Source: Flagellimonas yonaguniensis (lineage in GTDB: Bacteria > Bacteroidota > Bacteroidia > Flavobacteriales > Flavobacteriaceae). From it: a stretch of 64,000 nucleotides of DNA. The position numbers and the translations under genes are program-made. Positions 1 to 64,000 of the stretch are shown piece by piece. The stretch's first letter is position 1. Every line of letters begins with the position of its first letter. The stretch spans positions 248,001 through 312,000 of the forward strand of contig NZ_JARFVB010000004.1 in the NCBI RefSeq assembly GCF_029193885.1, in the 5' to 3' direction. Below the pieces are notes generated by a model. It was not told the DNA's origin. It saw only the letters and a list, made by a program, of their open reading frames with translations, and searched no databases.

Positions 1-108
1 GCCATTTTCATGTTACCTGGTGGAGCTATTCTTCTTCCAATTTTCATTAAATTGATTCCTAAACTGCTACCTTCCGCTTTTGATGATAACCGGGTGGAAG
101 AAAATTAG
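1..108 (+). CDS. C-terminal end of a LETM1-like protein (5' truncated)
   Basis: The first 108 bases read as one open frame ending in TAG at 106-108; the gene starts before the window. The visible 35 residues contain the run MLPGGAILLPIFIKLIPK followed by LLPSAF and a charged tail. A hydrophobic proline/glycine-rich segment of this type is found at the end of LETM1-like proteins of Flavobacteriia. Only the tail is present, so the family call rests on this motif alone. It is convergent with the LytTR regulator gene that ends at 198. Confidence 0.6.
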   Translation, partial: AIFMLPGGAILLPIFIKLIPKLLPSAFDDNRVEEN

Positions 109-197
109 GTTTTTAACCTAAAAAACCTACTATAAGAAAAATTTATAATGAGTTTTAAATAATGATATTTATTTGATAATCAGTTTTTTAAATTCAA

Positions 198-953
198 CTA
201 CTCCAACCACAACTTAAAGTCTCTTACACGTTCCCTGCTTACGATGACTTCATGCTCATCAAACCGGTTCAACTTGATTTGAAGCCTTGAATTCGTGTAT
301 GAAATGATGTCTCCTATATGATTGATGTTCACGTAGAACTTTCGGCTTACCCTGAAAAATGCCCGTGGTTCCAACTCCTCCTCCAACTGTTCCAAGGTTG
401 TGTCCAACAAATAATTCCTCCCATCCGAAGTTGCGGCATAGGTTCCTTTGTTCTCGCTATAAAAACATTCCACCTCATCGGCATTTATAATTTTTAAATG
501 TTGGCCTACCCTAGCTGTAAATCGCTTTTTGTATTCCCGTTCCAAAGGGTTTACCAAAAGCTTTTTTATGTCATTGAAATCGATGGGGATTTTTTGGTTT
601 TCAGGCTTAAAATTTTGATACTTTTTCACGGCACTTTCCAACTCTTCTTCATCAATGGGTTTTAGTAAATAATCGATGCTATTCAACTTGAATGCTTGGA
701 GTGCATATTCGTCATAAGCGGTGGTGAAAATGATGGCACTTTCCACCTCTATTTCATTAAAAATTTCAAAGGATAGTCCGTCCGATAATTGGATATCCAA
801 AAAGATCAGATCAGGGTGTGGATTTTCTTGGAACCAAGCTAAGGATTCTTCAACGGAATGCAACATGGTGGAGACCTCGATTTCCAATTCCAAAAGCAAT
901 CTGGACAATCGTCTTGCTGCTGGTTTTTCGTCTTCAATAATCAGGACATTCAT
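198..953 (-). CDS. LytTR-family response regulator
   Basis: A 251-residue two-component regulator. Residues 1-120 are a receiver domain: acidic pair near residue 8, phospho-acceptor Asp53 in the FLDIQL context, and the conserved Lys in LLKPI. Residues about 140-251 are a LytTR DNA-binding domain. It is the last gene of a minus-strand series headed by a TPR protein and a LytS-type kinase (2540-3868), its likely partner. Two paired LytTR boxes (2344-2373 and 4568-4597) lie in front of the transcription units of this locus, which suggests that it regulates its own operon. The target list is inferred. Confidence 0.93.
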   Translation of the reverse strand: MNVLIIEDEKPAARRLSRLLLELEIEVSTMLHSVEESLAWFQENPHPDLIFLDIQLSDGLSFEIFNEIEVESAIIFTTAYDEYALQAFKLNSIDYLLKPIDEEELESAVKKYQNFKPENQKIPIDFNDIKKLLVNPLEREYKKRFTARVGQHLKIINADEVECFYSENKGTYAATSDGRNYLLDTTLEQLEEELEPRAFFRVSRKFYVNINHIGDIISYTNSRLQIKLNRFDEHEVIVSRERVRDFKLWLE

Positions 954-999
954 GTATGTTTGGTTTGTGTTTTTGGTTTAGTCTTTAAAGGTAAAAAGT

Positions 1000-1335
1000 C
1001 TATTTATATCTATCCATCTTGCTCCTATCCTCGTCCATGTATTTTTGGATTTGGCGTTTCTCCCACTTTTTAAAGAAAGTAAATTTATGCCTGAATACAA
1101 TCAGTGTATGCACGACCAAGATCAATGCCCAGAAAAGGATATTGGCGGTTATCCATTCGTAATAATAGGATTCCTTTGGAAATGCTTCTGGCAACAAAGA
1201 GTTTAAAACTCCTGTTTGCAAAAGGTATAGCAAACCGTTCACGACCACAAAAATCAAAATGTGTCTGTAATATCCTTTGAGTTCCTCGATTCTTTTTTCA
1301 GCTGCCTCCCTGGTGTTATTTTTGTCCATTGCCAT
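1000..1335 (-). CDS. 2TM-domain membrane protein, paralogue 4
   Basis: A 111-residue protein with the layout of the 2TM family (PF13239): an N-terminal amphipathic stretch (EKRIEELKGYYRH), two hydrophobic helices, and a C-terminal WEKRQIQKYM segment. It is one of four free-standing tandem copies; a fifth copy is fused to the kinase at 2540-3868. It begins 2 bp after the previous copy stops and lies just ahead of the LytTR gene, so the array is probably co-transcribed. The domain has no known biochemical activity; a membrane-signalling role is inferred from its constant association with LytS/LytTR genes. The second Met (1329) is an alternative start. Confidence 0.88.
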   Translation of the reverse strand: MAMDKNNTREAAEKRIEELKGYYRHILIFVVVNGLLYLLQTGVLNSLLPEAFPKESYYYEWITANILFWALILVVHTLIVFRHKFTFFKKWEKRQIQKYMDEDRSKMDRYK

Positions 1336-1337
1336 TT

Positions 1338-1643
1338 TTACTTGTACTTCTCCATTTCCTCTTTGTCCTCATCCATGTATTTTTGGATTTGACGTTCTTC
1401 CCAATCTTTACCCAGCAAAGGGTTAAACCCGAAGGTTTTGGATGCGTGAAAGAACAAACCCATGCCCCAAGCTACCAGCGTGATGAAATGCTCCCATCTC
1501 CAAAAACTGTCTGAATTGAGGTAAATATTGATTAAGATAAAGGTGTTTATTACCACATAAATGGTCAAATGAATGTAAAATCCCTTGAGTTCGTCGACTC
1601 TTTTTTTGGCCCTATCGTACTTTTCTTTATTAAAGTTTTCCAT
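1338..1643 (-). CDS. 2TM-domain membrane protein, paralogue 3
   Basis: About 101 residues with the 2TM signature: a charged start (MENFNKEKYDRAKKRV), ELKGFY, two transmembrane helices and the closing WEERQIQKYM motif. I chose the internal ATG at 1643 over the ATG at 1655 because the sister copies start with the same MEN pattern and this removes an overlap with the upstream gene. It is most similar by eye to paralogue 4 in the C-terminal helix. Nothing in the sequence suggests an enzyme. Confidence 0.87.
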   Translation of the reverse strand: MENFNKEKYDRAKKRVDELKGFYIHLTIYVVINTFILINIYLNSDSFWRWEHFITLVAWGMGLFFHASKTFGFNPLLGKDWEERQIQKYMDEDKEEMEKYK

Positions 1644-1645
1644 TA

Positions 1646-1948
1646 TTATTTCCATTTATTGTTCTGTTCGTCATCCCGCATGATCTCCTCAATCTTGCGC
1701 TTTTCCCAATTTTTCCCGAAAAATGGGTTTAGGTCAAATGTTTTGATGGCATGGAAAATAATTCCGATCCCCCAACCAAAAGCGGCCCACAAGAACCATG
1801 CATAGACAAAATGATTGGTAAAATAATTGATAAGCCCCAATCCAGTGATCACAAGCACGTAGGAGGTAAGGTTACCGTAAAACTTCTTGAGCTCTTCCAC
1901 CCGCTCCCTGGCCCGTATGTACTTGCTTTCTTTATCTGAATTTTCCAT
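1646..1948 (-). CDS. 2TM-domain membrane protein, paralogue 2
   Basis: About 100 residues beginning MENSDKESKYIRARERV. It has the shared ELKKFYGNL motif, two hydrophobic helices, a GWGIGIIFHA turn between them and the membrane exit, and a C-terminal NWEKRKIEEIM segment. The ATG at 1948 fits the sister starts; the frame is open to 1990 but that extension is low-complexity and lacks family features. Tandem position in the 2TM array indicates local duplication. Confidence 0.87.
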   Translation of the reverse strand: MENSDKESKYIRARERVEELKKFYGNLTSYVLVITGLGLINYFTNHFVYAWFLWAAFGWGIGIIFHAIKTFDLNPFFGKNWEKRKIEEIMRDDEQNNKWK

Positions 1949-1992
1949 TGTATTGTTGTTTGATGTGATGTGATAGTTAAAAATACTCATTC

Positions 1993-2271
1993 TTAGAATT
2001 CTTTGTCGTTCATAAGTTCTTGAATCTTACGCTTTTCCCACTCCTTTATAAAGGTGATGTTCTGTCCAAAGGCCGTCATCCAATGGGCTACCAACCCGAA
2101 CCCCCACCCAATGGCCGGAAAAAACACCCAAAGAAAATCGGTGGTTCTAAAATTAAGGTACGCAAGCAATGGAATCACTATACAATAAGCGGTTAGATTA
2201 CAGTAAAAAGATTTAATGTGCCCCACTTTTTCCTTTGCCCTGGTGTAGCGTTGCTCTTCTAAGTTTTCCAT
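1993..2271 (-). CDS. 2TM-domain membrane protein, paralogue 1
   Basis: A 92-residue 2TM protein, the first of the four free copies. Its core (FRTTDFLWVFFPAIGWGFGL) closely follows the 2TM domain fused to the upstream kinase, so these two are probably the most recent duplicates. The 268-bp gap upstream holds a paired LytTR box 73 bp before the start codon, two 7-bp tandem repeats and a dispersed-repeat fragment. This gene may therefore begin a second transcript of the locus that ends with the LytTR gene. Confidence 0.88.
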   Translation of the reverse strand: MENLEEQRYTRAKEKVGHIKSFYCNLTAYCIVIPLLAYLNFRTTDFLWVFFPAIGWGFGLVAHWMTAFGQNITFIKEWEKRKIQELMNDKEF

Positions 2272-2343
2272 GATCTGTTCGTTTTTAAAATTGATTACAG
2301 GTCAAAATTGAGGATCTCTACGCGTAAAATGAAAAGTGAATTC

Positions 2344-2373
2344 CCGAACTGTAATTTTAGTGGGATGAATTGT
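2344..2373 (-). promoter_or_regulatory. Paired LytTR-binding boxes ahead of the 2TM array
   Basis: On the minus strand this reads ACAATTCAT, 12 bp, ACAGTTCGG. The published LytTR consensus is two direct repeats of [TA][AC][CA]GTTN[AG][TG] separated by 12-13 bp; the boxes match at 8/9 and 9/9 with a 12-bp spacer. The proximal box is 73 bp upstream of the 2TM gene start at 2271. A second pair with the same geometry sits at 4568-4597. Confidence 0.75.
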
Positions 2374-2378
2374 ATCTG

Positions 2379-2416
2379 GGGTCAAGGGTCAAGGGTCAAG
2401 GGTCAAGGGTCAAGGG
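2379..2416. repeat. 7-bp tandem repeat, unit GGGTCAA
   Basis: Five perfect head-to-tail copies of GGGTCAA plus three further G residues. It is non-coding, directly beyond the LytTR boxes of the 2TM array. Repeats of this kind can change copy number by slippage, but nothing here shows that it does. Confidence 0.95.
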
Positions 2417-2494
2417 AAGTAAGCAATAAATGAACAACAGGAACTCTTTCAATCCATTTTGGATTTGTTATTTGAACTTAGCCCAACAAAGAGC

Positions 2495-2516
2495 TCTCGA
2501 CTGCACTCGAACTGAC
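2495..2516. repeat. Dispersed REP-like repeat, fragment copy A
   Basis: The sequence TCTCGACTGCACTCGAACTGAC matches one arm of the inverted repeat at 43796-43866 and, on the other strand, the start of the copy at 42764-42805 (GTCAGTTCGAGTG). It is a solitary arm without its partner, in the gap downstream of the kinase gene. Confidence 0.6.
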
Positions 2517-2541
2517 ATCTGACATCTGACATCTGACATCT
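2513..2541. repeat. 7-bp tandem repeat, unit GACATCT, at the kinase stop codon
   Basis: Four copies of GACATCT run into the TAG stop codon (2540-2542, minus strand) of the histidine kinase. On the coding strand the stop is followed at once by repeated AGATGTC units, so copy-number change would not alter the protein. A related but imperfect CAGATAC/CAGATGT series occurs at 16450-16480. Confidence 0.92.
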
Positions 2542-3868
2542 AAAAATCGTCCTTATCCATGAGCTCCCTGATCTTGCGTTCCTCCCAACGCTTGCCCCAC
2601 AAGGGATTATAACCAAAAGCGGCCATTCCATGGGCGGTTAACCCAAATCCCCAGCCTATGGTTGGGAAAAATGCCCATAAAAAGTCCGTGGTGCGGAAGT
2701 TGAGCCACCACAAGAAGGGAATTACGATGCAATAGGCCATCAGGTTGCCATAGAAGTCTTTTATGTTCTTGACCCGCTCTTTGGCATTCGCGTAACGTTT
2801 CTCTTCAATATAGCTCTCCTGAGTCTCCATGACGGTGTACTTTTGGGTAAGCATCGGGATAAAAACACTAAAATCCTTTTCGGTCTTTTCGATGACCATT
2901 TCACGGTCCGTTAAAATATGGTATCGCTGTTTTATATTCTGAAGCCCTACTCCACTACTCTTTTTCACTACTTGTTTTTCCTGAAGATTATTGCTCACGA
3001 CCAACATGCCATTTTGTTCAAACACCTTAATATGCAATGGTCTTGAGGATGTGACCACATTGTGCTTGACCGCATTTTCCAGTAAAAGTTGCAACGACAA
3101 CGGTACAATTTTGGCTTCGGGCTGGGAGCATGCCTCTGGAATATCGAAAATGATACTATCCTCGAAACGCATTTTCAAAAGCCTCACATAAGTCCTGGCA
3201 AACTTCAATTCTTCATCCACAGTAACCAAATCCTTGTTTTTCTGTTCTAGTACATATCGATATACCTTGGACAAGGATGTGGTAAAATTTTGGGCCTGAT
3301 GTGGATCTTCATCAATCAAGCTCGTCAAAACATTGAGACTGTTGAAGAGAAAATGGGGGTCCAATTGGTTTTTCAATGCATCAAACCTGGCAGAAGCTGA
3401 ACCGGCAATGATTTTCTGTTCTTTGACCTGCTTTTCCTTGTAATACTTGTAATAGTAAGCGGCATAGAACATAATGGCGACGGCCATGGCAATGATAAAC
3501 GAGCTTACATAGAACTCGGTGCGCTCCTCTGCCAAAAACTGACTTATGGTTTTTTGATACACCACTACCACGAGTACAAACCTTGATACGATTATCCCCA
3601 AAATAGACGCCGCGATATTTCCTAAAATACCATAGCCCACATATTTTTTGGTAAAAAGCTCCTTATCGTACTTACGCATCATAAATATAAAAGATGCAGC
3701 ATTGAACATGTAAATGATCACTGAAAAAACCATGTTCTCCCAAAACTCCACCCATAGCTCTTGATAGGTCAGGTCCCAGCCCTTGATAAAGAAAATAATG
3801 AGGAAAACTATATAAATAGCTATCCCCACTAAAAATGCCTTAACCAGTTCTCTAAAAAACAGTTTCAT
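2540..3868 (-). CDS. LytS-type sensor histidine kinase with C-terminal 2TM domain
   Basis: A 442-residue protein. Four hydrophobic segments occupy residues about 10-140. A short cytoplasmic linker leads to the His_kinase region, with phospho-acceptor His172 in LDPHFLFNSLNVL, followed by an HATPase_c region (LLLENAVKHN, SSGVGLQNIKQRY). Residues 347-442 form a complete 2TM domain that restarts at an internal ATG (2830), where METQES resembles the starts of the free-standing 2TM proteins. This looks like a kinase gene fused to a neighbouring 2TM gene. It starts 6 bp after the TPR gene and probably phosphorylates the LytTR regulator at 198-953. Confidence 0.93.
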   Translation of the reverse strand: MKLFFRELVKAFLVGIAIYIVFLIIFFIKGWDLTYQELWVEFWENMVFSVIIYMFNAASFIFMMRKYDKELFTKKYVGYGILGNIAASILGIIVSRFVLVVVVYQKTISQFLAEERTEFYVSSFIIAMAVAIMFYAAYYYKYYKEKQVKEQKIIAGSASARFDALKNQLDPHFLFNSLNVLTSLIDEDPHQAQNFTTSLSKVYRYVLEQKNKDLVTVDEELKFARTYVRLLKMRFEDSIIFDIPEACSQPEAKIVPLSLQLLLENAVKHNVVTSSRPLHIKVFEQNGMLVVSNNLQEKQVVKKSSGVGLQNIKQRYHILTDREMVIEKTEKDFSVFIPMLTQKYTVMETQESYIEEKRYANAKERVKNIKDFYGNLMAYCIVIPFLWWLNFRTTDFLWAFFPTIGWGFGLTAHGMAAFGYNPLWGKRWEERKIRELMDKDDF

Positions 3869-3874
3869 CCTCTT

Positions 3875-4498
3875 TTATTTACCGCAGTTTTCCAAAATCC
3901 CCTCTGCTCTTTGTTTCCCCCAAGTAGGGTAAAACGGTGTTTCGGATTTAAAGGTAGCAAAAAGTTCCAAGGCCTTTTCCACATCTTTACAGTATGGTGT
4001 GACATCCTTTCCAAAGTAACGGGCCGACCCCATATCCCATTCGGCTTTAGAGAGTATCACTCGGGGATTGTTGGGTGCCAGCTCCACGGCTCTTTGATAA
4101 AGTTGTGCATTCTTGGGAGATAATGTCATTCCGTAAGTGGCCCCATCAAAAGCTATCCAAGCTGTGTTGATCAGCGCTTCTTGAATCAAAAGTTCTGGAT
4201 TATTGGGAGAGATGGCCTTGGCCACGTCCAAAAACTCCTTGGCCTTTTCCAACTGCTTGCTAAGTTTATCCTCATCTTTCTCCCCAAAGGAAGTTACAGT
4301 GTTTAGTTGAGCAACATAGTAGTATGGCAACCAATTGTCGGGTTCCGCCGTAGCTATTCGTTCGAACATGTTTGATGCCTCTATCGTTTTTTGGTTTTGC
4401 CATAGTTCAAAAGCCTTTTCCATTCCTTTGGAATAGCGGTCCTGAGCGTTGACAAATGTGATTCCCAAGAGTATAATTGCTAAAATCAGTTTTTTCAT
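3875..4498 (-). CDS. Secreted TPR-repeat protein of the LytS/LytTR operon
   Basis: A 207-residue protein with a signal peptide (MKKLILAIILLGITFVNAQ) and helix-pair repeats of TPR type around residues 25-60, 85-115 and 125-165 (for example NNPRVILSKAEWDMGSARYF). It is the first gene of the transcript that includes the histidine kinase, only 6 bp upstream of it, and carries a paired LytTR box 70 bp before its start. A periplasmic partner of the sensor is a reasonable inference; no enzymatic motif is visible. Confidence 0.85.
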   Translation of the reverse strand: MKKLILAIILLGITFVNAQDRYSKGMEKAFELWQNQKTIEASNMFERIATAEPDNWLPYYYVAQLNTVTSFGEKDEDKLSKQLEKAKEFLDVAKAISPNNPELLIQEALINTAWIAFDGATYGMTLSPKNAQLYQRAVELAPNNPRVILSKAEWDMGSARYFGKDVTPYCKDVEKALELFATFKSETPFYPTWGKQRAEGILENCGK

Positions 4499-5096
4499 GA
4501 CTGTCGTTTTATGATTATTGATGGTGCAAAGATGATCTCAAGGGTATGCATTTTAAAAGAAGTCTTACCGAACTGTAAATATTTGGGACTGGACTGTGAT
4601 TCATATCCAGAACACCCCAAAAACGAAAAGAACAACTAAATTGAGTTTTCAGGATGGATTTGTTAAGCTTAACACCAACAAAGTGCTGAGTATATCATTA
4701 TCGAGATCTTACTATTACGACAATCGAAGGACAAGATTTCATCCTGTAGGAAAATCATTTCGATTTACACTCCTTTTTTAAATTAAAAGAATTTTCAAGT
4801 TACTCATTTACAGATTTTTATTATATTTATATAGCTGGTATTTTAAAAAACACCCCCCATACATTCCAGCTATTTTTCTATTTAAGTTAGACCTTTACTT
4901 GCAACTAGAATCTGTGTTTTTCAGGATCGGATATAGCAAGTTGTATTCCCAAACTGCCTTATAATTATTTTAAGTCAACAATTGTAATCATCAATCCAGG
5001 TAACTGCTACCTTGTTTTAAGTATACCTGTAGATAAATTCCGGCCATCATTTGGTCGAGGTTTTCACTATGAATAATTAACCATAATACAAAAACA
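4499..5096. other. 598-bp intergenic region
   Basis: This gap between two divergent genes holds the LytTR boxes at 4568-4597. The rest is AT-rich. A 61-codon plus-strand frame at 4596-4781 lacks domain features and a convincing start, so I do not call it. A strict TAnnTTTG promoter for the lipoprotein gene at 5097 was not found. Confidence 0.7.
4568..4597 (-). promoter_or_regulatory. Paired LytTR-binding boxes ahead of the TPR/kinase operon
   Basis: On the minus strand this reads ACAGTCCAG, 12 bp (TCCCAAATATTT), ACAGTTCGG. The boxes match the LytTR consensus at 8/9 and 9/9 with the expected spacer. The proximal box is identical to that at 2344-2352 and lies 70 bp before the start codon at 4498, almost the same distance as at the other site (73 bp). 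This supports regulation by the locally encoded LytTR protein. Confidence 0.75.
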
Positions 5097-5618
5097 ATGA
5101 AAAAGATCTTTTTACTATGCACTATTACGGCACTTGCATTCAGTGCTTGCCAGCAAGGTCCTGTTCGATATACGCAGGACTCACCAGAAATTGATACGGT
5201 TAAAAAATTGATATCGAACTACAACAGTAAAACATTCGATACAAGTATGTATGCCGATACCTCAAAAACGTATTACAATACCAATAAAAATCCTATATCT
5301 GCCAGTGATGCCATGGACTATCATAAGCAAACAGATGCAAATTATGCGTCCAGAGGATTTAAGAGCGAGAACCAAGAATATGAAATGGTAGTTACCGATG
5401 ATGGGGAGACTTGGGTAAATTGTTGGCTGGATTGGAAAGGCACTTTGGCTGCCAACAATAAAGAAATAGATATTCCCATACATCTCACCTATCAATTTGT
5501 GGATGGTAAAATTGTACGGGAATACGGTTATTGGGACCCATCGGAAATTGTAATGGAACTCCAGAAAATTGAGGCGGAAGCTAAAATGGCCGAAGAAGAA
5601 ATGGAACCAATGGAATGA
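5097..5618 (+). CDS. Lipoprotein with NTF2/SnoaL-like fold
   Basis: A 173-residue lipoprotein: MKKIFLLCTITALAFSACQQ has a lipobox with Cys18. The mature part has the NTF2-like pattern of an N-terminal helix (IDTVKKLISNYNSKTFD), a central TYYNTNKNPISASDAMDYH segment and alternating strands (ETWVNCWLDWKGTLAANNKEI, IHLTYQFVDGKIVREYGYWD). Proteins of this fold can be enzymes or ligand binders; no catalytic set is clear. It is a single-gene unit with a terminator at 5652-5675. Confidence 0.8.
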   Translation: MKKIFLLCTITALAFSACQQGPVRYTQDSPEIDTVKKLISNYNSKTFDTSMYADTSKTYYNTNKNPISASDAMDYHKQTDANYASRGFKSENQEYEMVVTDDGETWVNCWLDWKGTLAANNKEIDIPIHLTYQFVDGKIVREYGYWDPSEIVMELQKIEAEAKMAEEEMEPME

Positions 5619-5651
5619 GTTTTGTCCAGACAATAGCTTTACCAACTAAAT

Positions 5652-5675
5652 AAGGCCCAAATCAGGGCCTTTTTT
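5652..5675 (+). terminator. Rho-independent terminator after the NTF2-like lipoprotein
   Basis: The 7-bp stem AAGGCCC/GGGCCTT has a 6-nt loop and runs into six T residues. It lies 34 bp beyond the stop codon. Confidence 0.85.
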
Positions 5676-5776
5676 ATGTTCATTGTGTTTTGCCCCATAA
5701 CCACTGAAGTCTCATGGATCCATATTTGTTATCTTTATCCTTTTTATGTTTTTAAAGGGCACCGTTTCCTTCAACT

Positions 5777-6388
5777 ATGTATATTCCACCACATTATAAC
5801 AACCAAGATATTGATGAAATCAAAGATTTCTTGAGAAAGAACAGTTTTGGTATTTTAATCAATATTGTCGACCATAAACCTTGGGGGACCCATATTCCAT
5901 TGGAACTGGAAACAGATGATGATGGGGCCGATATTTTGGCAGGCCATATCGCCAAGGCCAATCCACAATGGAAATATTTCAAGGATGAAAGGGAAGTGCT
6001 TTGCATTTTCAATGGGCCTCACGCCTATGTATCATCCTCTTGGTACAAAGAGGAAGAAGTGCCCACTTGGAACTACATCGCCGTACATGTCTATGGAACC
6101 TTAAAGGTTTTGACAGAAGAAGAAACCATGGCATCCATGTACCGATTGGTGGATAAGTACGAAAAGAACTCCAAAAACCCAATTTCCCTTAAAAACCTAT
6201 CACCAAAAACCTTAAGACAAGTAAAGGGTGTTGTTGGTTTTAAAGTTGCTATTTCGGACATACAGGCTACCTATAAACTTTCGCAAACGCAGATAGATGA
6301 CCACCATAAAATAATATCAGAACTTAGGGAGCGCCCCGACTCTGGAAGTCAGAGCATTGCCGAGCATATAAAAAACAAAAAGTCTTAA
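5777..6388 (+). CDS. PaiB-family FMN-binding protein
   Basis: A 203-residue protein of the PaiB family (FMN-binding negative transcriptional regulator), a split-barrel flavin-binding fold. Typical features are the start MYIPPHY, a WGTHIPLEL strand near residue 37, HIAKANPQWK near 61, FNGPHAYVSSSWY near 80, PTWNYIAVHVYG near 98, and the late segment KGVVGFKVAI. In Bacillus PaiB is linked to control of sporulation and protease genes; in flavobacteria the role is unknown. The gene is convergent with, and 4 bp from, the PorP-like gene. Confidence 0.9.
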   Translation: MYIPPHYNNQDIDEIKDFLRKNSFGILINIVDHKPWGTHIPLELETDDDGADILAGHIAKANPQWKYFKDEREVLCIFNGPHAYVSSSWYKEEEVPTWNYIAVHVYGTLKVLTEEETMASMYRLVDKYEKNSKNPISLKNLSPKTLRQVKGVVGFKVAISDIQATYKLSQTQIDDHHKIISELRERPDSGSQSIAEHIKNKKS

Positions 6389-6392
6389 TCGT

Positions 6393-8180
6393 TTATTCGA
6401 TATCCTGAAAAATAGCATCTGCCCAATCCGAATATTTGGTATCCTCTACATGCATGATCCAAATTTCGTCTTGGTACTTGCCTTTCATCTTGGATTGATA
6501 GGCTTCGTAGGCTAATTCGTTTTCCTGATACTTTGCCAAGTAGACATAGTTGAGACCATTGTCCGGATTCTTGAAATATTGGGCTTGTAAACCTTCTTTT
6601 TTCAATTTTTCCATAAAGTTTTTGAGATAGACTTCATTTTTAAAAACATTGGCCACAATGTAATGTCCTTGTCCCACCCCGTCTAGGCTAATATATTTTT
6701 CGATGGGCTTGAAAGCTCCCCCATTAAAGGTGCCTTCATCTTTTTTCTCGACTTGTTCGGATATGTTTTGGGTGTTTTCGGCCAAAGCTGTGGTGGTTGA
6801 CTGTTCAATGGCATTATACAAGGAATCCAAATCTTTGCTATCGGCCATATAGAGCTTTTGAGCTTTCTCTTCAATATCTGGAATTTGGCCTCCATTATGC
6901 CTCTTAACCAATCGCATGACCATTTCAAAACGTTTTTCCATATCTTCTTCCCTACTCTGCTTCATGGAATCCACTTTGTAGAGCAGGTCGTCAATTACGG
7001 CGTAACTATCCTCTTGTTTTTCCTGTAGTTCGGCAACACGCTCTTCCCAGTAGGCCCTATCCTCTTTATGGGAAGGCCTCAGGGTGGTTTCCACATCCAA
7101 TTTACTGCTTTGTTTTGTTTTCTCCGTATCATTACCTGCTTCGGCAACGGCAGTGTTTTCAATTTTCTTTTTCTCTTCATCATCATTGGAGACAAAGGTG
7201 TTTTTGGAAAGATTGGGCACAAAAGAGTAAGCGATGGATATTTCGTGTGTAACCCCAAGGTTGGCAATGCTATTGTTTAGGCTTTTCTCGAAATTATACC
7301 CAAAGGACAATCTTTGGTTCAAATTGAAACCTGTTCCCGCGGATGCCCCATAAAATTGGTCATATCCACCTTGAATCCATCCTAATTTAGGCAAGTCCAA
7401 AATGATACCTCCTCCAAAAACCGGGTCCTCGCTACCTTCAAAACGGGCACGGGCCAAGGGCATCAATCTGCCTCCTTCAAAAATTCCCCTGGCATTGTCA
7501 AACTCATTTGTAAACTGGATATGTCCGGAAAAGGTCTTTTGATTAAGATTGCTCAAGGATTTTCCTGACTTCAAATTATAATCCACTAAATTTTGGGCAA
7601 AAACACCAAAATCGAACTTACCCAAACTAAGATTCAATCCTGGTTGAAATGATATCACGGAACTTTCCTCGGCTTCTCTCAAAAAAGGATCTTCTTCCTG
7701 GGTAACCGCTCTACTGGGGTCGTAGCTGCTCACATAGTAAGGAATGTTCACCCCAAATGTTAGGCTGCTTTCCTCTCCCAATTGGATACCGTGGGAGTAA
7801 TTGGCCATAACGCCCAAATTCGAAATCACACCTTCACGCTGGTTGTAAAGGCTGAAACCCAGCCCAACCATATCGTTCAACCTGCCACTATAACTCAAAA
7901 AGTAATTTTGGCGATTGTTTTCGAAATCGGCACTTTGACTTCGATGGAAAAAATTGATGTACGATTTGTCCTCACGTATCGATGAAAAGGTGGGATTGAT
8001 CAAAAATCGATTGAACTTCAACAAATTTTGAAAGGGAACATCATAACTCACGAAAGGATTACTTTCCTCTTGAGCCTGAATGGGAAGACCAAGAAAAAGA
8101 ACGATCATGAACGCAAAAATGTAGCGCTCACATTGGGTCGGAAATGTAGTTTGGGGAAACAGGGGTAGTTTTATCTCCAT
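6393..8180 (-). CDS. PorP/SprF-family type IX secretion membrane protein with SPOR-like C-terminus
   Basis: A 595-residue protein. After a membrane-spanning signal sequence (about 22-36, ending IQAQ) residues 40-330 form a PorP/SprF beta-barrel (YDVPFQNLLKFNRFLINP at the start, repeated amphipathic strands). A charged coiled-coil-like linker (340-480) leads to a SPOR-like domain around 505-590 (GHYIVANVFKNEVYLKNFM, LNYVYLAKYQ). Typical PorP/SprF proteins are 300-350 residues, so the tail is an addition that could bind peptidoglycan. PorP/SprF partners help attach type IX secreted adhesins, but no adhesin gene is adjacent. Confidence 0.88.
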   Translation of the reverse strand: MEIKLPLFPQTTFPTQCERYIFAFMIVLFLGLPIQAQEESNPFVSYDVPFQNLLKFNRFLINPTFSSIREDKSYINFFHRSQSADFENNRQNYFLSYSGRLNDMVGLGFSLYNQREGVISNLGVMANYSHGIQLGEESSLTFGVNIPYYVSSYDPSRAVTQEEDPFLREAEESSVISFQPGLNLSLGKFDFGVFAQNLVDYNLKSGKSLSNLNQKTFSGHIQFTNEFDNARGIFEGGRLMPLARARFEGSEDPVFGGGIILDLPKLGWIQGGYDQFYGASAGTGFNLNQRLSFGYNFEKSLNNSIANLGVTHEISIAYSFVPNLSKNTFVSNDDEEKKKIENTAVAEAGNDTEKTKQSSKLDVETTLRPSHKEDRAYWEERVAELQEKQEDSYAVIDDLLYKVDSMKQSREEDMEKRFEMVMRLVKRHNGGQIPDIEEKAQKLYMADSKDLDSLYNAIEQSTTTALAENTQNISEQVEKKDEGTFNGGAFKPIEKYISLDGVGQGHYIVANVFKNEVYLKNFMEKLKKEGLQAQYFKNPDNGLNYVYLAKYQENELAYEAYQSKMKGKYQDEIWIMHVEDTKYSDWADAIFQDIE

Positions 8181-8452
8181 AGCCGATTGGGATTTGTAGG
8201 TTAATATTCCTGATTGGGACAGGTTGATATTTGTATGTTTTTTTCACTTGCAAGATTTGGGACTTGTAAGAATTTTTCTATTAATGTATTGTAAATCTAG
8301 TCATTTTATCGTCCAACAGATAATTTTTTCGTTAAACGGCAACCTGAATTGATGGATAGATGGTTTCAGTTCATAAAATTTGGGTTTGAGTGCATTAAAT
8401 GTTCCGCGATTCGGCTTATTTTTGATGCAGTAACTTCTAAAAATTGCTCAAA

Positions 8453-8923
8453 ATGGGGGTTCCAGTGCGTATTGTTCCCTATTCCGAAACCTACAAAAAT
8501 GCTTTCAGGGAATTGAATGAGGAATGGATCATTAAATATTTTGAGATGGAGGAAATGGACCGAATTGCGCTCCATAATCCGAAAGAATATATTTTGGATA
8601 AAGGCGGGTATATAGCCGTGGCTCTACTTGATGATAAACCAGTCGGTGTCTGTGCCTTGATTCCTTGCACGCATGATGGATATGATTTTGAACTTTCCAA
8701 AATGGGGGTCTCCTCCAAGTCCCAAGGCTTGGGAATCGGGAAATTGTTGGGACAACACATTGTTGGCAAGGCAAAACAGTTGGGCGCACAAAAAATCTTC
8801 TTGGAAAGTAATAGAGTTTTGGCTCCTGCCCTATCGTTGTATAAAAAATTAGGGTTCAAGGAAATGACCAAAATTTCGTCTCCCTACACCCGTAGCGATA
8901 TTCAAATGGAACTTTATTTATAA
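8453..8923 (+). CDS. GNAT-family N-acetyltransferase
   Basis: About 157 residues with the GNAT fold. The acetyl-CoA binding motif is QGLGIGKLL near residue 91, preceded by the strand ELSKMGVSSKS, with the late LYKKLGFKEM motif. I chose the ATG at 8453; a TTG three codons upstream is possible but unlikely. The gene stands alone, divergent from the PorP-like gene. Substrate unknown. Confidence 0.88.
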   Translation: MGVPVRIVPYSETYKNAFRELNEEWIIKYFEMEEMDRIALHNPKEYILDKGGYIAVALLDDKPVGVCALIPCTHDGYDFELSKMGVSSKSQGLGIGKLLGQHIVGKAKQLGAQKIFLESNRVLAPALSLYKKLGFKEMTKISSPYTRSDIQMELYL

Positions 8924-9183
8924 GTAGTTTCCTCTACTAGGGTCCCTGTTGAATACTAAGCCAACATGGCGAACTGTTTACTTATCCCAATTCCCCTTTC
9001 AATTGTCTGATTTTATATCCGAGGTAAACTAACCCCAAAAAAAACAGAACCTACACCTAATCCACTGAAAATCAAAATAAAAACACAATTGTAAGAAAGA
9101 TTTTTGAAAACTGTGACCTAATTCTACACAAAAGCAGATTTTAAACGGAAATTTTCCAGTAATCATCGCATATATCACTAAAA

Positions 9184-9645
9184 ATGAGTATTTTATATAG
9201 TGTAATTCTAAACCTCATCGCCATGGGTCTCATAAAAAATCTCAACAAATGGGCCAATGCCCATACCTACCTTATTCTGGACCTGATTCGCGTATTGCTA
9301 GGTATCGTGCTTTTTATAAAAGGCATAGAGTTTATGACCAACCATGTAGAAATGGAGAAACTGGCAGAACCGTTCCAAGACGTTCCCGGCGGTATGATTT
9401 TTCTTCACTATTTGATTCCTGCCCATTTTGTGGGAGGCCTTCTCATTATAGTCGGATTGCTAACCCGATGGGCCGCCATTGCCCAGATACCGATAATCTT
9501 CGGTGCGATCTTAACAAATTTCCTGGGGGAAATGAACACAAACAATCTTATGCTATCGGTCATAGTGTTATTGGCCACCTTGTTCTTTATTGTATATGGG
9601 TCAGGGAAGCACTCCGTGGATTACTACCTCAAAATGCAGCAATAA
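9184..9645 (+). CDS. DoxX-family membrane protein
   Basis: A 153-residue protein with four hydrophobic helices and the DoxX pattern (LIRVLLGIVLFIKGIEF, then HYLIPAHFVGGLLIIVGLLTRWAA). DoxX proteins are small quinone- or redox-associated membrane proteins with poorly defined roles. The start could also be the ATG at 9223, which would remove 13 residues. It is convergent with the TonB receptor gene, with only 1 bp between stops. Confidence 0.85.
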   Translation: MSILYSVILNLIAMGLIKNLNKWANAHTYLILDLIRVLLGIVLFIKGIEFMTNHVEMEKLAEPFQDVPGGMIFLHYLIPAHFVGGLLIIVGLLTRWAAIAQIPIIFGAILTNFLGEMNTNNLMLSVIVLLATLFFIVYGSGKHSVDYYLKMQQ

Positions 9646-9646
9646 A

Positions 9647-11809
9647 CTATAGGTTGTCCAATTGATTGCTGTTACCATCGGTGCTGATGGTCCAAAAGAA
9701 CCCTATGAAGAAAAAGCTATCCGCAGGTGGTGTAACCGCTCTTCCATTGTACACTCCATTTACATCGGGCGTATTGGTATATTGATAATTACTGACGTTA
9801 TCAATGCTCAACAAATTGCTTACCGAGAAGTACAAAATCTTTTGTTGATCGATCAAGTAGGCCCAATTAAAACTCAAATTATTGTACGATTTGGTTCGCT
9901 CTTCCATAAAGCCGGGATTGTTCGGGTTGTGGTACGGCCTACCAGAACCATAAGAATACGACAGTCCAACTTGGGAGCGCAACTTGTCCACCCAATATTT
10001 GGTAACCAATGAAACGTTATGCTTTGGCGCAAAGTTCGGAGTTGCCCTTTCAGGAAAATTTTGGTAGTCCCGTTCAGTATCCAGAAAAGAATAGGAGAAC
10101 CAATAATCCAAATTCTCCACGCTCTTGCTATCCCTCCAAAATACATCAATGCCTTTGGCATAACCCTCTCCAGTATTTGCATAAACTGAATTGAACTGTG
10201 GTGTCTCGGTATCAAAGTTGATCAAACGGTCATAGTCCTTATAATAAAGTTCAGTTCTGAAGGTTTTTCCGTTGTTGATGTATTGATAGTTAAGAATGTA
10301 GTGAGACGCCTTCTCCATCTCCAGGTTCTGATCAAACTTTACCACATCGGATATCGGTCTCTGGTAAAAATCGCCATAGGCCAAAGAAAACTGTCCGTCC
10401 TCCCCTGGCTTATAGGCCAAAGAGACCCGAGGCGATACCTCAAAATCATCAAGCAAACTGCTATGTGTGGCCCTGACCCCTAACTTCATGGCGAATTTAT
10501 TGGTCAAAAAGATATCGGATTCCGCAAAAGCTGCCCAAAGACCATCGGCATAACCATTGTTGAATGCATCCATATCCGCATCGGTATAGGTTTCATCAAA
10601 ATGGGTATTGAAATATTCCGCTCCAAAACTCAAATCGTATCGGTTGCTGAAATTTTTACGGGCCTTTACCTTAAGGTGCGTTGATGTCTCCTTATTATCG
10701 ACCTTGTCCTCTTCCATTCCAATATCATTGGTGTCCCAAGCAATGGATGCCCCAGAGGTCAGACTCCAATCGTTGGCAAAAAAGTATTTATAGGATGAAT
10801 TAAAGTACAGGTTGTTGTTCTTGAGTCGGAAACGCACGTAATCATCAAAATTGATGTCCTCCTGTTCAATATCCAGATTGGTGTGATTGAATCCCGTGTA
10901 CAATTTGAACATGCTCTTTTCCCCTCTGCTCCTAAAAACCGCTTCTCCGGAGATGGATTCATACGGGCTGTTCCAACGTACCCCTTGGGTAGATGGAATC
11001 AGTGCTTCATACGGGGCAAGATTCATATAAGAGGTATTGATGCTCAGCGATTGATCGCCCCAAATTTCTGTATGGCCAATCCCTCCACCGACACTCATTA
11101 TGGAAATATTGGTTTCCTCTTGTAAAGGTACGTCCGTAGTGTTCAGCAAAAGCACACTGGACAGGGCCTGGCCATATTCCGCTGAATAGCCTCCCGTGCT
11201 AAAAGAAATGCCCTTGAAAAGAAAGGGCGAAAACCTACCGCGAGTAGGTGTATTGTTTGGCGTGGCATTGAAGGGTTGAAAAACGCGTAGCCCATCTATA
11301 AAAACCTGGGTCTCCCCTGCTGTACCTCCTCTAACGAACAAACGGCCATCTTCATTAACAGTGGTAGTGCCTGGCAAGGTCTGCAATGCAGCCACAAAAT
11401 CGCCAGCAGCCCCAGCAGTGGTCACAATATCGAGCGGTTTCAGTACCGACACCTTGGAATTATCACCAGCCTCGAAAGTTCCTGCCGTCAAGGTAACACC
11501 GGACAAAGAATTGACGGACTCCATCAATTTAATGTGCAAATCCTTGAAATAGGAAATGTCTCCTGCCTCGTAGTGCGATTCGTAGGACAGCATGGAGACG
11601 ATAAGCGTTTGCAGCCCTTCCTCGATGGTCTCGAAACTAAAATTTCCATTGGCATCGGAAGAAGCTCCGTCGTAAGTACCTTCCAAATAAATGTTGGCAC
11701 CTTCAATTGGGTTGTTTTTGGTATCGGTAACTTTCCCTGATATAGTCTGTTGGGAAAAAACAGCTCCCGTGCATATTAATAAGGTAATTAGGCTGATGAA
11801 GATTTTCAT
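9647..11809 (-). CDS. TonB-dependent outer-membrane receptor
   Basis: About 720 residues. The signal peptide (MKIFISLITLLICTGAVFSQ) is followed by a carboxypeptidase-regulatory-like domain (residues 22-100, ISGKVTDTKNNPIEGANIYL), a plug domain (about 110-230, with GDFVAALQTLPGT and RGGTAGETQVFIDGLRV), and a long beta-barrel. The frame is open to 11860 but the ATG at 11809 starts the signal peptide. No SusD partner is present, so it is not a typical polysaccharide-utilisation pair; metals, siderophores or peptides are possible substrates. It is divergent from a secreted DUF2141 protein. Confidence 0.92.
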   Translation of the reverse strand: MKIFISLITLLICTGAVFSQQTISGKVTDTKNNPIEGANIYLEGTYDGASSDANGNFSFETIEEGLQTLIVSMLSYESHYEAGDISYFKDLHIKLMESVNSLSGVTLTAGTFEAGDNSKVSVLKPLDIVTTAGAAGDFVAALQTLPGTTTVNEDGRLFVRGGTAGETQVFIDGLRVFQPFNATPNNTPTRGRFSPFLFKGISFSTGGYSAEYGQALSSVLLLNTTDVPLQEETNISIMSVGGGIGHTEIWGDQSLSINTSYMNLAPYEALIPSTQGVRWNSPYESISGEAVFRSRGEKSMFKLYTGFNHTNLDIEQEDINFDDYVRFRLKNNNLYFNSSYKYFFANDWSLTSGASIAWDTNDIGMEEDKVDNKETSTHLKVKARKNFSNRYDLSFGAEYFNTHFDETYTDADMDAFNNGYADGLWAAFAESDIFLTNKFAMKLGVRATHSSLLDDFEVSPRVSLAYKPGEDGQFSLAYGDFYQRPISDVVKFDQNLEMEKASHYILNYQYINNGKTFRTELYYKDYDRLINFDTETPQFNSVYANTGEGYAKGIDVFWRDSKSVENLDYWFSYSFLDTERDYQNFPERATPNFAPKHNVSLVTKYWVDKLRSQVGLSYSYGSGRPYHNPNNPGFMEERTKSYNNLSFNWAYLIDQQKILYFSVSNLLSIDNVSNYQYTNTPDVNGVYNGRAVTPPADSFFFIGFFWTISTDGNSNQLDNL

Positions 11810-12021
11810 GACTGTTCGTTTTGATTGATGCCACAAATTTCTCCCTACGTACTTTGCCAAACCAAAACGAAATACCCAATTGTTGTTTTTTACAACTGAA
11901 TTGAATTGCTGTTTTCACTTAACAGTTCACTCCAAAAAATCAACATTTCAGTAGGTTGAAATTTTTCAAGATGGACTTCTTCCTGAATTTTGGAGCATAC
12001 AAAACATCAAAAACAAATAGT

Positions 12022-12441
12022 ATGAAAACTGTAGCACTAGCATTAAGTCTCTTCTTTGTAAGTATCATTGCCATGGCGCAAGAAAAAACAGGGATCGACA
12101 TTACGATCACCATTGAAAACGTAACCAGTAATGAAGGTAAGGTACTTGCCGGCCTTCATACCGAGGAAACCTTTATGAAAGGACAGGGCATACAAAACCT
12201 TCAAAGCTCCGTTGAAGATGGAAAAGTAACCTTGACCTTTACCAATGTTGCTCCCGGCGAATATGCCATTTCGGCAATGCACGATACCAATGGGAACAAC
12301 CGAATGGACTTTGAGTCCAACGGAATGCCCAAAGAAAGCTATGGAATGTCCGGAAACGACATGACCATGGGACCACCCACATTCAACGGCGCTAAGTTTA
12401 CCGTTGGGAACGAAGATTTGGAAATGAACATCCGATTCTAA
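12022..12441 (+). CDS. Secreted DUF2141 protein
   Basis: A 139-residue protein with a signal peptide (MKTVALALSLFFVSIIAMAQ) and the DUF2141 beta-sandwich pattern: IDITITIENVTSNEGKVLAGL, then VTLTFTNVAPGEYAISAMHD, the conserved DTNGNNRMDFESNGMPKE segment and a terminal strand. The DxNxNxxxD motif resembles a calcium-binding loop. The ATG at 12022 was chosen over 11956 because it starts the signal peptide. Its divergent pairing with the TonB receptor may be functional, but this is inference. Confidence 0.88.
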   Translation: MKTVALALSLFFVSIIAMAQEKTGIDITITIENVTSNEGKVLAGLHTEETFMKGQGIQNLQSSVEDGKVTLTFTNVAPGEYAISAMHDTNGNNRMDFESNGMPKESYGMSGNDMTMGPPTFNGAKFTVGNEDLEMNIRF

Positions 12442-12471
12442 TCAAAAGAAAACAACCCATCAATCAAAGGA

Positions 12472-12495
12472 AAGCCTGCACAGTGCAGGCTTTTT
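12472..12495 (+). terminator. Rho-independent terminator after DUF2141
   Basis: The stem AAGCCTGCA / TGCAGGCTT closes over a short CAG loop and continues into a T-rich tail (TTTTTG). Confidence 0.85.
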
Positions 12496-12587
12496 GTTTG
12501 TGTAGAAGTAAACGTTTTAGGATTATGGTTTTTGTATAGATTAACCTGATGCTTTTTTATACTTTTATGCTCTAAACTTATAATTGA

Positions 12588-13529
12588 ATGACGATTACCC
12601 AGCTTCAATATGTATTGGCTGTTGCCGAGCACAAGAACTTTACCCTGGCCGCGGAGAAGAGCTTTGTTACCCAACCCACCCTGAGCATGCAAGTGCAAAA
12701 GCTAGAGGACGAATTGGACGTACTTATTTTTGATCGCAGCAAAAAACCCATATCCATTACAGAAGTTGGTCAAAAAATTGTGGCACAGGCAAAGAACATT
12801 GTTGCCGAAGCAGAACGAATCAAAGATATTGTCGATCAAGATAAAGGTTACGTGGGTGGCGATTATACCTTGGGCATTATACCGACCGTAATGCCAACAT
12901 TGCTCCCTATGTTTTTGAATGCCTTTATAAAAAAATATCCCAAGGTCAACCTGATCATCAAGGAACAATCCACACAAACCATGATCAAGAATATTTTGGA
13001 CGGTCACTTGGATGCTGGTATTGCAGCTACGCCATTGGAAATTGAGTTTATCAAAGAACGCCCTTTATATTACGAACCTTTTGTGGGCTATGTCCCAAAA
13101 AATCACCGTTTGGCATCACAAAACGAGCTGATCATGGAAGATTTGGACGTAAACGATATTTTATTGTTGCAGGATGGCCATTGCTTTAGGGAGGGGGTCA
13201 TCAATCTATGTAAAGCATCGAGAAACCGAAACGGAGATCATTTTAGACTCGAGAGCGGAAGTTTTGAGACCTTGGTAAGTTTGTCGGATGAGGGTATGGG
13301 CATGACCTTATTGCCCTATTTGAACACATTGCATTTGGAAAGGGAAAAGAAAGTGAACCTCAAATCTTTCCAAAATCCTACTCCAGCTCGCGAAATAAGC
13401 TTGATCTATCACAAAAGCGAACTGAAAATACAGATTACGGACGCCCTCAGGGAAGTTATCTCCAGTATTGTTCGAGGAGCAATTGCTTTTCAGGACGTAA
13501 AAATCATCAGCCCTTTGGCCAAAAATTAA
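12588..13529 (+). CDS. oxyR: OxyR, peroxide-sensing LysR-family regulator
   Basis: A 313-residue LysR-family protein. The N-terminal winged helix (ITQLQYVLAVAEHKNFTLAA, TQPTLSMQVQKLE) binds DNA. The effector domain has Cys199 and Cys208 in the segment CFREGVINLC, the same spacing and even the same numbering as the peroxide-reactive disulfide pair of Escherichia coli OxyR. This strongly supports hydrogen-peroxide sensing and activation of antioxidant genes. No catalase or peroxiredoxin gene is adjacent; trxB is 13 kb away. The product is of normal length. Confidence 0.93.
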   Translation: MTITQLQYVLAVAEHKNFTLAAEKSFVTQPTLSMQVQKLEDELDVLIFDRSKKPISITEVGQKIVAQAKNIVAEAERIKDIVDQDKGYVGGDYTLGIIPTVMPTLLPMFLNAFIKKYPKVNLIIKEQSTQTMIKNILDGHLDAGIAATPLEIEFIKERPLYYEPFVGYVPKNHRLASQNELIMEDLDVNDILLLQDGHCFREGVINLCKASRNRNGDHFRLESGSFETLVSLSDEGMGMTLLPYLNTLHLEREKKVNLKSFQNPTPAREISLIYHKSELKIQITDALREVISSIVRGAIAFQDVKIISPLAKN

Positions 13530-13530
13530 A

Positions 13531-13552
13531 AGAGCCGCTTTTCAGCGGCTCT
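13531..13552. terminator. Bidirectional hairpin terminator between oxyR and the small conserved ORF
   Basis: A perfect 9-bp stem (AGAGCCGCT/AGCGGCTCT) with a 4-nt loop. On the minus strand it is followed by TTTTAATTTTT, so it is a good terminator for the small gene at 13563-13748; on the plus strand the T tract is weak. Confidence 0.75.
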
Positions 13553-13562
13553 CGTTAGTGTT

Positions 13563-13748
13563 TTAAACTTTTAATAATAACAATGTTGGTTGTAATTCTG
13601 GCTTATCCACAATATAAAATTGCAACCAGATTTTCAATTCCTCCACTTCATTGGGTAACAATCTAGAAATTGCTTTCTGAAGTTCCCTAGTGAAGAGTTT
13701 AGCATCAAAACTCACCTTTTGAAGGATTGTTTTGGTGTAATCTAACAT
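13563..13748 (-). CDS. Small conserved flavobacterial protein
   Basis: About 61 residues beginning MLDYTKTILQKVSFDAKLF, then RELQKAISRLLPNEVEELKIWL. This pattern (a short helical protein with Y-T-K-x-I-L-x-K-V-S-F) is familiar from short hypothetical proteins next to unrelated genes in many Flavobacteriia. I took the ATG at 13748 rather than 13760 because the core begins there. Function unknown. A terminator follows on its strand. Confidence 0.7.
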   Translation of the reverse strand: MLDYTKTILQKVSFDAKLFTRELQKAISRLLPNEVEELKIWLQFYIVDKPELQPTLLLLKV

Positions 13749-13880
13749 AGCTCTAGGCATATCAATTTGATTAAATTGGATAAATAGGTTGTGTCCTAAA
13801 TTACTAAAAAAGGGGGGTAAAAAAGCTAACTTCCAGTTAAAAAATGAATATATTGCTGTTAAAATCGACCAACTGCACGC

Positions 13881-15164
13881 ATGTACAAACCAGAAAAGAC
13901 TCCTCCTAAATTACTCATTTTCAATTTCTTTTTAGTTTTATTCCTACTATCTGGATGTACTTCCATCAAAAAAACGATACACGCTAACATTCGCGCCGAT
14001 AAGCTGCAAAATTCTTTTCATGGTCTGGTCATTATCGATGCCGATAAGCAAAAGGAAATCTATAACCAGAATGGGGATAAATACTTTACACCGGCCAGCA
14101 ATACGAAGATTGTAACTTTCTATACGAGCCTAAAATTACTCCCCAAGAACATACCTACTTTAAATTATAAGGTAGCTAACGATACCATTTTTGTAGAAGG
14201 AACTGGCGACCCCTCTTGGCTGCATCCTTATTTTAAGGATAGTACGGCCATAAACTGGTTGAAAAATCAGGAAACCGTAGCACTTTATACCAAGAACCAT
14301 GACGAACGGAGATATGGACCGGGATGGGCATGGGAAGACTACGACACTTATTTTTCGCCCGAAAAATCCACTTTGCCACTTTACGGCAATGTGGCCACAA
14401 TTTCAAATGTTGAAGGTTTGAAGGTTTCCCCTGAAATTTTCCAAAATCCAACTACAGAAAAGGATACCACCATAAAACGAGAGGAGTTCCGTAACCAATT
14501 TTACATTGCCCCAACGGAACAGGATACTTTGGAGATTCCTTATGTGACCAGCGATAGTTTGACCACGCAGTTATTGCAAATAGCCACGGGAAAAAAGGTT
14601 TTCGTGACCCAGCATTTCCCCGAGGGCGAAAAGCAGACTTTGTATGGTATGGAGACGGACTCCATTTACAAACGCATGCTTTTGAAAAGCGATAACTTTT
14701 TGGCCGAACAATTATTACTGGCCGCTTCGGGGATGGTTTCCGATACCCTGAGTACCAAAAACGCCATTGATTATATGCTGGACAACCATTTAAATGATTT
14801 GGAACACCAACCACGTTGGGTAGATGGTTCAGGGCTTTCCCGATATAACCTGTTTACACCAAGGTCCTTTGTCCAAATCCTTCAAAAACTGTACAGGGAA
14901 ATTCCAGAAGAGCGATTGTTTTCCATTTTTCCGATGTGGGGGCCCGATAGTACCGCGGAGCAATGGGAAGACCCGACCACAGAACCTTTTCTTTTCGCTA
15001 AATCGGGATCGGTGGGGAACAACTATAATTTGAGTGGCTATGTGAAGACAAAATCGGGCAAACTGCTCATCTTTAGTTTTATGAACAACCATTTTAAGGT
15101 TCCCTCCATTGAAATCAGAAAAACGATGTATGCTACCTTGAAGAATCTTTACGAAAACTACTGA
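13881..15164 (+). CDS. dacB: D-alanyl-D-alanine carboxypeptidase/endopeptidase, PBP4 (S13) family
   Basis: A 427-residue lipoprotein (LLSGC lipobox at about residue 25). The three penicillin-binding motifs are present: SxxK as SNTK in [12 protein letters not shown] (about residue 73), SDN in [11 protein letters not shown] (about 271), and the KTG-equivalent KSG in [10 protein letters not shown] (about 372). S13 enzymes cleave D-Ala-D-Ala and cross-bridges in peptidoglycan. It is somewhat shorter than E. coli DacB (477), consistent with a compact inserted domain. It overlaps the convergent nudK by 7 bp. Confidence 0.92.
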
Positions 15165-15745
15165 TCAAAAATTCCTTGGAGTTGGGCATATTGCAATAGC
15201 ATGATGGTTTTGGCATCTTTGATCACACCAGATTCCATCATTGCGAGCGCTTCTGCAAAATCCAGTTCCAACACCTCAATGTTCTCGGTTTCATCCTCTG
15301 CGCCACCACCCTCGCCAATCTTCATGGCATCTTCGTAAGCCCCGATAAAAAAGTGGAGTATTTCCGTAACTGAACCAGGGGACATATAGGATTCAAAAAC
15401 CTTTTTCACCTTATCAATTTTATAACCGGTTTCCTCCTCTACCTCCATTTTAATTGTTTCTTCGGCATTGCCCTTTTCCAAAAGTCCTGCACACACTTCT
15501 ATCATCATTCCATCGTCATTGCCGTTCACATAAGTGGGCATTCGAAACTGCTTTGTCAGCACTACGGTGCCTTTTTCTATATTATATAGAAGGATGGCCG
15601 CTCCATTTCCACGATCATATGCCTCCCGGATTTGGGTTTCCCAAACACCGTCTTCCCGTTGATACTCAAAAGTTATTTTTTCAAGAGTGTACCAATTATC
15701 GGATAAAAGCTCTTTTTTGATATTTCTTACTTGTCCGTATTTCAT
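15158..15745 (-). CDS. nudK: NudK, GDP-mannose/ADP-ribose-type Nudix hydrolase
   Basis: A 195-residue Nudix enzyme. The Nudix box starts [19 protein letters not shown] and continues TGY, matching GX5EX7REUXEEXGU with K in place of R. The N-terminus ([18 protein letters not shown]), the [11 protein letters not shown] strand and [15 protein letters not shown] are characteristic of the NudK subgroup, which hydrolyses GDP-mannose and related sugar nucleotides. The gene is 8 bp downstream of the DUF2461 gene on the same strand. Confidence 0.93.
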
Positions 15746-15752
15746 AGAAAGT

Positions 15753-16406
15753 TTAAACAGTTACTGCTTGATTGAGATATTGACGAAAGGGAAGCATTTC
15801 CTTGTAAACTTCAACGATTTTTTCCTTGAAACCATCTTGGAGCACTTCCTCTTTGGTCAATCCATATTCCACGGCGAAGGTTTTGTTACGCAACAATTCG
15901 ATGTGTGTATGGTCATTGGAAAATCCTTTGGGCGATGACACCAGTTTTTCATCTTCGTAAAGACCTCCGAATGTTTTTTTAAAAGAAGGTTTGTCCAGTA
16001 TTTTTTGGAGCTCCTCGCCATCATAATCAATCGCATCACGAATACTGCGAAGGGTACTGGATTCTGGACGCCAAATGCCCCCGGCCAACAAACAATGCTT
16101 CAACCCTATTTCGATATAAAAATCGGCTGAGTTCGGTGCCTTGTCCAACCCCGCACCAAAATGATCCTTATAAATGGGCTTGTTCGGATGGAACATTAAA
16201 TTATTATTGATCCTATTGATGCCTTTTTTGCCCGGAGTTGGAAAATAATCATCGTGCAATTGTGCCATGGTCAAATCCAGATCATCCAACCAACCGATAA
16301 AATCGTTTCGGAGGAATTTGTACCATTTACGGTTGGCATCCATCCATTCCTTGTTATTGTTTTGTTGAAGTTCTTCCAGAAAATGGAAAAGGTCTTTGAA
16401 ATTCAT
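15753..16406 (-). CDS. DUF2461 (TIGR02453) family protein
   Basis: About 217 residues of the DUF2461 family: [39 protein letters not shown] (residues 60-90 region), [21 protein letters not shown], and a C-terminal helical part. I chose [10 protein letters not shown] at 16406, the usual start of this family; an ATG at 16439 would add 11 residues. Function is unknown. It sits directly upstream of nudK and is likely co-transcribed with it. Confidence 0.87.
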
Positions 16407-16440
16407 ATGTACAAAGGAAGGAAATAATTCATTCTTCAAC

Positions 16441-16500
16441 TAGTTGAAATCAGATACCAGATACCAGATGTCAGACTTCAGATATCTGATTTCTGACCAC
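16441..16500. repeat. Imperfect CAGATAC repeats in an inverted repeat
   Basis: The 60-bp gap contains GAAATCAGATA and its complement TATCTGATTTC (11-bp arms) enclosing CAGATAC-type 7-bp repeats. The repeat unit recalls GACATCT at 2513-2541. It may act as a transcription terminator between the AIM24-like and DUF2461 genes. Confidence 0.6.
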
Positions 16501-17300
16501 TAAAACCTGTTATCCCCGTCGAGCAAATCGCCTAGGCCACCCAAAATACTACCTTCGCCCTTGTCTTTTCCGCCTCCACGGGGCGCAGCGGCCCAAACAC
16601 GGCTGGCCAATCTACTAAATGGCAAGGATTGAATATAGACGGTTCCCGGGCCACGAAGCGTTGCAAAGAAAAGTCCCTCACCGCCAAAAACCGTGTTGCG
16701 AATACCTCCTATGAACTCGATGTTGTAATCTACCGTTTGGGAGAATCCTACAATGCAACCGGTATCAACCCGCAACACCTCTCCCGGTGCCAATTCTTTT
16801 TTGGCCATGGTTCCTCCAGCATGTACAAAGGCCATACCATCACCTTCCAATTTTTGCATAATAAAGCCTTCGCCACCGAAAAAGCCACGGCCCAAGCGTT
16901 TGGAAAACTCAATGCCAACGGAAACTCCCTTTGCGGCACATAGGAATGCATCTTTTTGGCAAATGAACTTCCCTCCTTTTTCGGAAAGGTCTATCGGAAC
17001 AATTTTACCTGGATAGGGCGAAGCAAAGCTTACCTGTTTTTTCCCCTGACCAATATTTAAGAAAGCAGTCATAAAAAGACTTTCACCGGTAAGCAAACGT
17101 TTACCCGCTGAGAACAATTTGCCCAACACCCCGGTATCTTGGTTGGAACCGTCACCAAAAATGGTGTCCATTTTAATATCGGAATCCATCATCATAAAAC
17201 TGCCTGCCTCAGCAACAACAGCTTCTTGTGGGTCCAGTTCTATTTCCACATATTGCATTTCTTCGCCGTAAATGTGGTAGTCTATTTCGTGTGCGTTCAT
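16500..17300 (-). CDS. AIM24-family protein (TIGR00266)
   Basis: A 266-residue protein of the AIM24/TIGR00266 family, a beta-barrel of tryptophan-RNA-binding-like fold. Recognisable segments are [58 protein letters not shown] and [18 protein letters not shown]. The C-terminus is glycine-rich ([11 protein letters not shown]). Function is not established in bacteria. It is probably a single-gene unit or shares a weak transcript with DUF2461 downstream. Confidence 0.9.
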
Positions 17301-17380
17301 TTGTTATTGATGTTTTTTGATTTCTGTTTATATGTTGGGATAATTGGGGTTTTGTTACATCGAAACTTCATATTAAGAGC

Positions 17381-18142
17381 TCAATTACTGATTACATCCA
17401 CAAGTACCATTACAACATGGGCAAAGATGTGGGCAATAAAAGCACTTTCTAGACCCTTTTTCCAATATAACCAACCAAAAACAATTCCACCAATTGAATT
17501 TAAGACAATAATGTATGTGATTAATTCGATTGATGGGTTTTCCACAGCATTATATACAACGGGTAAGTGACCTAGGGCAAAAATTAATGCAGCCAAAACA
17601 ATACCCAACCACATTACCATAGATTTTGTATTCCTAAAGATTAATGAACATATCCACACAACAAAAGTCATAAATCCAAACCTCATTAGAATTTCCTCGG
17701 TAAACCCACCGTATAAAAACCTTGCACCAAAAGACAGTTTTATGGACTCACCCAAATCTTTGAATGAGTCTGGCAGCATTGGATTGAATAAATAAGCGGA
17801 AAGGCTTAATACAGCCCCTGCTGAGACACCTCCAATGATGCCATACTTTATTATATCAGAAAGAGCCAAATCTTCCCTACCACCTACTATTTTTTCAATA
17901 ATGGGTACTTTCAAGTTTACCTTATGATATAATAAAGTCCCTACTACTACGGCAATAGTTAGAAATAGCGTAGGATTTATAAGGGTCAATAATTTTATCT
18001 GGAAGGGTGTAAATCTATCTTGTAAAATTACAGCTGCTTCAGCTGGAAGTGGGATATCAATTGTAAGAAGAGACAAAACCCCTATTAAGCCCAAGCCAAA
18101 TAGGAAGAGTCCAAGGATGATTTTTTGGTTAGTGTTACTCAT
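17381..18142 (-). CDS. CPBP-family intramembrane glutamic protease (Rce1-like)
   Basis: A 253-residue membrane protein with about seven or eight hydrophobic helices. The family motifs are in place: EExxxR as Glu149-Glu150 and Arg154 (TEEILMRFG), FxxxH as Phe188-His192 (FALGHLP), and a third histidine motif around His238/His242 (HIFAHVV). These intramembrane proteases process prenylated proteins in eukaryotes and serve varied roles, including bacteriocin immunity, in bacteria. No bacteriocin gene is nearby. Confidence 0.9.
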   Translation of the reverse strand: MSNTNQKIILGLFLFGLGLIGVLSLLTIDIPLPAEAAVILQDRFTPFQIKLLTLINPTLFLTIAVVVGTLLYHKVNLKVPIIEKIVGGREDLALSDIIKYGIIGGVSAGAVLSLSAYLFNPMLPDSFKDLGESIKLSFGARFLYGGFTEEILMRFGFMTFVVWICSLIFRNTKSMVMWLGIVLAALIFALGHLPVVYNAVENPSIELITYIIVLNSIGGIVFGWLYWKKGLESAFIAHIFAHVVMVLVDVISN

Positions 18143-18239
18143 AATGTTTATGTTGTTTACATAAGCATTAGTCAGTAAGAGGAGCTAATTGTTACAAAAT
18201 CTCATTGTGAATCAACACCTTTATAATGACACAAATAAC

Positions 18240-18695
18240 CTATCCCTTCACCTTTACCGTCCACTCAAAATGAAACGTGGAGACTTCAACTCCATCTTGG
18301 TTTACGCCCACAGCTTTCATCCAACAGGTTTGCCCTTCACCGGTTTCCACCGTTTTTCCAATGGCATCTGCAATCAGCTCACCGTCTTCACAGGTGAACG
18401 TAATCCGCCCAGTAGCTTTTTTGGTAAAGGTGGCTTTGTTATTGGCCACGAGCATGGACACTTTTTTACCACTTTTCTGGATTTCGTTCATTACCAAAGC
18501 ACCTGTACTGAGCTCGGCCGCCATCCCCTGAACCGCCCAAAACATGGATTTGAACGGGTTTTGATTGATCCATTTGTGTTTGACCGAGGTAACTGCCTTA
18601 TGCTCATCTATATATTTTAATCGAATACCTGTCCACCATGCCGAAGGAAGCTTTAAAAAGGTAAATGTGTTGATTTTACTGGGTGTCAATGCCAT
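18240..18695 (-). CDS. DUF4442 hot-dog-fold protein
   Basis: A 151-residue protein of the DUF4442 type (thioesterase-like hot-dog fold): LPSAWWTGIRLKYIDEHKA, the helix NPFKSMFWAVQGMAAELSTGAL, then VSMLVANNKATFTKKATG and the terminal strand TFHFEWTVKVK. Hot-dog proteins usually act on acyl-CoA or acyl-ACP, but no substrate is known for this one. It stands alone between the CPBP protease and the DUF4870 operon. Confidence 0.85.
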   Translation of the reverse strand: MALTPSKINTFTFLKLPSAWWTGIRLKYIDEHKAVTSVKHKWINQNPFKSMFWAVQGMAAELSTGALVMNEIQKSGKKVSMLVANNKATFTKKATGRITFTCEDGELIADAIGKTVETGEGQTCWMKAVGVNQDGVEVSTFHFEWTVKVKG

Positions 18696-18778
18696 ATCAT
18701 AGGTTTAAGAAGTCTAAAAATAGGGAAAAACTAGTTATGATGAATTGTTAATTTTATGTTAATTTATAGTACTTTGTT

Positions 18779-18810
18779 TTGCATAGTACTATCTTTTGGA
18801 TATATATTTG
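18779..18810 (+). promoter_or_regulatory. Bacteroidota-type promoter for the DUF4870/PadR/PspC group
   Basis: TTG (18779-18781), 21 bp, TATATTTG (18803-18810), matching the flavobacterial consensus TTG-N17-23-TAnnTTTG. The expected transcription start is about 18817, giving a leader of about 46 nt before the ATG at 18863. Confidence 0.75.
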
Positions 18811-18862
18811 CATGGTAAGCTAATAGGTAAACTAATTTATATTCAAAAATCATCAATCAAAA

Positions 18863-19345
18863 ATGGCTACATCAATCACAAAACACGAACGAAATTTATC
18901 CGCAATAATCCATGCGTCCACGTTCTCGAAGTATTTTATTCCCTTTGGGAATTTTATTCTTCCCTTGATTCTATGGACCGCCAACAAAAAGCAGTACGAC
19001 TTTGTGGATTATAATGGCAAACAGGCATTGAACTTTCAAATAAGTATGTTGCTCTATGCCATAATTGCGGGATTGATCACCATCCCATTCTTTGTTGGGT
19101 TTTTACCCGATATGTTTGACTGGGACTTTTTTGGAATGCACCGTTTAAGCAATCTGAACAATTTGAACATCCATATCGATAGTGACGATTTCAGGTTCGG
19201 AAGACTTTTCTGGCCCGTGGGGATTTCAGGCATTCTTCAAGTAGGATTGGGTATTGTGAACATTGTTTATACCATTTTAGCCACTATCCGAACCAATGAA
19301 GGAGAATATTTTAAATACCCGTTCACCATAAAATTCATCAAATGA
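18863..19345 (+). CDS. DUF4870-domain membrane protein
   Basis: A 160-residue membrane protein with the DUF4870 pattern: ERNLSAIIHAS, FGNFILPLILWTANKK, then YNGKQALNFQISMLLY and a last hydrophobic region (GISGILQVGLGIVNIVYTILATIRTNEGE). DUF4870 proteins often occur beside PspC and head-GIN genes, as here. A large hairpin (19451-19492) separates it from padR. Role unknown; an envelope-stress membrane component is inferred from the neighbours. Confidence 0.87.
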   Translation: MATSITKHERNLSAIIHASTFSKYFIPFGNFILPLILWTANKKQYDFVDYNGKQALNFQISMLLYAIIAGLITIPFFVGFLPDMFDWDFFGMHRLSNLNNLNIHIDSDDFRFGRLFWPVGISGILQVGLGIVNIVYTILATIRTNEGEYFKYPFTIKFIK

Positions 19346-19450
19346 TATAGGAACTTAATCACCTCCACTGTAATTATCATCAATCAAAAAAAGGAGTTTA
19401 ACCATCAATCAAAAAACGAAAAAACATCATCAATCATCAATCAAAGAACC

Positions 19451-19492
19451 GTTTCCACTCCCCTGCCCAATTCAGGGGAATGGAGTGGAAAC
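19451..19492. other. Strong hairpin between the DUF4870 gene and padR
   Basis: The outer arms GTTTCCACTC/GAGTGGAAAC (10 bp) and inner arms CCCTG/CAGGG form a 15-bp stem with one small bulge. No T tract follows, so it is not a standard terminator. It could be an mRNA-processing or stability element, or a target for the PadR protein encoded downstream. The DNA before it is rich in ATCAATCAAAA motifs. Confidence 0.6.
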
Positions 19493-19553
19493 GCAGCCAA
19501 ACAAAGTTTGGAAGAACAAAAACGAACAGTTAATTTAATAGAACCATGAAATT

Positions 19554-19883
19554 ATGAACATAGAAAACACAAAAGCACAGATGCGCAAGGGGGTTCTAGA
19601 GTATTGCATTCTTTCCATCCTAAAGGATGATGACAAGTATGCCTCAGAAATTCTGGGAGCCTTAAAGGACGCTAAGATGTTAGTAGTGGAAGGTACCATA
19701 TACCCTTTGCTCACAAGGCTGAAAAATGCTGGATTGCTCAACTACCGTTGGGAAGAATCCACATCTGGGCCACCTCGCAAATATTACGCACTAACAGAAA
19801 CAGGGCAGTTGTTCCTAAACGAACTCAACGGCACCTGGGATGAACTAAGGAATGCAGTCAATCTGGTAACCAACACAAAATAG
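19554..19883 (+). CDS. PadR-family transcriptional regulator
   Basis: A 109-residue PadR protein: QMRKGVLEYCILSILKDDDKYASEIL, then the winged helix (EGTIYPLLTRLKNAGLL) and SGPPRKYYALTETGQLFL. It lies 9 bp before the PspC gene, an arrangement common in Bacteroidota where PadR controls a PspC/head-GIN envelope module. It likely represses its own operon; the ligand or stress signal is unknown. Confidence 0.92.
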   Translation: MNIENTKAQMRKGVLEYCILSILKDDDKYASEILGALKDAKMLVVEGTIYPLLTRLKNAGLLNYRWEESTSGPPRKYYALTETGQLFLNELNGTWDELRNAVNLVTNTK

Positions 19884-19892
19884 AATCAAAAA

Positions 19893-21626
19893 ATGAACAA
19901 GACAGTAAATATAAATTTAGCAAATACGCTCTTCCACATAGACGACGACGCGTATAACAAGCTGAGACGGTACCTGGAGTCCATAAGACGGTCTTTCGCA
20001 GGTACTAAGGGAAGCGATGAGATCATTGCCGATATAGAGGCACGGATTGCCGAACTCTTCTTGGAAAAAATGGAGAACGAGCGACAGGTGATCACCCATA
20101 AAGAAGTAGATCAAGTAATCGAAGTAATGGGACAGCCCGAGGATTACATGGTCGACGAGGATATTTTTGAGGACGAACCAAAAAAATCCTATGCACAACC
20201 AACCGGCAGGGCCAAAAAACTGTACCGGGACATAGACCACAAATATATCGGTGGGGTATGTGCTGGGCTTGAGCACTATTTGGGCATTGATGCCCTATGG
20301 ATCAGGCTCATATTTATCCTTTTGGCCGTATTTACCAGTGGATTTGGTTTGATTGCCTATATCCTATTATGGATCTTGGTGCCTGAAGCCGCCACAACCT
20401 CCCAAAAATTGGACATGCGGGGGGAGCCCGTCAACATCAGCAATATAGAACGCAAAGTTAAAGAGGGGTTTGATGATGTTGCAGAAAAAGTGAAAAACGT
20501 TGACTACGACAAAGTAGGCGACAGGGTCAAAAGCAGCTCCAAGACCTTTTTTGATACTATCGGGGACATTATCCTGTTCCTATTTAAGGTATTCGGCAAA
20601 TTCATAGGGATTCTATTGATCATTATCGGTGCTTCCACTTTGGTAGGTCTATTCTTTGGACTTTTCACCGTGGGCATGTTTGATGCAGTTCATGTGCCTG
20701 GAATCGATTTTTATGAGATCGTCAATACCTCCGGAGCACCGGTATGGGTAGTTTCCATCTTGTTGTTCTTCGCTGTGGGGATTCCATTCTTTTTCTTGCT
20801 GTATTTAGGCTTGAAGATATTGGTGAACAACCTAAAATCCATCGGTAACATTGCCAAGTTCGCTCTCCTAGGGCTTTGGTTGATATCCGTAGGAACACTA
20901 ATTGTACTAGGCATACGTCAAGCTGCGGAATTCTCGTATACGGGAAGCGTCAACGACAGAGCAGAACTGACATTGGAAATTCCATCTGATACTTTAGTTA
21001 TCACAATGAAGGATGGCGACATGGATTACAGTCGTGATGACATACATTTTGGCAGAATGACCTTTGGATATGATGAAAATGACAACCGTATTCTCATGTC
21101 GGATGAAGTCGATATTAAAGTAAGAAAGTCGAATACGGATTCCATCAGCATCAACATTAGAAAAGATGCGGATGGTAGCTCTACACCAGCAGCCCGCGAC
21201 CGCGCCAGAAACATTGAATATGCCTACACGGTTGATGGCAATGAAATTGTACTGGACAAATATTTGACCACGGAAACATTGAACAAAGCCAGAAACCAAG
21301 AGGTTACCGTGACCATTTACGTTCCGGAATCCATGACGGTATATTTTGACGGTTCCACGAGCAGATACATTGGCCGGGGAATCGACAATGACCAAGGGTT
21401 TTACAGAAGTGGCATGGCAGGCCAACACTGGTTGATGGATGTCGACGGAGAGCTGCAGTGTTTGGATTGCCCTGATTCGGAAGAAGATGACGAAGAAGGA
21501 AATGGTAAAATCATCATCAATGAGGATGGTATCGATATCGACATTAAGGACAATGCTGATTCCTTTGAAATGAAAATCAATGAGGATGGCATAAAAGTCA
21601 AAGCCAAGGAACAAAGTAACAATTGA
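19893..21626 (+). CDS. PspC-domain membrane protein with sheet-rich C-terminal domain
   Basis: A 577-residue protein. Residues 1-95 are a soluble helical region (SIRRSFAGTKGSDEIIADIEARIAEL). A PspC domain follows at about 110-175 (KKLYRDIDHKYIGGVCAGLEHYLG) and further transmembrane segments occur near 225-340. From about 355 the protein is soluble and strand-rich with an acidic tail (SEEDDEEGNGKIIINEDGIDIDI). PspC proteins sense or counter membrane stress in the phage-shock response. It is co-transcribed with padR and probably with the head-GIN gene. Confidence 0.9.
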   Translation: MNKTVNINLANTLFHIDDDAYNKLRRYLESIRRSFAGTKGSDEIIADIEARIAELFLEKMENERQVITHKEVDQVIEVMGQPEDYMVDEDIFEDEPKKSYAQPTGRAKKLYRDIDHKYIGGVCAGLEHYLGIDALWIRLIFILLAVFTSGFGLIAYILLWILVPEAATTSQKLDMRGEPVNISNIERKVKEGFDDVAEKVKNVDYDKVGDRVKSSSKTFFDTIGDIILFLFKVFGKFIGILLIIIGASTLVGLFFGLFTVGMFDAVHVPGIDFYEIVNTSGAPVWVVSILLFFAVGIPFFFLLYLGLKILVNNLKSIGNIAKFALLGLWLISVGTLIVLGIRQAAEFSYTGSVNDRAELTLEIPSDTLVITMKDGDMDYSRDDIHFGRMTFGYDENDNRILMSDEVDIKVRKSNTDSISINIRKDADGSSTPAARDRARNIEYAYTVDGNEIVLDKYLTTETLNKARNQEVTVTIYVPESMTVYFDGSTSRYIGRGIDNDQGFYRSGMAGQHWLMDVDGELQCLDCPDSEEDDEEGNGKIIINEDGIDIDIKDNADSFEMKINEDGIKVKAKEQSNN

Positions 21627-21777
21627 GTCCCCTAAATCATCAATTGGGTAACTCTTTATTTATAAAACACACGATAAAACGGACATTTACACTGAAATCA
21701 TATCAGTAGAAAACAAACTATTTTTCAAAATCAATCAATAAATGCCCAGCAAAGCTGAGCATCAAAAAACAACAATC

Positions 21778-22500
21778 ATGACAACACTAGCAAGATTAGC
21801 AATCGCCGCACTCCTATCCCTCTTCGCATCCTCATGCATGATGGATATGAACTTCGGCCATGGAAAAACAGGAAATGGGGAAATCGTAGAAGAAAACCGC
21901 GATGTAAAAGAGGATTTTGACGTCGTTTCCGCCTCCGAAGGAATCGATGTATTCGTAACCCAAGGCTCTGATTTCAACATTACCGTAGAGGCCGACGAGA
22001 ACATCATCGACCTTATCGGAACGGATGTTAAAGATGGTAGGCTCAAAATCCACGCCATCGAGAACATCGGGAGAGCTACCAAAAACGTTTATGTGACCTT
22101 ACCAGAGATCACAGCTTTGGAAAGTTCCAGTGGTGCCGACCTCATTGCGCAAAACGTGGTTAAGGCCAACAACATTGAGCTGGACGCCAGTAGTGGTGCC
22201 GACCTTCATGTAGAGGTTGTGGCAGGCGAAGTTTCTGCCGATGCCAGTAGTGGTGCCGACATCAAGGTATCAGGACAGGCAGATGCGCTTTTTGCCGATG
22301 CCAGTAGCGGGGCGGACATTAAAGCTCAAGATTTGGTCGTAAAAAGATGTAACGCAGATGCCAGCAGCGGTGCCGATATCTCCGTGAATGTTTCAGAATC
22401 TTTGGTCGCAGATGCCAGTAGCGGAGCGGATATTAAGTACACTGGTGATGCCAGCGTAGAAACCAAAAAATCCGTTTCGGGGAGCGTGCGCAAATATTAA
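21778..22500 (+). CDS. Head-GIN (DUF2807) lipoprotein with ASSGAD repeats
   Basis: About 240 residues. It has a lipobox (SLFASSCM) and a DUF2807 right-handed beta-helix. Residues about 115-220 carry six SSGAD motifs, five of them in the fuller ASSGAD form, at about 19-residue spacing, each one coil of the helix. The ATG at 21778 was chosen over 21742 because it starts the lipoprotein signal. Head-GIN proteins are surface or periplasmic proteins of unknown function that regularly accompany PspC and PadR. A hairpin terminator follows at 22522-22551. Confidence 0.9.
   Translation: MTTLARLAIAALLSLFASSCMMDMNFGHGKTGNGEIVEENRDVKEDFDVVSASEGIDVFVTQGSDFNITVEADENIIDLIGTDVKDGRLKIHAIENIGRATKNVYVTLPEITALESSSGADLIAQNVVKANNIELDASSGADLHVEVVAGEVSADASSGADIKVSGQADALFADASSGADIKAQDLVVKRCNADASSGADISVNVSESLVADASSGADIKYTGDASVETKKSVSGSVRKY
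22125..22431 (+). repeat. Coding repeat GCCAGTAGTGGTGCCGAC in the head-GIN gene
   Basis: Five copies start at 22186, 22243, 22300, 22360 and 22414, with a partial copy at 22125. Spacing is 57, 57, 60 and 54 bp. Copies 1 and 2 are identical, which implies recent duplication or gene conversion; the later copies differ at synonymous positions. Confidence 0.85.
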
Positions 22501-22521
22501 TCCAATTCCCTTTACATATGC

Positions 22522-22551
22522 AAAGGCCTACTGAGTTTTCAGTGGGCTTTT
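22522..22551 (+). terminator. Hairpin terminator after the head-GIN gene
   Basis: The arm AAAGGCCTACTGA pairs with TCAGTGGGCTTTT (with G-U and A-C positions) and ends in a T-rich tail. It separates the PspC group from the murein-recycling operon. Confidence 0.7.
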
Positions 22552-22608
22552 GTCTTTATTATGTATACCCAAAGCACTATCTTAGCAGGATTCAATTTTT
22601 AATGACTT

Positions 22609-23619
22609 ATGCAGATAGCCCTAAAAAAGTATACGCTTCAACTGGCCCATACCTTTACCATTTCCAGAGAATCCCGAGACGAGCAGGATACCTTGATCGT
22701 TTGCCTATCGCTTGATGGCAAAACAGGGTATGGCGAAGCCACCTCCAACCCCTATTATAAAATTACCATTGAAGGGATGATGGACCAAATTGAATCCGTC
22801 AGAGACCAAATTGAAGGATACGATTTTGACACACCTGAAAATTTTTATGAATTTTTAGAGTCACTTGACCTCCATAAATTCACACTTTGTGCCTTGGATT
22901 TGGCTGCAAATGACCTATATGGCAAGTTAAAGGGCAAACCGCTCTACGAACTTTGGGGCACATCTGCCGAAAAGTATCCGATGACAAATTATACCATAGG
23001 TATAGATACCATCGAGAAAATGGTGGCCAAGCTCCAAGAAAAGCCTTGGCCCTTATACAAAATAAAGTTGGGTACCCCTGATGATGTCGCCATTGTTCGG
23101 GAACTACGCAAACATACGGACAGTGTTTTCCGAATTGATGCCAACTGCGCTTGGAGCCCTGAGGAAACCATTAAAAATGCCCCACAACTCAAGGAACTCG
23201 GCGTAGAGTTTCTCGAGCAACCTCTGAAAGCGGATAATTGGGATGGAATGTCCTTGGTCAAGGAGCAATCCGTTCTTCCCGTAATTGCCGATGAAAGCTG
23301 CATTATAGAAAGCGATGTGGAACAATGCGGTCCCTACTTTCACGGTATCAACATTAAACTGACCAAGTGCGGGGGACTTACCCCTGCCCGACGCATGATC
23401 AAAAAAGGACGGGAATTGGGATTACAACTTATGGTCGGTTGTATGACGGAATCCTCCGTAGGCATTTCTGCCATTGCCCAACTGTTGCCCCAATTGGACT
23501 ACGTGGATATGGACGGGGTCATGCTTTTAAAAGGAGATATAGCAAAGGGCGTCGAGATTTTGGATAATGGCGAGGTCATTTTTCCAAAATTGCCCGGTAG
23601 CGGAATAGAATTGCTCTAA
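22609..23619 (+). CDS. Dipeptide epimerase (L-Ala-D/L-Glu type, enolase superfamily)
   Basis: A 336-residue enolase-superfamily enzyme. Catalytic KxK is Lys151-Lys153 (YKIKLG); metal ligands are Asp178 (RIDAN), Glu203 (FLEQP) and Asp228 (IADES); the second base is Lys253 (KLTKCGG). The late DMDG motif in YVDMDGVMLLKGD is typical of dipeptide epimerases, where it holds the substrate amino group. The enzyme would convert L-Ala-D-Glu from old murein to L-Ala-L-Glu. Its stop TAA overlaps the next ATG, so translation is coupled. It agrees with the NlpC/P60 enzyme two genes on. Confidence 0.93.
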   Translation: MQIALKKYTLQLAHTFTISRESRDEQDTLIVCLSLDGKTGYGEATSNPYYKITIEGMMDQIESVRDQIEGYDFDTPENFYEFLESLDLHKFTLCALDLAANDLYGKLKGKPLYELWGTSAEKYPMTNYTIGIDTIEKMVAKLQEKPWPLYKIKLGTPDDVAIVRELRKHTDSVFRIDANCAWSPEETIKNAPQLKELGVEFLEQPLKADNWDGMSLVKEQSVLPVIADESCIIESDVEQCGPYFHGINIKLTKCGGLTPARRMIKKGRELGLQLMVGCMTESSVGISAIAQLLPQLDYVDMDGVMLLKGDIAKGVEILDNGEVIFPKLPGSGIELL

Positions 23620-24665
23620 TGGCCTACCCAATCCAAAGCATACCCGATCGAGGGATTTTAATAGACGGCAAACCTCATCTATACTTTGGGGGAACCGCCT
23701 ATTTAGGACTGCAGAATTACGCACCCTTCAAGGAATTGTACCTGAACAATGTTTCCAAATACGGGATGCACTACGGCGCCTCTCGAAAATCGAATGTCGT
23801 TTTGGATATTTATGCGGCAACTGAAACGTATTTGGCCCATTGGGCCGGTAGTGAAAGCTGCTTGACCATGTCCAGCGGTTATTTGGCAGCTCAACTCGTT
23901 GTTCAATCCCTGATGGATGAAGGACACACCATCATTGCAGCACCAAACGCCCATACAGCACTTTGTATAAATGGAGTAATTGCAACATCGAATTTCAATG
24001 AATTGGAACAGCAGGTATCTGAAGAAATCGGCAAAAATCCATTACTGCCCATTGTCCTTTTTGATACCATCGATTTTTCAGGGCAACAATTCCCAAACTT
24101 CGATAGCTTACGAAAGCTTCCTTTGGAAAAAGTTATTTTAATTGGTGATGACTCCCATGGGATGGGCATTGTAGGCGACAATGGCAGTGGCTGTTATCGT
24201 ATGCTCAAAGCTCTTCAACCCGCTAAACTTATGGTTTGCTGTTCGCTGGGCAAGGCATTGGGAGTACAGGCCGGGGCCATTTTTGGAGACAAGGATGACA
24301 TCAGAATGCTGGAATCCACACCTTTTTATGGAGGTGCCAGTCCCGCTTCACCCGCATTTATGTCCACCCTATTGGAAGCCAAGGAAATATATTCGAATCG
24401 CTTGGAAATCCTCAAGACCAATTACCAATATTTCAAAACCCAATTGAAGAATCCATCATTCTTCATACAGATGGAAGGGCATCCGACCTTTGAATTTCAA
24501 GATGCGGAAATTGCATCCGCTTTGAACCAGGATGGGATTATCTTTACCAATTTTAATTATCCCGATGAGAACGGACCCATTGTCAGCCGTATAGTCCTGA
24601 GTGCCTATCATACCAAGGAAGATATTCAAACATTGGCCGACAAGTTAAATGCCCTGTTGGATTAA
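23619..24665 (+). CDS. PLP enzyme of the alpha-oxoamine synthase (KBL/BioF-like) fold
   Basis: A 348-residue fold-type I PLP enzyme. By analogy with 8-amino-7-oxononanoate synthase, visible sites are the stacking His in APNAHTALC, Asp and His in GDDSHGMGIVG, and the Schiff-base Lys in CSLGKALGVQAG. It lacks about 35 N-terminal residues relative to BioF (about 385). It is not beside biotin or threonine-degradation genes but overlaps a dipeptide epimerase and precedes an NlpC/P60 gene. Its substrate is therefore unclear; a product of murein peptide breakdown is a candidate. Confidence 0.88.
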   Translation: MAYPIQSIPDRGILIDGKPHLYFGGTAYLGLQNYAPFKELYLNNVSKYGMHYGASRKSNVVLDIYAATETYLAHWAGSESCLTMSSGYLAAQLVVQSLMDEGHTIIAAPNAHTALCINGVIATSNFNELEQQVSEEIGKNPLLPIVLFDTIDFSGQQFPNFDSLRKLPLEKVILIGDDSHGMGIVGDNGSGCYRMLKALQPAKLMVCCSLGKALGVQAGAIFGDKDDIRMLESTPFYGGASPASPAFMSTLLEAKEIYSNRLEILKTNYQYFKTQLKNPSFFIQMEGHPTFEFQDAEIASALNQDGIIFTNFNYPDENGPIVSRIVLSAYHTKEDIQTLADKLNALLD

Positions 24666-24733
24666 TCCGTATGTCTCATTAATTGGTTATTTTGCAAACA
24701 GTAACTCAACTCAAACCATATAAAAATCATTTT

Positions 24734-25939
24734 ATGAAGCTTTCTTTCTTCCGTAAAAGTAGATTACATTTTTTTGTACTGCTTGCCATTGCTTTTTCTG
24801 CTTGTAAAACTGAAAAAGATACAGAAGCCCCAAATAAAGTAGATGACATTATAGCTTCCATCAAGGAAACTTTTGCCCCTGATAAACGTGTTGCCTTATT
24901 CGACATCGAATCAAAAGAGGATGCCTCTGGATACATTGTAACAGGGAAAACCAATTTGCCCAAAGCTCTCAGTGCACTTCAGGAAGAGCTGGAATCGCAA
25001 CAAATCACATATACGGATAGTATCGAAGTGCTTCCCGAGGCTGAACTGGAAGGAAAAATTTATGGTATCATCAAGCTTTCAGTGGCCAATTTAAGGTCTG
25101 ACCCGTCACATTCGGCCGAAATGGTCACTCAAGGAACCATGGGAATGCCCATCAATGTGTATCAAAAAGAAAGAAGCTGGTATCAAATCCAAACTCCCGA
25201 TCATTATTTGGGCTGGGTGGACAGCGGTGGAATAGCTTTGATGACCAAAGATGAATTTGAGGCATGGCAAGCTTCGGAAAAGTTGATCTATACCAAAACC
25301 TATGGCCACTCCTTCTTGGATGCCGATGAATCATCCCAAGTCGTTTCAGACCTTGTGGCAGGCAATATTTTGAGTTTGATCTCTGATGAAGGTACTTTTT
25401 ATGAAGTAACATATCCTGACGGAAAAAGTGCCTTTGTGCCCAAAGCAGAGGCAACTCCTTATTTGGATTGGAAATCGACATTGGCCTTTACCAAGGAATC
25501 ATTGGTGGAAACATCCAAGACCATGTTGGGGGTTCCCTATATGTGGGGAGGAACTTCCACAAAAGGGGTGGATTGTAGTGGGTTTACCAAAACCGTGTAC
25601 TTTATGAACGGGATGATCATCCCACGGGATGCCTCCCAGCAAATCCACGAAGGAACCCTCATCGACGATTCCAAAGAATTTGACAAACTAGTACCTGGCG
25701 ATTTGCTCTTCTTCGGAAGAAAAGCCACCGAAACAAGTCCTGAGCGCGTGATACATGTGGGAATGTGGATCGGAAACAACGAGTTCATCCATTCTGCCGG
25801 CAATGTCCACATTAGCAGTATGGACAAAAACGCTGAAAATTTTGACGAGTACAATTATAACCGCTACCTGCGAACCAAACGTATTTTGAACGAGACCGAT
25901 GAGGGGTTGATTTACTTAACAAAGAATGAAGTTTTTTAG
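24734..25939 (+). CDS. NlpC/P60 murein endopeptidase lipoprotein with SH3 domains
   Basis: About 401 residues. The lipobox is FSAC (Cys24). Two SH3-like regions (about 105-170 and 185-245) precede an NlpC/P60 domain with the catalytic triad Cys281 (GVDCSGF), His341 (RVIHVGMW) and His353 (EFIHSAG). This architecture is that of YkfC-like enzymes, which cut the D-Glu-diamino acid bond of murein peptides with a free N-terminal L-Ala. The released L-Ala-D-Glu fits the epimerase two genes upstream. I chose the ATG at 24734, where the lipoprotein signal begins. Confidence 0.92.
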   Translation: MKLSFFRKSRLHFFVLLAIAFSACKTEKDTEAPNKVDDIIASIKETFAPDKRVALFDIESKEDASGYIVTGKTNLPKALSALQEELESQQITYTDSIEVLPEAELEGKIYGIIKLSVANLRSDPSHSAEMVTQGTMGMPINVYQKERSWYQIQTPDHYLGWVDSGGIALMTKDEFEAWQASEKLIYTKTYGHSFLDADESSQVVSDLVAGNILSLISDEGTFYEVTYPDGKSAFVPKAEATPYLDWKSTLAFTKESLVETSKTMLGVPYMWGGTSTKGVDCSGFTKTVYFMNGMIIPRDASQQIHEGTLIDDSKEFDKLVPGDLLFFGRKATETSPERVIHVGMWIGNNEFIHSAGNVHISSMDKNAENFDEYNYNRYLRTKRILNETDEGLIYLTKNEVF

Positions 25940-26102
25940 ATCGAACTCCTGCAAATCACTTATCAAAACAATGAAATTATATTTTTCATAAAAAAAGTAC
26001 TCTTAAAGTGAAACAACCTGATTTTTAAGTACTCTAAATTTAATATTGTTAAAATTTATTCTTACCTTTTAGATATTCTAACAATATTAAAAGTAGGGCA
26101 TT

Positions 26103-26546
26103 ATGAAAAAATCGGTTTTACTTTTCACCATCATTTTTGTTTTCTTGATTGCGGGAAGCTTTACGGAACACGACCCAACAAAACCAACCATAAAAGGAAC
26201 TTGGGAACTACAGAGTTTTTATAACTATGACGGGGAAAACGTTATAGATACCATTGAAAAATCAGATGGATATAGGCAGGTCAAAATGTATTCCAAAGAG
26301 AAGATCATGTGGACCCGATATGTACCGGATGACCCCAATGGAAGGTTCGGATATGGTTCGTACAGGGTAACGGATAACTCCTTGATAGAGGTAATCGAAT
26401 ATGGTGATGACAATATGATGAAGGCACTGGATACCATGCGGAATTTTACGTTTGAGCTTGTGCTAAAAGAAGACACATTCAGTCAAATAACTGTTGACGC
26501 GGATGGAAACAGAACTTTTTCAGAGAATTACAAGCGGATTGATTAA
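26103..26546 (+). CDS. Secreted lipocalin-like protein of unknown function
   Basis: A 147-residue protein with a signal sequence (MKKSVLLFTIIFVFLIAGSFTE) and a strand-rich body: KGTWELQSFYNYDGENV, RQVKMYSKEKIMWTRYV, GYGSYRVTDNSLIEVIEYG, and FELVLKEDTFSQITVD. The G-x-W start and alternating strands resemble small lipocalin-like domains of Bacteroidota. No known binding site can be assigned. It is a single-gene unit with a shared terminator at 26566-26590. Confidence 0.75.
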   Translation: MKKSVLLFTIIFVFLIAGSFTEHDPTKPTIKGTWELQSFYNYDGENVIDTIEKSDGYRQVKMYSKEKIMWTRYVPDDPNGRFGYGSYRVTDNSLIEVIEYGDDNMMKALDTMRNFTFELVLKEDTFSQITVDADGNRTFSENYKRID

Positions 26547-26565
26547 TTACAATCAACAAAAAAAG

Positions 26566-26590
26566 CACTGAAATTTCAGTGCTTTTTTTG
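26566..26590. terminator. Bidirectional terminator between the lipocalin-like gene and trxB
   Basis: A near-perfect palindrome (AGCACTGAAA/TTTCAGTGCT) is flanked by an A run on the left and a T run on the right, so it serves the convergent genes on both strands. Confidence 0.9.
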
Positions 26591-26612
26591 TTGATTGTAC
26601 TTGTTGTATTAT

Positions 26613-27581
26613 TTATGAAGCCAACATTTCTTTACTCTCTACCGATGCTAGATAGCGCTCTGCATCCAAAGCTGCCATACATCCTGTACCTGCAGCAGTA
26701 ACTGCCTGTCGGTAAATTTTGTCTTGGGCATCACCACTGGCAAAAACACCAGGTTTATTTGTTTTCGTGGATTTAGGTTGGGTAATTATATAACCTGTTT
26801 CATCCATATCCAACTGTCCCTTAAATACATCGGTATTGGGTTTGTGACCAATCGCAATGAACAATCCGGTAACTGGGATTTCCTCTTTCTCACCGGTCTG
26901 ATTGTTCACAGTTCTAATACCTTCCACCACTTGGTCTCCCAATACTTCATCAATTTCGGTGTTGTACTTGATTTCAATATTGTCAATGCTGTTCACTCTA
27001 TGCTGCATCGCTTTGGAAGCCCTCATGTAATCCTTGCGAACCAACATGGTTACCTTATTACATATATTCGCCAAGTATGATGCCTCTTCCGCAGCAGTAT
27101 CCCCTGCCCCAACGATGGCCACATCCTGACCTTTATAGAAAAATCCATCACAAACGGCACAGGCCGATACACCACCTCCCCTTAAGCGTTGCTCGCTGGG
27201 CAAGTTCAAATATTTGGCTGAAGCTCCAGTAGAAATGATCACGGTTTCGGCTTCCAATTCAATTGATTCATCTACGGTTACCTTGTGTATCCCACCTACT
27301 TCGTCGCTCAATTCCACAGCGGTGACCATTCCTATTCGTACTTCGGTGCCAAACCGTTCCGCTTGTTGTTGCAATTGCATCATCATGGCAGGTCCATCAA
27401 TACCTTCTGGATACCCTGGAAAGTTATCCACCTCGGTTGTTGTGGTCAACTGCCCACCAGGTTCCATTCCTGTATATAAAACTGGTTTTAAATCCGCTCT
27501 AGAAGCATAAATGGCCGCAGTATAGCCTGCAGGTCCTGATCCAATAATCAATGTTTTGATTCTTTCCACTTGTTCTGACAT
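26613..27581 (-). CDS. trxB: Thioredoxin-disulfide reductase
   Basis: A 322-residue flavoenzyme that transfers electrons from NADPH to thioredoxin. It has the FAD motif GSGPAGYTAAIYASRA near residue 14, the redox-active CAVC (about 141-144), the NADPH motif GAGDTAAEEA (about 162), and the FASGDAQD segment. Length is normal. A -7-like TACTTTTG element at 27610-27617 lies 29 bp ahead of the start. Relevant partners for oxidative stress in this window include OxyR, but thioredoxin itself is not here. Confidence 0.97.
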   Translation of the reverse strand: MSEQVERIKTLIIGSGPAGYTAAIYASRADLKPVLYTGMEPGGQLTTTTEVDNFPGYPEGIDGPAMMMQLQQQAERFGTEVRIGMVTAVELSDEVGGIHKVTVDESIELEAETVIISTGASAKYLNLPSEQRLRGGGVSACAVCDGFFYKGQDVAIVGAGDTAAEEASYLANICNKVTMLVRKDYMRASKAMQHRVNSIDNIEIKYNTEIDEVLGDQVVEGIRTVNNQTGEKEEIPVTGLFIAIGHKPNTDVFKGQLDMDETGYIITQPKSTKTNKPGVFASGDAQDKIYRQAVTAAGTGCMAALDAERYLASVESKEMLAS

Positions 27582-27609
27582 ATAAATCTTCTCCTGAAAT
27601 GTTACATTA

Positions 27610-27617
27610 CAAAAGTA
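27610..27617 (-). promoter_or_regulatory. -7 promoter element of trxB
   Basis: The minus strand reads TACTTTTG, a perfect TAnnTTTG box 29 bp ahead of the trxB start. No TTG occurs at the standard distance, so the -33 element is missing or degenerate. Confidence 0.5.
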
Positions 27618-27712
27618 GGTTTTTTGTCCAAAAACTTACACCCTTGATTTTTCTGGTTTTCTTAAAAGATGTGAACAATTGTGAATGATCGACGACTGGA
27701 ATGTGGTCCAAA

Positions 27713-27945
27713 TAAAAAAGAGCCGTTAAAAACAGCTCTTTTCCGAAAAAGTAGGTCAAATTTATGGGAACATAATTTGATCTTAGAAAACCGTTACAAC
27801 CAAGGGGCTCAACCTCAAAAACCCCTTGGAGCAACGTAAACCTTAATTGTAAATAAGATATTAGGTAAAGAACACAAAGTACCTTATAATCACCCCAATC
27901 TTATTCTAAGGTTTTTTAACGTAAGCAGTTATGCTTTTGTTATCT
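27713..27945 (-). ncRNA. Candidate structured non-coding RNA between the rimK operon and trxB
   Basis: A 541-bp gene-free gap (27582-28122) holds four nested or consecutive hairpins within about 200 bp. They are 27838-27914 (AAACCTTA and ATAAGAT arms with an inner AGGTA/TACCT hairpin), 27792-27836 (8-bp CCAAGGGG/CCCCTTGG plus CGTT/AACG), 27756-27780 (TCAAATT/AATTTGA), and 27716-27742 (AAAAGAGC/GCTCTTTT). On the minus strand the last is followed by a T run, like a terminator, and a -7 box TATGTTTG lies at 27957-27950. This suggests a transcript of about 230 nt. No known family could be assigned. The rest of the gap shows nothing further. Confidence 0.4.
27716..27742 (-). terminator. Terminator-like hairpin at the 3' end of the candidate RNA
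   Basis: The 8-bp stem AAAAGAGC/GCTCTTTT has an 11-nt loop. On the minus strand it ends in six T residues; on the plus strand it ends in only four T residues followed by CCG, so minus is the favoured direction. Confidence 0.6.
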
Positions 27946-27949
27946 GAGA

Positions 27950-27957
27950 CAAACATA
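27950..27957 (-). promoter_or_regulatory. -7 promoter element of the candidate RNA
   Basis: The minus strand reads TATGTTTG, the same box as at speA and the DUF2975 gene. The nearest upstream TTG is 27 bp away, longer than the usual 17-23. Confidence 0.35.
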
Positions 27958-28122
27958 CTATTGTCTTTTGATTCTTAAGGGGTACAATTAACCAATGGGG
28001 CTTCTCCGTTAACGGATGCCCGTTTTCAATTTATATTCGTGTTTTTGGGGGCTTGTGTAAGAAAATATATATAAAAATATATAATTTGTTGAATTTCAAT
28101 AACTTACAAAATATCTGGGGAT

Positions 28123-29493
28123 TTATTGCTTGTATTTCAGCTTTTTCTCGATGGTTTCTATCATTACGTTCGCAATGTCCTTTCCTGTGGTATTCTCGAT
28201 ACCTTGAAGTCCCGGTGAAGAATTTACTTCCAATAGCAAGGGTCCTTTGTTGGAACGGATCAAATCAACTCCCGCAACATCCAAATTGAACACTTTGGCA
28301 GATTTGATGGCCAGTTTTCGCTCTTCGGGGGTTATCTTAACCTTTGATGCCGCCCCTCCTTGGTGAATATTGGCCCTAAACTCCCCTTTTTGTGCAGTAC
28401 GCTGCATGGAAGCCACTACTTTTCCATTTACCACAAAACAACGGATGTCATGACCGTTGGCTTCTTTTATGAATTCTTGCACCAAAATATTGGTCTGTAC
28501 ACTTTTAAAAGCATTGATCACACTCTCCGCTGCCTTATTGGTCTCGGCGAGGACCACCCCTTTTCCTTGTGTACTTTCGAGTAGCTTAATGATCAATGGT
28601 GCACCGCTGACCATACGGATCAGGTCCTTCGTGTCCATTGGGGATTTGGCAAATCCTGTAGTGGGTATATGAATATCATTTTTGGAAAATAATTGGGAGG
28701 CAAAAAGCTTATCCCTAGATCTACCAATGGAATCGGCCGAGTTTAAGCAGTACACCCCCAAGGTATCAAACTGTCTAAGTAAAGCACAACCATAAAAAGT
28801 AACGGCGGGTTTGATTCTTGGAATTACCGCATCAAACTTATCCAAAATATTACCGCCACGATATCTTATTTCAGGGGTTGCGGCATCCAATTTCATGTAA
28901 ACGTGCTCCACATTCAGGAAAACCACTTTATGGCCACGCATTTCTCCAGCCTCAATAATTCTCTTGTTACTGTAAAGGTTAGGATTACTAGCTAATAAGC
29001 CTATTCTTAAGCCTTTCTTCTCGGTAGTGTATGGCTTATATTTTTCTTCCAGTTGTTCATCTGTGATATCCCCTTGGATAAAACTTTGCGACGGGTCAAC
29101 CAAATACCTTTCATTCATCGCCTCACGTCCCAACAGCATGCGATATTCCATCGTATCCCTATTGGCCAAGGTGAGCTCTATTTCGAACACATTGCCAGCG
29201 ATGTTCACATTGGTCTTGATCACAGGACGTTCTTCCGAAATACCTTGCGAACTCTTTACATATCGCACATCCACCAGTTTGGCTTGGCATAAAATCGATA
29301 TGCTTCTATTGTCTTGAACGGGGTTGACCTCAAACCGTACCCACTCTTCCAATCCTTTTGTGAAAATTTTAATCTTACTGGCCTGAATGGATGATGTTTT
29401 TGCTCCAGAATCCACTCTGGCCTTGATGGCCGGGATTCTTAAATCATCAAATTGGCACCATTCTTCGTTACCCAATATTTTAAAATCGCTCAA
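28123..29493 (-). CDS. rimK: RimB-RimK fusion: retropepsin-like domain plus ATP-grasp glutamate ligase
   Basis: A 456-residue two-domain protein. Residues about 1-140 form an aspartic-protease-like domain (formerly 'ATP-dependent zinc protease', RimB) with DSGAKTSSI at Asp28. Residues about 160-456 are a RimK ATP-grasp ligase: [38 protein letters not shown]-site [33 protein letters not shown], and [11 protein letters not shown]. RimK adds Glu residues to the C-terminus of ribosomal protein S6 in proteobacteria; the target here is unproven. It is the last gene of the polyamine operon, 13 bp after the RMD1-like gene. Confidence 0.92.
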
Positions 29494-29506
29494 AACAAAT
29501 ATGTAT

Positions 29507-30292
29507 TTAACTGATTAATCGCATAATGAACAAGTCCACGACCTCGACCAAAATCAAAATAATAATGATCCACTCGAGCCTACTACTTTCCCTATGGTCC
29601 ATAATATTCATGAACAAACTAAGGTTTTCCTTAATCACTACACCCTGTTCTTTTATGTTTCGGTATCGTTCCTTAAGATCAAAAATCTGTTTTAGACCTT
29701 TGTCCAATCGGTCGAGTTCCAAATCTTCCCACACTACTTCGTGGGAATCAAAAATATAGAGGTTTTCAGAAATCTGGTTGTTAATGTTCAACACTTTTGC
29801 AATGTGTTTTTTCAACTTCTTCCCTCCTATGTCCAACTTTCCATTTTTTTCCAGATAGGTGGTGTGCTGACGTGTCTCCTTCATCGCCTGTTCCGACAAT
29901 CCGGCAAAATAATCCAAGGCCACGGATTGCGATAAATGCAACAATCCCAATCGGATACCTTCCACATTGGATTTTGGCAGTATTACCTTATCCTGATCAA
30001 TAATCGATTTCTCGCTGTCCGATATCAATTCCATTTCCATGGTCTCGGTAATGTCAGACTGCCTCCACTCTTCACAAAATGGCTTGATTTCCATCAAAAG
30101 TTGGGATATCTCTGCTTCGCTGTATTCAAAAAAGGAAACAACACCATATCTGAAGATATAAAGGTAACGTGATGCATCGGAATAAAAAAGCTCATCCCTA
30201 TCGCCATAAATCAATTCCTTGTTCAGAGCTCTACGACAGGCAAGTATATTGATGCTTGCCGCCAAGTGAAGTGCCATTGCCTTTGATTCCAT
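29507..30292 (-). CDS. RMD1/DUF155-family membrane-anchored protein
   Basis: A 261-residue protein of the RMD1/DUF155 family: [31 protein letters not shown] near residue 29, [22 protein letters not shown] (about 125), a helical segment, and a single C-terminal membrane anchor ([17 protein letters not shown]). Eukaryotic members are mitochondrial membrane proteins involved in translation of mitochondrial products; bacterial roles are unknown. It is 22 bp downstream of the small acidic protein and 13 bp upstream of rimK in the polyamine operon. Confidence 0.88.
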
Positions 30293-30314
30293 TAGTATAG
30301 ATTAGGCGATTAAT

Positions 30315-30623
30315 CTATTCTTCCTCGGAAGCTTCCAACTCGTCGGTATCCAAACCAGAATCTTCGTTGTCGTCGCTGTCCGAGTCGTCAAAATCTTCCA
30401 TGGCCATGACCAAACGCTTACTTACCTTAACCAAATATGCGGTATTCTCTGTTCTAACCTCTACGCACTCCACTACCTCGTTGTTGGCGTTTCTGTACGT
30501 AACAATGTCATCATCATCGTAACCATCGGGAAATTTTTCCACAAGAAGGTTGAGCATGGTATTGTCCAACTTTTTGTAATCCACGATTACTCTTTTTAAA
30601 ACTGTTGTTTGTCCCTTTCTCAT
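30315..30623 (-). CDS. Small protein with highly acidic C-terminal tail
   Basis: A 102-residue protein starting MRKGQTTVLKRVIVDYKKL. The folded part (1-75) contains LVEKFPDGYDDDDIVTYRN and VVECVEVRTENTAYLVKVSKRL; the last 27 residues are almost all Asp, Glu and Ser and end in SEEE. Similar flavobacterial proteins are sometimes labelled 'DNA primase', which I see no support for. The frame is open to 30803 but overlaps the DHS-like gene; the ATG at 30623 leaves a 2-bp gap. It ends like the S6 tail that RimK extends, and sits two genes before rimK. Confidence 0.82.
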   Translation of the reverse strand: MRKGQTTVLKRVIVDYKKLDNTMLNLLVEKFPDGYDDDDIVTYRNANNEVVECVEVRTENTAYLVKVSKRLVMAMEDFDDSDSDDNEDSGLDTDELEASEEE

Positions 30624-30625
30624 GG

Positions 30626-31600
30626 TTACATGTCTAATAGATAAGCAAAAATCAGGGGTGCCACAATGGTCGCATCCGATTCTACAATGAATTTGGGCGT
30701 ATCGACATCCAGTTTGCCCCAAGTTATTTTCTCGTTGGGAACTGCTCCCGAATAGGAACCATAACTGGTGGTGGAATCGCTGATTTGGCAGAAGTAGCTC
30801 CAAAACGGAGTATTAGTCTGCTCCAAATCTTGATACAACATGGGCACCACGCAGATAGGAAAGTCCCCGGCAATACCACCTCCAATCTGGAAGAATCCTA
30901 TGCCCTTCTCCGAGTTTTTGGAATACCAATCGGCCAAAAAGGTCATATATTCAATACCCGACTTAACCGTACTGGCCTTTAGCTCGCCTTTGATCACGTA
31001 GCTGGCAAAAATATTACCCATAGTGCTATCTTCCCAACCAGGAACCACAATGGGCAAATTCTTCTGTGCCGCAGCGTACATCCAAGAATCCTTGATTTCG
31101 ATTTCGTAATACTGCTCCAAAACCCCCGAAAGCAACAATTTGTACATAAACTCATGTGGAAAATAGCGTTCTCCTTTTTCGTCTGCTTCTTTCCAGATGT
31201 CGTAAATGTGTTTCTGCAACCTTCGAAAAGCTTCTTCCTCGGGAATACAGGTATCGGTAACACGGTTAAGACCATTTTCCAACAAATCCCATTCCTCCTG
31301 GGGAGTCAAATCCCTGTAGTTGGGAACACGCTTGTAGTGCGAATGTGCCACAAGGTTCATCAAATCCTCTTCGAGGTTGGCTCCTGTGCAGGATACAATA
31401 TGAACTTTGTCGGTACGGATAATTTCCGCGAATATTTTGCCCAGTTCTGCTGTACTCATGGCGCCTGCCAAGGACACCAACATTTTGGACCCCTTGTTCA
31501 GTTGGTCTTCGTAGCCTTTTGCGGCATCTACCAAAGCGGCCGAATTAAAGTGCAAAAAATATTTTTGTATGAATTGTGATATTTCTCCTTTGTTACTCAT
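30626..31600 (-). CDS. Deoxyhypusine-synthase-like protein lacking the catalytic lysine
   Basis: A 324-residue deoxyhypusine synthase homologue. NAD-site segments are recognisable (SLAGAMSTAELG, CTGANLEEDLMNLVAHS, FQIGGGIAGDFPI, WGKLDVD, VESDATIVAPL). In eukaryotic enzymes the motif GGGVVK carries the Lys that forms the covalent aminobutyl intermediate; here GGG (240-242) is followed by Ile-Ala-Gly, so the Lys is missing. Bacteria lack eIF5A. Relatives have been proposed to make homospermidine or other polyamines; with agmatinase and arginine decarboxylase upstream, an agmatine- or putrescine-using enzyme is likely. The reaction is unproven. Confidence 0.92.
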   Translation of the reverse strand: MSNKGEISQFIQKYFLHFNSAALVDAAKGYEDQLNKGSKMLVSLAGAMSTAELGKIFAEIIRTDKVHIVSCTGANLEEDLMNLVAHSHYKRVPNYRDLTPQEEWDLLENGLNRVTDTCIPEEEAFRRLQKHIYDIWKEADEKGERYFPHEFMYKLLLSGVLEQYYEIEIKDSWMYAAAQKNLPIVVPGWEDSTMGNIFASYVIKGELKASTVKSGIEYMTFLADWYSKNSEKGIGFFQIGGGIAGDFPICVVPMLYQDLEQTNTPFWSYFCQISDSTTSYGSYSGAVPNEKITWGKLDVDTPKFIVESDATIVAPLIFAYLLDM

Positions 31601-31652
31601 TGTAATTAATATGTTTTTGGAATTTTTGAAGTAGCTGTGTTTGCTTCAAGCT

Positions 31653-32525
31653 TTATTCCGTAAAATCGTTGTTATCTGAAAATTTATAGTTCAACATTTT
31701 ATAGTAGAGTTTGGCTGCCAAGAAATCGGAGGACCTATCAATATCATTCGGACATAGCTCCACAATATCAAAACCAACCACGTTCTTTTCTCTGAAAACC
31801 CTACGTAAAAAGTCCAAAGTCTCGTACCAGAACAGACCTCCTGGCTCCGGTGTTCCGGTTGATGGCAAAATAGAGGGGTCAAAAGCGTCCAAATCAAATG
31901 TGATGTAAACATTGTCCGTCATCAAATCCAAGGCGGAATCCATCCAAAAATCATCGGAAATCATCTCATGGGCAAAAAACACTCGGTCTTTGTCCATCAC
32001 CAATGTTTCGGTGTAATCCATGCTTCTTATTCCCACTTGTAACAAATTGGTGGTCTCGTTGGCTTCGTACAATGCGCAGGCGTGGTTGTATTTTGTACCC
32101 CCGTATTCCTTGCGCAGATCGGCATGCGCATCAATCTGAAGTACCGTTAGGCCTTCAAAGCATTCATTAAAAGCTCTTATCGCACCTATAGAAATGGAAT
32201 GTTCCCCTCCTATCATCGTTACCAACTTGTTGCGGTTGATGTATTCTTTCACGGTCTTGTGAACCGCTTCCACCATGGCATCCGGTGTTTCAAAACCATC
32301 AAGGGAATCTGCCAAATAAACTCCCTGCTTATAAACTTCGCTATCGGTTTCTATATCGTAAACCTCCATGTTTTCCGAGGCTTCCAAGAAGGCTTCCGGA
32401 CCATTGTCCGCACCTTTCCCCCAAGTACTTGTACCATCATAAGGAACTGGCAACAATACTACTTTTGCCTTTTCGGGCGAGCCGTATTCCTTTGGAATAC
32501 CAGCGTATGTTCTTTCTGTTTTCAT
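31653..32525 (-). CDS. speB: Agmatinase
   Basis: A 290-residue ureohydrolase with the binuclear manganese motifs GGEHS (Asp/His set), DAHADLR, and FDLDAFDPS followed by GTPEPGG. It converts agmatine to putrescine and urea. It lies 20 bp downstream of the arginine decarboxylase gene and 52 bp upstream of the DHS-like gene, so the agmatine made by the former is its obvious substrate. N-terminal lead-in VVLLPVPYDGTSTWGKGAD is typical. Confidence 0.95.
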   Translation of the reverse strand: MKTERTYAGIPKEYGSPEKAKVVLLPVPYDGTSTWGKGADNGPEAFLEASENMEVYDIETDSEVYKQGVYLADSLDGFETPDAMVEAVHKTVKEYINRNKLVTMIGGEHSISIGAIRAFNECFEGLTVLQIDAHADLRKEYGGTKYNHACALYEANETTNLLQVGIRSMDYTETLVMDKDRVFFAHEMISDDFWMDSALDLMTDNVYITFDLDAFDPSILPSTGTPEPGGLFWYETLDFLRRVFREKNVVGFDIVELCPNDIDRSSDFLAAKLYYKMLNYKFSDNNDFTE

Positions 32526-32545
32526 TTTTTTAAATACTTCCTTTT

Positions 32546-34000
32546 TCAGTTGTTGCTAGGTACTGGTAAACTATTTGCTTCTACCATTACATCAGCCGAT
32601 TTTTTATTTCCATATCCAAGTATGGAAAGAAACTCTCCCGCGGTTTGCTGTTCTGCAAAAACTCGTGTGTTGATATTTCCATCCTCATCTTTGTCTATAA
32701 GGATATGTTGGGGATTGGGAATCAAACAATGCTGTAAGCCACCAAATCCACCAATGGTTTCCTGGTAAGCTCCCGTATTGAAAAATCCAATGTAAAGGGG
32801 CTTGTCCTTTTTATATTTGGGCAAATAAATGGCGTTCATGTGCTGCTCCGAATTATAATAATCATCGCTATCGCATGTTAGACCTCCCAAAAGCACACGT
32901 TCGTACTCATCGTTCCAACGGTTGATGGGCAACATGATGAACTTCTTGCTTATGGCCCAAGAATCTGGCATTGTAGTTATAAAAGACGAATTGATCATGT
33001 TCCATTTTTCACGATCGTTCTGTTGCTTTTGATAAAGCACTTCGTATATATTGCCACTACTTTCGCCAACTGTGAAGCTTCCGAACTCTGTGAAGATATT
33101 GGGCAATTCAACCCCAGCTTCCTCACAAGCTTGACCTATTTGATGGATAATTTCATCCACCATGTACTCGTAATCATACTCAAACGCCAAAGAATTTTTG
33201 ATAGGAAAACCACCACCAATGTTAAGGCTATCCAAGGTTGGACATACCTTTTTCAGGTTGATGTACACTTTTAAACACTTTAAAAGCTCGTTCCAGTAGT
33301 AGGCCGTATCCCTAATACCCGTGTTGATGAAGAAATGAAGCATCTTCAATTGTACCTGGGTATTCGGTTTTATGGACTGGTTGTAAAACGGAACAATATT
33401 TTTGTACCCGATACCCAATCTGGAGGTATAAAACTCAAATTTGGGTTCTTCTTCGGAAGCAATTCGGATTCCAATCTGGAATTTGCCCTCAATAGCCTCG
33501 CCCAACAAGTTGATTTCCTCGTAATTGTCAATTATCGGGATACAATTGTGATGTCCCCCATTGATTAATCCTGCAATATTTTGAATATATTGATCTCGTT
33601 TAAAACCGTTGCAGATCACATAAGTGTCTTTTGTGATTTTACCAGCCTTCTTTAAATGCTCCACAATATTGATATCAAAAGCCGAAGAGGTTTCGATATG
33701 GATATCGTTTTTCAATGCCTCGTTCAGTACATGCTCAAAATGAGAGCTTTTGGTGCAGTAGCAATAGTAATATTTCCCTGCATAGTTATGTTTTTTAATA
33801 GCTGCATTGAACCAACCCTTCGCCCTTTGTATGTTGTCCGATATTTTGGGCAAATAAGTAAACTTTAGAGGTGTACCGTAGCGTTGCACCAAATCGTTAA
33901 GGTCTATCCCATGGAATTGAAGCGTATTGTTCTTCAATTCAAATTCCTCTTGGGGAAAATCATAGGTCTGCTCGATTAAATCGATGTATTTCGTTTTCAT
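32546..34000 (-). CDS. speA: Arginine decarboxylase, fold-type III PLP enzyme
   Basis: A 484-residue alanine-racemase-fold decarboxylase. The PLP lysine is Lys84 (CYCTKSSHF); the glycine motif is LNIGGGFP, and late active-site motifs are LTCDSDDYY and FFNTGAYQE. It is shorter than proteobacterial SpeA (about 630-660), as in other flavobacterial enzymes. It makes agmatine from arginine, which fits agmatinase directly downstream. It is the first gene of a six-gene operon and has a 278-nt folded leader and a good promoter. Confidence 0.9.
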   Translation of the reverse strand: MKTKYIDLIEQTYDFPQEEFELKNNTLQFHGIDLNDLVQRYGTPLKFTYLPKISDNIQRAKGWFNAAIKKHNYAGKYYYCYCTKSSHFEHVLNEALKNDIHIETSSAFDINIVEHLKKAGKITKDTYVICNGFKRDQYIQNIAGLINGGHHNCIPIIDNYEEINLLGEAIEGKFQIGIRIASEEEPKFEFYTSRLGIGYKNIVPFYNQSIKPNTQVQLKMLHFFINTGIRDTAYYWNELLKCLKVYINLKKVCPTLDSLNIGGGFPIKNSLAFEYDYEYMVDEIIHQIGQACEEAGVELPNIFTEFGSFTVGESSGNIYEVLYQKQQNDREKWNMINSSFITTMPDSWAISKKFIMLPINRWNDEYERVLLGGLTCDSDDYYNSEQHMNAIYLPKYKKDKPLYIGFFNTGAYQETIGGFGGLQHCLIPNPQHILIDKDEDGNINTRVFAEQQTAGEFLSILGYGNKKSADVMVEANSLPVPSNN

Positions 34001-34278
34001 TTAAATTTCGCAATGATGTAATTAATGATAGATAAAAAGAGGTCTGTAGAACTGGTGGTTCTCAGATACGAAATTCAAATACGGTGTATGGTACAAAGTA
34101 AGGAGTCCGCGAAAAATCACGGTTAAAATGATGTTGTTCTTCGAAAGTCAGCCCTTGTATTCGGTGTCTTAATCTTAAGACGGCTTTTTGGGTAGACTTT
34201 CTTATCCCCAAAAGCCCGAACATGAAAAAAGTCTTCAAAGCTTGTAGGCAATGCGTCCAGAAATTATGGACTCATTCA
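34001..34278 (-). promoter_or_regulatory. Long structured 5' leader of the speA operon
   Basis: From the predicted start at about 34278 to the speA ATG the leader is about 278 nt, long for this family. It contains a perfect hairpin GTCTTA-AGAT-TAAGAC (34166-34181) next to a stem of GGCTTTTTGGG (34182-34192) with CCCAAAAGCC (34207-34216), and a further AGACTTT/AAAGTCT pairing that competes with the second stem. Alternative folds of this kind can regulate expression. No known riboswitch class was recognised. Confidence 0.45.
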
Positions 34279-34283
34279 TGAGG

Positions 34284-34312
34284 CAAACATAGATAAAAAA
34301 TTGATATGGCAA
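34284..34312 (-). promoter_or_regulatory. Promoter of the speA-rimK operon
   Basis: On the minus strand TTG (34312-34310), 18 bp, TATGTTTG (34291-34284), a perfect match to the flavobacterial consensus. The same spacing and -7 box occur at 48284-48312. Confidence 0.8.
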
Positions 34313-34401
34313 CTTTTTTTGTGAAAAATTTTATCCATATCAACATTTTGACAATCAACACATTATGTTCAATATTTGAAAAGAATATCATTTCAAATAA
34401 A

Positions 34402-34432
34402 AACTGGCCAGTAAAATACATCTACTGACCAG
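34402..34432 (-). terminator. Terminator of the IorAB-type operon
   Basis: The 11-bp arms ACTGGCCAGTA/TACTGACCAGT (one mismatch) enclose a 9-nt loop; on the minus strand the hairpin is followed by five T residues. It lies 30 bp beyond the stop at 34462, and upstream of the speA promoter. Confidence 0.8.
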
Positions 34433-34461
34433 TCATTATTTAACTATTCTATTATCCATGA

Positions 34462-36663
34462 TCAACCTACCAATGGTGGCTTATCATTTATAAAAGGCTG
34501 ATTGTAATAACGTCTTCCCGTTGCTTGGTACAATGCATTGGACAAAGCTCCAATGGCTGGTGGCAGAGAAGGCTCTCCCAGGCCGGTCGGGTCTATACCA
34601 TTATCCACAAAATGTACTTCGATATTTTTTGGTGCTTCGGAATGACGCATGAGGCGATATCTATCAAAATTGGATTGCTGTGGTCTTCCGTCTTCAAAAG
34701 TCAATGCACTATAGGTTGAGTGACCAATACCATCGATCATTCCACCTTCTATCTGATTCTTGGCCGCCAACGGATTTATGACGATACCGCAATCCACGGC
34801 ACAGGTAATTTTATCGACCCTTGGCATATCCCCACCATCTTCCAACTCCAAAACTTGAGCTACGTAGGAGTTATGACAATAATAAGCTGCAACACCACGA
34901 GCCTTACCTGATTCAGAGCCCCAATTGGCCTTTTCTTTTACCAATTTCAGCACTCCTGCATAACGTTCTGGATCGTAATCGTTCTTTTCTGGATCGCCAA
35001 CAGGATTGTTGATGGCCCTATCAAAAAGCTCTAAACGGAATTCCAATGGGTCTTTACCTGCTGCTTCGGCTACTTCATCCATAAAAGCCTGTTCCGCACC
35101 AGCAATGAAGTTGGAACGTGGAGCTCTCCATGCTCCAGTGGTCACATTCGTTTGCAAGCTATGCTTTTCTGCTAAATAATTGTCCACGGCTCCTGCAGGG
35201 AAACGGTTTTCAAAGATTAAATCATCATTGGTACCTGCCCCCCTTACATGCCAAGCGATCAAGTTTCCAGTTTCATCCAAACCTGCTTTGAACTTAACCT
35301 TATAGGATGGACGATAGGTACCTTGCGTCATATCATCTTCCCTAGAATACACCAACTTAACGGGAGCATTCATTTTTTGGGAAATTGCGGCTGCTTCCAC
35401 AGCAAAGGTCCCATACAAGCGACGGCCAAAACCACCTCCCATGCGGGTCATCATAATATCTATCTTTTCGGCTGGCATTCCCAATCTGGACACCAATGTT
35501 TGCTCCAAAAACTCGGGAGTTTGTATTGGACCAAGCAATTCCGCTTTTTCTGGGGTTACATGCGCAAAAAAGTTCATGGGCTCCATCGTATTGTGCGCCA
35601 AATAGGGTGCTGAATACGTACTTTCAACAATTTTTGCCGCTTTTGCAAAAGCTGCGTCCACATCCCCGTCCTTTCTTGCTGGCTCCTCTTGTGGCTTTTC
35701 CAAAAGTGATGCAAGCGCTTGATCATGGTATGAGGTACTTTCTAAATCGGACGCCTCTTCCCATTCCACATCCAATGCTTTTTTTGCCTGCATGCATTCC
35801 CATGTGCTATCGCCGACAATCGCCACCAATTCTGGAATTGCACCGCCATCCGACCATGTTTTTTGAACATCTTCGGGATATGCTTCAAAATGGAAGACAT
35901 CTTTTATTCCGGGCATTGATTTTACCGATTCTGCATTCATGCTCTTGAATTTCATTCCAAAAGCTGGCGGATGTACGATCATGGCTGTCAACATGCCTTC
36001 TTTATAAACATCCAAACCAAAAAGTGGTTGGCCAGTAACTATTTTTGGACCGTCCACATTTTTCTTGTCCGTACCGATAATGGAGAAATTACCATTGTCT
36101 TTCAACTGCACCTCTTCGGGCACTTCGATATTTGTAGCAGCGGAGGCCATTTCCCCATAGCCAGCGGAATTTCCGCTTGCTTCGTGAGTCAAAACACCAT
36201 CTTCAGTGGTAATTTCATCCGCTGAAACGCCCCATGCTTGTGCGGCAGCCTCTTTTAACATATGTCTTGCCGTAGCTCCTGCCATTCGCAAGCTTTCCCA
36301 TCCTTGTCGGATAGACTGGCTACCACCGGCCAATTGACGTGTGAAAATATCGGTGTTCAGTGGTGCTTGTTCCACTATCACATTTTTCCAAGCTGTATCG
36401 AGCTCTTCGGCCACGATCATGGGCATGGATGTTTTTACGTTCTGGCCGATTTCGGGATTCGGTGACATTATCGTTACCATACCATTATCCCCTACTTTAA
36501 GAAAACCGTTAAGTTCGAACCATTCATCTGGCAGGCTGTTTACCTGCTCAGGAGTCATTTTACATGAAGCTAGCCAGCTAAACCCGATAACAAGTCCACC
36601 ACTAGCCAATCCTGTATTCCGAATGAAGGCGCGTCGTCCTATTTTTGTCTTTACAAGTGTCAT
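34462..36663 (-). CDS. Molybdenum hydroxylase large subunit, IorB-like (xanthine dehydrogenase family)
   Basis: A 733-residue molybdopterin-binding subunit exported by the Tat route (GRRAFIRNTGLASGG near the start). Family segments include GQNVKTSMPMIVAEELD, GGSQSIRQGWESLRMAGA, PYLAHNTMEPMN, RMGGGFGRRLYG, and the late GGMIDGIGHSTYSAL and GLGEPSLPPAIGAL, whose Glu is the expected catalytic base. IorB-like enzymes oxidise aldehydes or N-heterocycles. It pairs with the 2Fe-2S subunit 17 bp upstream. No cytochrome subunit follows. Substrate is unknown. Confidence 0.93.
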   Translation of the reverse strand: MTLVKTKIGRRAFIRNTGLASGGLVIGFSWLASCKMTPEQVNSLPDEWFELNGFLKVGDNGMVTIMSPNPEIGQNVKTSMPMIVAEELDTAWKNVIVEQAPLNTDIFTRQLAGGSQSIRQGWESLRMAGATARHMLKEAAAQAWGVSADEITTEDGVLTHEASGNSAGYGEMASAATNIEVPEEVQLKDNGNFSIIGTDKKNVDGPKIVTGQPLFGLDVYKEGMLTAMIVHPPAFGMKFKSMNAESVKSMPGIKDVFHFEAYPEDVQKTWSDGGAIPELVAIVGDSTWECMQAKKALDVEWEEASDLESTSYHDQALASLLEKPQEEPARKDGDVDAAFAKAAKIVESTYSAPYLAHNTMEPMNFFAHVTPEKAELLGPIQTPEFLEQTLVSRLGMPAEKIDIMMTRMGGGFGRRLYGTFAVEAAAISQKMNAPVKLVYSREDDMTQGTYRPSYKVKFKAGLDETGNLIAWHVRGAGTNDDLIFENRFPAGAVDNYLAEKHSLQTNVTTGAWRAPRSNFIAGAEQAFMDEVAEAAGKDPLEFRLELFDRAINNPVGDPEKNDYDPERYAGVLKLVKEKANWGSESGKARGVAAYYCHNSYVAQVLELEDGGDMPRVDKITCAVDCGIVINPLAAKNQIEGGMIDGIGHSTYSALTFEDGRPQQSNFDRYRLMRHSEAPKNIEVHFVDNGIDPTGLGEPSLPPAIGALSNALYQATGRRYYNQPFINDKPPLVG

Positions 36664-36680
36664 TTTACTAGTTTTATGGG

Positions 36681-37136
36681 TTAAGATTTAGCCGCTAGTT
36701 TTACGGCTTTTTTGATTCTTGTGTAAGTCCCACAACGACAGATATTACCGTTCATGGCCATTTCAATTTCTTCATCTGTCGGGTTTGGGTTTTTCTCCAA
36801 AAGTGCAGAAGCGGTCATAATTTGACCTGCTTGGCAATACCCACATTGGGGCACATCCACTTCCAACCATGCTTTTTGTACTGGGTGGTCGCCTTCTTCA
36901 GATAATCCTTCTATTGTTGTGATTTCCGAATTTCCTACGGATGAAACGGTAAGCATGCAAGCTCTGGTCGCCGTACCATCCAAATGAATGGTACAAGCCC
37001 CGCATTGCGCTATTCCACATCCGTATTTTGTCCCAACTAAATTTAGGTGATCTCGTAAAACCCAAAGGACTGGTGTAGACGGATCTACATCGACCTCTTG
37101 TTTTGTTCCGTTAATGTTAATTGTGAAAGTTGCCAT
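36681..37136 (-). CDS. 2Fe-2S subunit of the molybdenum hydroxylase, IorA-like
   Basis: A 151-residue ferredoxin-like subunit. The first cluster motif is CGIAQCGACTIHLDG with the fourth Cys in TRAC (plant-type ferredoxin domain); the second cluster uses CGYCQAGQ and CRCGTY. It passes electrons from the Mo site of IorB. I chose the ATG at 37136; the frame extends to 37196 but that adds no conserved sequence. It is the first gene of the iorAB pair. Confidence 0.94.
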   Translation of the reverse strand: MATFTININGTKQEVDVDPSTPVLWVLRDHLNLVGTKYGCGIAQCGACTIHLDGTATRACMLTVSSVGNSEITTIEGLSEEGDHPVQKAWLEVDVPQCGYCQAGQIMTASALLEKNPNPTDEEIEMAMNGNICRCGTYTRIKKAVKLAAKS

Positions 37137-37330
37137 AATGTTGATTAATTCCTTTGAAGTTAAAGATTTCCGACAACAATTTGGACAGTTTCCCAAAACA
37201 TCACGATAAAATTAACATTGTTTTTGGGTTTTTTGAAGTTACTTAAAACGAGTATAAATAATACGACTGAATTACCTGCTTCTTCAAAGAAAAAGGAAAA
37301 CAAAAAGCTTTAAAGTCCTTTGAATTGTTT

Positions 37331-38161
37331 TCAATAGGTTAATCGTGCGAAAACAGGTAAATGGTCCGATGGATATCTAGTATCCTTTGAGTCGCTCAAA
37401 ATGGCACTTTTAAGCACTTCAAACTCATCAGAAACAAAAATATAATCGATTCTTCGTCGCACAGGTTTGTTGAATTCGAAACCATTGAAAGTTCCTTCTG
37501 GACCGAAAGCTTTCTTTCCTGCGGCTATGTGTGTATCTGCCATTTCGGTCAGAATTACTTGCACACCCGGACTATCGCTTTCCAGATTAAAATCGCCAGT
37601 GACCACAACCAGGTAGTTTTTGGTATTCAATTCCTTTATTTTTTCAAGTATGAGCTTGGAACTTTCTTCACGTGCTTTTACCCCAACATGATCAAAATGT
37701 GTATTAAAAACCATGAATTTGGAACCATCATCCTTGTTTTCAAAAACACCATAGGTACACGTCCTTGGAAGGGCGGCATCCCATCCTTTGGATGGTTTTT
37801 CTGGTGTGGTGGAAAGCCAAAACGTAGATTGGTCCAGAAGCTTTATCCTCTTTTGATTATAAAAAACAGCGGTATGTTCCCCTCTTTCATCTCCATAATC
37901 TCGACCAACTCCAAAATAGGCATATTCCTCCAATCCTCCATCGATTTCCTTTACTTGATGAATCAATCCTTCCTGAATACCGAATACGTCAGGATTATAA
38001 AAATTGAGTTGGGAAATCAAGAAATCCTTTCGGTTATCCCAGTTATTGGGCGCATCATCTGGATTATCATATCGAATATTATAGGAAATAACATCTATGG
38101 TCTGTCCTTGGACATTTAATAATGACCCAACGGCCATAAGAATAAAGAAAATGTTTTTCAT
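37331..38161 (-). CDS. Secreted endonuclease/exonuclease/phosphatase-family protein
   Basis: About 276 residues with a signal peptide (MKNIFFILMAVGSLLNVQGQ). The EEP fold is shown by IDVISYNIRYDN, FGIQEG (Glu metal ligand), NTHFDHVG, VTGDFNLESD, and the terminal SDHLPVFA with its Asp-His pair. Members cleave phosphodiesters in DNA, RNA, phospholipids or sugars; the substrate cannot be told here. The ATG at 38161 starts the signal peptide. It appears to be a single-gene unit. Confidence 0.92.
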   Translation of the reverse strand: MKNIFFILMAVGSLLNVQGQTIDVISYNIRYDNPDDAPNNWDNRKDFLISQLNFYNPDVFGIQEGLIHQVKEIDGGLEEYAYFGVGRDYGDERGEHTAVFYNQKRIKLLDQSTFWLSTTPEKPSKGWDAALPRTCTYGVFENKDDGSKFMVFNTHFDHVGVKAREESSKLILEKIKELNTKNYLVVVTGDFNLESDSPGVQVILTEMADTHIAAGKKAFGPEGTFNGFEFNKPVRRRIDYIFVSDEFEVLKSAILSDSKDTRYPSDHLPVFARLTY

Positions 38162-38520
38162 TGTGGTGTTCTCTGTAAATCTTTGAAAGGCCAATTGGCC
38201 ATTTTTTATTCAGACTGCAAACTATTCAATTTTTGGGGCATCAAGGTTATGATACCATTATTTTCTTTCCCCCAGCTTTTTCTTTCCCCCAGCTTTTTCT
38301 TTCCCATAGGATGTTATGCCCGAAAATATGACAACACTCATAAAACCATAATCAGGATTTGGGTTTTATTAACTCAAATTAACCAACTCACAACCCATTT
38401 ACCTTTTCCCTAACCATTATTGACAATTCCTTAGCTCTACAACTTATTGTCTAACTCTATTTTAGCCGCACAATCAATAAAAATTAACTAACTGATAATC
38501 AATTTACACAAACTTATTTT
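38162..38520. other. 359-bp intergenic region
   Basis: This divergent gap is AT-rich. It contains a 17-bp tandem repeat (38265-38305) and nothing I can call a gene. No strict TAnnTTTG promoter was found for the plus-strand pair. Confidence 0.65.
38265..38305. repeat. 17-bp tandem repeat, unit CTTTCCCCCAGCTTTTT
   Basis: Two perfect copies and a 7-bp partial third copy lie head to tail in the gap before the outer-membrane channel gene. Confidence 0.9.
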
Positions 38521-39528
38521 ATGGTATTAAAAAAACACCTCTATCCACTACAACTATTTCATTTGAAAAAGGTTGGGTGGGCATCGGCACTCTTTGGAGT
38601 GTTGATATTTCTTGTTCCGATGGAATCCATTCATTCACAAACCCCTTCCGATGCCCTTATGATGCCCTCCAAGAACATTTGCGTTCTTTTTTCTTACGAT
38701 ATGGGCACTTTTGATAGATATTGGGAAGGGTCGTACCTAAGGTCCAACGAGACCATCGCCACTGTAGACAGAAACACCATACTTCCCATGGCGGCCATTG
38801 GTATTCTGGATAACCTTAATTTTTATGTAAGCCTGCCTTATGTAAAAACCGAATCTTCAGAACCTAATGGAGGGAAATTTACCGGTGCCAGAGGGTTTCA
38901 GGATATTGGCTTTGCCATAAAATACAGACCCATTCGAAAAGAATTGGGACCTGGCCGAATTTCATTTTTGGGAACAGCAGGATTTTCCACGCCGTTCACC
39001 AATTACCTTTCCGACTACAGACCTTACAGTATTGGCGCCGGAGCTCCCGAGTTTTCCTTGCGTGCCATTGGTCAGTATGAGTTGAACAACCAATTCTACT
39101 TTAGGGCATCCGTTGCACATCTTTGGCGAGGATATACAGAAGCCGAACGGGACTATTACTATAACAATGGTAGTTATTACACTGCTTGGATGGACGTTCC
39201 CAATGCATGGACTTACGAAGCCATTCTAGGCAAATGGCTCTTCGACACCTCTTTAAAACTGGAACTGAGCTATACCAATCTTAACTCAACCAGTGGGGAT
39301 GATATACGAGCTTACAACGCTGCGCAACCCACCAACAAAGTTGAATTTGAAAGGATAGGGTTTTCCGCACAGTACTACTTTAAATCCATTAAAGGTTTAG
39401 GGGTTGTAGCCTACCATAACCGGGTGGTCAACGGAAGAAACTTACCCAAGTTCAGCAATACAGGATTTGGACTGACTTATCAATTCAATGTAATCAAGAA
39501 ACAAACTGAAATTACCGATGAGCAATAA
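38521..39528 (+). CDS. Outer-membrane beta-barrel channel/transporter
   Basis: A 335-residue protein. A signal sequence is near residues 18-40 (SALFGVLIFLVPMESIHSQ). The body is made of amphipathic strands such as RISFLGTAGFSTPF, SLRAIGQYELNNQFYFRA and LKLELSYTNLNS, ending in a barrel-closing FGLTYQFNV. It resembles the MetA/phenol-degradation transporter group of outer-membrane proteins. Its last 11 bases overlap the following PAP2-like gene, so the two are translated together and may act in one pathway. Confidence 0.82.
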   Translation: MVLKKHLYPLQLFHLKKVGWASALFGVLIFLVPMESIHSQTPSDALMMPSKNICVLFSYDMGTFDRYWEGSYLRSNETIATVDRNTILPMAAIGILDNLNFYVSLPYVKTESSEPNGGKFTGARGFQDIGFAIKYRPIRKELGPGRISFLGTAGFSTPFTNYLSDYRPYSIGAGAPEFSLRAIGQYELNNQFYFRASVAHLWRGYTEAERDYYYNNGSYYTAWMDVPNAWTYEAILGKWLFDTSLKLELSYTNLNSTSGDDIRAYNAAQPTNKVEFERIGFSAQYYFKSIKGLGVVAYHNRVVNGRNLPKFSNTGFGLTYQFNVIKKQTEITDEQ

Positions 39529-41059
39529 AATATACACACTGTTTGTGGCCCTGGGCCTTATACTTTTGACTTCTTGCGAGAAAGATACACCACAGTACAT
39601 ACCTTACGAAGGGTATGCATACGCCGAACTTGATGAAGATGGCGGGAATTGGGTTCCCGTGCTTGAAGAGTCTGGTTCCTCCATTGCAATACCTGTTCCT
39701 GAAGCTATCGATTCCGAAAGCTATCAAAATGAATTGGAAGAGGTAAAAGAAGCTATGACCAACATAACTTCCGACCAAAAAAGCGCCATAAAATATTGGA
39801 CCAATAATCCTGCAGTCCGCTGGAACGAAATTGCATTGGAACTCATTGCCAAGTACAATTTAATACCTGGGCCCAATGCAGATGGCACCTACACCTTGCC
39901 CAACCCCGCCAATCCGGATGGACCGCCGGCATTTCCCTTTGCACACCCTCCTTATGCCTGTAGGGCATTGGCCTATATGTCCGTAGCCCAGTTTGACGGA
40001 CTCATCTCTGCCTGGCACCATAAATACGAATACAATAGAGCCGCTCCTTTTATTGTGGATGAAAGTATCGATTACGCTTATGAAGCAAACGATATCCCTT
40101 CCTACCCTTCGGATGGAGCTGTTATTGCCAGGGCATCCAAAAATATACTGACGGCCATGTTCCCGCTTGAAGCCGAATATCTTCAGCAAATGGAAGACGA
40201 GCACTTGGAAAGCCTATTGCTTTCGGGAGGCAATGTAATGAGCGACATTTCCGCAGGAACAACAATTGGGGATGCGGTTTCCGAAACTGCATTGACAAGG
40301 GCCTCCAACGATGGCATGAAGAACGCACAGACACCAAAAGCAGTATCGGATTCCATAAAACAAGCCGCCTACGATAGATTCGGATGGGCTTGGGACAACT
40401 TGGAGATTCCAGAGCGTCCCGTGGGTCTTACTCCGCTCTTTAGTCAAGTGACCATGTGGAGTATCGATGATGTAGAAAGTGTACGGCCAATGGCTCCACC
40501 TGAGTTGGACTCCCAAGAATTATTGGACGATATGGAACTACTGAAGGACTATGCCAAAAACATGACGGAAGAACACAGAAGGATAGCCAATTTTTGGCAA
40601 GATGGGTTAGGAACATATACCCCGCCAGGCCATTGGAACCATATCGCCAATGAATTGATCGTGGAGAAAAAATTGAACCCACTACAAACAACAAGGACCC
40701 TTGCCTACATGAATATGGCCATTATGGATTCAGGCATCAGTTGTTGGGACGCCAAGTATTACTATCACTATCCTAGACCCATACAATTGATTGAAGGATT
40801 TGAAACCATCGCGGGAACTCCAAATTTTCCGAGTTACACCTCTGGGCATAGTGTTTTCTCTGCAGCAGCATCCGAAGTGTTGTCCTATATCTTTCCGGAA
40901 GAAGCTGAACAGATGAGAGCTTGGGCTGAGGAAGCTGCAATTTCCCGAGTATATGGAGGCATTCACTGGAGTTTTGATGCCACAGTGGGCACGGACCAAG
41001 GGAGAGAGGTCGCTCAATATACCATTGATAGGGCAAAGGCAGACGGAGCAGACCAATAA
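39518..41059 (+). CDS. PAP2/vanadium-haloperoxidase-like lipoprotein with duplicated domain
   Basis: A 513-residue lipoprotein (LILLTSCEK, Cys20). The C-terminal half has the full acid-phosphatase/haloperoxidase site: Lys413 and Arg420-Pro421 (KYYYHYPRP), SxxSGH with His444 (PSYTSGHSVFSAA), and Arg477, His483, Asp487 (SRVYGGIHWSFD). The N-terminal half repeats the layout but is degenerate: Lys169 is kept, the RP is lost, and the GH is replaced by Asp-Gly (PSYPSDGAV, 194-202). Thus only one active site remains. Such enzymes oxidise halides or act as phosphatases; which one applies is unknown. Confidence 0.88.
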   Translation: MSNKIYTLFVALGLILLTSCEKDTPQYIPYEGYAYAELDEDGGNWVPVLEESGSSIAIPVPEAIDSESYQNELEEVKEAMTNITSDQKSAIKYWTNNPAVRWNEIALELIAKYNLIPGPNADGTYTLPNPANPDGPPAFPFAHPPYACRALAYMSVAQFDGLISAWHHKYEYNRAAPFIVDESIDYAYEANDIPSYPSDGAVIARASKNILTAMFPLEAEYLQQMEDEHLESLLLSGGNVMSDISAGTTIGDAVSETALTRASNDGMKNAQTPKAVSDSIKQAAYDRFGWAWDNLEIPERPVGLTPLFSQVTMWSIDDVESVRPMAPPELDSQELLDDMELLKDYAKNMTEEHRRIANFWQDGLGTYTPPGHWNHIANELIVEKKLNPLQTTRTLAYMNMAIMDSGISCWDAKYYYHYPRPIQLIEGFETIAGTPNFPSYTSGHSVFSAAASEVLSYIFPEEAEQMRAWAEEAAISRVYGGIHWSFDATVGTDQGREVAQYTIDRAKADGADQ

Positions 41060-41671
41060 CTAAATACTGATTATTGTTCTAAAAGTAAGGTTGATTCTCG
41101 GTGTCTTTACCAACTTTGTTGGTGGTAGGCGATGAAGCCAATGTGATTGGGTACTCCCTTTCATTACCAAAAGGCTTCCGTGATCGAGGGTCAACCCTAC
41201 CTTTTCTTTGGATTCCTTGTGCTTAAAGGCAAATTTTCGCTCTGCTCCGAAACTTAAGGAAGCAATGGCCCCGTGTTTCTTTAGGTCTTTCTCTGCATCG
41301 CTGTGCCATGCCATACCTTCTTCCCCTGAATGGTACAAATTCAGTAAACACGAATTATAGGTCTCTTTAGTGAGCTTTTCGATAAGTTGCTTCAATTTCA
41401 ATAATTCTGGAGTCCATGGCAATGCTTTCTTAGTGTGATTGGAATAGGTATATTCGAAGGCTTGGTCTCCATACCATGCTACCTTTCGTTTGGTCTCTAT
41501 CCGTTTGCCATAGATTAAGGCAACATCCCTCTTCCAAGCAATGGTCTCCAATAATTGTTGGAAATATCGGTTGGCCTCCGCATGATTCAAAATAGGTCCA
41601 TAATAATGGACAACGCCATCTTTGGGCAACCAGTTCTTCTTGGGGTCTATCTGTCCGGTAAATAAATCCAC
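41060..41671 (-). CDS. alkB: AlkB-like 2-oxoglutarate/Fe(II) dioxygenase
   Basis: A 203-residue protein resembling eukaryotic ALKBH2/3 more than E. coli AlkB. The iron ligands are His and Asp in MAWHSDAEKDL and His in QSHWLHRLP; the 2-oxoglutarate arginines are in RINLTFR. Conserved NLYHSGEEGM and SLSFGAERKFAFKHK precede and follow the HxD. These enzymes remove alkyl groups from damaged DNA or RNA bases. It directly abuts the convergent PAP2 gene and is 12 bp downstream of the WYL regulator gene. Confidence 0.92.
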   Translation of the reverse strand: MDLFTGQIDPKKNWLPKDGVVHYYGPILNHAEANRYFQQLLETIAWKRDVALIYGKRIETKRKVAWYGDQAFEYTYSNHTKKALPWTPELLKLKQLIEKLTKETYNSCLLNLYHSGEEGMAWHSDAEKDLKKHGAIASLSFGAERKFAFKHKESKEKVGLTLDHGSLLVMKGSTQSHWLHRLPPTKLVKTPRINLTFRTIISI

Positions 41672-41683
41672 TTCTTCTAAAAA

Positions 41684-42640
41684 TTAGGCGGTCAACATTT
41701 CTTGACTCTTCTTCAAGATTTCAGACACTCTTTCTCTTAATACTTCGGGTTCAATGATAGTTGCATAATCTCCGAACATGAGATACCATCTGGCAAAGCC
41801 GTTCTTCATATCCATGGTCATAAAAGTCATTTCCACCTGTTCGCCCTTTACCTCTTCTGAAATAAAACCATAATATTTTCTTCCAGCTTTTATGTACTTG
41901 GCCACTGATTTTTCCACCAGTATCCGTACTCGTGTTTTCGCTACCTCATCTCGTTTTTTGCGATGCTCTTCAATGGTTCCGTGCTCCAATAAAAAATCCA
42001 ATGATGTTCTTGCGATCTTGTGAATCCTATCCGTCCGGAAATATCTGTAATCCGTCCTTAAATGGCAATAGCCCAATATGTACCAAAATCCGTTTTCATG
42101 AAAAAGTCCAACGGGTTCAATTCTCCGTTCTGATGGGGTTTCTTCCCTAAGTGATTCATATTTTAAAAATACCTGCTTCCGTTCTGCAATGCTCTCAAAC
42201 AGAATTTCAAGGGCATTGGGCACCTTTTCATTGAACAAAACCTGCCCTGGCACTATGGATACTTGGGATTCCAAAGCTTCCACCCAATCTTTCTCTTTTC
42301 CACGCAAGACCGATTTAAGTTTGAACATGGCCGACTCATAATAAGCTCCGAGGGATTTATCAGTGAATTTTTGCATCAACTTTTCCGCAGCGACAAAGCT
42401 TCCGGCTTCTTCGCGGGTAAACATTACCGGTGGCAATCGGTAGCCTTCCATAATGGTATATCCCACACCTGCTTCGCTCACAATGGGCACGCCCGAAGCC
42501 TCCAAAGTTCGAATGTCCCTGTAAATGGTGCGCAGGCTCACATCAAAGCGGTCTGCCAATTCCTGTGCCTTTACAATCCTTTTGGACTGCAACTGAATTA
42601 AAATGGCCACTATCCTATCAAAGCGTTTTGCGGTATCCAT
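41684..42640 (-). CDS. WYL-domain transcriptional regulator (YafY-like)
   Basis: About 318 residues: an N-terminal HTH (RFDRIVAILIQLQSKRIVKAQELADRFDVSLRTIYRDI) and a WYL domain (about 130-230, with WYILGYCHLRTDYRYFRTDRI and RRIEPVGLFHENG). WYL regulators bind nucleic-acid-like ligands and often repress a divergent operon. The frame is open to 42712; the ATG at 42640 begins the usual family start, and 42646 is an alternative. It faces DinB across a 400-bp gap with two perfect palindromes, and lies 12 bp upstream of alkB on its own strand. Confidence 0.92.
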   Translation of the reverse strand: MDTAKRFDRIVAILIQLQSKRIVKAQELADRFDVSLRTIYRDIRTLEASGVPIVSEAGVGYTIMEGYRLPPVMFTREEAGSFVAAEKLMQKFTDKSLGAYYESAMFKLKSVLRGKEKDWVEALESQVSIVPGQVLFNEKVPNALEILFESIAERKQVFLKYESLREETPSERRIEPVGLFHENGFWYILGYCHLRTDYRYFRTDRIHKIARTSLDFLLEHGTIEEHRKKRDEVAKTRVRILVEKSVAKYIKAGRKYYGFISEEVKGEQVEMTFMTMDMKNGFARWYLMFGDYATIIEPEVLRERVSEILKKSQEMLTA

Positions 42641-42763
42641 TCCCATAATTGTGTGAGCTATCTCCCAAAGATAGGATTTCAATCCAAGGACGGGAGATCT
42701 TTTCTTGCTCATCTTGATTTCTTTATTTAGTAAATAAGCTGTTTTGCATTTTAATTGAAATTC

Positions 42764-42805
42764 GTCAGTTCGAGTGATTTTTGGTAGTTGAGCGAAGTCG
42801 AAACC
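42764..42805. repeat. Dispersed REP-like repeat, copy B
   Basis: It begins GTCAGTTCGAGTG and ends GAGCGAAGTCGAAACC, with an inverted-repeat character. The second half matches the first arm at 43796-43821 (GTTGAGCGCAGTCGAAACC), and the first half is the complement of the fragment at 2495-2516. Confidence 0.65.
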
Positions 42806-42918
42806 AAAGAAAAATCGTATCGAGAATCAGAATTTCAAATCAGAGTCCATACAATCATTATTATCCTCTAGTACACGACCCGACACATCATCACTTTGAC
42901 AAAGCTATGCTTGCCGAG

Positions 42919-42934
42919 TGACAACAGCTTGTCA
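42919..42934. promoter_or_regulatory. Operator-like palindrome 1 (TGACA-N6-TGTCA)
   Basis: The sequence TGACAACAGCTTGTCA has perfect 5-bp arms. It lies 47 bp upstream of an identical-arm palindrome, about 4.5 helical turns. The WYL protein encoded divergently is the likely binder. Confidence 0.6.
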
Positions 42935-42965
42935 TGAACTTTTTTTTCATGCACTTTTTTTCTAC

Positions 42966-42981
42966 TGACAAAGGGCTGTCA
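42966..42981. promoter_or_regulatory. Operator-like palindrome 2 (TGACA-N6-TGTCA)
   Basis: The sequence TGACAAAGGGCTGTCA occupies the place where the -33 element of the dinB-like gene would be, 12 bp before its TACTTTTG -7 box. Occupation by a repressor here would block transcription. Confidence 0.65.
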
Positions 42982-42992
42982 CATCCCCCTTC

Positions 42993-43000
42993 TACTTTTG
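42993..43000 (+). promoter_or_regulatory. -7 promoter element of the DinB gene
   Basis: A TACTTTTG box 37 bp before the ATG. No TTG is found 17-23 bp upstream, where a palindrome lies instead, so an activator or a degenerate -33 may be used. Confidence 0.5.
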
Positions 43001-43037
43001 GTTCCAGAAACAATAAACCTTTAAAAAACAAAGCATC

Positions 43038-43535
43038 ATGGAAAACACCATTAAGAAGCAAACCGAAGCACAAGTAATTACTCCAGAGCAGTTTTTGGAG
43101 CATTACCAAGGACACAGAAGACTTACCCGAAGGGTAATCGAAGCCTTTCCAGAAAACGAGTTCTTTAACCATAGTATTGGTGGTATGCGCCCTTTTGCAG
43201 AGATGACAAAAGAGCTTTTGGCTATTGCCGTTCCCGGGCTCACAGAAATCGTTTCAGGTAAAATCGGTGATTTTGATGAAAACAGGGACTATGGAAAAAC
43301 AAAAGCCCAGTTTTTGGAAAAATGGGACGAGGACACGGAAAAAATCAATGAACTATGGGCTCAAATCCCTGAGGAACGCTACCAAGAACACATAACGCTT
43401 TTTGGACAATACGAAGGTACGGTTCAATCCTCAATCCTATATTTTATAGATAACGAGATTCATCACCGTGGACAGGGGTATGTTTATTTGAGAACCTTGG
43501 ACATTGAGCCTCCATTTTTTTATGACCGTAGTTAA
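43038..43535 (+). CDS. DinB-family protein
   Basis: A 165-residue four-helix-bundle protein of the DinB/YfiT type: HYQGHRRLTRRVIEAFPENEFFN, RPFAEMTKELLAIAVPGL, and the C-terminal metal motif IDNEIHHRGQGYVYLRTL with adjacent histidines. DinB proteins can act as thiol S-transferases or DNA-damage-induced proteins; the role here is unknown. It is divergent from a WYL regulator, a common partner, and is followed after 3 bp by a small conserved gene. Confidence 0.9.
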   Translation: MENTIKKQTEAQVITPEQFLEHYQGHRRLTRRVIEAFPENEFFNHSIGGMRPFAEMTKELLAIAVPGLTEIVSGKIGDFDENRDYGKTKAQFLEKWDEDTEKINELWAQIPEERYQEHITLFGQYEGTVQSSILYFIDNEIHHRGQGYVYLRTLDIEPPFFYDRS

Positions 43536-43538
43536 ACG

Positions 43539-43757
43539 ATGATGACCGTCCATGTATTCAAAACTTCGGTAAAACGAAAAGGCGAAGTGAAAAAACTTCG
43601 CCCTTCGTTGAACAGATTGGTTGACAACAATGGCTGTTGGAACTTTGACCTCGAAGATTGTGACAATATCCTTCGGGTTGAATCCAAAAGCCTGAATGCG
43701 CCGATAATTTCTTCGCTGCTGCGGAACAAAGGTTTCCATTGCGAGGAACTCCATTGA
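43539..43757 (+). CDS. Small conserved protein with a heavy-metal-associated-like pattern
   Basis: A 72-residue protein starting at tandem ATG codons, 3 bp after the DinB stop. The sequence TVHVFKTSVKRKGEVKKL, then WNFDLEDCDNILRVES, has the beta-alpha-beta rhythm of small HMA-like proteins of flavobacteria, but no CxxC metal site. Antisense frames of similar length exist but lack such a pattern. An 8-bp hairpin (43581-43602) lies inside the gene. Function unknown. Confidence 0.72.
   Translation: MMTVHVFKTSVKRKGEVKKLRPSLNRLVDNNGCWNFDLEDCDNILRVESKSLNAPIISSLLRNKGFHCEELH
43577..43602 (-). terminator. Possible terminator of the BNR-protein transcript
   Basis: The stem GGCGAAGT/ACTTCGCC with a 6-nt loop is followed on the minus strand by TTTTCGTTTT. 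It lies 270 bp beyond the stop of the BNR gene, inside the small plus-strand gene, so transcripts from the two strands would overlap. Confidence 0.45.
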
Positions 43758-43795
43758 TTGCGGAAAAGTCCACAAATCGATGCTATTTGAATTTT

Positions 43796-43866
43796 GTCAG
43801 GTTGAGCGCAGTCGAAACCTATTGATTACCGCAGATCATTAAACTCTCGACTGTGCTCGAATTGAC
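43796..43866. repeat. Dispersed REP-like inverted repeat, copy C
   Basis: The 20-bp arms 43796-43815 (GTCAGGTTGAGCGCAGTCGA) and 43847-43866 (TCGACTGTGCTCGAATTGAC) pair at 16 of 20 positions around a 31-bp spacer. Single-arm relatives occur at 2495-2516 and 42764-42805. This is the most complete copy in the window. Confidence 0.75.
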
Positions 43867-43872
43867 ATGGTT

Positions 43873-46800
43873 TTATAAATTGGCCTTTTGCTTGAGCTCG
43901 TTGAATTGGGCCAACAGTTCTTGATAACTATCTTTTTCCTCTTGACCGGGCTCTTTGTCGGCACCGCTTACAATATAATACAGATAGGATATTTGGGCCA
44001 CCATTACCACTTCCGGATAGGCTCCTTCATCATTTTTGAGCTCCTTCAAAATATCTTTGTAAAGCTTGATTTTGGCCTCTCCTACTTTTGATTTTTCAAG
44101 CTCCTTGATTTTATCCTCTACTTTGTCCTGAAGCATTTTCGCTTCCGATAACAGATTGATCACTTTGAACTGGAGTTCCTGTTGCTCTTTCATATCGGTC
44201 AAAGAAACCCTATCGACTTCAAGCTTGGGATCCATGAGAACTTCAAAGGATTTCTCGAAAGTCTCATCCCCTACGGCCAATTTTGCGGTATAGTTCCCTG
44301 GTAGCACCATGGGACCGTTTTTGAATCGCCTTCTTTTGTTTTTGTCCCATGCTCCTTTTTGCTGAAGGTTCCATTCAAATCGATTCAACCCCTTTTTGGT
44401 CCCCAGTTTTTCATCCATGTAAACGAACGTCATGCTAAGGCTCATATCATCCACCTTTTCGGTAGTGGACTTCAACTTCGTGGAATCACTCACAATAGTT
44501 GCAACTTCCTTCCCTTGGGCATCCAGAATCTGAAGACTTATACCTCCTATACTATCGGATGGTAAATAGTAATCAATAATCACACTGGTTGATGGGTATT
44601 CTGGGAAACGGCCCCCACCCCATGGAGTTTGATACCTATATGTATCATCAGGCTTGAACAAAACCGGTGTTTCTCCCAGTTCTGTAATATTTTCATCTTG
44701 AAGGGTGGTAACCTTGTCCAAAATCCAGAAACCGCGACCCATGGTACTTAAAATCAAATCTCCTCGGAACAAAGTAATGTCCGTAATCGGTGTTACCGGA
44801 AGGTTCTGTTGAAACTTCTTCCAAGTTCCACCATCATCAAACGATACGAACATGCCAAACTCGGTACCGGCATACAACAACCCTTCGCGAACTGGGTCTT
44901 CCCTTAGCACCCTTGTGGTATAATCGGACGGTATCCCATTGGATTCGGTGCTTATCAATTCCCAACTATCCCCATAGTCATCAGTTTTATACAGATATGG
45001 TGTGGTATCGCCCAATAAATGACGATCCACGGCAACATATGCTTTTGCAGGATTGAACTGTGATGGTTCTATGGACTCAACCCTTCCTCCTTTTGGTAAT
45101 TTTTTGGGCGTAACATCCTCCCAGGTTGCACCGCCATCTTTGGTCACGGAAATTACGCCATCGTTGGAACCCGTCCAGATAACGCCCTTACTGATTTTGG
45201 ATTCCCTGATGGAATACAGGGTACTGTAATATTCTTCTCCCGTAATATCGCGAGTTATCGGATTTCCCGAAATAACCTGCTTGTCTGGCTCATTCGCCGT
45301 CAAGTCTGGGGAAATGATCTCCCAACTTTTACCACCGTTGTTGGTTTTGTGCAAGAACTGGGACCCCATGTACACCACTTCCGGGTCAAATGGGGATACA
45401 TGGATTGGGGCAACACGTTGAAATCTATACTTTAAATCCTTGGGATTGTGTCCGTAAATATTGGATGCGCCAATAGAGTATTCACGGCTTTGCCCTGTTT
45501 TTTTGCTGTATACGCTAAAGCGACCCTTGCAATTATTGTAAACAATGTAATGGTTACCGGGCATTGGGATTACAGGTCCTGTTTCGCATCCTCCAACACT
45601 CATCATATCACTTCCGTTTGCAGGGGATGATGCCTTGGGGGCCATACTTGGGATGGCCAATGTGGAATTATCTTGTTGTGCCCCGTACACCCAATATGGA
45701 TATTGGTCATCCACTGCAACCTGATAAATTTCAGCCGTGGGTTGATTGTACTGTGTTGACCATGTTTTACCTCCGTTGTGGGATATGTTGGCACCTCCAT
45801 CGTTACACTGAATCAATAAATCCGGGTTATCCGGATTGAGCCATATATCGTGGTTGTCTCCGTGTGGAACGCTCATGCGCTTCCATGTTTTTCCGCCATC
45901 AGTGGATTTTATCAATGGGTTGGCATTGGAGTACACAATATCGGGATTGGTCGGGTCCAATTCAATATTGGTATAGTAAAATGGTCTGTTTACCAATCTC
46001 ACATCATCGGAAACATGAGTAAATGATTTTCCCTGATCTTCTGATTTATACAATCCCCTATCCTTATCTGGGGCTTCCACAACCGCATACAGTATTCTGG
46101 AATCCACCGGGGAAACCGCTAAATCAATTTTACCAATCAATCCTTCGGGGAGGCCATTTTCCAATTTCTCCCAATCCTTCCCTCCATTTATGGATTTGTA
46201 GATACCCCCTTCGCTGTTTTTGCCTCCTGAATCAATGGTCCATGGTGTACGACGGGCTTTCCAAGCGGCAGCATATATCACATTTGGATTCCCTGGCAGC
46301 AATTCCAGATCGGCAAACCCCGTTTCTTCGGAAACATACAGGACTTTCTCCCAAGTTTTTCCTCCATCAGTGGTTTTGAAGATACCACGCTCCTTGTTGG
46401 ATTTAAATGCGTTTCCTATAGCAGCTACCCAAACAATATTACTGTTGGTGGGGTCTATTTCCACGGCTCCAATTTGGCCCGCATTTTCCAATCCGATATG
46501 TTCCCAGGTTTTGCCGGCATCTATGGATTTGTAAACCCCTTTTCCTGAGATAATGTTACTACGGATTCCATCGGAACCTGTTCCTACATATACGATATTG
46601 GGGTCATTGGCCGCAATTTCGATAGCTCCGATTGATGGTGTTTTAAAAAATCCATCGGAAACATTGTTCCAAGTGGTTCCATAATCATCGGTTTTCCAGA
46701 CACCTGCACCCGATGCTCCAAAATAAAAAGTTCCGGGCAGCATAGCAGTCCCGGTCACGGTAGTTACCCGACCTCCCCTAGAGGGTCCGATGGTTCGATA

Positions 46801-46887
46801 TTGTAAGGCTTCAAAATCCTGGGCCAAAGTTGCACAGGTCACTAAAAATGTAAAAAAGAAATAAAAAGAACGTTGCTTAAAGGTCAT
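43873..46887 (-). CDS. Secreted BNR/sortilin-like beta-propeller protein
   Basis: A 1004-residue exported protein (signal ending TCATLAQ near residue 22). It is built from repeats of the type SxDxGxTW (for example TDDYGTTWNN, TTDGGKTWEK, SINGGKDWEK, DDGGTWKKF), forming two beta-propellers of the sortilin/VPS10 type over residues 30-720. The C-terminal 250 residues hold strand- and helix-rich domains without repeats and end without a type IX sorting domain. Proteins like this are common in marine Bacteroidota; substrate and activity are unknown. Confidence 0.88.
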   Translation of the reverse strand: MTFKQRSFYFFFTFLVTCATLAQDFEALQYRTIGPSRGGRVTTVTGTAMLPGTFYFGASGAGVWKTDDYGTTWNNVSDGFFKTPSIGAIEIAANDPNIVYVGTGSDGIRSNIISGKGVYKSIDAGKTWEHIGLENAGQIGAVEIDPTNSNIVWVAAIGNAFKSNKERGIFKTTDGGKTWEKVLYVSEETGFADLELLPGNPNVIYAAAWKARRTPWTIDSGGKNSEGGIYKSINGGKDWEKLENGLPEGLIGKIDLAVSPVDSRILYAVVEAPDKDRGLYKSEDQGKSFTHVSDDVRLVNRPFYYTNIELDPTNPDIVYSNANPLIKSTDGGKTWKRMSVPHGDNHDIWLNPDNPDLLIQCNDGGANISHNGGKTWSTQYNQPTAEIYQVAVDDQYPYWVYGAQQDNSTLAIPSMAPKASSPANGSDMMSVGGCETGPVIPMPGNHYIVYNNCKGRFSVYSKKTGQSREYSIGASNIYGHNPKDLKYRFQRVAPIHVSPFDPEVVYMGSQFLHKTNNGGKSWEIISPDLTANEPDKQVISGNPITRDITGEEYYSTLYSIRESKISKGVIWTGSNDGVISVTKDGGATWEDVTPKKLPKGGRVESIEPSQFNPAKAYVAVDRHLLGDTTPYLYKTDDYGDSWELISTESNGIPSDYTTRVLREDPVREGLLYAGTEFGMFVSFDDGGTWKKFQQNLPVTPITDITLFRGDLILSTMGRGFWILDKVTTLQDENITELGETPVLFKPDDTYRYQTPWGGGRFPEYPSTSVIIDYYLPSDSIGGISLQILDAQGKEVATIVSDSTKLKSTTEKVDDMSLSMTFVYMDEKLGTKKGLNRFEWNLQQKGAWDKNKRRRFKNGPMVLPGNYTAKLAVGDETFEKSFEVLMDPKLEVDRVSLTDMKEQQELQFKVINLLSEAKMLQDKVEDKIKELEKSKVGEAKIKLYKDILKELKNDEGAYPEVVMVAQISYLYYIVSGADKEPGQEEKDSYQELLAQFNELKQKANL

Positions 46888-47146
46888 GAGTTAGTTGAAT
46901 AGTTGGTTTCTCCTCAAATCTACTAAATACCTAGTCAATCTGATATGGTCCTCCAACAGATTTGTAGCCTTTTTGTTTGAATCCCAGATAAATTATGAAT
47001 TCCATAAGATGGAATTGGTTTCAAACGATCATAAACACAGTATTTTAATCAAAGTAGAATGTAATGCAATATTCAACCTTAGCCTAATCGACCCGCATCC
47101 CGCACTACAAAAAAACCATCTGAATTGAGTAAATTGACCAAAAAAC

Positions 47147-47524
47147 ATGAAGATTAGGATCAAAAATAATTCCATACGATATAGATTGACCAAAACTGAA
47201 GTGGAAACCTTTTGTAAAACAGGCGTTTATAAAGAGACCACGGATTTTGGCCATAGCGTGTTTACCTACGTGCTCAAAGCAAAGAAAGGCATTGATACTT
47301 TGGAGGCTTCTTTTGAGGAAAATACCATCACACTATACTTAGCCGATAAGGAACTATCAGAATGGGCCACATCGGACAAGGTTGGTTTCAACGGCACTAT
47401 GGATTTGCAGAACGGGAAGCAACTTTCTTTGTTATTGGAAAAGGATTTTGCTTGTTTGGACAATACCATCGAGGACCAATCAGACAATTATCCCAATCCA
47501 AAAAGTGGCACCAACGCATGTTGA
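47147..47524 (+). CDS. DUF7009-family small protein
   Basis: A 125-residue protein: MKIRIKNNSIRYRLTKTEVE, the Phe-Cys region, FGHSVFTYVLKAKKG, ITLYLADKELSEWATSDKVGF and LLLEKDFACLD. It has a DUF7009-like pattern, seen in Bacteroidota next to molybdenum-cofactor genes. Its stop overlaps the ATG of mobA (ATGTTGA), so translation is coupled. The Cys pair near the end may bind metal or cofactor, but this is inference. Confidence 0.8.
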   Translation: MKIRIKNNSIRYRLTKTEVETFCKTGVYKETTDFGHSVFTYVLKAKKGIDTLEASFEENTITLYLADKELSEWATSDKVGFNGTMDLQNGKQLSLLLEKDFACLDNTIEDQSDNYPNPKSGTNAC

Positions 47525-48105
47525 CCCCTGCAAACATACCGGGCATTGTACTGTCAGGAGGAAAAAGCACTCGAATGGGGATGGACAAAGCTTTTTTAGA
47601 ACTTGATGGCAAACCATTCATCTCACATATTCTGGAAACAGTCCAACAATGTGTTGAAGATGTTTTTGTGGTGTCCAACAATCAGAAATTGGATGAGCTG
47701 GGCATAACAAGGTTTCCCGATTTGGTACCCGGACTTGGGCCCGTTGGAGGCATCCACACCGGTTTATCACATTCCAAAACCGAGTTCAATCTTGTCGTTG
47801 CTTGCGACACACCCTTTTTAACACAGGACACTATACGTTATTTAATTGAAGGCATCGATGAGGAACATGATGCCTTTATTGTTCAGTGTGAAGGAGTACA
47901 AATGCCATTGATCGGCATTTACCGAAAAAGCTGTCTCCCCTTTTTCAGTCAAGCCATTGATGAAAAAAAACTAGGCCTACAAAAACTACTGGCCAAACTA
48001 AAGACCAAAATCATTGTATTGCCCAAATCACACACCAAATCCATTTGGAACATCAATACCCCATCAGATTTTAAAGCCATCGAAAACCTTGAAAAGGAAA
48101 CCTAA
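47518..48105 (+). CDS. mobA: Molybdenum cofactor guanylyltransferase
   Basis: A 195-residue nucleotidyltransferase. The GTP-binding loop is GIVLSGGKSTRMGMDKAFLEL, followed by VSNNQKLDELG, PDLVPGLGPVGGIHTGL and VVACDTPFL with the catalytic Asp. MobA converts molybdopterin-Mo to the guanine dinucleotide form. The long open frame back to 47362 is a shadow of the upstream gene; the ATG at 47518 is the coupled start. Its likely client in this window is the IorAB enzyme, although many members of that family use the cytosine form of the cofactor. Confidence 0.9.
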   Translation: MLTPANIPGIVLSGGKSTRMGMDKAFLELDGKPFISHILETVQQCVEDVFVVSNNQKLDELGITRFPDLVPGLGPVGGIHTGLSHSKTEFNLVVACDTPFLTQDTIRYLIEGIDEEHDAFIVQCEGVQMPLIGIYRKSCLPFFSQAIDEKKLGLQKLLAKLKTKIIVLPKSHTKSIWNINTPSDFKAIENLEKET

Positions 48106-48283
48106 AATCTATGGTTATCAAGAACATTTAAGATCACTCCCAATTCAAAAAAAGTTTGCAAACCAAAAGAAATGCTCTTCGAAGAAATAGGACACCAAGG
48201 TCTTTCAACTTCCACTGTCTTTGATTTTTTGGGGCTTCCTTCCTTAAAAATTTTATAAAATTCAATAAAAAAACATTTTATTA

Positions 48284-48312
48284 TTGTTTTACGATAATTT
48301 TTTATATGTTTG
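48284..48312 (+). promoter_or_regulatory. Promoter of the DUF2975/HTH/ABC gene group
   Basis: TTG (48284-48286), 18 bp, TATGTTTG (48305-48312), a perfect flavobacterial promoter. Predicted start near 48319, 17 nt before the ATG at 48336. Confidence 0.8.
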
Positions 48313-48335
48313 CAGAAACATTTATCATTTAACCA

Positions 48336-48845
48336 ATGAAAAAAACAAGAGTAATATCTAAAATATTGTACGCCGTTATCAGGAGTCTTGCTTGGATCTA
48401 TTTGGTAATTGCACTGTACGGAGCTTTCTCGTGGATTACAAAAACCAATACTCAAATCGAGGATGCCAGAGCTGTGATCAATTATCCTTTTACCGATGTT
48501 TCCTTTTTAATATTGGACAACAACTGGTCGTATTTTCTATTTGCCTTTTTATTGCCTGTTTTGTCCTATACTTTATTTTTTTGGTTGCTTTCCAATGTAT
48601 TTAAAGTGTTTTATCAAGAAAAGCTTTTTACCCAACCCAATATTGCACATTTAAAGCGGTTTTATTCAGCAAATTTGATTTTCCCCATCGTGCTTGTTGC
48701 CTTTTCATCATTCTTCATTGAGATTGGTAAAGGAATATTCATCATTGTAGCGTTACATCTTGTTTTGGGGGTTTTTATTTTCATTATTTCAGAAATTTTC
48801 AATCAAGGATTGTCTTTACAAAACGAACAAGACCTATATATCTAA
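48336..48845 (+). CDS. DUF2975 membrane protein
   Basis: A 169-residue protein with four transmembrane helices in the DUF2975 style (long hydrophobic segments near 15-35, 68-92, 112-133 and 137-160, with VFYQEKLFTQPNIAHLKRFY between the middle two). DUF2975 proteins are typically encoded next to a small XRE-type repressor, as here with 3 bp between the genes. Together they are thought to be a membrane sensor and its DNA-binding partner, but this is not proven for this family. Confidence 0.88.
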   Translation: MKKTRVISKILYAVIRSLAWIYLVIALYGAFSWITKTNTQIEDARAVINYPFTDVSFLILDNNWSYFLFAFLLPVLSYTLFFWLLSNVFKVFYQEKLFTQPNIAHLKRFYSANLIFPIVLVAFSSFFIEIGKGIFIIVALHLVLGVFIFIISEIFNQGLSLQNEQDLYI

Positions 48846-48848
48846 GTT

Positions 48849-49052
48849 ATGCCGATTATTATAAATATTGATGTGATGCTTGCCAAACGAAAGATCAAGA
48901 GCAAGGACCTGGCTGAAGAGATTGGCATAACCCCAGCTAATTTATCCATACTTAAAAATGGAAAGGCGAAAGGTGTACGCTTTGAAACCCTCGAGGCCAT
49001 CTGTAAAGCATTGGACTGTAAACCAGGAGATATCATTGACTATGTAGCATAG
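48849..49052 (+). CDS. XRE-type helix-turn-helix regulator
   Basis: A 67-residue HTH protein: INIDVMLAKRKIKSKDLAEEIGITPANLSILKNGKAKGVRFETLEAICKALDCKPGDIIDYV (YozG/Cro-like). It lies between the DUF2975 gene and the ABC transporter genes, and probably regulates this unit. Confidence 0.92.
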   Translation: MPIIINIDVMLAKRKIKSKDLAEEIGITPANLSILKNGKAKGVRFETLEAICKALDCKPGDIIDYVA

Positions 49053-49073
49053 TTCTTTCAACATATTTAAATC

Positions 49074-49949
49074 ATGAATACATTAAAAATCGATAATGTA
49101 TCCCTTGTGTACAGCAATGGGTACAAGGCGCTTACTGCCTTAAATCTAGAAATACAAAACGGAATATTCGGACTCTTGGGGCCCAATGGTGCAGGTAAGT
49201 CTTCCCTGATGAAAACCATTGTTGGACTGCAAAAACCAACGGAAGGGAGCATCAGCTTCAATGGTGCCAACGTGGTCCAAAACCCACTGGATATCCAAAA
49301 GCATTTAGGCTTTTTGCCTCAATATTTTGGGGTTTATCCCAAAGTATCCGCTTATGACCTTTTAGAACACTTGGCCAAGCTGAAAGGAGTCTCGAACAAG
49401 AAGCTACGTCATGATCAAATCATGAATTTATTGGAAAAAGTGAATTTGACCGATGTCAAAAACAAAGAGGTCCATACGTTTTCCGGTGGCATGAAACAAC
49501 GTTTCGGAGTGGCTCAGGCATTATTGGGCGAACCCAAGATCGTTATTGTAGATGAGCCCACAGCTGGATTGGACCCAGAAGAACGAAATCGTTTCAATAC
49601 ACTGCTCAGTGATATCAGCGAGGACATCATCATCATATTGTCCACGCACTTGGTGGAAGATGTAAGGAACCTCTGTTCACAAATGGCCATCATTAAAAAG
49701 GGCCATGTTATTTCCCAAGGAGTGCCTAACGACTACCTCGATCAATTAAATGGAAAATTGTGGAGCAAAGCGACTTCCAAAGAAGAACTGCCCAACTTGG
49801 AGTCCCACCATCAAATCATAAGTAAGCAATTGGTGGAAAGGGTCATGCACATCACCATTCATGCCGATGATTGCCCTGCTGGTTTTACGGCCACAGACCC
49901 CAGTTTGGAACACGCCTACTTTACACATTTAAACACTACAGCACTGTGA
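49074..49949 (+). CDS. ABC transporter ATP-binding protein
   Basis: A 291-residue ATPase: Walker A GPNGAGKSS (about residue 38), Q-loop LPQYFG, signature FSGGMKQRF, Walker B IVIVDEPTAGLD and H-loop STHLVED. A C-terminal extension of about 70 residues follows. Its last codon overlaps the start of the next gene (GTGA, 49946-49949), the permease fusion, which is its obvious membrane partner. Confidence 0.94.
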   Translation: MNTLKIDNVSLVYSNGYKALTALNLEIQNGIFGLLGPNGAGKSSLMKTIVGLQKPTEGSISFNGANVVQNPLDIQKHLGFLPQYFGVYPKVSAYDLLEHLAKLKGVSNKKLRHDQIMNLLEKVNLTDVKNKEVHTFSGGMKQRFGVAQALLGEPKIVIVDEPTAGLDPEERNRFNTLLSDISEDIIIILSTHLVEDVRNLCSQMAIIKKGHVISQGVPNDYLDQLNGKLWSKATSKEELPNLESHHQIISKQLVERVMHITIHADDCPAGFTATDPSLEHAYFTHLNTTAL

Positions 49950-52900
49950 AAACGATCATCTTAAACGATATACAGACCATTGTAAAGCAAAAAGCAACTT
50001 ATGCTGCCCTACTGGTCTTTGTGGGCATCGGATTCCTGACCGGGTTTAAATTCAATATTTCAGTCGGGGATGAGCTTGCTGGGAATGCCTCCTACTCGGT
50101 TGGTTTTATGATCGGGTTATTGAGCCTAGCCATCATTTTAATCGCCACTGTACTGGCATTTTCACTATTGTTCAAAGAGCAGGATGCCAACTATGGTTTG
50201 ATTGTTTTTTCCACTCCCATCAAGAAAAAAGTATTTGCGCTTGCCCGCTTCTGTTCTTTCTACCTAGTTACCTTGCTCGGTTTTTTTACCTTGATCATAG
50301 GGTACATGGTCGGACTCCATTTGTCTAAAAATGCCCAAATGAACCCAGGCTTTAACCTATGGCACTTTACATACCCTTTCTTGATATTTGGAGCTATCAA
50401 CACCTTGGTCGTGTGCTGCATCCTGTTCTTTATTGCACAAGCTTTTAAAAATAAATTACTGGTAGCCATTTCCGGTCTATTACTGTATGTGTTTTACATG
50501 ATAGCCCTGATGTTCTCCAATGCTCCTTTTATGGCGCAGGCTATGCCACAATCTTTGATGGTACAGCGTATTTCCGCCTTAGTGGATGTTTTTGGGCTTT
50601 CCGGGTACTTTTTTGAAGCCAAAGACCTCAATGTTTTTCAACGGAACAATCAAGTTGTTCCCCTTACCAATCTATTACTTATCAATAGGTTGATATTTAC
50701 CCTTTTCTCCCTGGGCGTGGTATATTTAGGAGTTCGTTCCTTTTCCTTTCTACCTAGATTTAAAGGGAAATCTCAAAAAAAGAGCTCAAACTTACAGCAA
50801 AATACACGACTACTACCTTTTTTCACGACAGCGACCACATTTAACCGAAAATCAAAGTGGCAAGCGACATTCTCGGTCATCAAGGTTGATTCAATTTATA
50901 TCTTCAAAAGCATTGCTTTTGTGGCCATTTCCATATTACTTCTGTTTTATGTTGGGGTGGAAATGTTCGATGATATCAATAAAGGGGTTCGTATGCCTCA
51001 ACTTTATGCCAGTTCTGGACTTTTGGCGCAAACCATCAACAATACGTTCTATGCGTTGGGAGGTTTGATTCTGGTCTACTTTGTAAACGATATCTTTTGG
51101 CGGAGTAAGGCCAGTGGGTTTTCCATTATTGAGAACACTACCTATCATGTGGCCGAAAAACGTACTGGTCATATCGGAAGCATTTTCTTGTTGATACTAT
51201 CACTAACTGCAATAATGCTTATAGAGGCCATTGTTTTTCAGTTGGTGTTCAGGTTCCCTATTTTTGATTGGGAGGCCTATGTTGGGGTATTCATTTTTAA
51301 CACACTCCCCTTACTGTTGTTTGCCTTGTTTTTGCTTTTCATCAATACAATCAGCAAGAACAAAGCCATCGCCCTGGGGATTTCTATCTTGAGTTTTTTG
51401 CTTTTCGCGACACCCATTTCAAAAAGTATCATAGATAATTCCCTGTTCCGTTTCTTCTCAGGTTATCGTGGAACTTACAGCGATTTTCTTGGCTATGGAG
51501 CCTACCTATACCCATTCCTATGGCGACTCGTTTTTGGGTTTTCTTTTATCAGCATTTTATTCCTTGTGTACGATTTGATCAAGTCTCGCCCAAGAAAATT
51601 GGCGACAGGAACCGGAATTACCATTTGCATGATCATTGCTGTCTTCAGTGGCTCAGAATATTTAGAAAACCATATTCCACAAAAGAAGAAAGAGGAACAA
51701 ATCGCAGAGCGTGTTTCCTACGAAAAAAAGTATCGAAAATATCAACATATAAATCAACCCATCATCAAAAAAGTGGATACTAAAATAAATTTATATCCAA
51801 ATGAACGGTCCTATACCATTCAAGGGGAGTATATCTTAAAAAACCCCTATATGGAACCAATTGATTCTATTCTGATTCATGTTCCAGAGGATTTTGAGAT
51901 CCAATCCCTTGTTTATCAATACAAAAATGAAACAATTCGCGTGGATGAGCCGATTTCTGAGTTGTATTTAAATCAACCCCTTCAATCAAATGATTCTGCA
52001 AAACTATCTTTTGAATTGTCCTACAAATGGCATCCTATAAACAGCCATGACCCTTTCAATGCCATAGTTGAAGAGGGTTCATTTATGAGAATCAGTCGGT
52101 ATTTTCCTCAATTTGGATATGATGAAGGGAAAGAACTCGCCGACATCCGGTTGAGAAAAAAACATGGGTTGGGCACATCCACTGAGCTACAAAAGCTGGG
52201 AGCACCTAAGGATGTTATCGTTGATGCCATTGAGCTCAACATGCAAATTTCCACACCAAAAAACCAAATAGCCGTAGGTACGGGAGAATTACAACGGCAG
52301 TGGCAGATTGATGGTAGAAATTTTTATGAATACGCTGCAGCATCCATTCCGTTCCGATTTGCCGTTTCCTCTGCCACTTATCAAACAAAAAGTGTAAAGC
52401 ATAACAATATTGATATTACGGTCTATCATCATCCATTGCACAAAAACAATGTTGACCATCTTATTGAAAACACCAAACTTACCTTGGATTATTGTATCGA
52501 AAATTTTGGTCCCTACCCCTTTACATCCATCAATTACTCCGAAGTCTCATCGTTCACGCAAGGTTTTGCCGGAACCGCCTACCCAGGAACCATTTTCATG
52601 ACGGAGAACATGACATTCAATGCCAATCTCGGTGCCGGGGACAATCAGGACGTAGTGAACGAACTTGCAGGCCATGAGGTGGCCCACTTTTGGTGGGGTA
52701 CCAATCAAATTGTGCCCGACTACAGGGAAGGTTATTCCATGCTGACCGAAAGTTTGGCCATGTACACCGAAATGATGATCTATAAAAAGATGTATGGAAA
52801 GGAAAAAATGATGGAACGTGTGGCCATCCATCAGCAGATTTATGATGCCGAAAAGGGATTGCATGAAAAAAAATCCTTGCTTAAAGTGGCTCCAGGAGAA

Positions 52901-53107
52901 ACTTACTTGGCTTATTCTAAGGGTGCGATTGTATTTGTGGAACTGAGTGAGTTGATTGGGGAAAACCAATTGAACAAGGCCTTGAGGAGTTTTCTGGAAA
53001 AAAACAGATATCCCGGTGCAAAACCCATCTCCACAGATTTATTGGAAGAAATACTTGAAATGAGTGACAATTCCCATCATGAAAAGATAAAATCACTTTT
53101 TGAGTAA
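49946..53107 (+). CDS. ABC-2 permease fused to an M1-type metallopeptidase
   Basis: About 1053 residues. The N-terminal half contains roughly 12 hydrophobic helices of an ABC-2 permease (about 20-560). The C-terminal half is an M1 aminopeptidase-like domain with HEVAH at 910-914 and a candidate third zinc ligand Glu935 in MLTESLAMY, 20 residues after the second His, a little longer than the usual 18. I chose GTG at 49946, which overlaps the ATPase stop; the earlier frame start at 49871 would add 25 residues. Similar fusions are frequent in Bacteroidota; the substrate is unknown. Confidence 0.88.
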   Translation: MKTIILNDIQTIVKQKATYAALLVFVGIGFLTGFKFNISVGDELAGNASYSVGFMIGLLSLAIILIATVLAFSLLFKEQDANYGLIVFSTPIKKKVFALARFCSFYLVTLLGFFTLIIGYMVGLHLSKNAQMNPGFNLWHFTYPFLIFGAINTLVVCCILFFIAQAFKNKLLVAISGLLLYVFYMIALMFSNAPFMAQAMPQSLMVQRISALVDVFGLSGYFFEAKDLNVFQRNNQVVPLTNLLLINRLIFTLFSLGVVYLGVRSFSFLPRFKGKSQKKSSNLQQNTRLLPFFTTATTFNRKSKWQATFSVIKVDSIYIFKSIAFVAISILLLFYVGVEMFDDINKGVRMPQLYASSGLLAQTINNTFYALGGLILVYFVNDIFWRSKASGFSIIENTTYHVAEKRTGHIGSIFLLILSLTAIMLIEAIVFQLVFRFPIFDWEAYVGVFIFNTLPLLLFALFLLFINTISKNKAIALGISILSFLLFATPISKSIIDNSLFRFFSGYRGTYSDFLGYGAYLYPFLWRLVFGFSFISILFLVYDLIKSRPRKLATGTGITICMIIAVFSGSEYLENHIPQKKKEEQIAERVSYEKKYRKYQHINQPIIKKVDTKINLYPNERSYTIQGEYILKNPYMEPIDSILIHVPEDFEIQSLVYQYKNETIRVDEPISELYLNQPLQSNDSAKLSFELSYKWHPINSHDPFNAIVEEGSFMRISRYFPQFGYDEGKELADIRLRKKHGLGTSTELQKLGAPKDVIVDAIELNMQISTPKNQIAVGTGELQRQWQIDGRNFYEYAAASIPFRFAVSSATYQTKSVKHNNIDITVYHHPLHKNNVDHLIENTKLTLDYCIENFGPYPFTSINYSEVSSFTQGFAGTAYPGTIFMTENMTFNANLGAGDNQDVVNELAGHEVAHFWWGTNQIVPDYREGYSMLTESLAMYTEMMIYKKMYGKEKMMERVAIHQQIYDAEKGLHEKKSLLKVAPGETYLAYSKGAIVFVELSELIGENQLNKALRSFLEKNRYPGAKPISTDLLEEILEMSDNSHHEKIKSLFE

Positions 53108-53268
53108 AAAAATTGATTGGGCATCAACCATTACAATGAAATCATGTTTGCCGTATGGACTATTTCGAGCCATTTTCTCCATTGTTTTTTGTTTTTTGGA
53201 CAAAATTCCTCAGCTTCTTTCATTCCCGATCTTGATTTTTCTCAAATGCTTACAGTAAGTGAACTTCT

Positions 53269-53721
53269 TTAAAAATGCATTTTCATGCCTTCGTGGGTGG
53301 CTTTGAACCCAAGGGACTCATAAAATCGAATGGCGTCCGGGCGTTTTTTATCAGTGGTCAATTGCAGTAAATGGGCATTACGTTCTTTTGCCCGCTGGAT
53401 GGCCCACTCAAATACGGTTTTTCCGATTCCAAGACCCCGATGGTCCCTATGTACGCGTACACCTTCAATCTGAGCTCGAATACCGCCTTGGTACGTTAGA
53501 TAAGGAATAAAGGTCATTTGAAAAACCGCAATGATTTGCCTTGCTTTATTTTCAACCACTATCAACTCTTGGTTTTGGTCCGAATCAATTCGCTCAAAGG
53601 CATCAAAATAAACTTGGGGCAAAGGGATGCTGAAATTTTCCCGTTTACTGCCCAAGGTGTCGTCTGCAATCATTCCTACAATTGTCTGAACATCTCTGGA
53701 GGTTGCTTTTCTGAATTGCAT
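53269..53721 (-). CDS. GNAT-family N-acetyltransferase
   Basis: A 150-residue GNAT protein: FRKATSRDVQTIVGMIADD at the start, then IIAVFQMTFIPYLTYQGG and the acetyl-CoA motif RDHRGLGIGKTVFEWAI, with late RFYESLGFKATHEGMKM. It stands alone, convergent with the permease-peptidase gene. Substrate unknown. Confidence 0.92.
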   Translation of the reverse strand: MQFRKATSRDVQTIVGMIADDTLGSKRENFSIPLPQVYFDAFERIDSDQNQELIVVENKARQIIAVFQMTFIPYLTYQGGIRAQIEGVRVHRDHRGLGIGKTVFEWAIQRAKERNAHLLQLTTDKKRPDAIRFYESLGFKATHEGMKMHF

Positions 53722-53761
53722 GGTTTTTAGTGTTATTATGTATTTTAATTATACTATGGTT

Positions 53762-55246
53762 CTACTCTGCACCCTTCTGGGCAGAAAATGTCTTTCTGTC
53801 AAAAGGTATTCCATTTATGATTACTTGTTCAATGTCATTATATGCCGTAATGTCCTGCAAAGGATTTTTGTTCAAGACCAAAAGATTGGCCTTCTTTCCA
53901 CTTTCCACGGTACCGTAGAGTTGATCAAGGTTGAATGCTTTTGCATTCTCTATGGTTGCCATGGCCAATATTTTGCTTGGGGGAACCCCTGCCTTTTCCA
54001 TTTCCAACATTTCCAGATAACCATTGTACCCTGGTGGATTGCCAAAGGTCGGGGACGATGGTGTATCAGTCCCGAATAGGATATTGCCACCATGGTCGAA
54101 CATATATTTCAAATTGATTTTTCCTTGGTTGGAAATTCGGTTGAAATTGGTTGCAATGATATTCTTGGGAGCACCACCAAATACGTTGGCATACATGACA
54201 TTCGAATTTGCTTTATAATATTCAATCAAATTCTTTGGGAACACATGCTCCAATTCCGGGTTATTCAGGTAATCGGAATCCGTGAGTTCCCTCAATCCAT
54301 TTATCACTTGCAAAGTTGGCATATAACCCACATTGTTTTCAATCTCAACATCCAGTACTTGTTTGATTTCTTCTGGAATCGCATTGGTTGAATCCAACCT
54401 ATGACTTCCCCAATTCCAAAGACCATGTGCCACAATATCCACCTTCGCATTTCCTAGAAATTGATGGGCCTCCAGAGAATTCCCATGAACCACCAAAACC
54501 AAATTGTTTTTATGTGCCTCTGTTTTCAATTCTTCCATTAAAGCTTTGGAAGGGGTCGGAAAACGAGGTTGCGTTGGGTCAAAACCGGGCTCATAATAGG
54601 TTTTTAAAACTATGGCTCCTGATGCTGCTATTCTTTCGGCTACTGCTTTTGGTGTATGGTTTTCTTTCAAATATTTTTCAGGAATGGGATAGTCCTCATT
54701 TTCTTGATAAATGAAATTGGGGATGTCATCTTTCCAGTTGGATAGCCCGTAGCCATTTCCTATTACAGCTCCTCCTCCAGCATAATAGAGGTCTGGTCTT
54801 ATTTCCGTTTTTTGAAAATCAGTTAACCTTTCTGGTTTGGCGGTCCCAAGATCTATCAAAGTGGTGTAGCCAAAATAGAGGTAGCTTTTAGGAAGTTGCT
54901 CCCTGAACTTCTTTACAATTTCTGGATTGTCCAGTTCCTCTTCATCCGAAAGCGCATCCGTTCCAGTAACATGTACATGACCATCAATAAGTCCAGGAAT
55001 GATATATCTTCCTCTCGCATCAATAATTGTAAAACTCCCCTTTAGGTTAGGTTTATCTTTTCCAACATAAACGATTTCATCTCCATCCACTACTATAAAA
55101 TTATCGGGGGACATGGTCTGGTTTTCAGGGGAGGTGATCTGGGCATTTTGAATAAGCAACCCTTTTTCCACTAAAATTCCAACCTCGCTGGTTTTGCAGG
55201 ATATCAAACTGAAAATTGAAAGCAGTAATACTATTGTTTTGTTCAT
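53762..55246 (-). CDS. Amidohydrolase-family lipoprotein
   Basis: A 494-residue lipoprotein (SLISCKTSEVG). It is a metal-dependent hydrolase: metal motif IPGLIDGHVHVTGTD near residue 96, LVLVVHGNSLEAHQF (His), VDIVAHGLWNWG (His), and ILFGTDTPSSPTFG (Asp). The TIM-barrel ends with the usual LDQLYGTVESGKKANLLVLNKNPLQDI segment. Secreted amidohydrolases act on peptides, hydantoins or cyclic amides; the substrate is unknown. It lies 41 bp downstream of the PD40 gene. Confidence 0.92.
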   Translation of the reverse strand: MNKTIVLLLSIFSLISCKTSEVGILVEKGLLIQNAQITSPENQTMSPDNFIVVDGDEIVYVGKDKPNLKGSFTIIDARGRYIIPGLIDGHVHVTGTDALSDEEELDNPEIVKKFREQLPKSYLYFGYTTLIDLGTAKPERLTDFQKTEIRPDLYYAGGGAVIGNGYGLSNWKDDIPNFIYQENEDYPIPEKYLKENHTPKAVAERIAASGAIVLKTYYEPGFDPTQPRFPTPSKALMEELKTEAHKNNLVLVVHGNSLEAHQFLGNAKVDIVAHGLWNWGSHRLDSTNAIPEEIKQVLDVEIENNVGYMPTLQVINGLRELTDSDYLNNPELEHVFPKNLIEYYKANSNVMYANVFGGAPKNIIATNFNRISNQGKINLKYMFDHGGNILFGTDTPSSPTFGNPPGYNGYLEMLEMEKAGVPPSKILAMATIENAKAFNLDQLYGTVESGKKANLLVLNKNPLQDITAYNDIEQVIINGIPFDRKTFSAQKGAE

Positions 55247-55287
55247 TATATTCTTTTTGGTTAATCTTCACGGACTAATTTGCAGTA

Positions 55288-56217
55288 TTAGTTACCACTT
55301 ATATCCTTCTCCATTTTTTCTTTTATGGACCTGAAATCCACCCAATAAATATCACCATCATCATCTACTCCTCTATGAAAGAACAAATACTTGCCATCTG
55401 GCGAAACACTTGCCGTCATTTCAGTTTTATCCGTGTTTATTTTCGGTCCCAAATTATAGGCCTTCGTCCACTCGCCGTTTTTATTAAAACTAATATATAA
55501 ATCACTCTCACCATACCCTGAATCATGTTCAAAATCATAAATCATATAACTTTCGTCCGGCGCAATAAATGAATGAGCTATCAATTTTCCCGAAGTATTT
55601 ATTCCCCCATCCATTCTATTGATACTTTTATATTGACCATCTTCCTTAACCGAATTATAGATAACCCAATCTTCTGGTCTATCACCTTTTTCTCCAGTGG
55701 TAAAATATAAATTACCATTCTCTGACGATGTTAAGTACATTATTACAGACCTGTCCACAAATGGTTTTTCCAATGGTTTTGGCTCACTCCAACCGCTGAC
55801 GCTTTTTTTACTGTACCATTGGTGCAACCCTGTTGACCCGATTGTATCGTTAAGGGGTCTTAAACTTCCAAAATATAGTTTATCACCTTTAGGGCTGATA
55901 TGGGGCTCAAAATCCCATCCCTCGGTTGTAGTGAAAAATGCTGATTTTGGTTTAGACCACTCGCCATCAATTAATTTCATGGCATAAATTTTATTGTCTT
56001 CTTCTGGTTTTCTCCGCGTAAAATACATTTCGTCCATTTCTGGACTGAAGGTGATTGCGAAGTCCATCGCTTCATCCATTGAAACAATCCCTTCTCCAAA
56101 AACCAAGGGAATATCTGTTGGGATTTCATCACTGAGCAACGTAAGGTTTGATTTTTCACTTTCCTGACATGATAAAATCAAGAAAGTAAAAATGATAAAT
56201 GCCAGTATTTTTTTCAT
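55288..56217 (-). CDS. PD40-repeat (TolB-like) lipoprotein
   Basis: A 309-residue lipoprotein (FLILSCQES). It has PD40-type propeller repeats: FSPEMDEMYFTRRKP, ISPKGDKLYFGSLRP, ENGNLYFTTGEKG, APDESYMIYDFEH, and VSPDGKYLFFHRG. These fold as a WD40-like propeller that binds peptides or glycans. It is followed after 41 bp by the amidohydrolase gene, and the two are probably co-transcribed. Function unknown. Confidence 0.9.
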   Translation of the reverse strand: MKKILAFIIFTFLILSCQESEKSNLTLLSDEIPTDIPLVFGEGIVSMDEAMDFAITFSPEMDEMYFTRRKPEEDNKIYAMKLIDGEWSKPKSAFFTTTEGWDFEPHISPKGDKLYFGSLRPLNDTIGSTGLHQWYSKKSVSGWSEPKPLEKPFVDRSVIMYLTSSENGNLYFTTGEKGDRPEDWVIYNSVKEDGQYKSINRMDGGINTSGKLIAHSFIAPDESYMIYDFEHDSGYGESDLYISFNKNGEWTKAYNLGPKINTDKTEMTASVSPDGKYLFFHRGVDDDGDIYWVDFRSIKEKMEKDISGN

Positions 56218-56256
56218 GTTCGTTTTTTTTTGATTGATGCTATATTACCTAAAAAA

Positions 56257-56652
56257 CTACTGCTTCAATCTTTTGTTCCAAACCATAATCAACAATAGAA
56301 GGATGAAAGCAATTCCAAATCCCAATATTCCAATATTTACCCCCAAAAACGTTTTTTCGCTACCATCCAGGTATTTCATGGATCCCCCGTAAAACTCTTT
56401 TACACTGAATGCCAATAAGAATCCTCCGGTAACCAACATACTCAGTATCGCACTGATTTTTACGTCCTTTTTTTTCCAGACCAGCCATAGGCAAAAAAAA
56501 CCGATTCCAGAGTTGGTTATCAATTGCCAGACCTCGTGGATGCGAACATGGGGCGTCCAATCCGGATTGAACACATGGGTATCGTTGATTTCCAAAAATG
56601 GGACTGCAATGGCGTACAGTACAATGCTAAAAGTGATGATAATTCTGTTCAT
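56257..56652 (-). CDS. Small integral membrane protein with four helices
   Basis: A 131-residue membrane protein with four hydrophobic stretches (about 2-20, 43-60, 69-87, 103-126). HVFNPDWTPHVRIHEVWQL between the first two is its distinctive loop. I do not recognise the family with confidence. Upstream of a PD40 lipoprotein but with no shared domain. Confidence 0.7.
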   Translation of the reverse strand: MNRIIITFSIVLYAIAVPFLEINDTHVFNPDWTPHVRIHEVWQLITNSGIGFFCLWLVWKKKDVKISAILSMLVTGGFLLAFSVKEFYGGSMKYLDGSEKTFLGVNIGILGFGIAFILLLLIMVWNKRLKQ

Positions 56653-56708
56653 GGTGCCGATACGAAAGTTATCTCTTACAGTAATTGATTTTCAATTATT
56701 TTATAAGT

Positions 56709-57008
56709 TCAGTAAAGGTTCTTTGTCATATCCTTTATACCAACCTCCGGTAAAAACTGATCGGAAATCGTGAGAATGGCATGCAGGTTGTCCCGTAACC
56801 TATCCAGCTTTATTTCCTCTGGGTTTATAGAAGTTTGCAGAAGATGAAGTGCCATGTCCGCAAGAAGCAACCGTTGTTTTTCCAGCCATTCCTCATCGTT
56901 TTTAGTTGCTGGGTGGTTCAAATAAGCCGTTTCGACCTTACTGTGTAATTCCCAGCTGGTTTTTATCATTTCTGCTCTTTCTTCTGTTGTCATACCTATA
57001 TTTTTCAT
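56709..57008 (-). CDS. Small helical protein of unknown function
   Basis: About 99 residues, mostly alpha-helical: TTEERAEMIKTSWELHSKVETAYL, EEWLEKQRLLLADMALHLLQ and LDRLRDNLHAILTISDQFLPEVG. No family is recognised. ATG codons at 57023, 57008 and 56993 are possible starts. It lies just downstream of an acetyltransferase gene on the same strand. Confidence 0.6.
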   Translation of the reverse strand: MKNIGMTTEERAEMIKTSWELHSKVETAYLNHPATKNDEEWLEKQRLLLADMALHLLQTSINPEEIKLDRLRDNLHAILTISDQFLPEVGIKDMTKNLY

Positions 57009-57044
57009 GTCGATATTGGGCAATTTGTTACGCTCGTCTTTTGG

Positions 57045-57494
57045 TTAAATATTTTTCAACTTCATGTGTAAAATAGGATAAGGTTTGCCAGATGCATCCA
57101 AAGCTGAACGACCAACCACCTCGAAACCATAATGCTCATAAAACCCAAGCGCTTGTTCGTTTTGTTCATTTACATCCACCTTTTGTACCTGCAATTTATC
57201 TATAGCATGATCCAGTAATTTCCTCCCAATGCCCATCCCCCTACTGTCAGGATGGATAAAGAGCATCTCAAGATTGTTATCGGCAACACCCGAAAACCCT
57301 AGGATGTTTCCTTTGCCGTCCCTAGCACACCTGAGTTCAACAGCATCCAGATAGGTATTGAGAATCAGTGGTTTGAAATAGACAATATCCTCTTCTTTCA
57401 AGAAGTCGTGTGTTGCCCGAACCGAGGCTTCCCATACTTCCACCAATATGGGGTATTCGGATTTTTGAACATGGTCGATTTTAAATGGTTTCAT
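57045..57494 (-). CDS. GNAT-family N-acetyltransferase
   Basis: About 149 residues: the start MKPFKIDHVQKSEYPILVEVW, the acetyl-CoA motif PDSRGMGIGRKLLDHAI, the strand KVDVNEQNEQALGFYEHYGF and the late PILHMKL. The ATG at 57494 is preferred to 57521. Similar enzymes acetylate amino acids or antibiotics; the substrate is unknown. Confidence 0.9.
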   Translation of the reverse strand: MKPFKIDHVQKSEYPILVEVWEASVRATHDFLKEEDIVYFKPLILNTYLDAVELRCARDGKGNILGFSGVADNNLEMLFIHPDSRGMGIGRKLLDHAIDKLQVQKVDVNEQNEQALGFYEHYGFEVVGRSALDASGKPYPILHMKLKNI

Positions 57495-57598
57495 AGGTTT
57501 ACTATATGTCATTAAAAACAATGCAAAGTTACATTTGCTTGTATAAATTAAGATTAACCCAAGTCAATAAACAAGTCCAACTCTTCTGAAAACAAATA

Positions 57599-58441
57599 TT
57601 AGGCAATTGGTATTCCATTTTTCCATACTCCTGTTATGGCTGTTTCATTTACATAGTCAGTAAAACTCTTAGGCTTGCGTTTGAGTACTTTTTCAATGTC
57701 ATTGGTGATTTCGGAAACCATAGGGTTCCCCAATACCTCTGTGAACAAATATTCCACCAACCAAACAAAGTCTGCTGGTACACCTTGTTCCTTCATGGCC
57801 GACACATATGCTTCAATGGTAATTGGAGTAAAGGCAATATCTCTGTCCGTGGCTTTGGCAATTTCCGCTATGGCTTCTTTGAATGATAAGGTGGTAGGGC
57901 CGGTAAGTTGGTAAATTCGCCCATCATGCTCCTCATGAAGCAAAGCTTCGACGACCACATCGGCAATATCTCCCGTATCCACATAAGGCACCGGCACATC
58001 TGCCTGTGGCAAGGCAACAAATCCTTGCTGTATAGGCTCCAAAAAGAAGCTTTCACTAAAGTTCTGACTGAACCAACTTGCACGTACAATGGTATAGTCC
58101 AATCCTGAGTTTATGACCACTTGCTCACAAAGCTCAGCTTCTCGTTCTCCTTTACCAGAAAGCAAGACCACTTTTTTCAAGTGCTGCTTCTTTGCAAGGT
58201 TGATCAGGTTTTCGATGGAGTGTTTTGCTCCTGGCACTGCTAAATCCGGTTGATAGGTAATGTACATTTTGTCCACTCCTTCAAGAGCTTCTTCCCATGT
58301 ATCCCCATTATTCCAATCAAATGCCGGCTGTGATGACCTTGAACCGATACGTACGTTCTGGTTCAGTAATTTTAAACTATCCACCACCTTTCGTCCTGTT
58401 TTCCCGGTTCCTCCGATGATTAAAAAATTGTCTTTTTTCAT
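57599..58441 (-). CDS. NmrA-like NAD(P)-binding reductase
   Basis: About 280 residues of the atypical SDR group: the nucleotide motif FLIIGGTGKTGRKVVDSL, ENLINLAKKQHLKKVVLLSGKG, TIVRASWFSQNFSESFF, PYVDTGDIADVVVEAL and IYQLTGPTTLSFKEAI. The ATG at 58441 begins the Rossmann motif; the frame extends to 58549, overlapping the upstream gene. It is the last gene of an AraC-led operon and could reduce a quinone or other small electrophile. Confidence 0.9.
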   Translation of the reverse strand: MKKDNFLIIGGTGKTGRKVVDSLKLLNQNVRIGSRSSQPAFDWNNGDTWEEALEGVDKMYITYQPDLAVPGAKHSIENLINLAKKQHLKKVVLLSGKGEREAELCEQVVINSGLDYTIVRASWFSQNFSESFFLEPIQQGFVALPQADVPVPYVDTGDIADVVVEALLHEEHDGRIYQLTGPTTLSFKEAIAEIAKATDRDIAFTPITIEAYVSAMKEQGVPADFVWLVEYLFTEVLGNPMVSEITNDIEKVLKRKPKSFTDYVNETAITGVWKNGIPIA

Positions 58442-58449
58442 GATTGTAA

Positions 58450-58959
58450 TTATATATAAGTGTTGATTTGATTTTTCAAAAGGGTAAGAATCAGAAGTAT
58501 GAATGATAGTGTGGACGCAATGGTCCTTATCAAGTGTAATCTGTTCCATTTATTTTCAAAGTTGTTTCGCAATGCCCCTAACTTTTCTGGGGAGGATGTT
58601 TGCAAATCGGTACTTTCCAATAGTTCGTTCAGCGGCACATTACCCAATATGGTAACGATCACGACCCCTACTATGTAAAGAATTCCCGCTGCAAAAAACA
58701 TCCAAAAAATGGTGTTGGGCTGATTTCCATTGAGATATACATTGCCCGCATGGCCGAACAAGGGTCCAAAAAACACCACTAGAAAAAGAGGATTGATGAT
58801 GGCTCTGTTCATTTCTTGAAAGGATTGCAAGTATCGAAGGTCATCCAATCGACCTATCCCCGGAGTTACCGCATTGGTCCAAGTAAAGCACAATCCTGCG
58901 GTTAATCCCGTCAGTAATACGGTGCTGATTGTAATGATAGTATTAATGTGGAATTCCAT
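58450..58959 (-). CDS. DUF1772-family membrane protein
   Basis: A 169-residue protein with four helices and the DUF1772 (anthrone-oxygenase-like) pattern: LTAGLCFTWTNAVTPGIGRLDD, FQEMNRAIINPLFLVVFFGP, and LGNVPLNELL. The asparagine-rich segments between helices are typical. It lies between DUF5367-like and NmrA-like genes, 7-8 bp apart, in one operon. Confidence 0.88.
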   Translation of the reverse strand: MEFHINTIITISTVLLTGLTAGLCFTWTNAVTPGIGRLDDLRYLQSFQEMNRAIINPLFLVVFFGPLFGHAGNVYLNGNQPNTIFWMFFAAGILYIVGVVIVTILGNVPLNELLESTDLQTSSPEKLGALRNNFENKWNRLHLIRTIASTLSFILLILTLLKNQINTYI

Positions 58960-58966
58960 AAGAGTC

Positions 58967-59374
58967 TTATAATTGTTTTATGGATTTTTGTTGTTCAGGA
59001 CGGACTTTGACATACCAATAGAGGGTGGCAACCGCCACAAATTCCAATGCTATCAACCAGAAATCGGTAGAACCAAAAAAACTGGTATAGCTTCCACCGT
59101 AAGGGATAATCAGCATGGGGACAGTAATCAAGGCATCCAATGAGGCGCTGGCCAATAACATCAACAATCCCAGAGCAATTCCATGAGTGGATTTCTCTTG
59201 TTTATAATAAACCCATGTTCCCAACCATACTAAAGGTGGAACAACCAATGCCAATCCGATATTGGCCTGTACGTAGCGATCTTCCATAATCGGCAACATG
59301 TAAATGGCCGAAAAGGCAGAAACTCCAAGAACCCAAACTAAGATTCCGATTCCCAATGCTTTTACTGTTTTCAT
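58967..59374 (-). CDS. Small membrane protein, DUF5367-like
   Basis: A 135-residue membrane protein with four helices (about 7-25, 37-55, 66-90, 103-121) and the motif LITVPMLIIPYGGSYTSFFG. The family call is tentative. It is 7 bp upstream of the DUF1772 gene and 91 bp downstream of an AraC-type regulator. Confidence 0.75.
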   Translation of the reverse strand: MKTVKALGIGILVWVLGVSAFSAIYMLPIMEDRYVQANIGLALVVPPLVWLGTWVYYKQEKSTHGIALGLLMLLASASLDALITVPMLIIPYGGSYTSFFGSTDFWLIALEFVAVATLYWYVKVRPEQQKSIKQL

Positions 59375-59465
59375 CTTTCCTGTTTTTTTGATTACAGGAC
59401 AAAACTACACCGACAGTCAAGCCATTATTTATTCTAAAAGGAGTATGATTTGTTGGAAAGGGAGT

Positions 59466-60320
59466 TTACTTGATCTGGCTGGGTCTGTACCCAAATTTTT
59501 TCTCAAAGGCATTGGAGAAGGAACTCAGGCTATCGTAACCCACATGCCAAGCTGCTTCCTGTACGGTGGCTTCTTGGTTCCTTATCAGTTCATGGGCGGT
59601 TTTCAGTCTTTCGTTCTGTAGGTATTTGAATACCGGTACACCAAAGAGTTCCTTAAAGTCTTTTTTAAGGTTGTAACTGTTCAATCCTATTTGGCGAGAG
59701 AGCTCTGAAAGAGAAGGTGGATTGTCCAGGTTATCGATCAGGATTTCCTTGGCCCTGTACAACTTGTCCCGTTCTTCAGTGTTGATTTTTTCCGTTTGCA
59801 TGGTGGCCAATTGCCCAAAAAAATGGGATAGCAAGGCCGTCATTTGGCTTCGGAAAAACATCATTTTGGTTTTCCCGTGGTATTTCATATTGAAAACCGA
59901 ATCCACAATCTGGTCCATTTCGGGAGTCATAAAAAATCGTGGACCTTCCACATAGTGATCGGAAGGATTTACCAATTGACTCAATAAGGAAGAAAAAATT
60001 TCCCCTTCTTCATTGGGTAAGTTGTCCAAGTTTCTCAAAGCCGTTGCAATAAGAACACAACGCAATGGCTTTTCCGGAGAAACGGTATGCTCGAATTCAA
60101 CATTCGAGTCTGCATAAAAAGATAGGGCCAGCCCTTTTGTATGATTGAATTCCTTGGATTGTGAACCATATTTCACTTTTAGATCCACATTTCCAGAACC
60201 GTAAAAAGCGACAGCAACCACAGGTTCATCAAAGCGGCAAGCATCCACAACAATAGTATTGGTAGTGGCTTCTTCGACTAAAATCGTAAAATCGTTGATA
60301 TCAATGTAATCCCGGGTCAT
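59466..60320 (-). CDS. AraC-family transcriptional regulator
   Basis: A 284-residue regulator with a sensor-like N-terminal region and two HTH motifs at the end (SLSELSRQIGLNSYNLKKDFKELFGV and EAAWHVGYDSLSSFSNAFEKKFGYRPSQ). It is on the same strand as, and just upstream of, the DUF5367-DUF1772-NmrA genes, which it probably controls. The 375-bp gap upstream shows no clear promoter. Confidence 0.93.
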   Translation of the reverse strand: MTRDYIDINDFTILVEEATTNTIVVDACRFDEPVVAVAFYGSGNVDLKVKYGSQSKEFNHTKGLALSFYADSNVEFEHTVSPEKPLRCVLIATALRNLDNLPNEEGEIFSSLLSQLVNPSDHYVEGPRFFMTPEMDQIVDSVFNMKYHGKTKMMFFRSQMTALLSHFFGQLATMQTEKINTEERDKLYRAKEILIDNLDNPPSLSELSRQIGLNSYNLKKDFKELFGVPVFKYLQNERLKTAHELIRNQEATVQEAAWHVGYDSLSSFSNAFEKKFGYRPSQIK

Positions 60321-60695
60321 CGTACTTGGAAAAATCTTTTAAAGATAAAGAACCTATGAATTTATGGCAATTGTTTCTTTCAAGGGCCAACCACTACCAT
60401 TCATCAGATATATCAATCAGTGAAATCAAGTATGGCACAGCAAGCATGAAACCCTTTAAAACCAATCATGTCCATAAAAAATAAAAAAGGGTTTTGGTGC
60501 AGACGGGAATCGTTTGACTTGGGTAAATGCTTTGGGTTTAGAGCAAGCTACAGGTACACTGACCGTTAAGTAACGGGTTCAACTTGGGCCACGCCCACGA
60601 AACCTCCACCCAAAATACCATTGAAGGTTTTGTCATCAAGGTTGAAATATGATAGAATGCCAAGAAACCAATGGCTTCTTGGCGCTCTTTATATA
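60321..60695. other. 375-bp intergenic region
   Basis: No intact gene is seen. A hairpin GCCAAGAA/TTCTTGGC lies near 60665-60690 and may end the OM-protein transcript on the minus strand. Short protein-like stretches on both strands are broken by stops and could be remnants; I cannot assign them to a family. Confidence 0.55.
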
Positions 60696-61676
60696 TCAAA
60701 TATTTATGTTCATGTATACTGAAATCCTACTCTTTGCCTCTACCTTGCCTCCATTCAGGTCTTGTGATATAGGTAGCATAGTGGAAACACCCAATGCCAA
60801 TGACCTATAATTGACCTCAACACCGGCCTTTCCAAAAAAGGCATTGCCCCCAGTATCATGGACCTTCAATCCATATTCCTCGTTCTTTTTAAAATATTCT
60901 CCCCCTAAACCAATTTGTGGAGTAAGGGCAAAATCATTCCCAAAGTAGTAGGTCTTGTATGTACTGATCGCATAATTGAACTGGTTTCCAAAACGATACT
61001 CTTTATCATTTTTTGATTTCAAGGTATAGTTGGCCATAAGGGACATACCCCAATTGCGATGGTTTGCACCATAATTGACCGCCAAAAGATAGTCCCAACT
61101 GCCCGTGCCCAATTGGAAACTCGGGTTTACGCTACCTTCGAGATTTTCCTCATCAAATCTACCTGTTGGCATTTTAACGCCTCCACCCAATTGCAACGTA
61201 TGCTGTGGTTTGATGGATTTGATACTGTCCGGTGTTTGTTTCAATATTTGGTAAAAACCAAGTACCGTTGCGTCACCCAATCCATTGATGTGTTGTTCAC
61301 TGTTGTCCGCGAAGTCCCTTGAATGGAATTGATAGGGTAGTACAGCATTTACCATGAATCGTTTGCCAATGGGCAATTGAGTCCATAGCTGTACCGTATT
61401 GAAATTTTCATCGATCCATGGCGAATTGGCAAAAATGCCATCCCTCGAACGATACCGTTGAGAAATATACCTAAGCCCAATAAAGTTGTTGTTCAGACCG
61501 GTTCCAAACCCCATGCTCCCGCCATTGCCGCTACAACCACAAACATCACAAAAATCATCGAATAGCATTAGAGTGGCCGAGGTGGTCTGGCAACTGGGTT
61601 TTGTGGGCATTTCATTGGCTTTCAGCATATAAATGCCGGTCATGAACAATGAAACTGATATTATAAGTGTCTTCAT
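60696..61676 (-). CDS. Outer-membrane protein of the MbnP/MbnH cluster
   Basis: A 326-residue beta-barrel protein with a signal sequence. After it comes a Cys-rich motif (DDFCDVCGCSGNGGSMGFG, near residues 41-59), a candidate metal site. The rest is made of amphipathic strands (LWTQLPIGKRFMVNAVLPYQF, HTLQLGGGVKMPTGRF, FALTPQIGLGGEYF). It is 3 bp downstream of the MbnH-like gene. Copper transport through the outer membrane is a reasonable inference; the known data concern only the MbnP/MbnH pair. Confidence 0.82.
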   Translation of the reverse strand: MKTLIISVSLFMTGIYMLKANEMPTKPSCQTTSATLMLFDDFCDVCGCSGNGGSMGFGTGLNNNFIGLRYISQRYRSRDGIFANSPWIDENFNTVQLWTQLPIGKRFMVNAVLPYQFHSRDFADNSEQHINGLGDATVLGFYQILKQTPDSIKSIKPQHTLQLGGGVKMPTGRFDEENLEGSVNPSFQLGTGSWDYLLAVNYGANHRNWGMSLMANYTLKSKNDKEYRFGNQFNYAISTYKTYYFGNDFALTPQIGLGGEYFKKNEEYGLKVHDTGGNAFFGKAGVEVNYRSLALGVSTMLPISQDLNGGKVEAKSRISVYMNINI

Positions 61677-61679
61677 AAA

Positions 61680-62732
61680 TTAGTATTCTGCAAATCGTTC
61701 GTCATTAATAAATTCTTCATCGGTAAGAGTGCCCAAAAATGCAATCAGAGCCATTTTTTCAGCATCGTTCATGGAAATTCCGAAACCTTCTTCGGTTTTG
61801 AGCAAAGGATCTAAAGTGGGGGAATCCTGCACACCGTTCTGATAAAAATTCAACACGGATTCCAAACTTCCAAATCTTCCATCGTGCATGTAAGGTGCCG
61901 TAAGGGTCACATTTCGTAAGCTGGGGACCTTAAACTTATGGTTGTCATTGACACTGCCGCTCACTTCGGCCCGCCCAATATCATTTATACCAGGGTTGGG
62001 AGGAAGTCCGTTGTTCCTGAAACTTCCATCGGAAAAAAGATCGGTAGTATGGCAACTTGCACATTTTTGCTGAAAAATATGCAGCCCATGGAGTTCTTCT
62101 TCCGTTAGGGCAACCCCATCTTCATTACGCACATATTTGTCGTATTTTGAGTTGTAGGAAACCATCATTACCATAAATTGGGCAATGGCTTTCAAAAAAT
62201 TTTCATGGTTGACGCCTCCATCTTCGAAGGCAGCTTTGAACGCTTTTTGATAATCGCTGTCAGCCCTTAATTTTTCCAATACTCCGGTCATCGTCTCTCC
62301 CATTTCCACCTCGTTTGTAATGGGGATGATGGGAAACAGATCCAAGTGACTGGTGGCACCGTCCCAAGCAAACTCTGAGAAAAAGGCCATATTGGCTATG
62401 GAGGGTGTGTTACGGGTTCCCTCTTTGTCGTCTATACCATGGCTAAATTGATGGCCATGGTGCGTGAAAGAGAATCGTTGTTCATGACAGAAGCCACATG
62501 ATATAAATCCATTGGCGGACAGTTTTCCGTCGTAGAACAATTTTTTACCAAGCTCAAAACCATATCGGGTTGGCGGGTTTTCTTCAATCTGGTAGACCAT
62601 TGGTGGAAAATTGGAGGGTATGGCAACGGTAAGACGTTCATTGTCCTCGATATCAATATACCCTCCATCTTCTTCATTACAGGCTACCAGCGTTATGAGC
62701 AGCATTGCCCACGCAAGATACTTCATCCTCAT
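61680..62732 (-). CDS. MbnH-like di-heme cytochrome-c peroxidase-family lipoprotein
   Basis: A 350-residue lipoprotein (LVACNEED, Cys18). Two c-type heme sites are present: Cys79-x-x-Cys82-His83 (SCGFCHEQ) and Cys224-x-x-Cys227-His228 (KCASCHTT), with VPSLRNVTLTAPYMHDGRF typical of the MauG/cytochrome-peroxidase family. In methanotrophs MbnH oxidises a Trp of its partner MbnP, creating a copper site. An MbnP homologue lies just upstream, which supports the same role here. A 13-bp hairpin sits in the 49-bp gap between the two genes. Confidence 0.92.
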   Translation of the reverse strand: MRMKYLAWAMLLITLVACNEEDGGYIDIEDNERLTVAIPSNFPPMVYQIEENPPTRYGFELGKKLFYDGKLSANGFISCGFCHEQRFSFTHHGHQFSHGIDDKEGTRNTPSIANMAFFSEFAWDGATSHLDLFPIIPITNEVEMGETMTGVLEKLRADSDYQKAFKAAFEDGGVNHENFLKAIAQFMVMMVSYNSKYDKYVRNEDGVALTEEELHGLHIFQQKCASCHTTDLFSDGSFRNNGLPPNPGINDIGRAEVSGSVNDNHKFKVPSLRNVTLTAPYMHDGRFGSLESVLNFYQNGVQDSPTLDPLLKTEEGFGISMNDAEKMALIAFLGTLTDEEFINDERFAEY

Positions 62733-62745
62733 ATTTTTTTGATTA

Positions 62746-62773
62746 TTGGGCTGTCCTTTTAAGGACAGCCCAA
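62746..62773. other. Perfect intercistronic hairpin between MbnP- and MbnH-like genes
   Basis: TTGGGCTGTCCTT pairs perfectly with AAGGACAGCCCAA around a tiny loop. It has no T tract on either strand, so it is more likely an mRNA-stability or processing element than a terminator. Confidence 0.75.
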
Positions 62774-62781
62774 AGTATCAT

Positions 62782-63582
62782 TTAATGTGAACTCCCATCT
62801 CCATTGTGGACATGATCCACTGTGAACATATTGGATGTGTTCGTTGCGATTTTTGGTGATTTCTCTTCACTGACCATGATAACCGCTTGTTCTGTTAGCA
62901 ATATTTTGTTGTTGCCATCCAAAATATTGCCTGCATTGGCCACAAGGTGAACAATTGGGGTCATGTCATCACTTACCAAGGCCTCTGTGCCCAAACTCAA
63001 GGTTGTTTCCTTGTAGTTGTCCAAACTGGATCCGTGGCTTCCCATGTGGATTTTAAAATCGGTGGCATCGGTTACTGTTGCTGAGGTAAAAGTACCTTCA
63101 AAGTTCAGGAATTTATACCCTGCTTGCCAAGACCACATCATATTTGTGCTCTCGGCCTCTGTTAACAAATCGCCCTGGCCTTCTGCGCCAAGGAGGTATT
63201 TTTCTTGATCTACCCCAATCCCAAAAGTCAATGAGGTGTACCTTCCAGCAGGAACATCCACGAGTACTACTTCGGTGTTGCCCGTTTCTTCACTGGTTAT
63301 AAAGTATCCTTGGTCCTTTGGATAGGTATATACGTTCCCATCTGCATCGGTAAGCCTAAAATTGCTCACAATATAGTTGAGACGGTCAATGGTCAAGGTC
63401 TCGTTTTGGGAATTGGTGTAAGAGGAACCGAGAATCAGGTCATCCCCTGCCACACTGTTGTCGAATTCGATTTTCACCATTCCCGTCCCTGTAAGATCAT
63501 CTCCAGAAGAATCATCATCACTACAAGAGGTCACAATAACAAATAGGAATAGGAAGATGGATAATTTATATAATGGTTTCAT
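62782..63582 (-). CDS. MbnP-family copper-binding lipoprotein
   Basis: A 266-residue lipoprotein. The lipobox Cys20 is followed by SDDD, a Bacteroidota surface-export signal. MbnP features include a beta-sandwich pattern (LTIDRLNYIVSNFRLTDADGNVY), VDVPAGRYTSLTFGIGVD, and the motif MMWSWQAGYKFL (Trp150 and Trp152), the place where the partner MbnH would form kynurenine. The tail is His-containing (HVHNGDGSSH), also suited to metal binding. The ATG at 63582 starts the signal peptide. It is the first gene of the mbnP-mbnH-OM-protein operon. Confidence 0.9.
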   Translation of the reverse strand: MKPLYKLSIFLFLFVIVTSCSDDDSSGDDLTGTGMVKIEFDNSVAGDDLILGSSYTNSQNETLTIDRLNYIVSNFRLTDADGNVYTYPKDQGYFITSEETGNTEVVLVDVPAGRYTSLTFGIGVDQEKYLLGAEGQGDLLTEAESTNMMWSWQAGYKFLNFEGTFTSATVTDATDFKIHMGSHGSSLDNYKETTLSLGTEALVSDDMTPIVHLVANAGNILDGNNKILLTEQAVIMVSEEKSPKIATNTSNMFTVDHVHNGDGSSH

Positions 63583-63746
63583 TTTAAATTCAAATATTAA
63601 GGTTTTGGAATGCACACCCTAGTAGGATGGGAATTCCTGTTTTTTAAAAATAATTGCATAACGGATAATGCACGGTTAGGCACATTGTCCAATATTACTT
63701 GTATATAGGGCTTTTGAGAAAAGCCATATAGACCATAAAATTTGAA

Positions 63747-64000
63747 TTAACAGTTGGGTGGATGGAAAATGGGGTTGGTAAATTGTCGAGGTTTACTGGA
63801 TGTAAATTCTGGCAAACGATCCTTTTTCAAAGAACCCCCAACAAAATCGCACAAAAGGATATCCACAAAACCAATGGGATATTCTTCCAGGTTGATCGAC
63901 GGCAAATTTTGCTTTTTCTCGTCCTGTTCCTCTTGGAGCATTTTGGCCAAATAACATTTACCATTACAGTTGAGCATTGGCTTGTCCTTGTTCACGCAAA
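63747..64000 (-). CDS. C-terminal part of a conserved Cys-containing protein (5' truncated)
   Basis: The minus-strand frame is open from the window edge to the stop at 63747. It reads CVNKDKPMLNCNGKCYLAKML at the left edge of the visible part, then a variable, charged region ending FHPPNC. The pattern with Cys residues in C-x(5-9)-C-x3-C spacing is seen in small exported flavobacterial proteins of unknown function, often near metal genes. The start is outside the window. Confidence 0.72.
   Translation of the reverse strand, partial: CVNKDKPMLNCNGKCYLAKMLQEEQDEKKQNLPSINLEEYPIGFVDILLCDFVGGSLKKDRLPEFTSSKPRQFTNPIFHPPNC

Follow-up and report, generated by a model that had tools for sequence, protein, structure and literature searches.

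Paired LytTR-type sites at the promoters of a LytS/LytTR gene cluster of Flagellimonas yonaguniensis and their conservation in Flavobacteriaceae

LytTR-type direct repeats, and autoregulation through them, are already known as a kind, and the closest cases are summarized here. LytTR sites generally consist of two repeats of 9–11 nt that stand 11–13 nt apart, and YpdB of E. coli binds a direct repeat of GGCATTTCAT (PMC4847170). In S. aureus, an AgrA dimer occupies a pair of direct repeats immediately before the promoter, with its centre near −60 (PMC4227749). The HdrRM and BrsRM operators of S. mutans are two direct repeats of 9 bp, usually with 12 bp between them, that lie 4–11 bp upstream of the −35 element; these LytTR Regulatory Systems (LRS) are autoregulated, encode membrane proteins beside the regulator and consist of a regulator and a membrane inhibitor, outside the two-component paradigm (PMC6193735).

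We analysed a stretch of 64,000 nucleotides from Flagellimonas yonaguniensis (contig NZ_JARFVB010000004.1, positions 248,001 to 312,000; hereafter the window). It contains a gene cluster that, by its domains, is a LytS/LytTR two-component system with a PF06580 kinase and a nearby receiver-LytTR regulator. All of its genes lie on the minus strand. The first gene of the unit encodes a TPR-repeat protein (3875..4498; Pfam TPR_14) whose N-terminus looks by eye like a signal peptide, and next to it is the LytS-type histidine kinase (2540..3868; PF06580, PF13239) with a C-terminal 2TM domain at residues 361–438. The predicted structure of the kinase comprises long N-terminal helices, the kinase core and a C-terminal hairpin; H172 and N265 are invariant in 43 aligned sequences and the stretches around them nearly so, indicating intact H and N boxes. 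Four free 2TM proteins (all PF13239) are encoded at 1993..2271, 1646..1990, 1338..1655 and 1000..1335; the first shares 64% identity with the 2TM domain of the kinase, and the start of the second may be internal. The response regulator (198..953; PF00072, PF04397), with a receiver and a LytTR DNA-binding domain, is the presumed binder of the paired sites described below. The preliminary description had placed a LytTR regulator at the end of the locus, and it occupies the same place in all 40 genera whose loci were fetched. All 53 PDB sequences that matched the regulator at E ≤ 0.001 did so via its receiver domain, so the PDB search yielded no LytTR-DNA template.

The cluster resembles YpdA/YpdB and BtsS/BtsR of E. 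coli in its LytS-type kinase and LytTR regulator. It differs in that its boxes read ACAATTCATCC and ACAGTTCGG, its kinase ends in a 2TM domain, free 2TM proteins and a TPR protein are encoded alongside, and the putative operators stand on the system's own genes. It shares with AgrA the geometry of direct repeats upstream of a promoter with a centre near −60, whereas the putative −7 element here would be of the Bacteroidetes type and the candidate targets are a TonB receptor and envelope genes. The genes of the cluster presumably differ from those of the agr locus. The likeness to the S. mutans LRS lies in the repeat geometry, the proposed autoregulation and the membrane proteins adjoining the regulator, but identity with an LRS, which has no kinase, is ruled out by the receiver domain and the kinase in the cluster. 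Our literature searches found no paper on this regulon, the kinase's targets, the promoter phase, the 2TM arrangement or a 2TM/LytTR operator.

The preliminary description had reported two 9-bp boxes with a 12-bp spacer at both 2373–2344 and 4597–4568 of the minus strand, and the sequence read confirms both sites. The pair at 4568..4597 (ACAGTCCAG-N12-ACAGTTCGG) stands at the operon-head promoter of the TPR and kinase genes, and the pair at 2344..2373 (ACAATTCAT-N12-ACAGTTCGG) at an internal promoter preceding the 2TM genes and the regulator; they score 44.2 and 55 bits with our R1 model, of which both are themselves training rows. The proximal box ACAGTTCGG fits, letter for letter at both sites, the LytTR consensus as quoted in that description, and the distal boxes ACAATTCAT and ACAGTCCAG are each one letter off it. 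Distances of 73 and 70 bp to the start codon likewise hold, with 72 and 69 bases between box 2 and the codon. The limit of 9 bp does not: in the genus alignment, the CC that follows box 1 and a run of A in the spacer are conserved too, and we dropped strict 9-bp boxes as the unit because conservation extends beyond them (ACAATTCATCC...ACAGTTCGG) into the spacer. The picture of two sites was correct for both but incomplete: pairs also stand at another three promoters of the window, and at two of these the TTTG phase is unchanged.

The original claim was to fall if close relatives lacked the pairs before these genes, and it withstood that comparison. Within Flagellimonas/Allomuricauda, all 66 orthologous loci complete enough to include both promoters carry both pairs, oriented along the coding strand and with the 12-bp spacer. 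Five further loci, cut by a contig end, contain one pair each, and the lowest score overall was 20.7 bits with a matrix trained on those same loci. The internal pair was present in 68 of 68 stretches scanned, and the 9-N12-9 arrangement, which agrees in geometry with proven LytTR operators, was in register in 123 of 131 genus stretches. Eight stretches upstream of the TPR gene lack an in-register pair; six of these have a DUF2141-like gene in between and were rejected as misses, since a site farther upstream heads the unit (L057, L072, L073, L074, L084 and L085), while L053 and L055 were rejected as true misses because their start codons look over-called. No site above 9 bits was found directly before the regulator gene in 65 genus stretches.

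Counted before any filtering, 128 of the 138 genus sites have a TTTG that begins exactly 38 nt past box 2 (the 138 include a third site in L101, noise of 5.4 bits that overlaps a real site). In F. yonaguniensis this −7-like element lies at 4527..4530 for the operon-head pair and at 2303..2306 for the internal pair, both on the minus strand and both starting at position 38. TTTG is what flavobacterial promoters have in common (PMC9723704), and the pairs appear to be placed just upstream of a promoter. The rows of the R1 model were picked with TTTG at 38, so TTTG in its matches is not independent. When sites were compared with a TAnnTTTG −7 box, TTTG was fixed, but 121 of the 128 sites had C or G in place of the T at −12, a departure that would fit activator-dependent promoters.

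Two of the additional pairs in the window stand back-to-back within 11,875–11,951. One (11875..11904, minus strand; TCAATTCAG-N12-ACAATTGGG; R1 26.5 bits; TTTG at 11834–11837) precedes a gene for a TonB-dependent receptor with a CarboxypepD_reg-like domain in Pfam (9647..11809, minus strand), and the other (11922..11951, plus strand; ACAGTTCAC-N12-ACATTTCAG; R1 18.0 bits; TTTG at 11989–11992) a DUF2141 gene (12022..12441, plus strand; PF09912). Of the 30 genus loci fetched for the receptor, 29 have TTTG at 38, as do 29 of the 30 for DUF2141, the latter being the best-matching 30 of 71 genomes. Both genes are probable regulon members; 15 of the 40 other genera have a receptor homologue with a site of its own, and a close DUF2141 orthologue occurs in only 54 of 71 genus genomes. 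A weaker pair (21619..21648, plus strand; ACAATTGAG-N12-TCAATTGGG; R1 21.7 bits), with no TTTG at 38, overlaps the end of a PspC/Toastrack gene and precedes a DUF2807 (head GIN domain) gene (21742..22500, plus strand; PF10988), whose start may be 21779. Among the best-matching 30 of 71 genomes for this gene, the site was matched at E ≤ 0.05 in 18 loci, a similar 9-12-9 repeat was the best-scoring place in 29, and TTTG at 38 was absent in 27. We regard DUF2807 as a possible regulon member.

Taken as a whole, these features very likely reflect a Flavobacteriaceae-wide LytS/LytTR system in which the pairs are the regulator's operators and the system activates both of its transcription units together with a small set of envelope genes. 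The kinase, with its N-terminal membrane helices, LytS-type core and C-terminal 2TM hairpin, would phosphorylate the regulator encoded at 198–953. Two regulator molecules would then bind the same face of the DNA, one on each box, with 21 bp between the box centres. Bound in this way, with its centre at about −60 and immediately before the −33 region, the regulator would aid RNA polymerase in starting at promoters with an off-consensus −7 element. The activated units would be TPR-HK, 2TM1-4-RR (which includes the regulator itself), the TonB-dependent receptor, DUF2141 and possibly DUF2807; binding, phosphorylation, co-transcription, the start site and activation are inferred. The autoregulatory circuit of the preliminary description is supported by the pairs at the cluster promoters, found in 66 of 66 genus loci and co-occurring with the kinase, but no pair lies directly before the regulator gene, so autoregulation would run via the 2TM-to-RR transcription unit. 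Repression, with the regulator bound just upstream of the promoter and hindering polymerase, seems rather unlikely to us: the sign of regulation cannot be read from sequence alone, but a centre near −60 together with the off-consensus −7 in 121 of 128 sites fits activation, and S. mutans LytTR regulators activate their own operons from the same position (PMC6193735).

The paired sites are conserved across most flavobacteria examined. At E ≤ 0.01, the site model matched 144 of the 148 other Flavobacteriaceae genera that have the full kinase compared to 12 of the 50 that lack it, and at E < 1e-4 in 127 of 148 compared to 1 of 50, a co-occurrence that is inflated by relatedness. Here, as in the class scan, 25 candidates were scored per genome. 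Outside the family, 6 of about 192 genomes in the class sample had a site at E ≤ 0.001, where 167 unlisted genomes were taken as other families from list order. Four kinase genera had no match (G130, G186, G220 and G230), and direct scanning of G220 gave weak pairs of 13 bits whose TTTG is again at 38. Of the 12 kinase-less genera with a match, 11 had weak ones (E 4.6e-4 to 0.0092); the other genus, G076, had three matches, the best at 3.3e-7. By eye, kinase-less genera tend toward small genomes. In 72 of 101 genomes the best match lay close to the kinase, and among 148 site places listed, 89 were near the kinase, all 89 on its strand, 58 were farther away or on another contig, and 1 was in a kinase-less genome.

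In the 40 genera fetched, the order HK-2TM-RR was invariably retained and a TPR gene lay upstream of the kinase in 33. They were drawn from kinase-positive genera, many already known to have site matches, so their 40/40 with a site is not an unbiased rate; the unbiased one is 144/148. Their site matches lay ≤700 bp upstream of cluster or regulon gene types in 67 of 68 cases, 49 within 50 bp, and the genes behind the 67 were TPR (22), TonB receptor (15), 2TM (14), DUF2141 (12) and HK (4). The internal 2TM site was found in only 14 of these 40 distant genera. That the pairs are LytTR operators whose main binder is another genomic regulator, the local one binding elsewhere or cross-talking, is very improbable in our judgement. 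The genome has 16 LytTR proteins above the Pfam cut-off and LytTR sites are alike in structure (PMC4847170), but over 198 genera the site goes along with this kinase, stands at cluster gene starts in the 40 loci fetched, and in its own genome has five matches spanning at least 70 of 71 model positions, all within 20 kb (150 of 4664 candidates scored). The local regulator, rather than any of the 15 other LytTR proteins, is the presumptive binder.

The two kinase-cluster pairs are real and not chance. With ≤3 mismatches, the combined pattern had 4 matches in the window compared to a shuffle mean of 0.47, and none of 100 shuffles reached 4, which is a first check only because the pattern was built from the two sites themselves. 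In the genome-wide pair search that had been suggested at the outset, the two sites were the only exact matches, but 3 mismatches gave 36 matches compared to 17 with a backwards control, and a pattern this loose is therefore not specific by itself. The 2-mismatch pattern gave 224 matches across 71 genus genomes and 11 with the backwards control. In the 71 genus loci, the coding strand had 138 sites above 5 bits and the opposite strand 3, and no site above 9 bits occurred in 131 reverse strands or 131 shuffles of the genus stretches. Rfam at gathering thresholds detected no family anywhere in the window. Chance repeats in an AT-rich promoter, or mere promoter conservation without a regulator, would draw on the TTTG common to flavobacterial promoters (PMC9723704) and the twofold excess at 3 mismatches, but are extremely unlikely given high information in the boxes with <0.6 bits in each of 30 columns upstream, the 138 to 3 strand count and the scarcity of matches in other families (6 of about 192 genomes).

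A more tentative proposal concerns the free 2TM proteins, which might, as copies of the kinase's C-terminal membrane domain produced from a promoter under control of its partner regulator, insert beside its hairpin and tune or shut signalling. The gain of such a membrane feedback would be set by the number of 2TM genes, and this number differs between genera.

Among the other Flavobacteriaceae genera sampled, 148 of 198 (about three quarters) carry the kinase. With the operator and promoter architecture defined by these sites, and with a handful of candidate targets (TonB-dependent receptor, DUF2141, TPR, 2TM and possibly DUF2807 genes), the regulon of this widespread sensor can be tested directly, and families without an assigned function would gain a common regulatory context.

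The minus-strand cluster of the window encodes a TPR protein, a LytS-type histidine kinase with a C-terminal 2TM domain (2540..3868), four small 2TM proteins and a receiver-LytTR response regulator (198..953). By these domains the locus is a LytS/LytTR two-component system; an LRS identity was considered and rejected, since a kinase and a receiver are present. The kinase carries conserved H and N boxes, and its AlphaFold2 model (mean pLDDT 80.1, pTM 0.44) predicted long N-terminal helices (2-29, 35-72, 74-103 and 118-166), a kinase core and a C-terminal hairpin. As read from the sequence, the N-terminal helices would span the membrane.

A preliminary description had reported two LytTR-type pairs of 9-bp boxes with the same 12-bp spacer (4597-4568 and 2373-2344, minus strand), and both were confirmed exactly. 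The former stands at the head of the cluster, before the TPR gene; the latter is internal, before the first free 2TM gene. The combined box-pair pattern matched exactly only at these two places in the genome (4.29 Mb, 44 contigs). Allowing up to 3 mismatches yielded 36 matches, and a backwards control gave 17; taken by itself, the loose pattern therefore carries little information. The window itself held 4 pattern matches against 0.47 expected. The stretch from the kinase stop codon to the internal promoter also contains tandem arrays of two different heptamers, (GGGTCAA)5.4 and (CTGACAT)4.3, at 2379-2416 and 2512-2541. Among 68 kinase-to-2TM stretches of the genus (Flagellimonas/Allomuricauda), the TTGACCC heptamer had one other carrier, locus L056 with 13 copies, and none of the other stretches contained two or more copies of the CTGACAT heptamer.

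The pairs were conserved throughout the genus. A kinase match was found in 71/71 genomes, the best ones at ≥60% identity, and the window locus was examined together with those of 70 relatives. An iterated 30-bp weight matrix detected a pair in all 68 stretches from the kinase to the first free 2TM gene. Of 63 stretches covering the 300 bp ahead of TPR, 55 contained one. No pair scored above 9 bits among 131 reverse strands and 131 shuffled sequences, nor did any in the 65 regions preceding the regulator gene. Scanning whole loci for sites above 5 bits returned 138 coding-strand sites and 3 opposite-strand sites. One head and one internal site, all ≥20.7 bits, occurred in 66/71 loci, and the remaining five each had a single site, the other side being truncated by a contig end; the pairs thus recur upstream of the same genes in relatives, the comparison that the preliminary description had proposed. 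The unit is still headed by a site where the TPR gene is missing or a DUF2141-like gene intervenes. In two relatives the kinase-to-2TM stretch is expanded from the usual few hundred bases to ~2.3 kb (L070) and ~1.0 kb (L105), and the internal site nonetheless lies 82 bp and 72 bp, respectively, from the 2TM gene.

Most pairs are set at a fixed distance from a promoter-like element. The 77 sites selected for a model aligned without gaps over 71 columns, with the consensus ACAATTCATCC-N10-ACAGTTCGG followed by a T-rich stretch at the expected -33 element and then TTTG. In counts made before model sites were selected, box 2 was followed by a TTTG beginning at position 38 in 67/70 head sites and 61/68 internal sites. 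The flavobacterial -7 box is TAnnTTTG (PMC9723704). If TTTG corresponds to -8 to -5 of this box, the site would span about -75 to -46 with its centre near -60, and the start codon in the window would follow the predicted start site by ~25 nt; the AgrA operator is likewise centred near -60 (PMC4227749). The -12 position, the T of TAnnTTTG, is C or G in 121 of these 128 sites, making these weak promoters on paper, and we infer from this sequence feature that they depend on an activator.

To extend the search, we used the sequence-only model R1 (71 columns, 77 rows, including both window cluster sites). R1 identified five places ≥18 bits in the window, the next best scoring 7.5 bits. The three additional sites precede a TonB-dependent receptor (11,875-11,904, minus strand; 26.5 bits), a DUF2141 gene (11,922-11,951, plus strand; 18.0 bits) and a DUF2807 gene (21,619-21,648, plus strand; 21.7 bits). 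The receptor and DUF2141 sites stand back to back within a single intergenic region, and each side showed the pair and TTTG at 38 in 29/30 loci (the best-matching 30 of 71 genus genomes); a close DUF2141 orthologue (≥55% identical) was found in only 54/71. DUF2807 is the least certain regulon member, because its pair reached R1 E ≤ 0.05 in 18/30 loci and, with a similar-looking 9-12-9 repeat at the best-scoring place in 29/30, TTTG was at 38 in just 3/30. A PadR regulator, a PspC protein with a Toastrack domain and the DUF2807 gene are consecutive at 19554-22500, and the LytTR-like pair overlaps the PspC stop codon; a link between the LytTR system and PSP-type envelope genes is possible. Among the matches listed, the five in this genome fall inside 20 kb, and each of the 71 genus genomes has 3 to 8 (E ≤ 0.1). 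A partial match (19.8 bits) on contig C23 of the same genome, TCAATTCGT-N12-ACAATTCGG at 2530-2559 of locus L199, has its TTTG (2597-2600) at 38; the hydrolase-like gene that follows (2623-3573) is possibly a lineage-specific regulon member.

The arrangement extends across the family. Loci with 8 kb of flanking sequence on each side were retrieved from 40 genera; the order and strand of kinase, 2TM gene(s) and regulator were constant (40/40), the regulator being 67-86% identical; TPR lay upstream in 33, with TonB-receptor and DUF2141 homologues in 20 and 13. Of 68 site matches, 67 were ≤700 bp upstream of a cluster or target gene (49 of them ≤50 bp), namely TPR (22), TonB receptor (15), 2TM (14, the internal site, in 14/40 genera), DUF2141 (12) and kinase (4), showing that the same targets recur in genera whose sequences did not build the model.

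Among 199 Flavobacteriaceae genomes, one per genus, 157 had an R1 match (E ≤ 0.01) and 156 a kinase match (E ≤ 1e-20). The kinase was full-length or nearly so in 148 of the 198 other genera, and 144 of these had a site (absent from 4), compared to 12 of 50 kinase-less genera, 11 of which had weak matches; at E < 1e-4 the counts were 127/148 and 1/50. There were at least 148 site places outside the window's genome. Of those listed, 89 lay near the kinase (up to 3 kb upstream or 1.5 kb downstream) and without exception on its strand, 58 were farther off or on a different contig, some being TonB-receptor or DUF2141 sites, and 1 was in a kinase-less genome. One genome, G076, had three site matches (best 3.3e-7) and lacked any kinase match at E ≤ 1e-20; the three may be operators that outlived their kinase or serve a different one. 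In a class sample of 198 genomes, ~192 of them outside the family, 6 of the latter had an R1 match at E ≤ 0.001, and the kinase search (E ≤ 1e-60) matched two. One of these kinases lacked the 2TM part; the second genome, from another family of the same order, had a pair in the locus (15.2 bits) with TTTG at 39.

Operators made of 9-bp direct repeats spaced by 12 bp and lying before -35 are known for LytTR regulators, as is autoregulation. LytTR operators of like geometry and position have been shown to work as activating direct repeats, some autoregulated (PMC6193735). Because geometry and position match, we read the pairs as predicted activating operators of the local regulator. In the open-licence papers searched, we found no earlier description of this operator, of its phasing with the -7 element or of the family-wide regulon. 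A study that co-evolved Flavobacterium johnsoniae with an antibiotic producer reported several lines with mutations in a LytTR regulator gene and a histidine kinase gene of neighbouring locus tags, FJOH_RS09515 and FJOH_RS09520 (PMC10197871). By binding the pairs, the local regulator of the window would exert positive autoregulation on the kinase unit and the regulator unit. The kinase's own 2TM domain and the first free 2TM protein share 64% identity. In the boldest reading of these sequences, free 2TM copies supplied under the regulator's control could feed back on the kinase. The regulator would also control an outer-membrane receptor and envelope proteins, and the TonB receptor and the DUF2807 gene beside PspC/Toastrack as putative targets hint that the system may sense envelope state or uptake.
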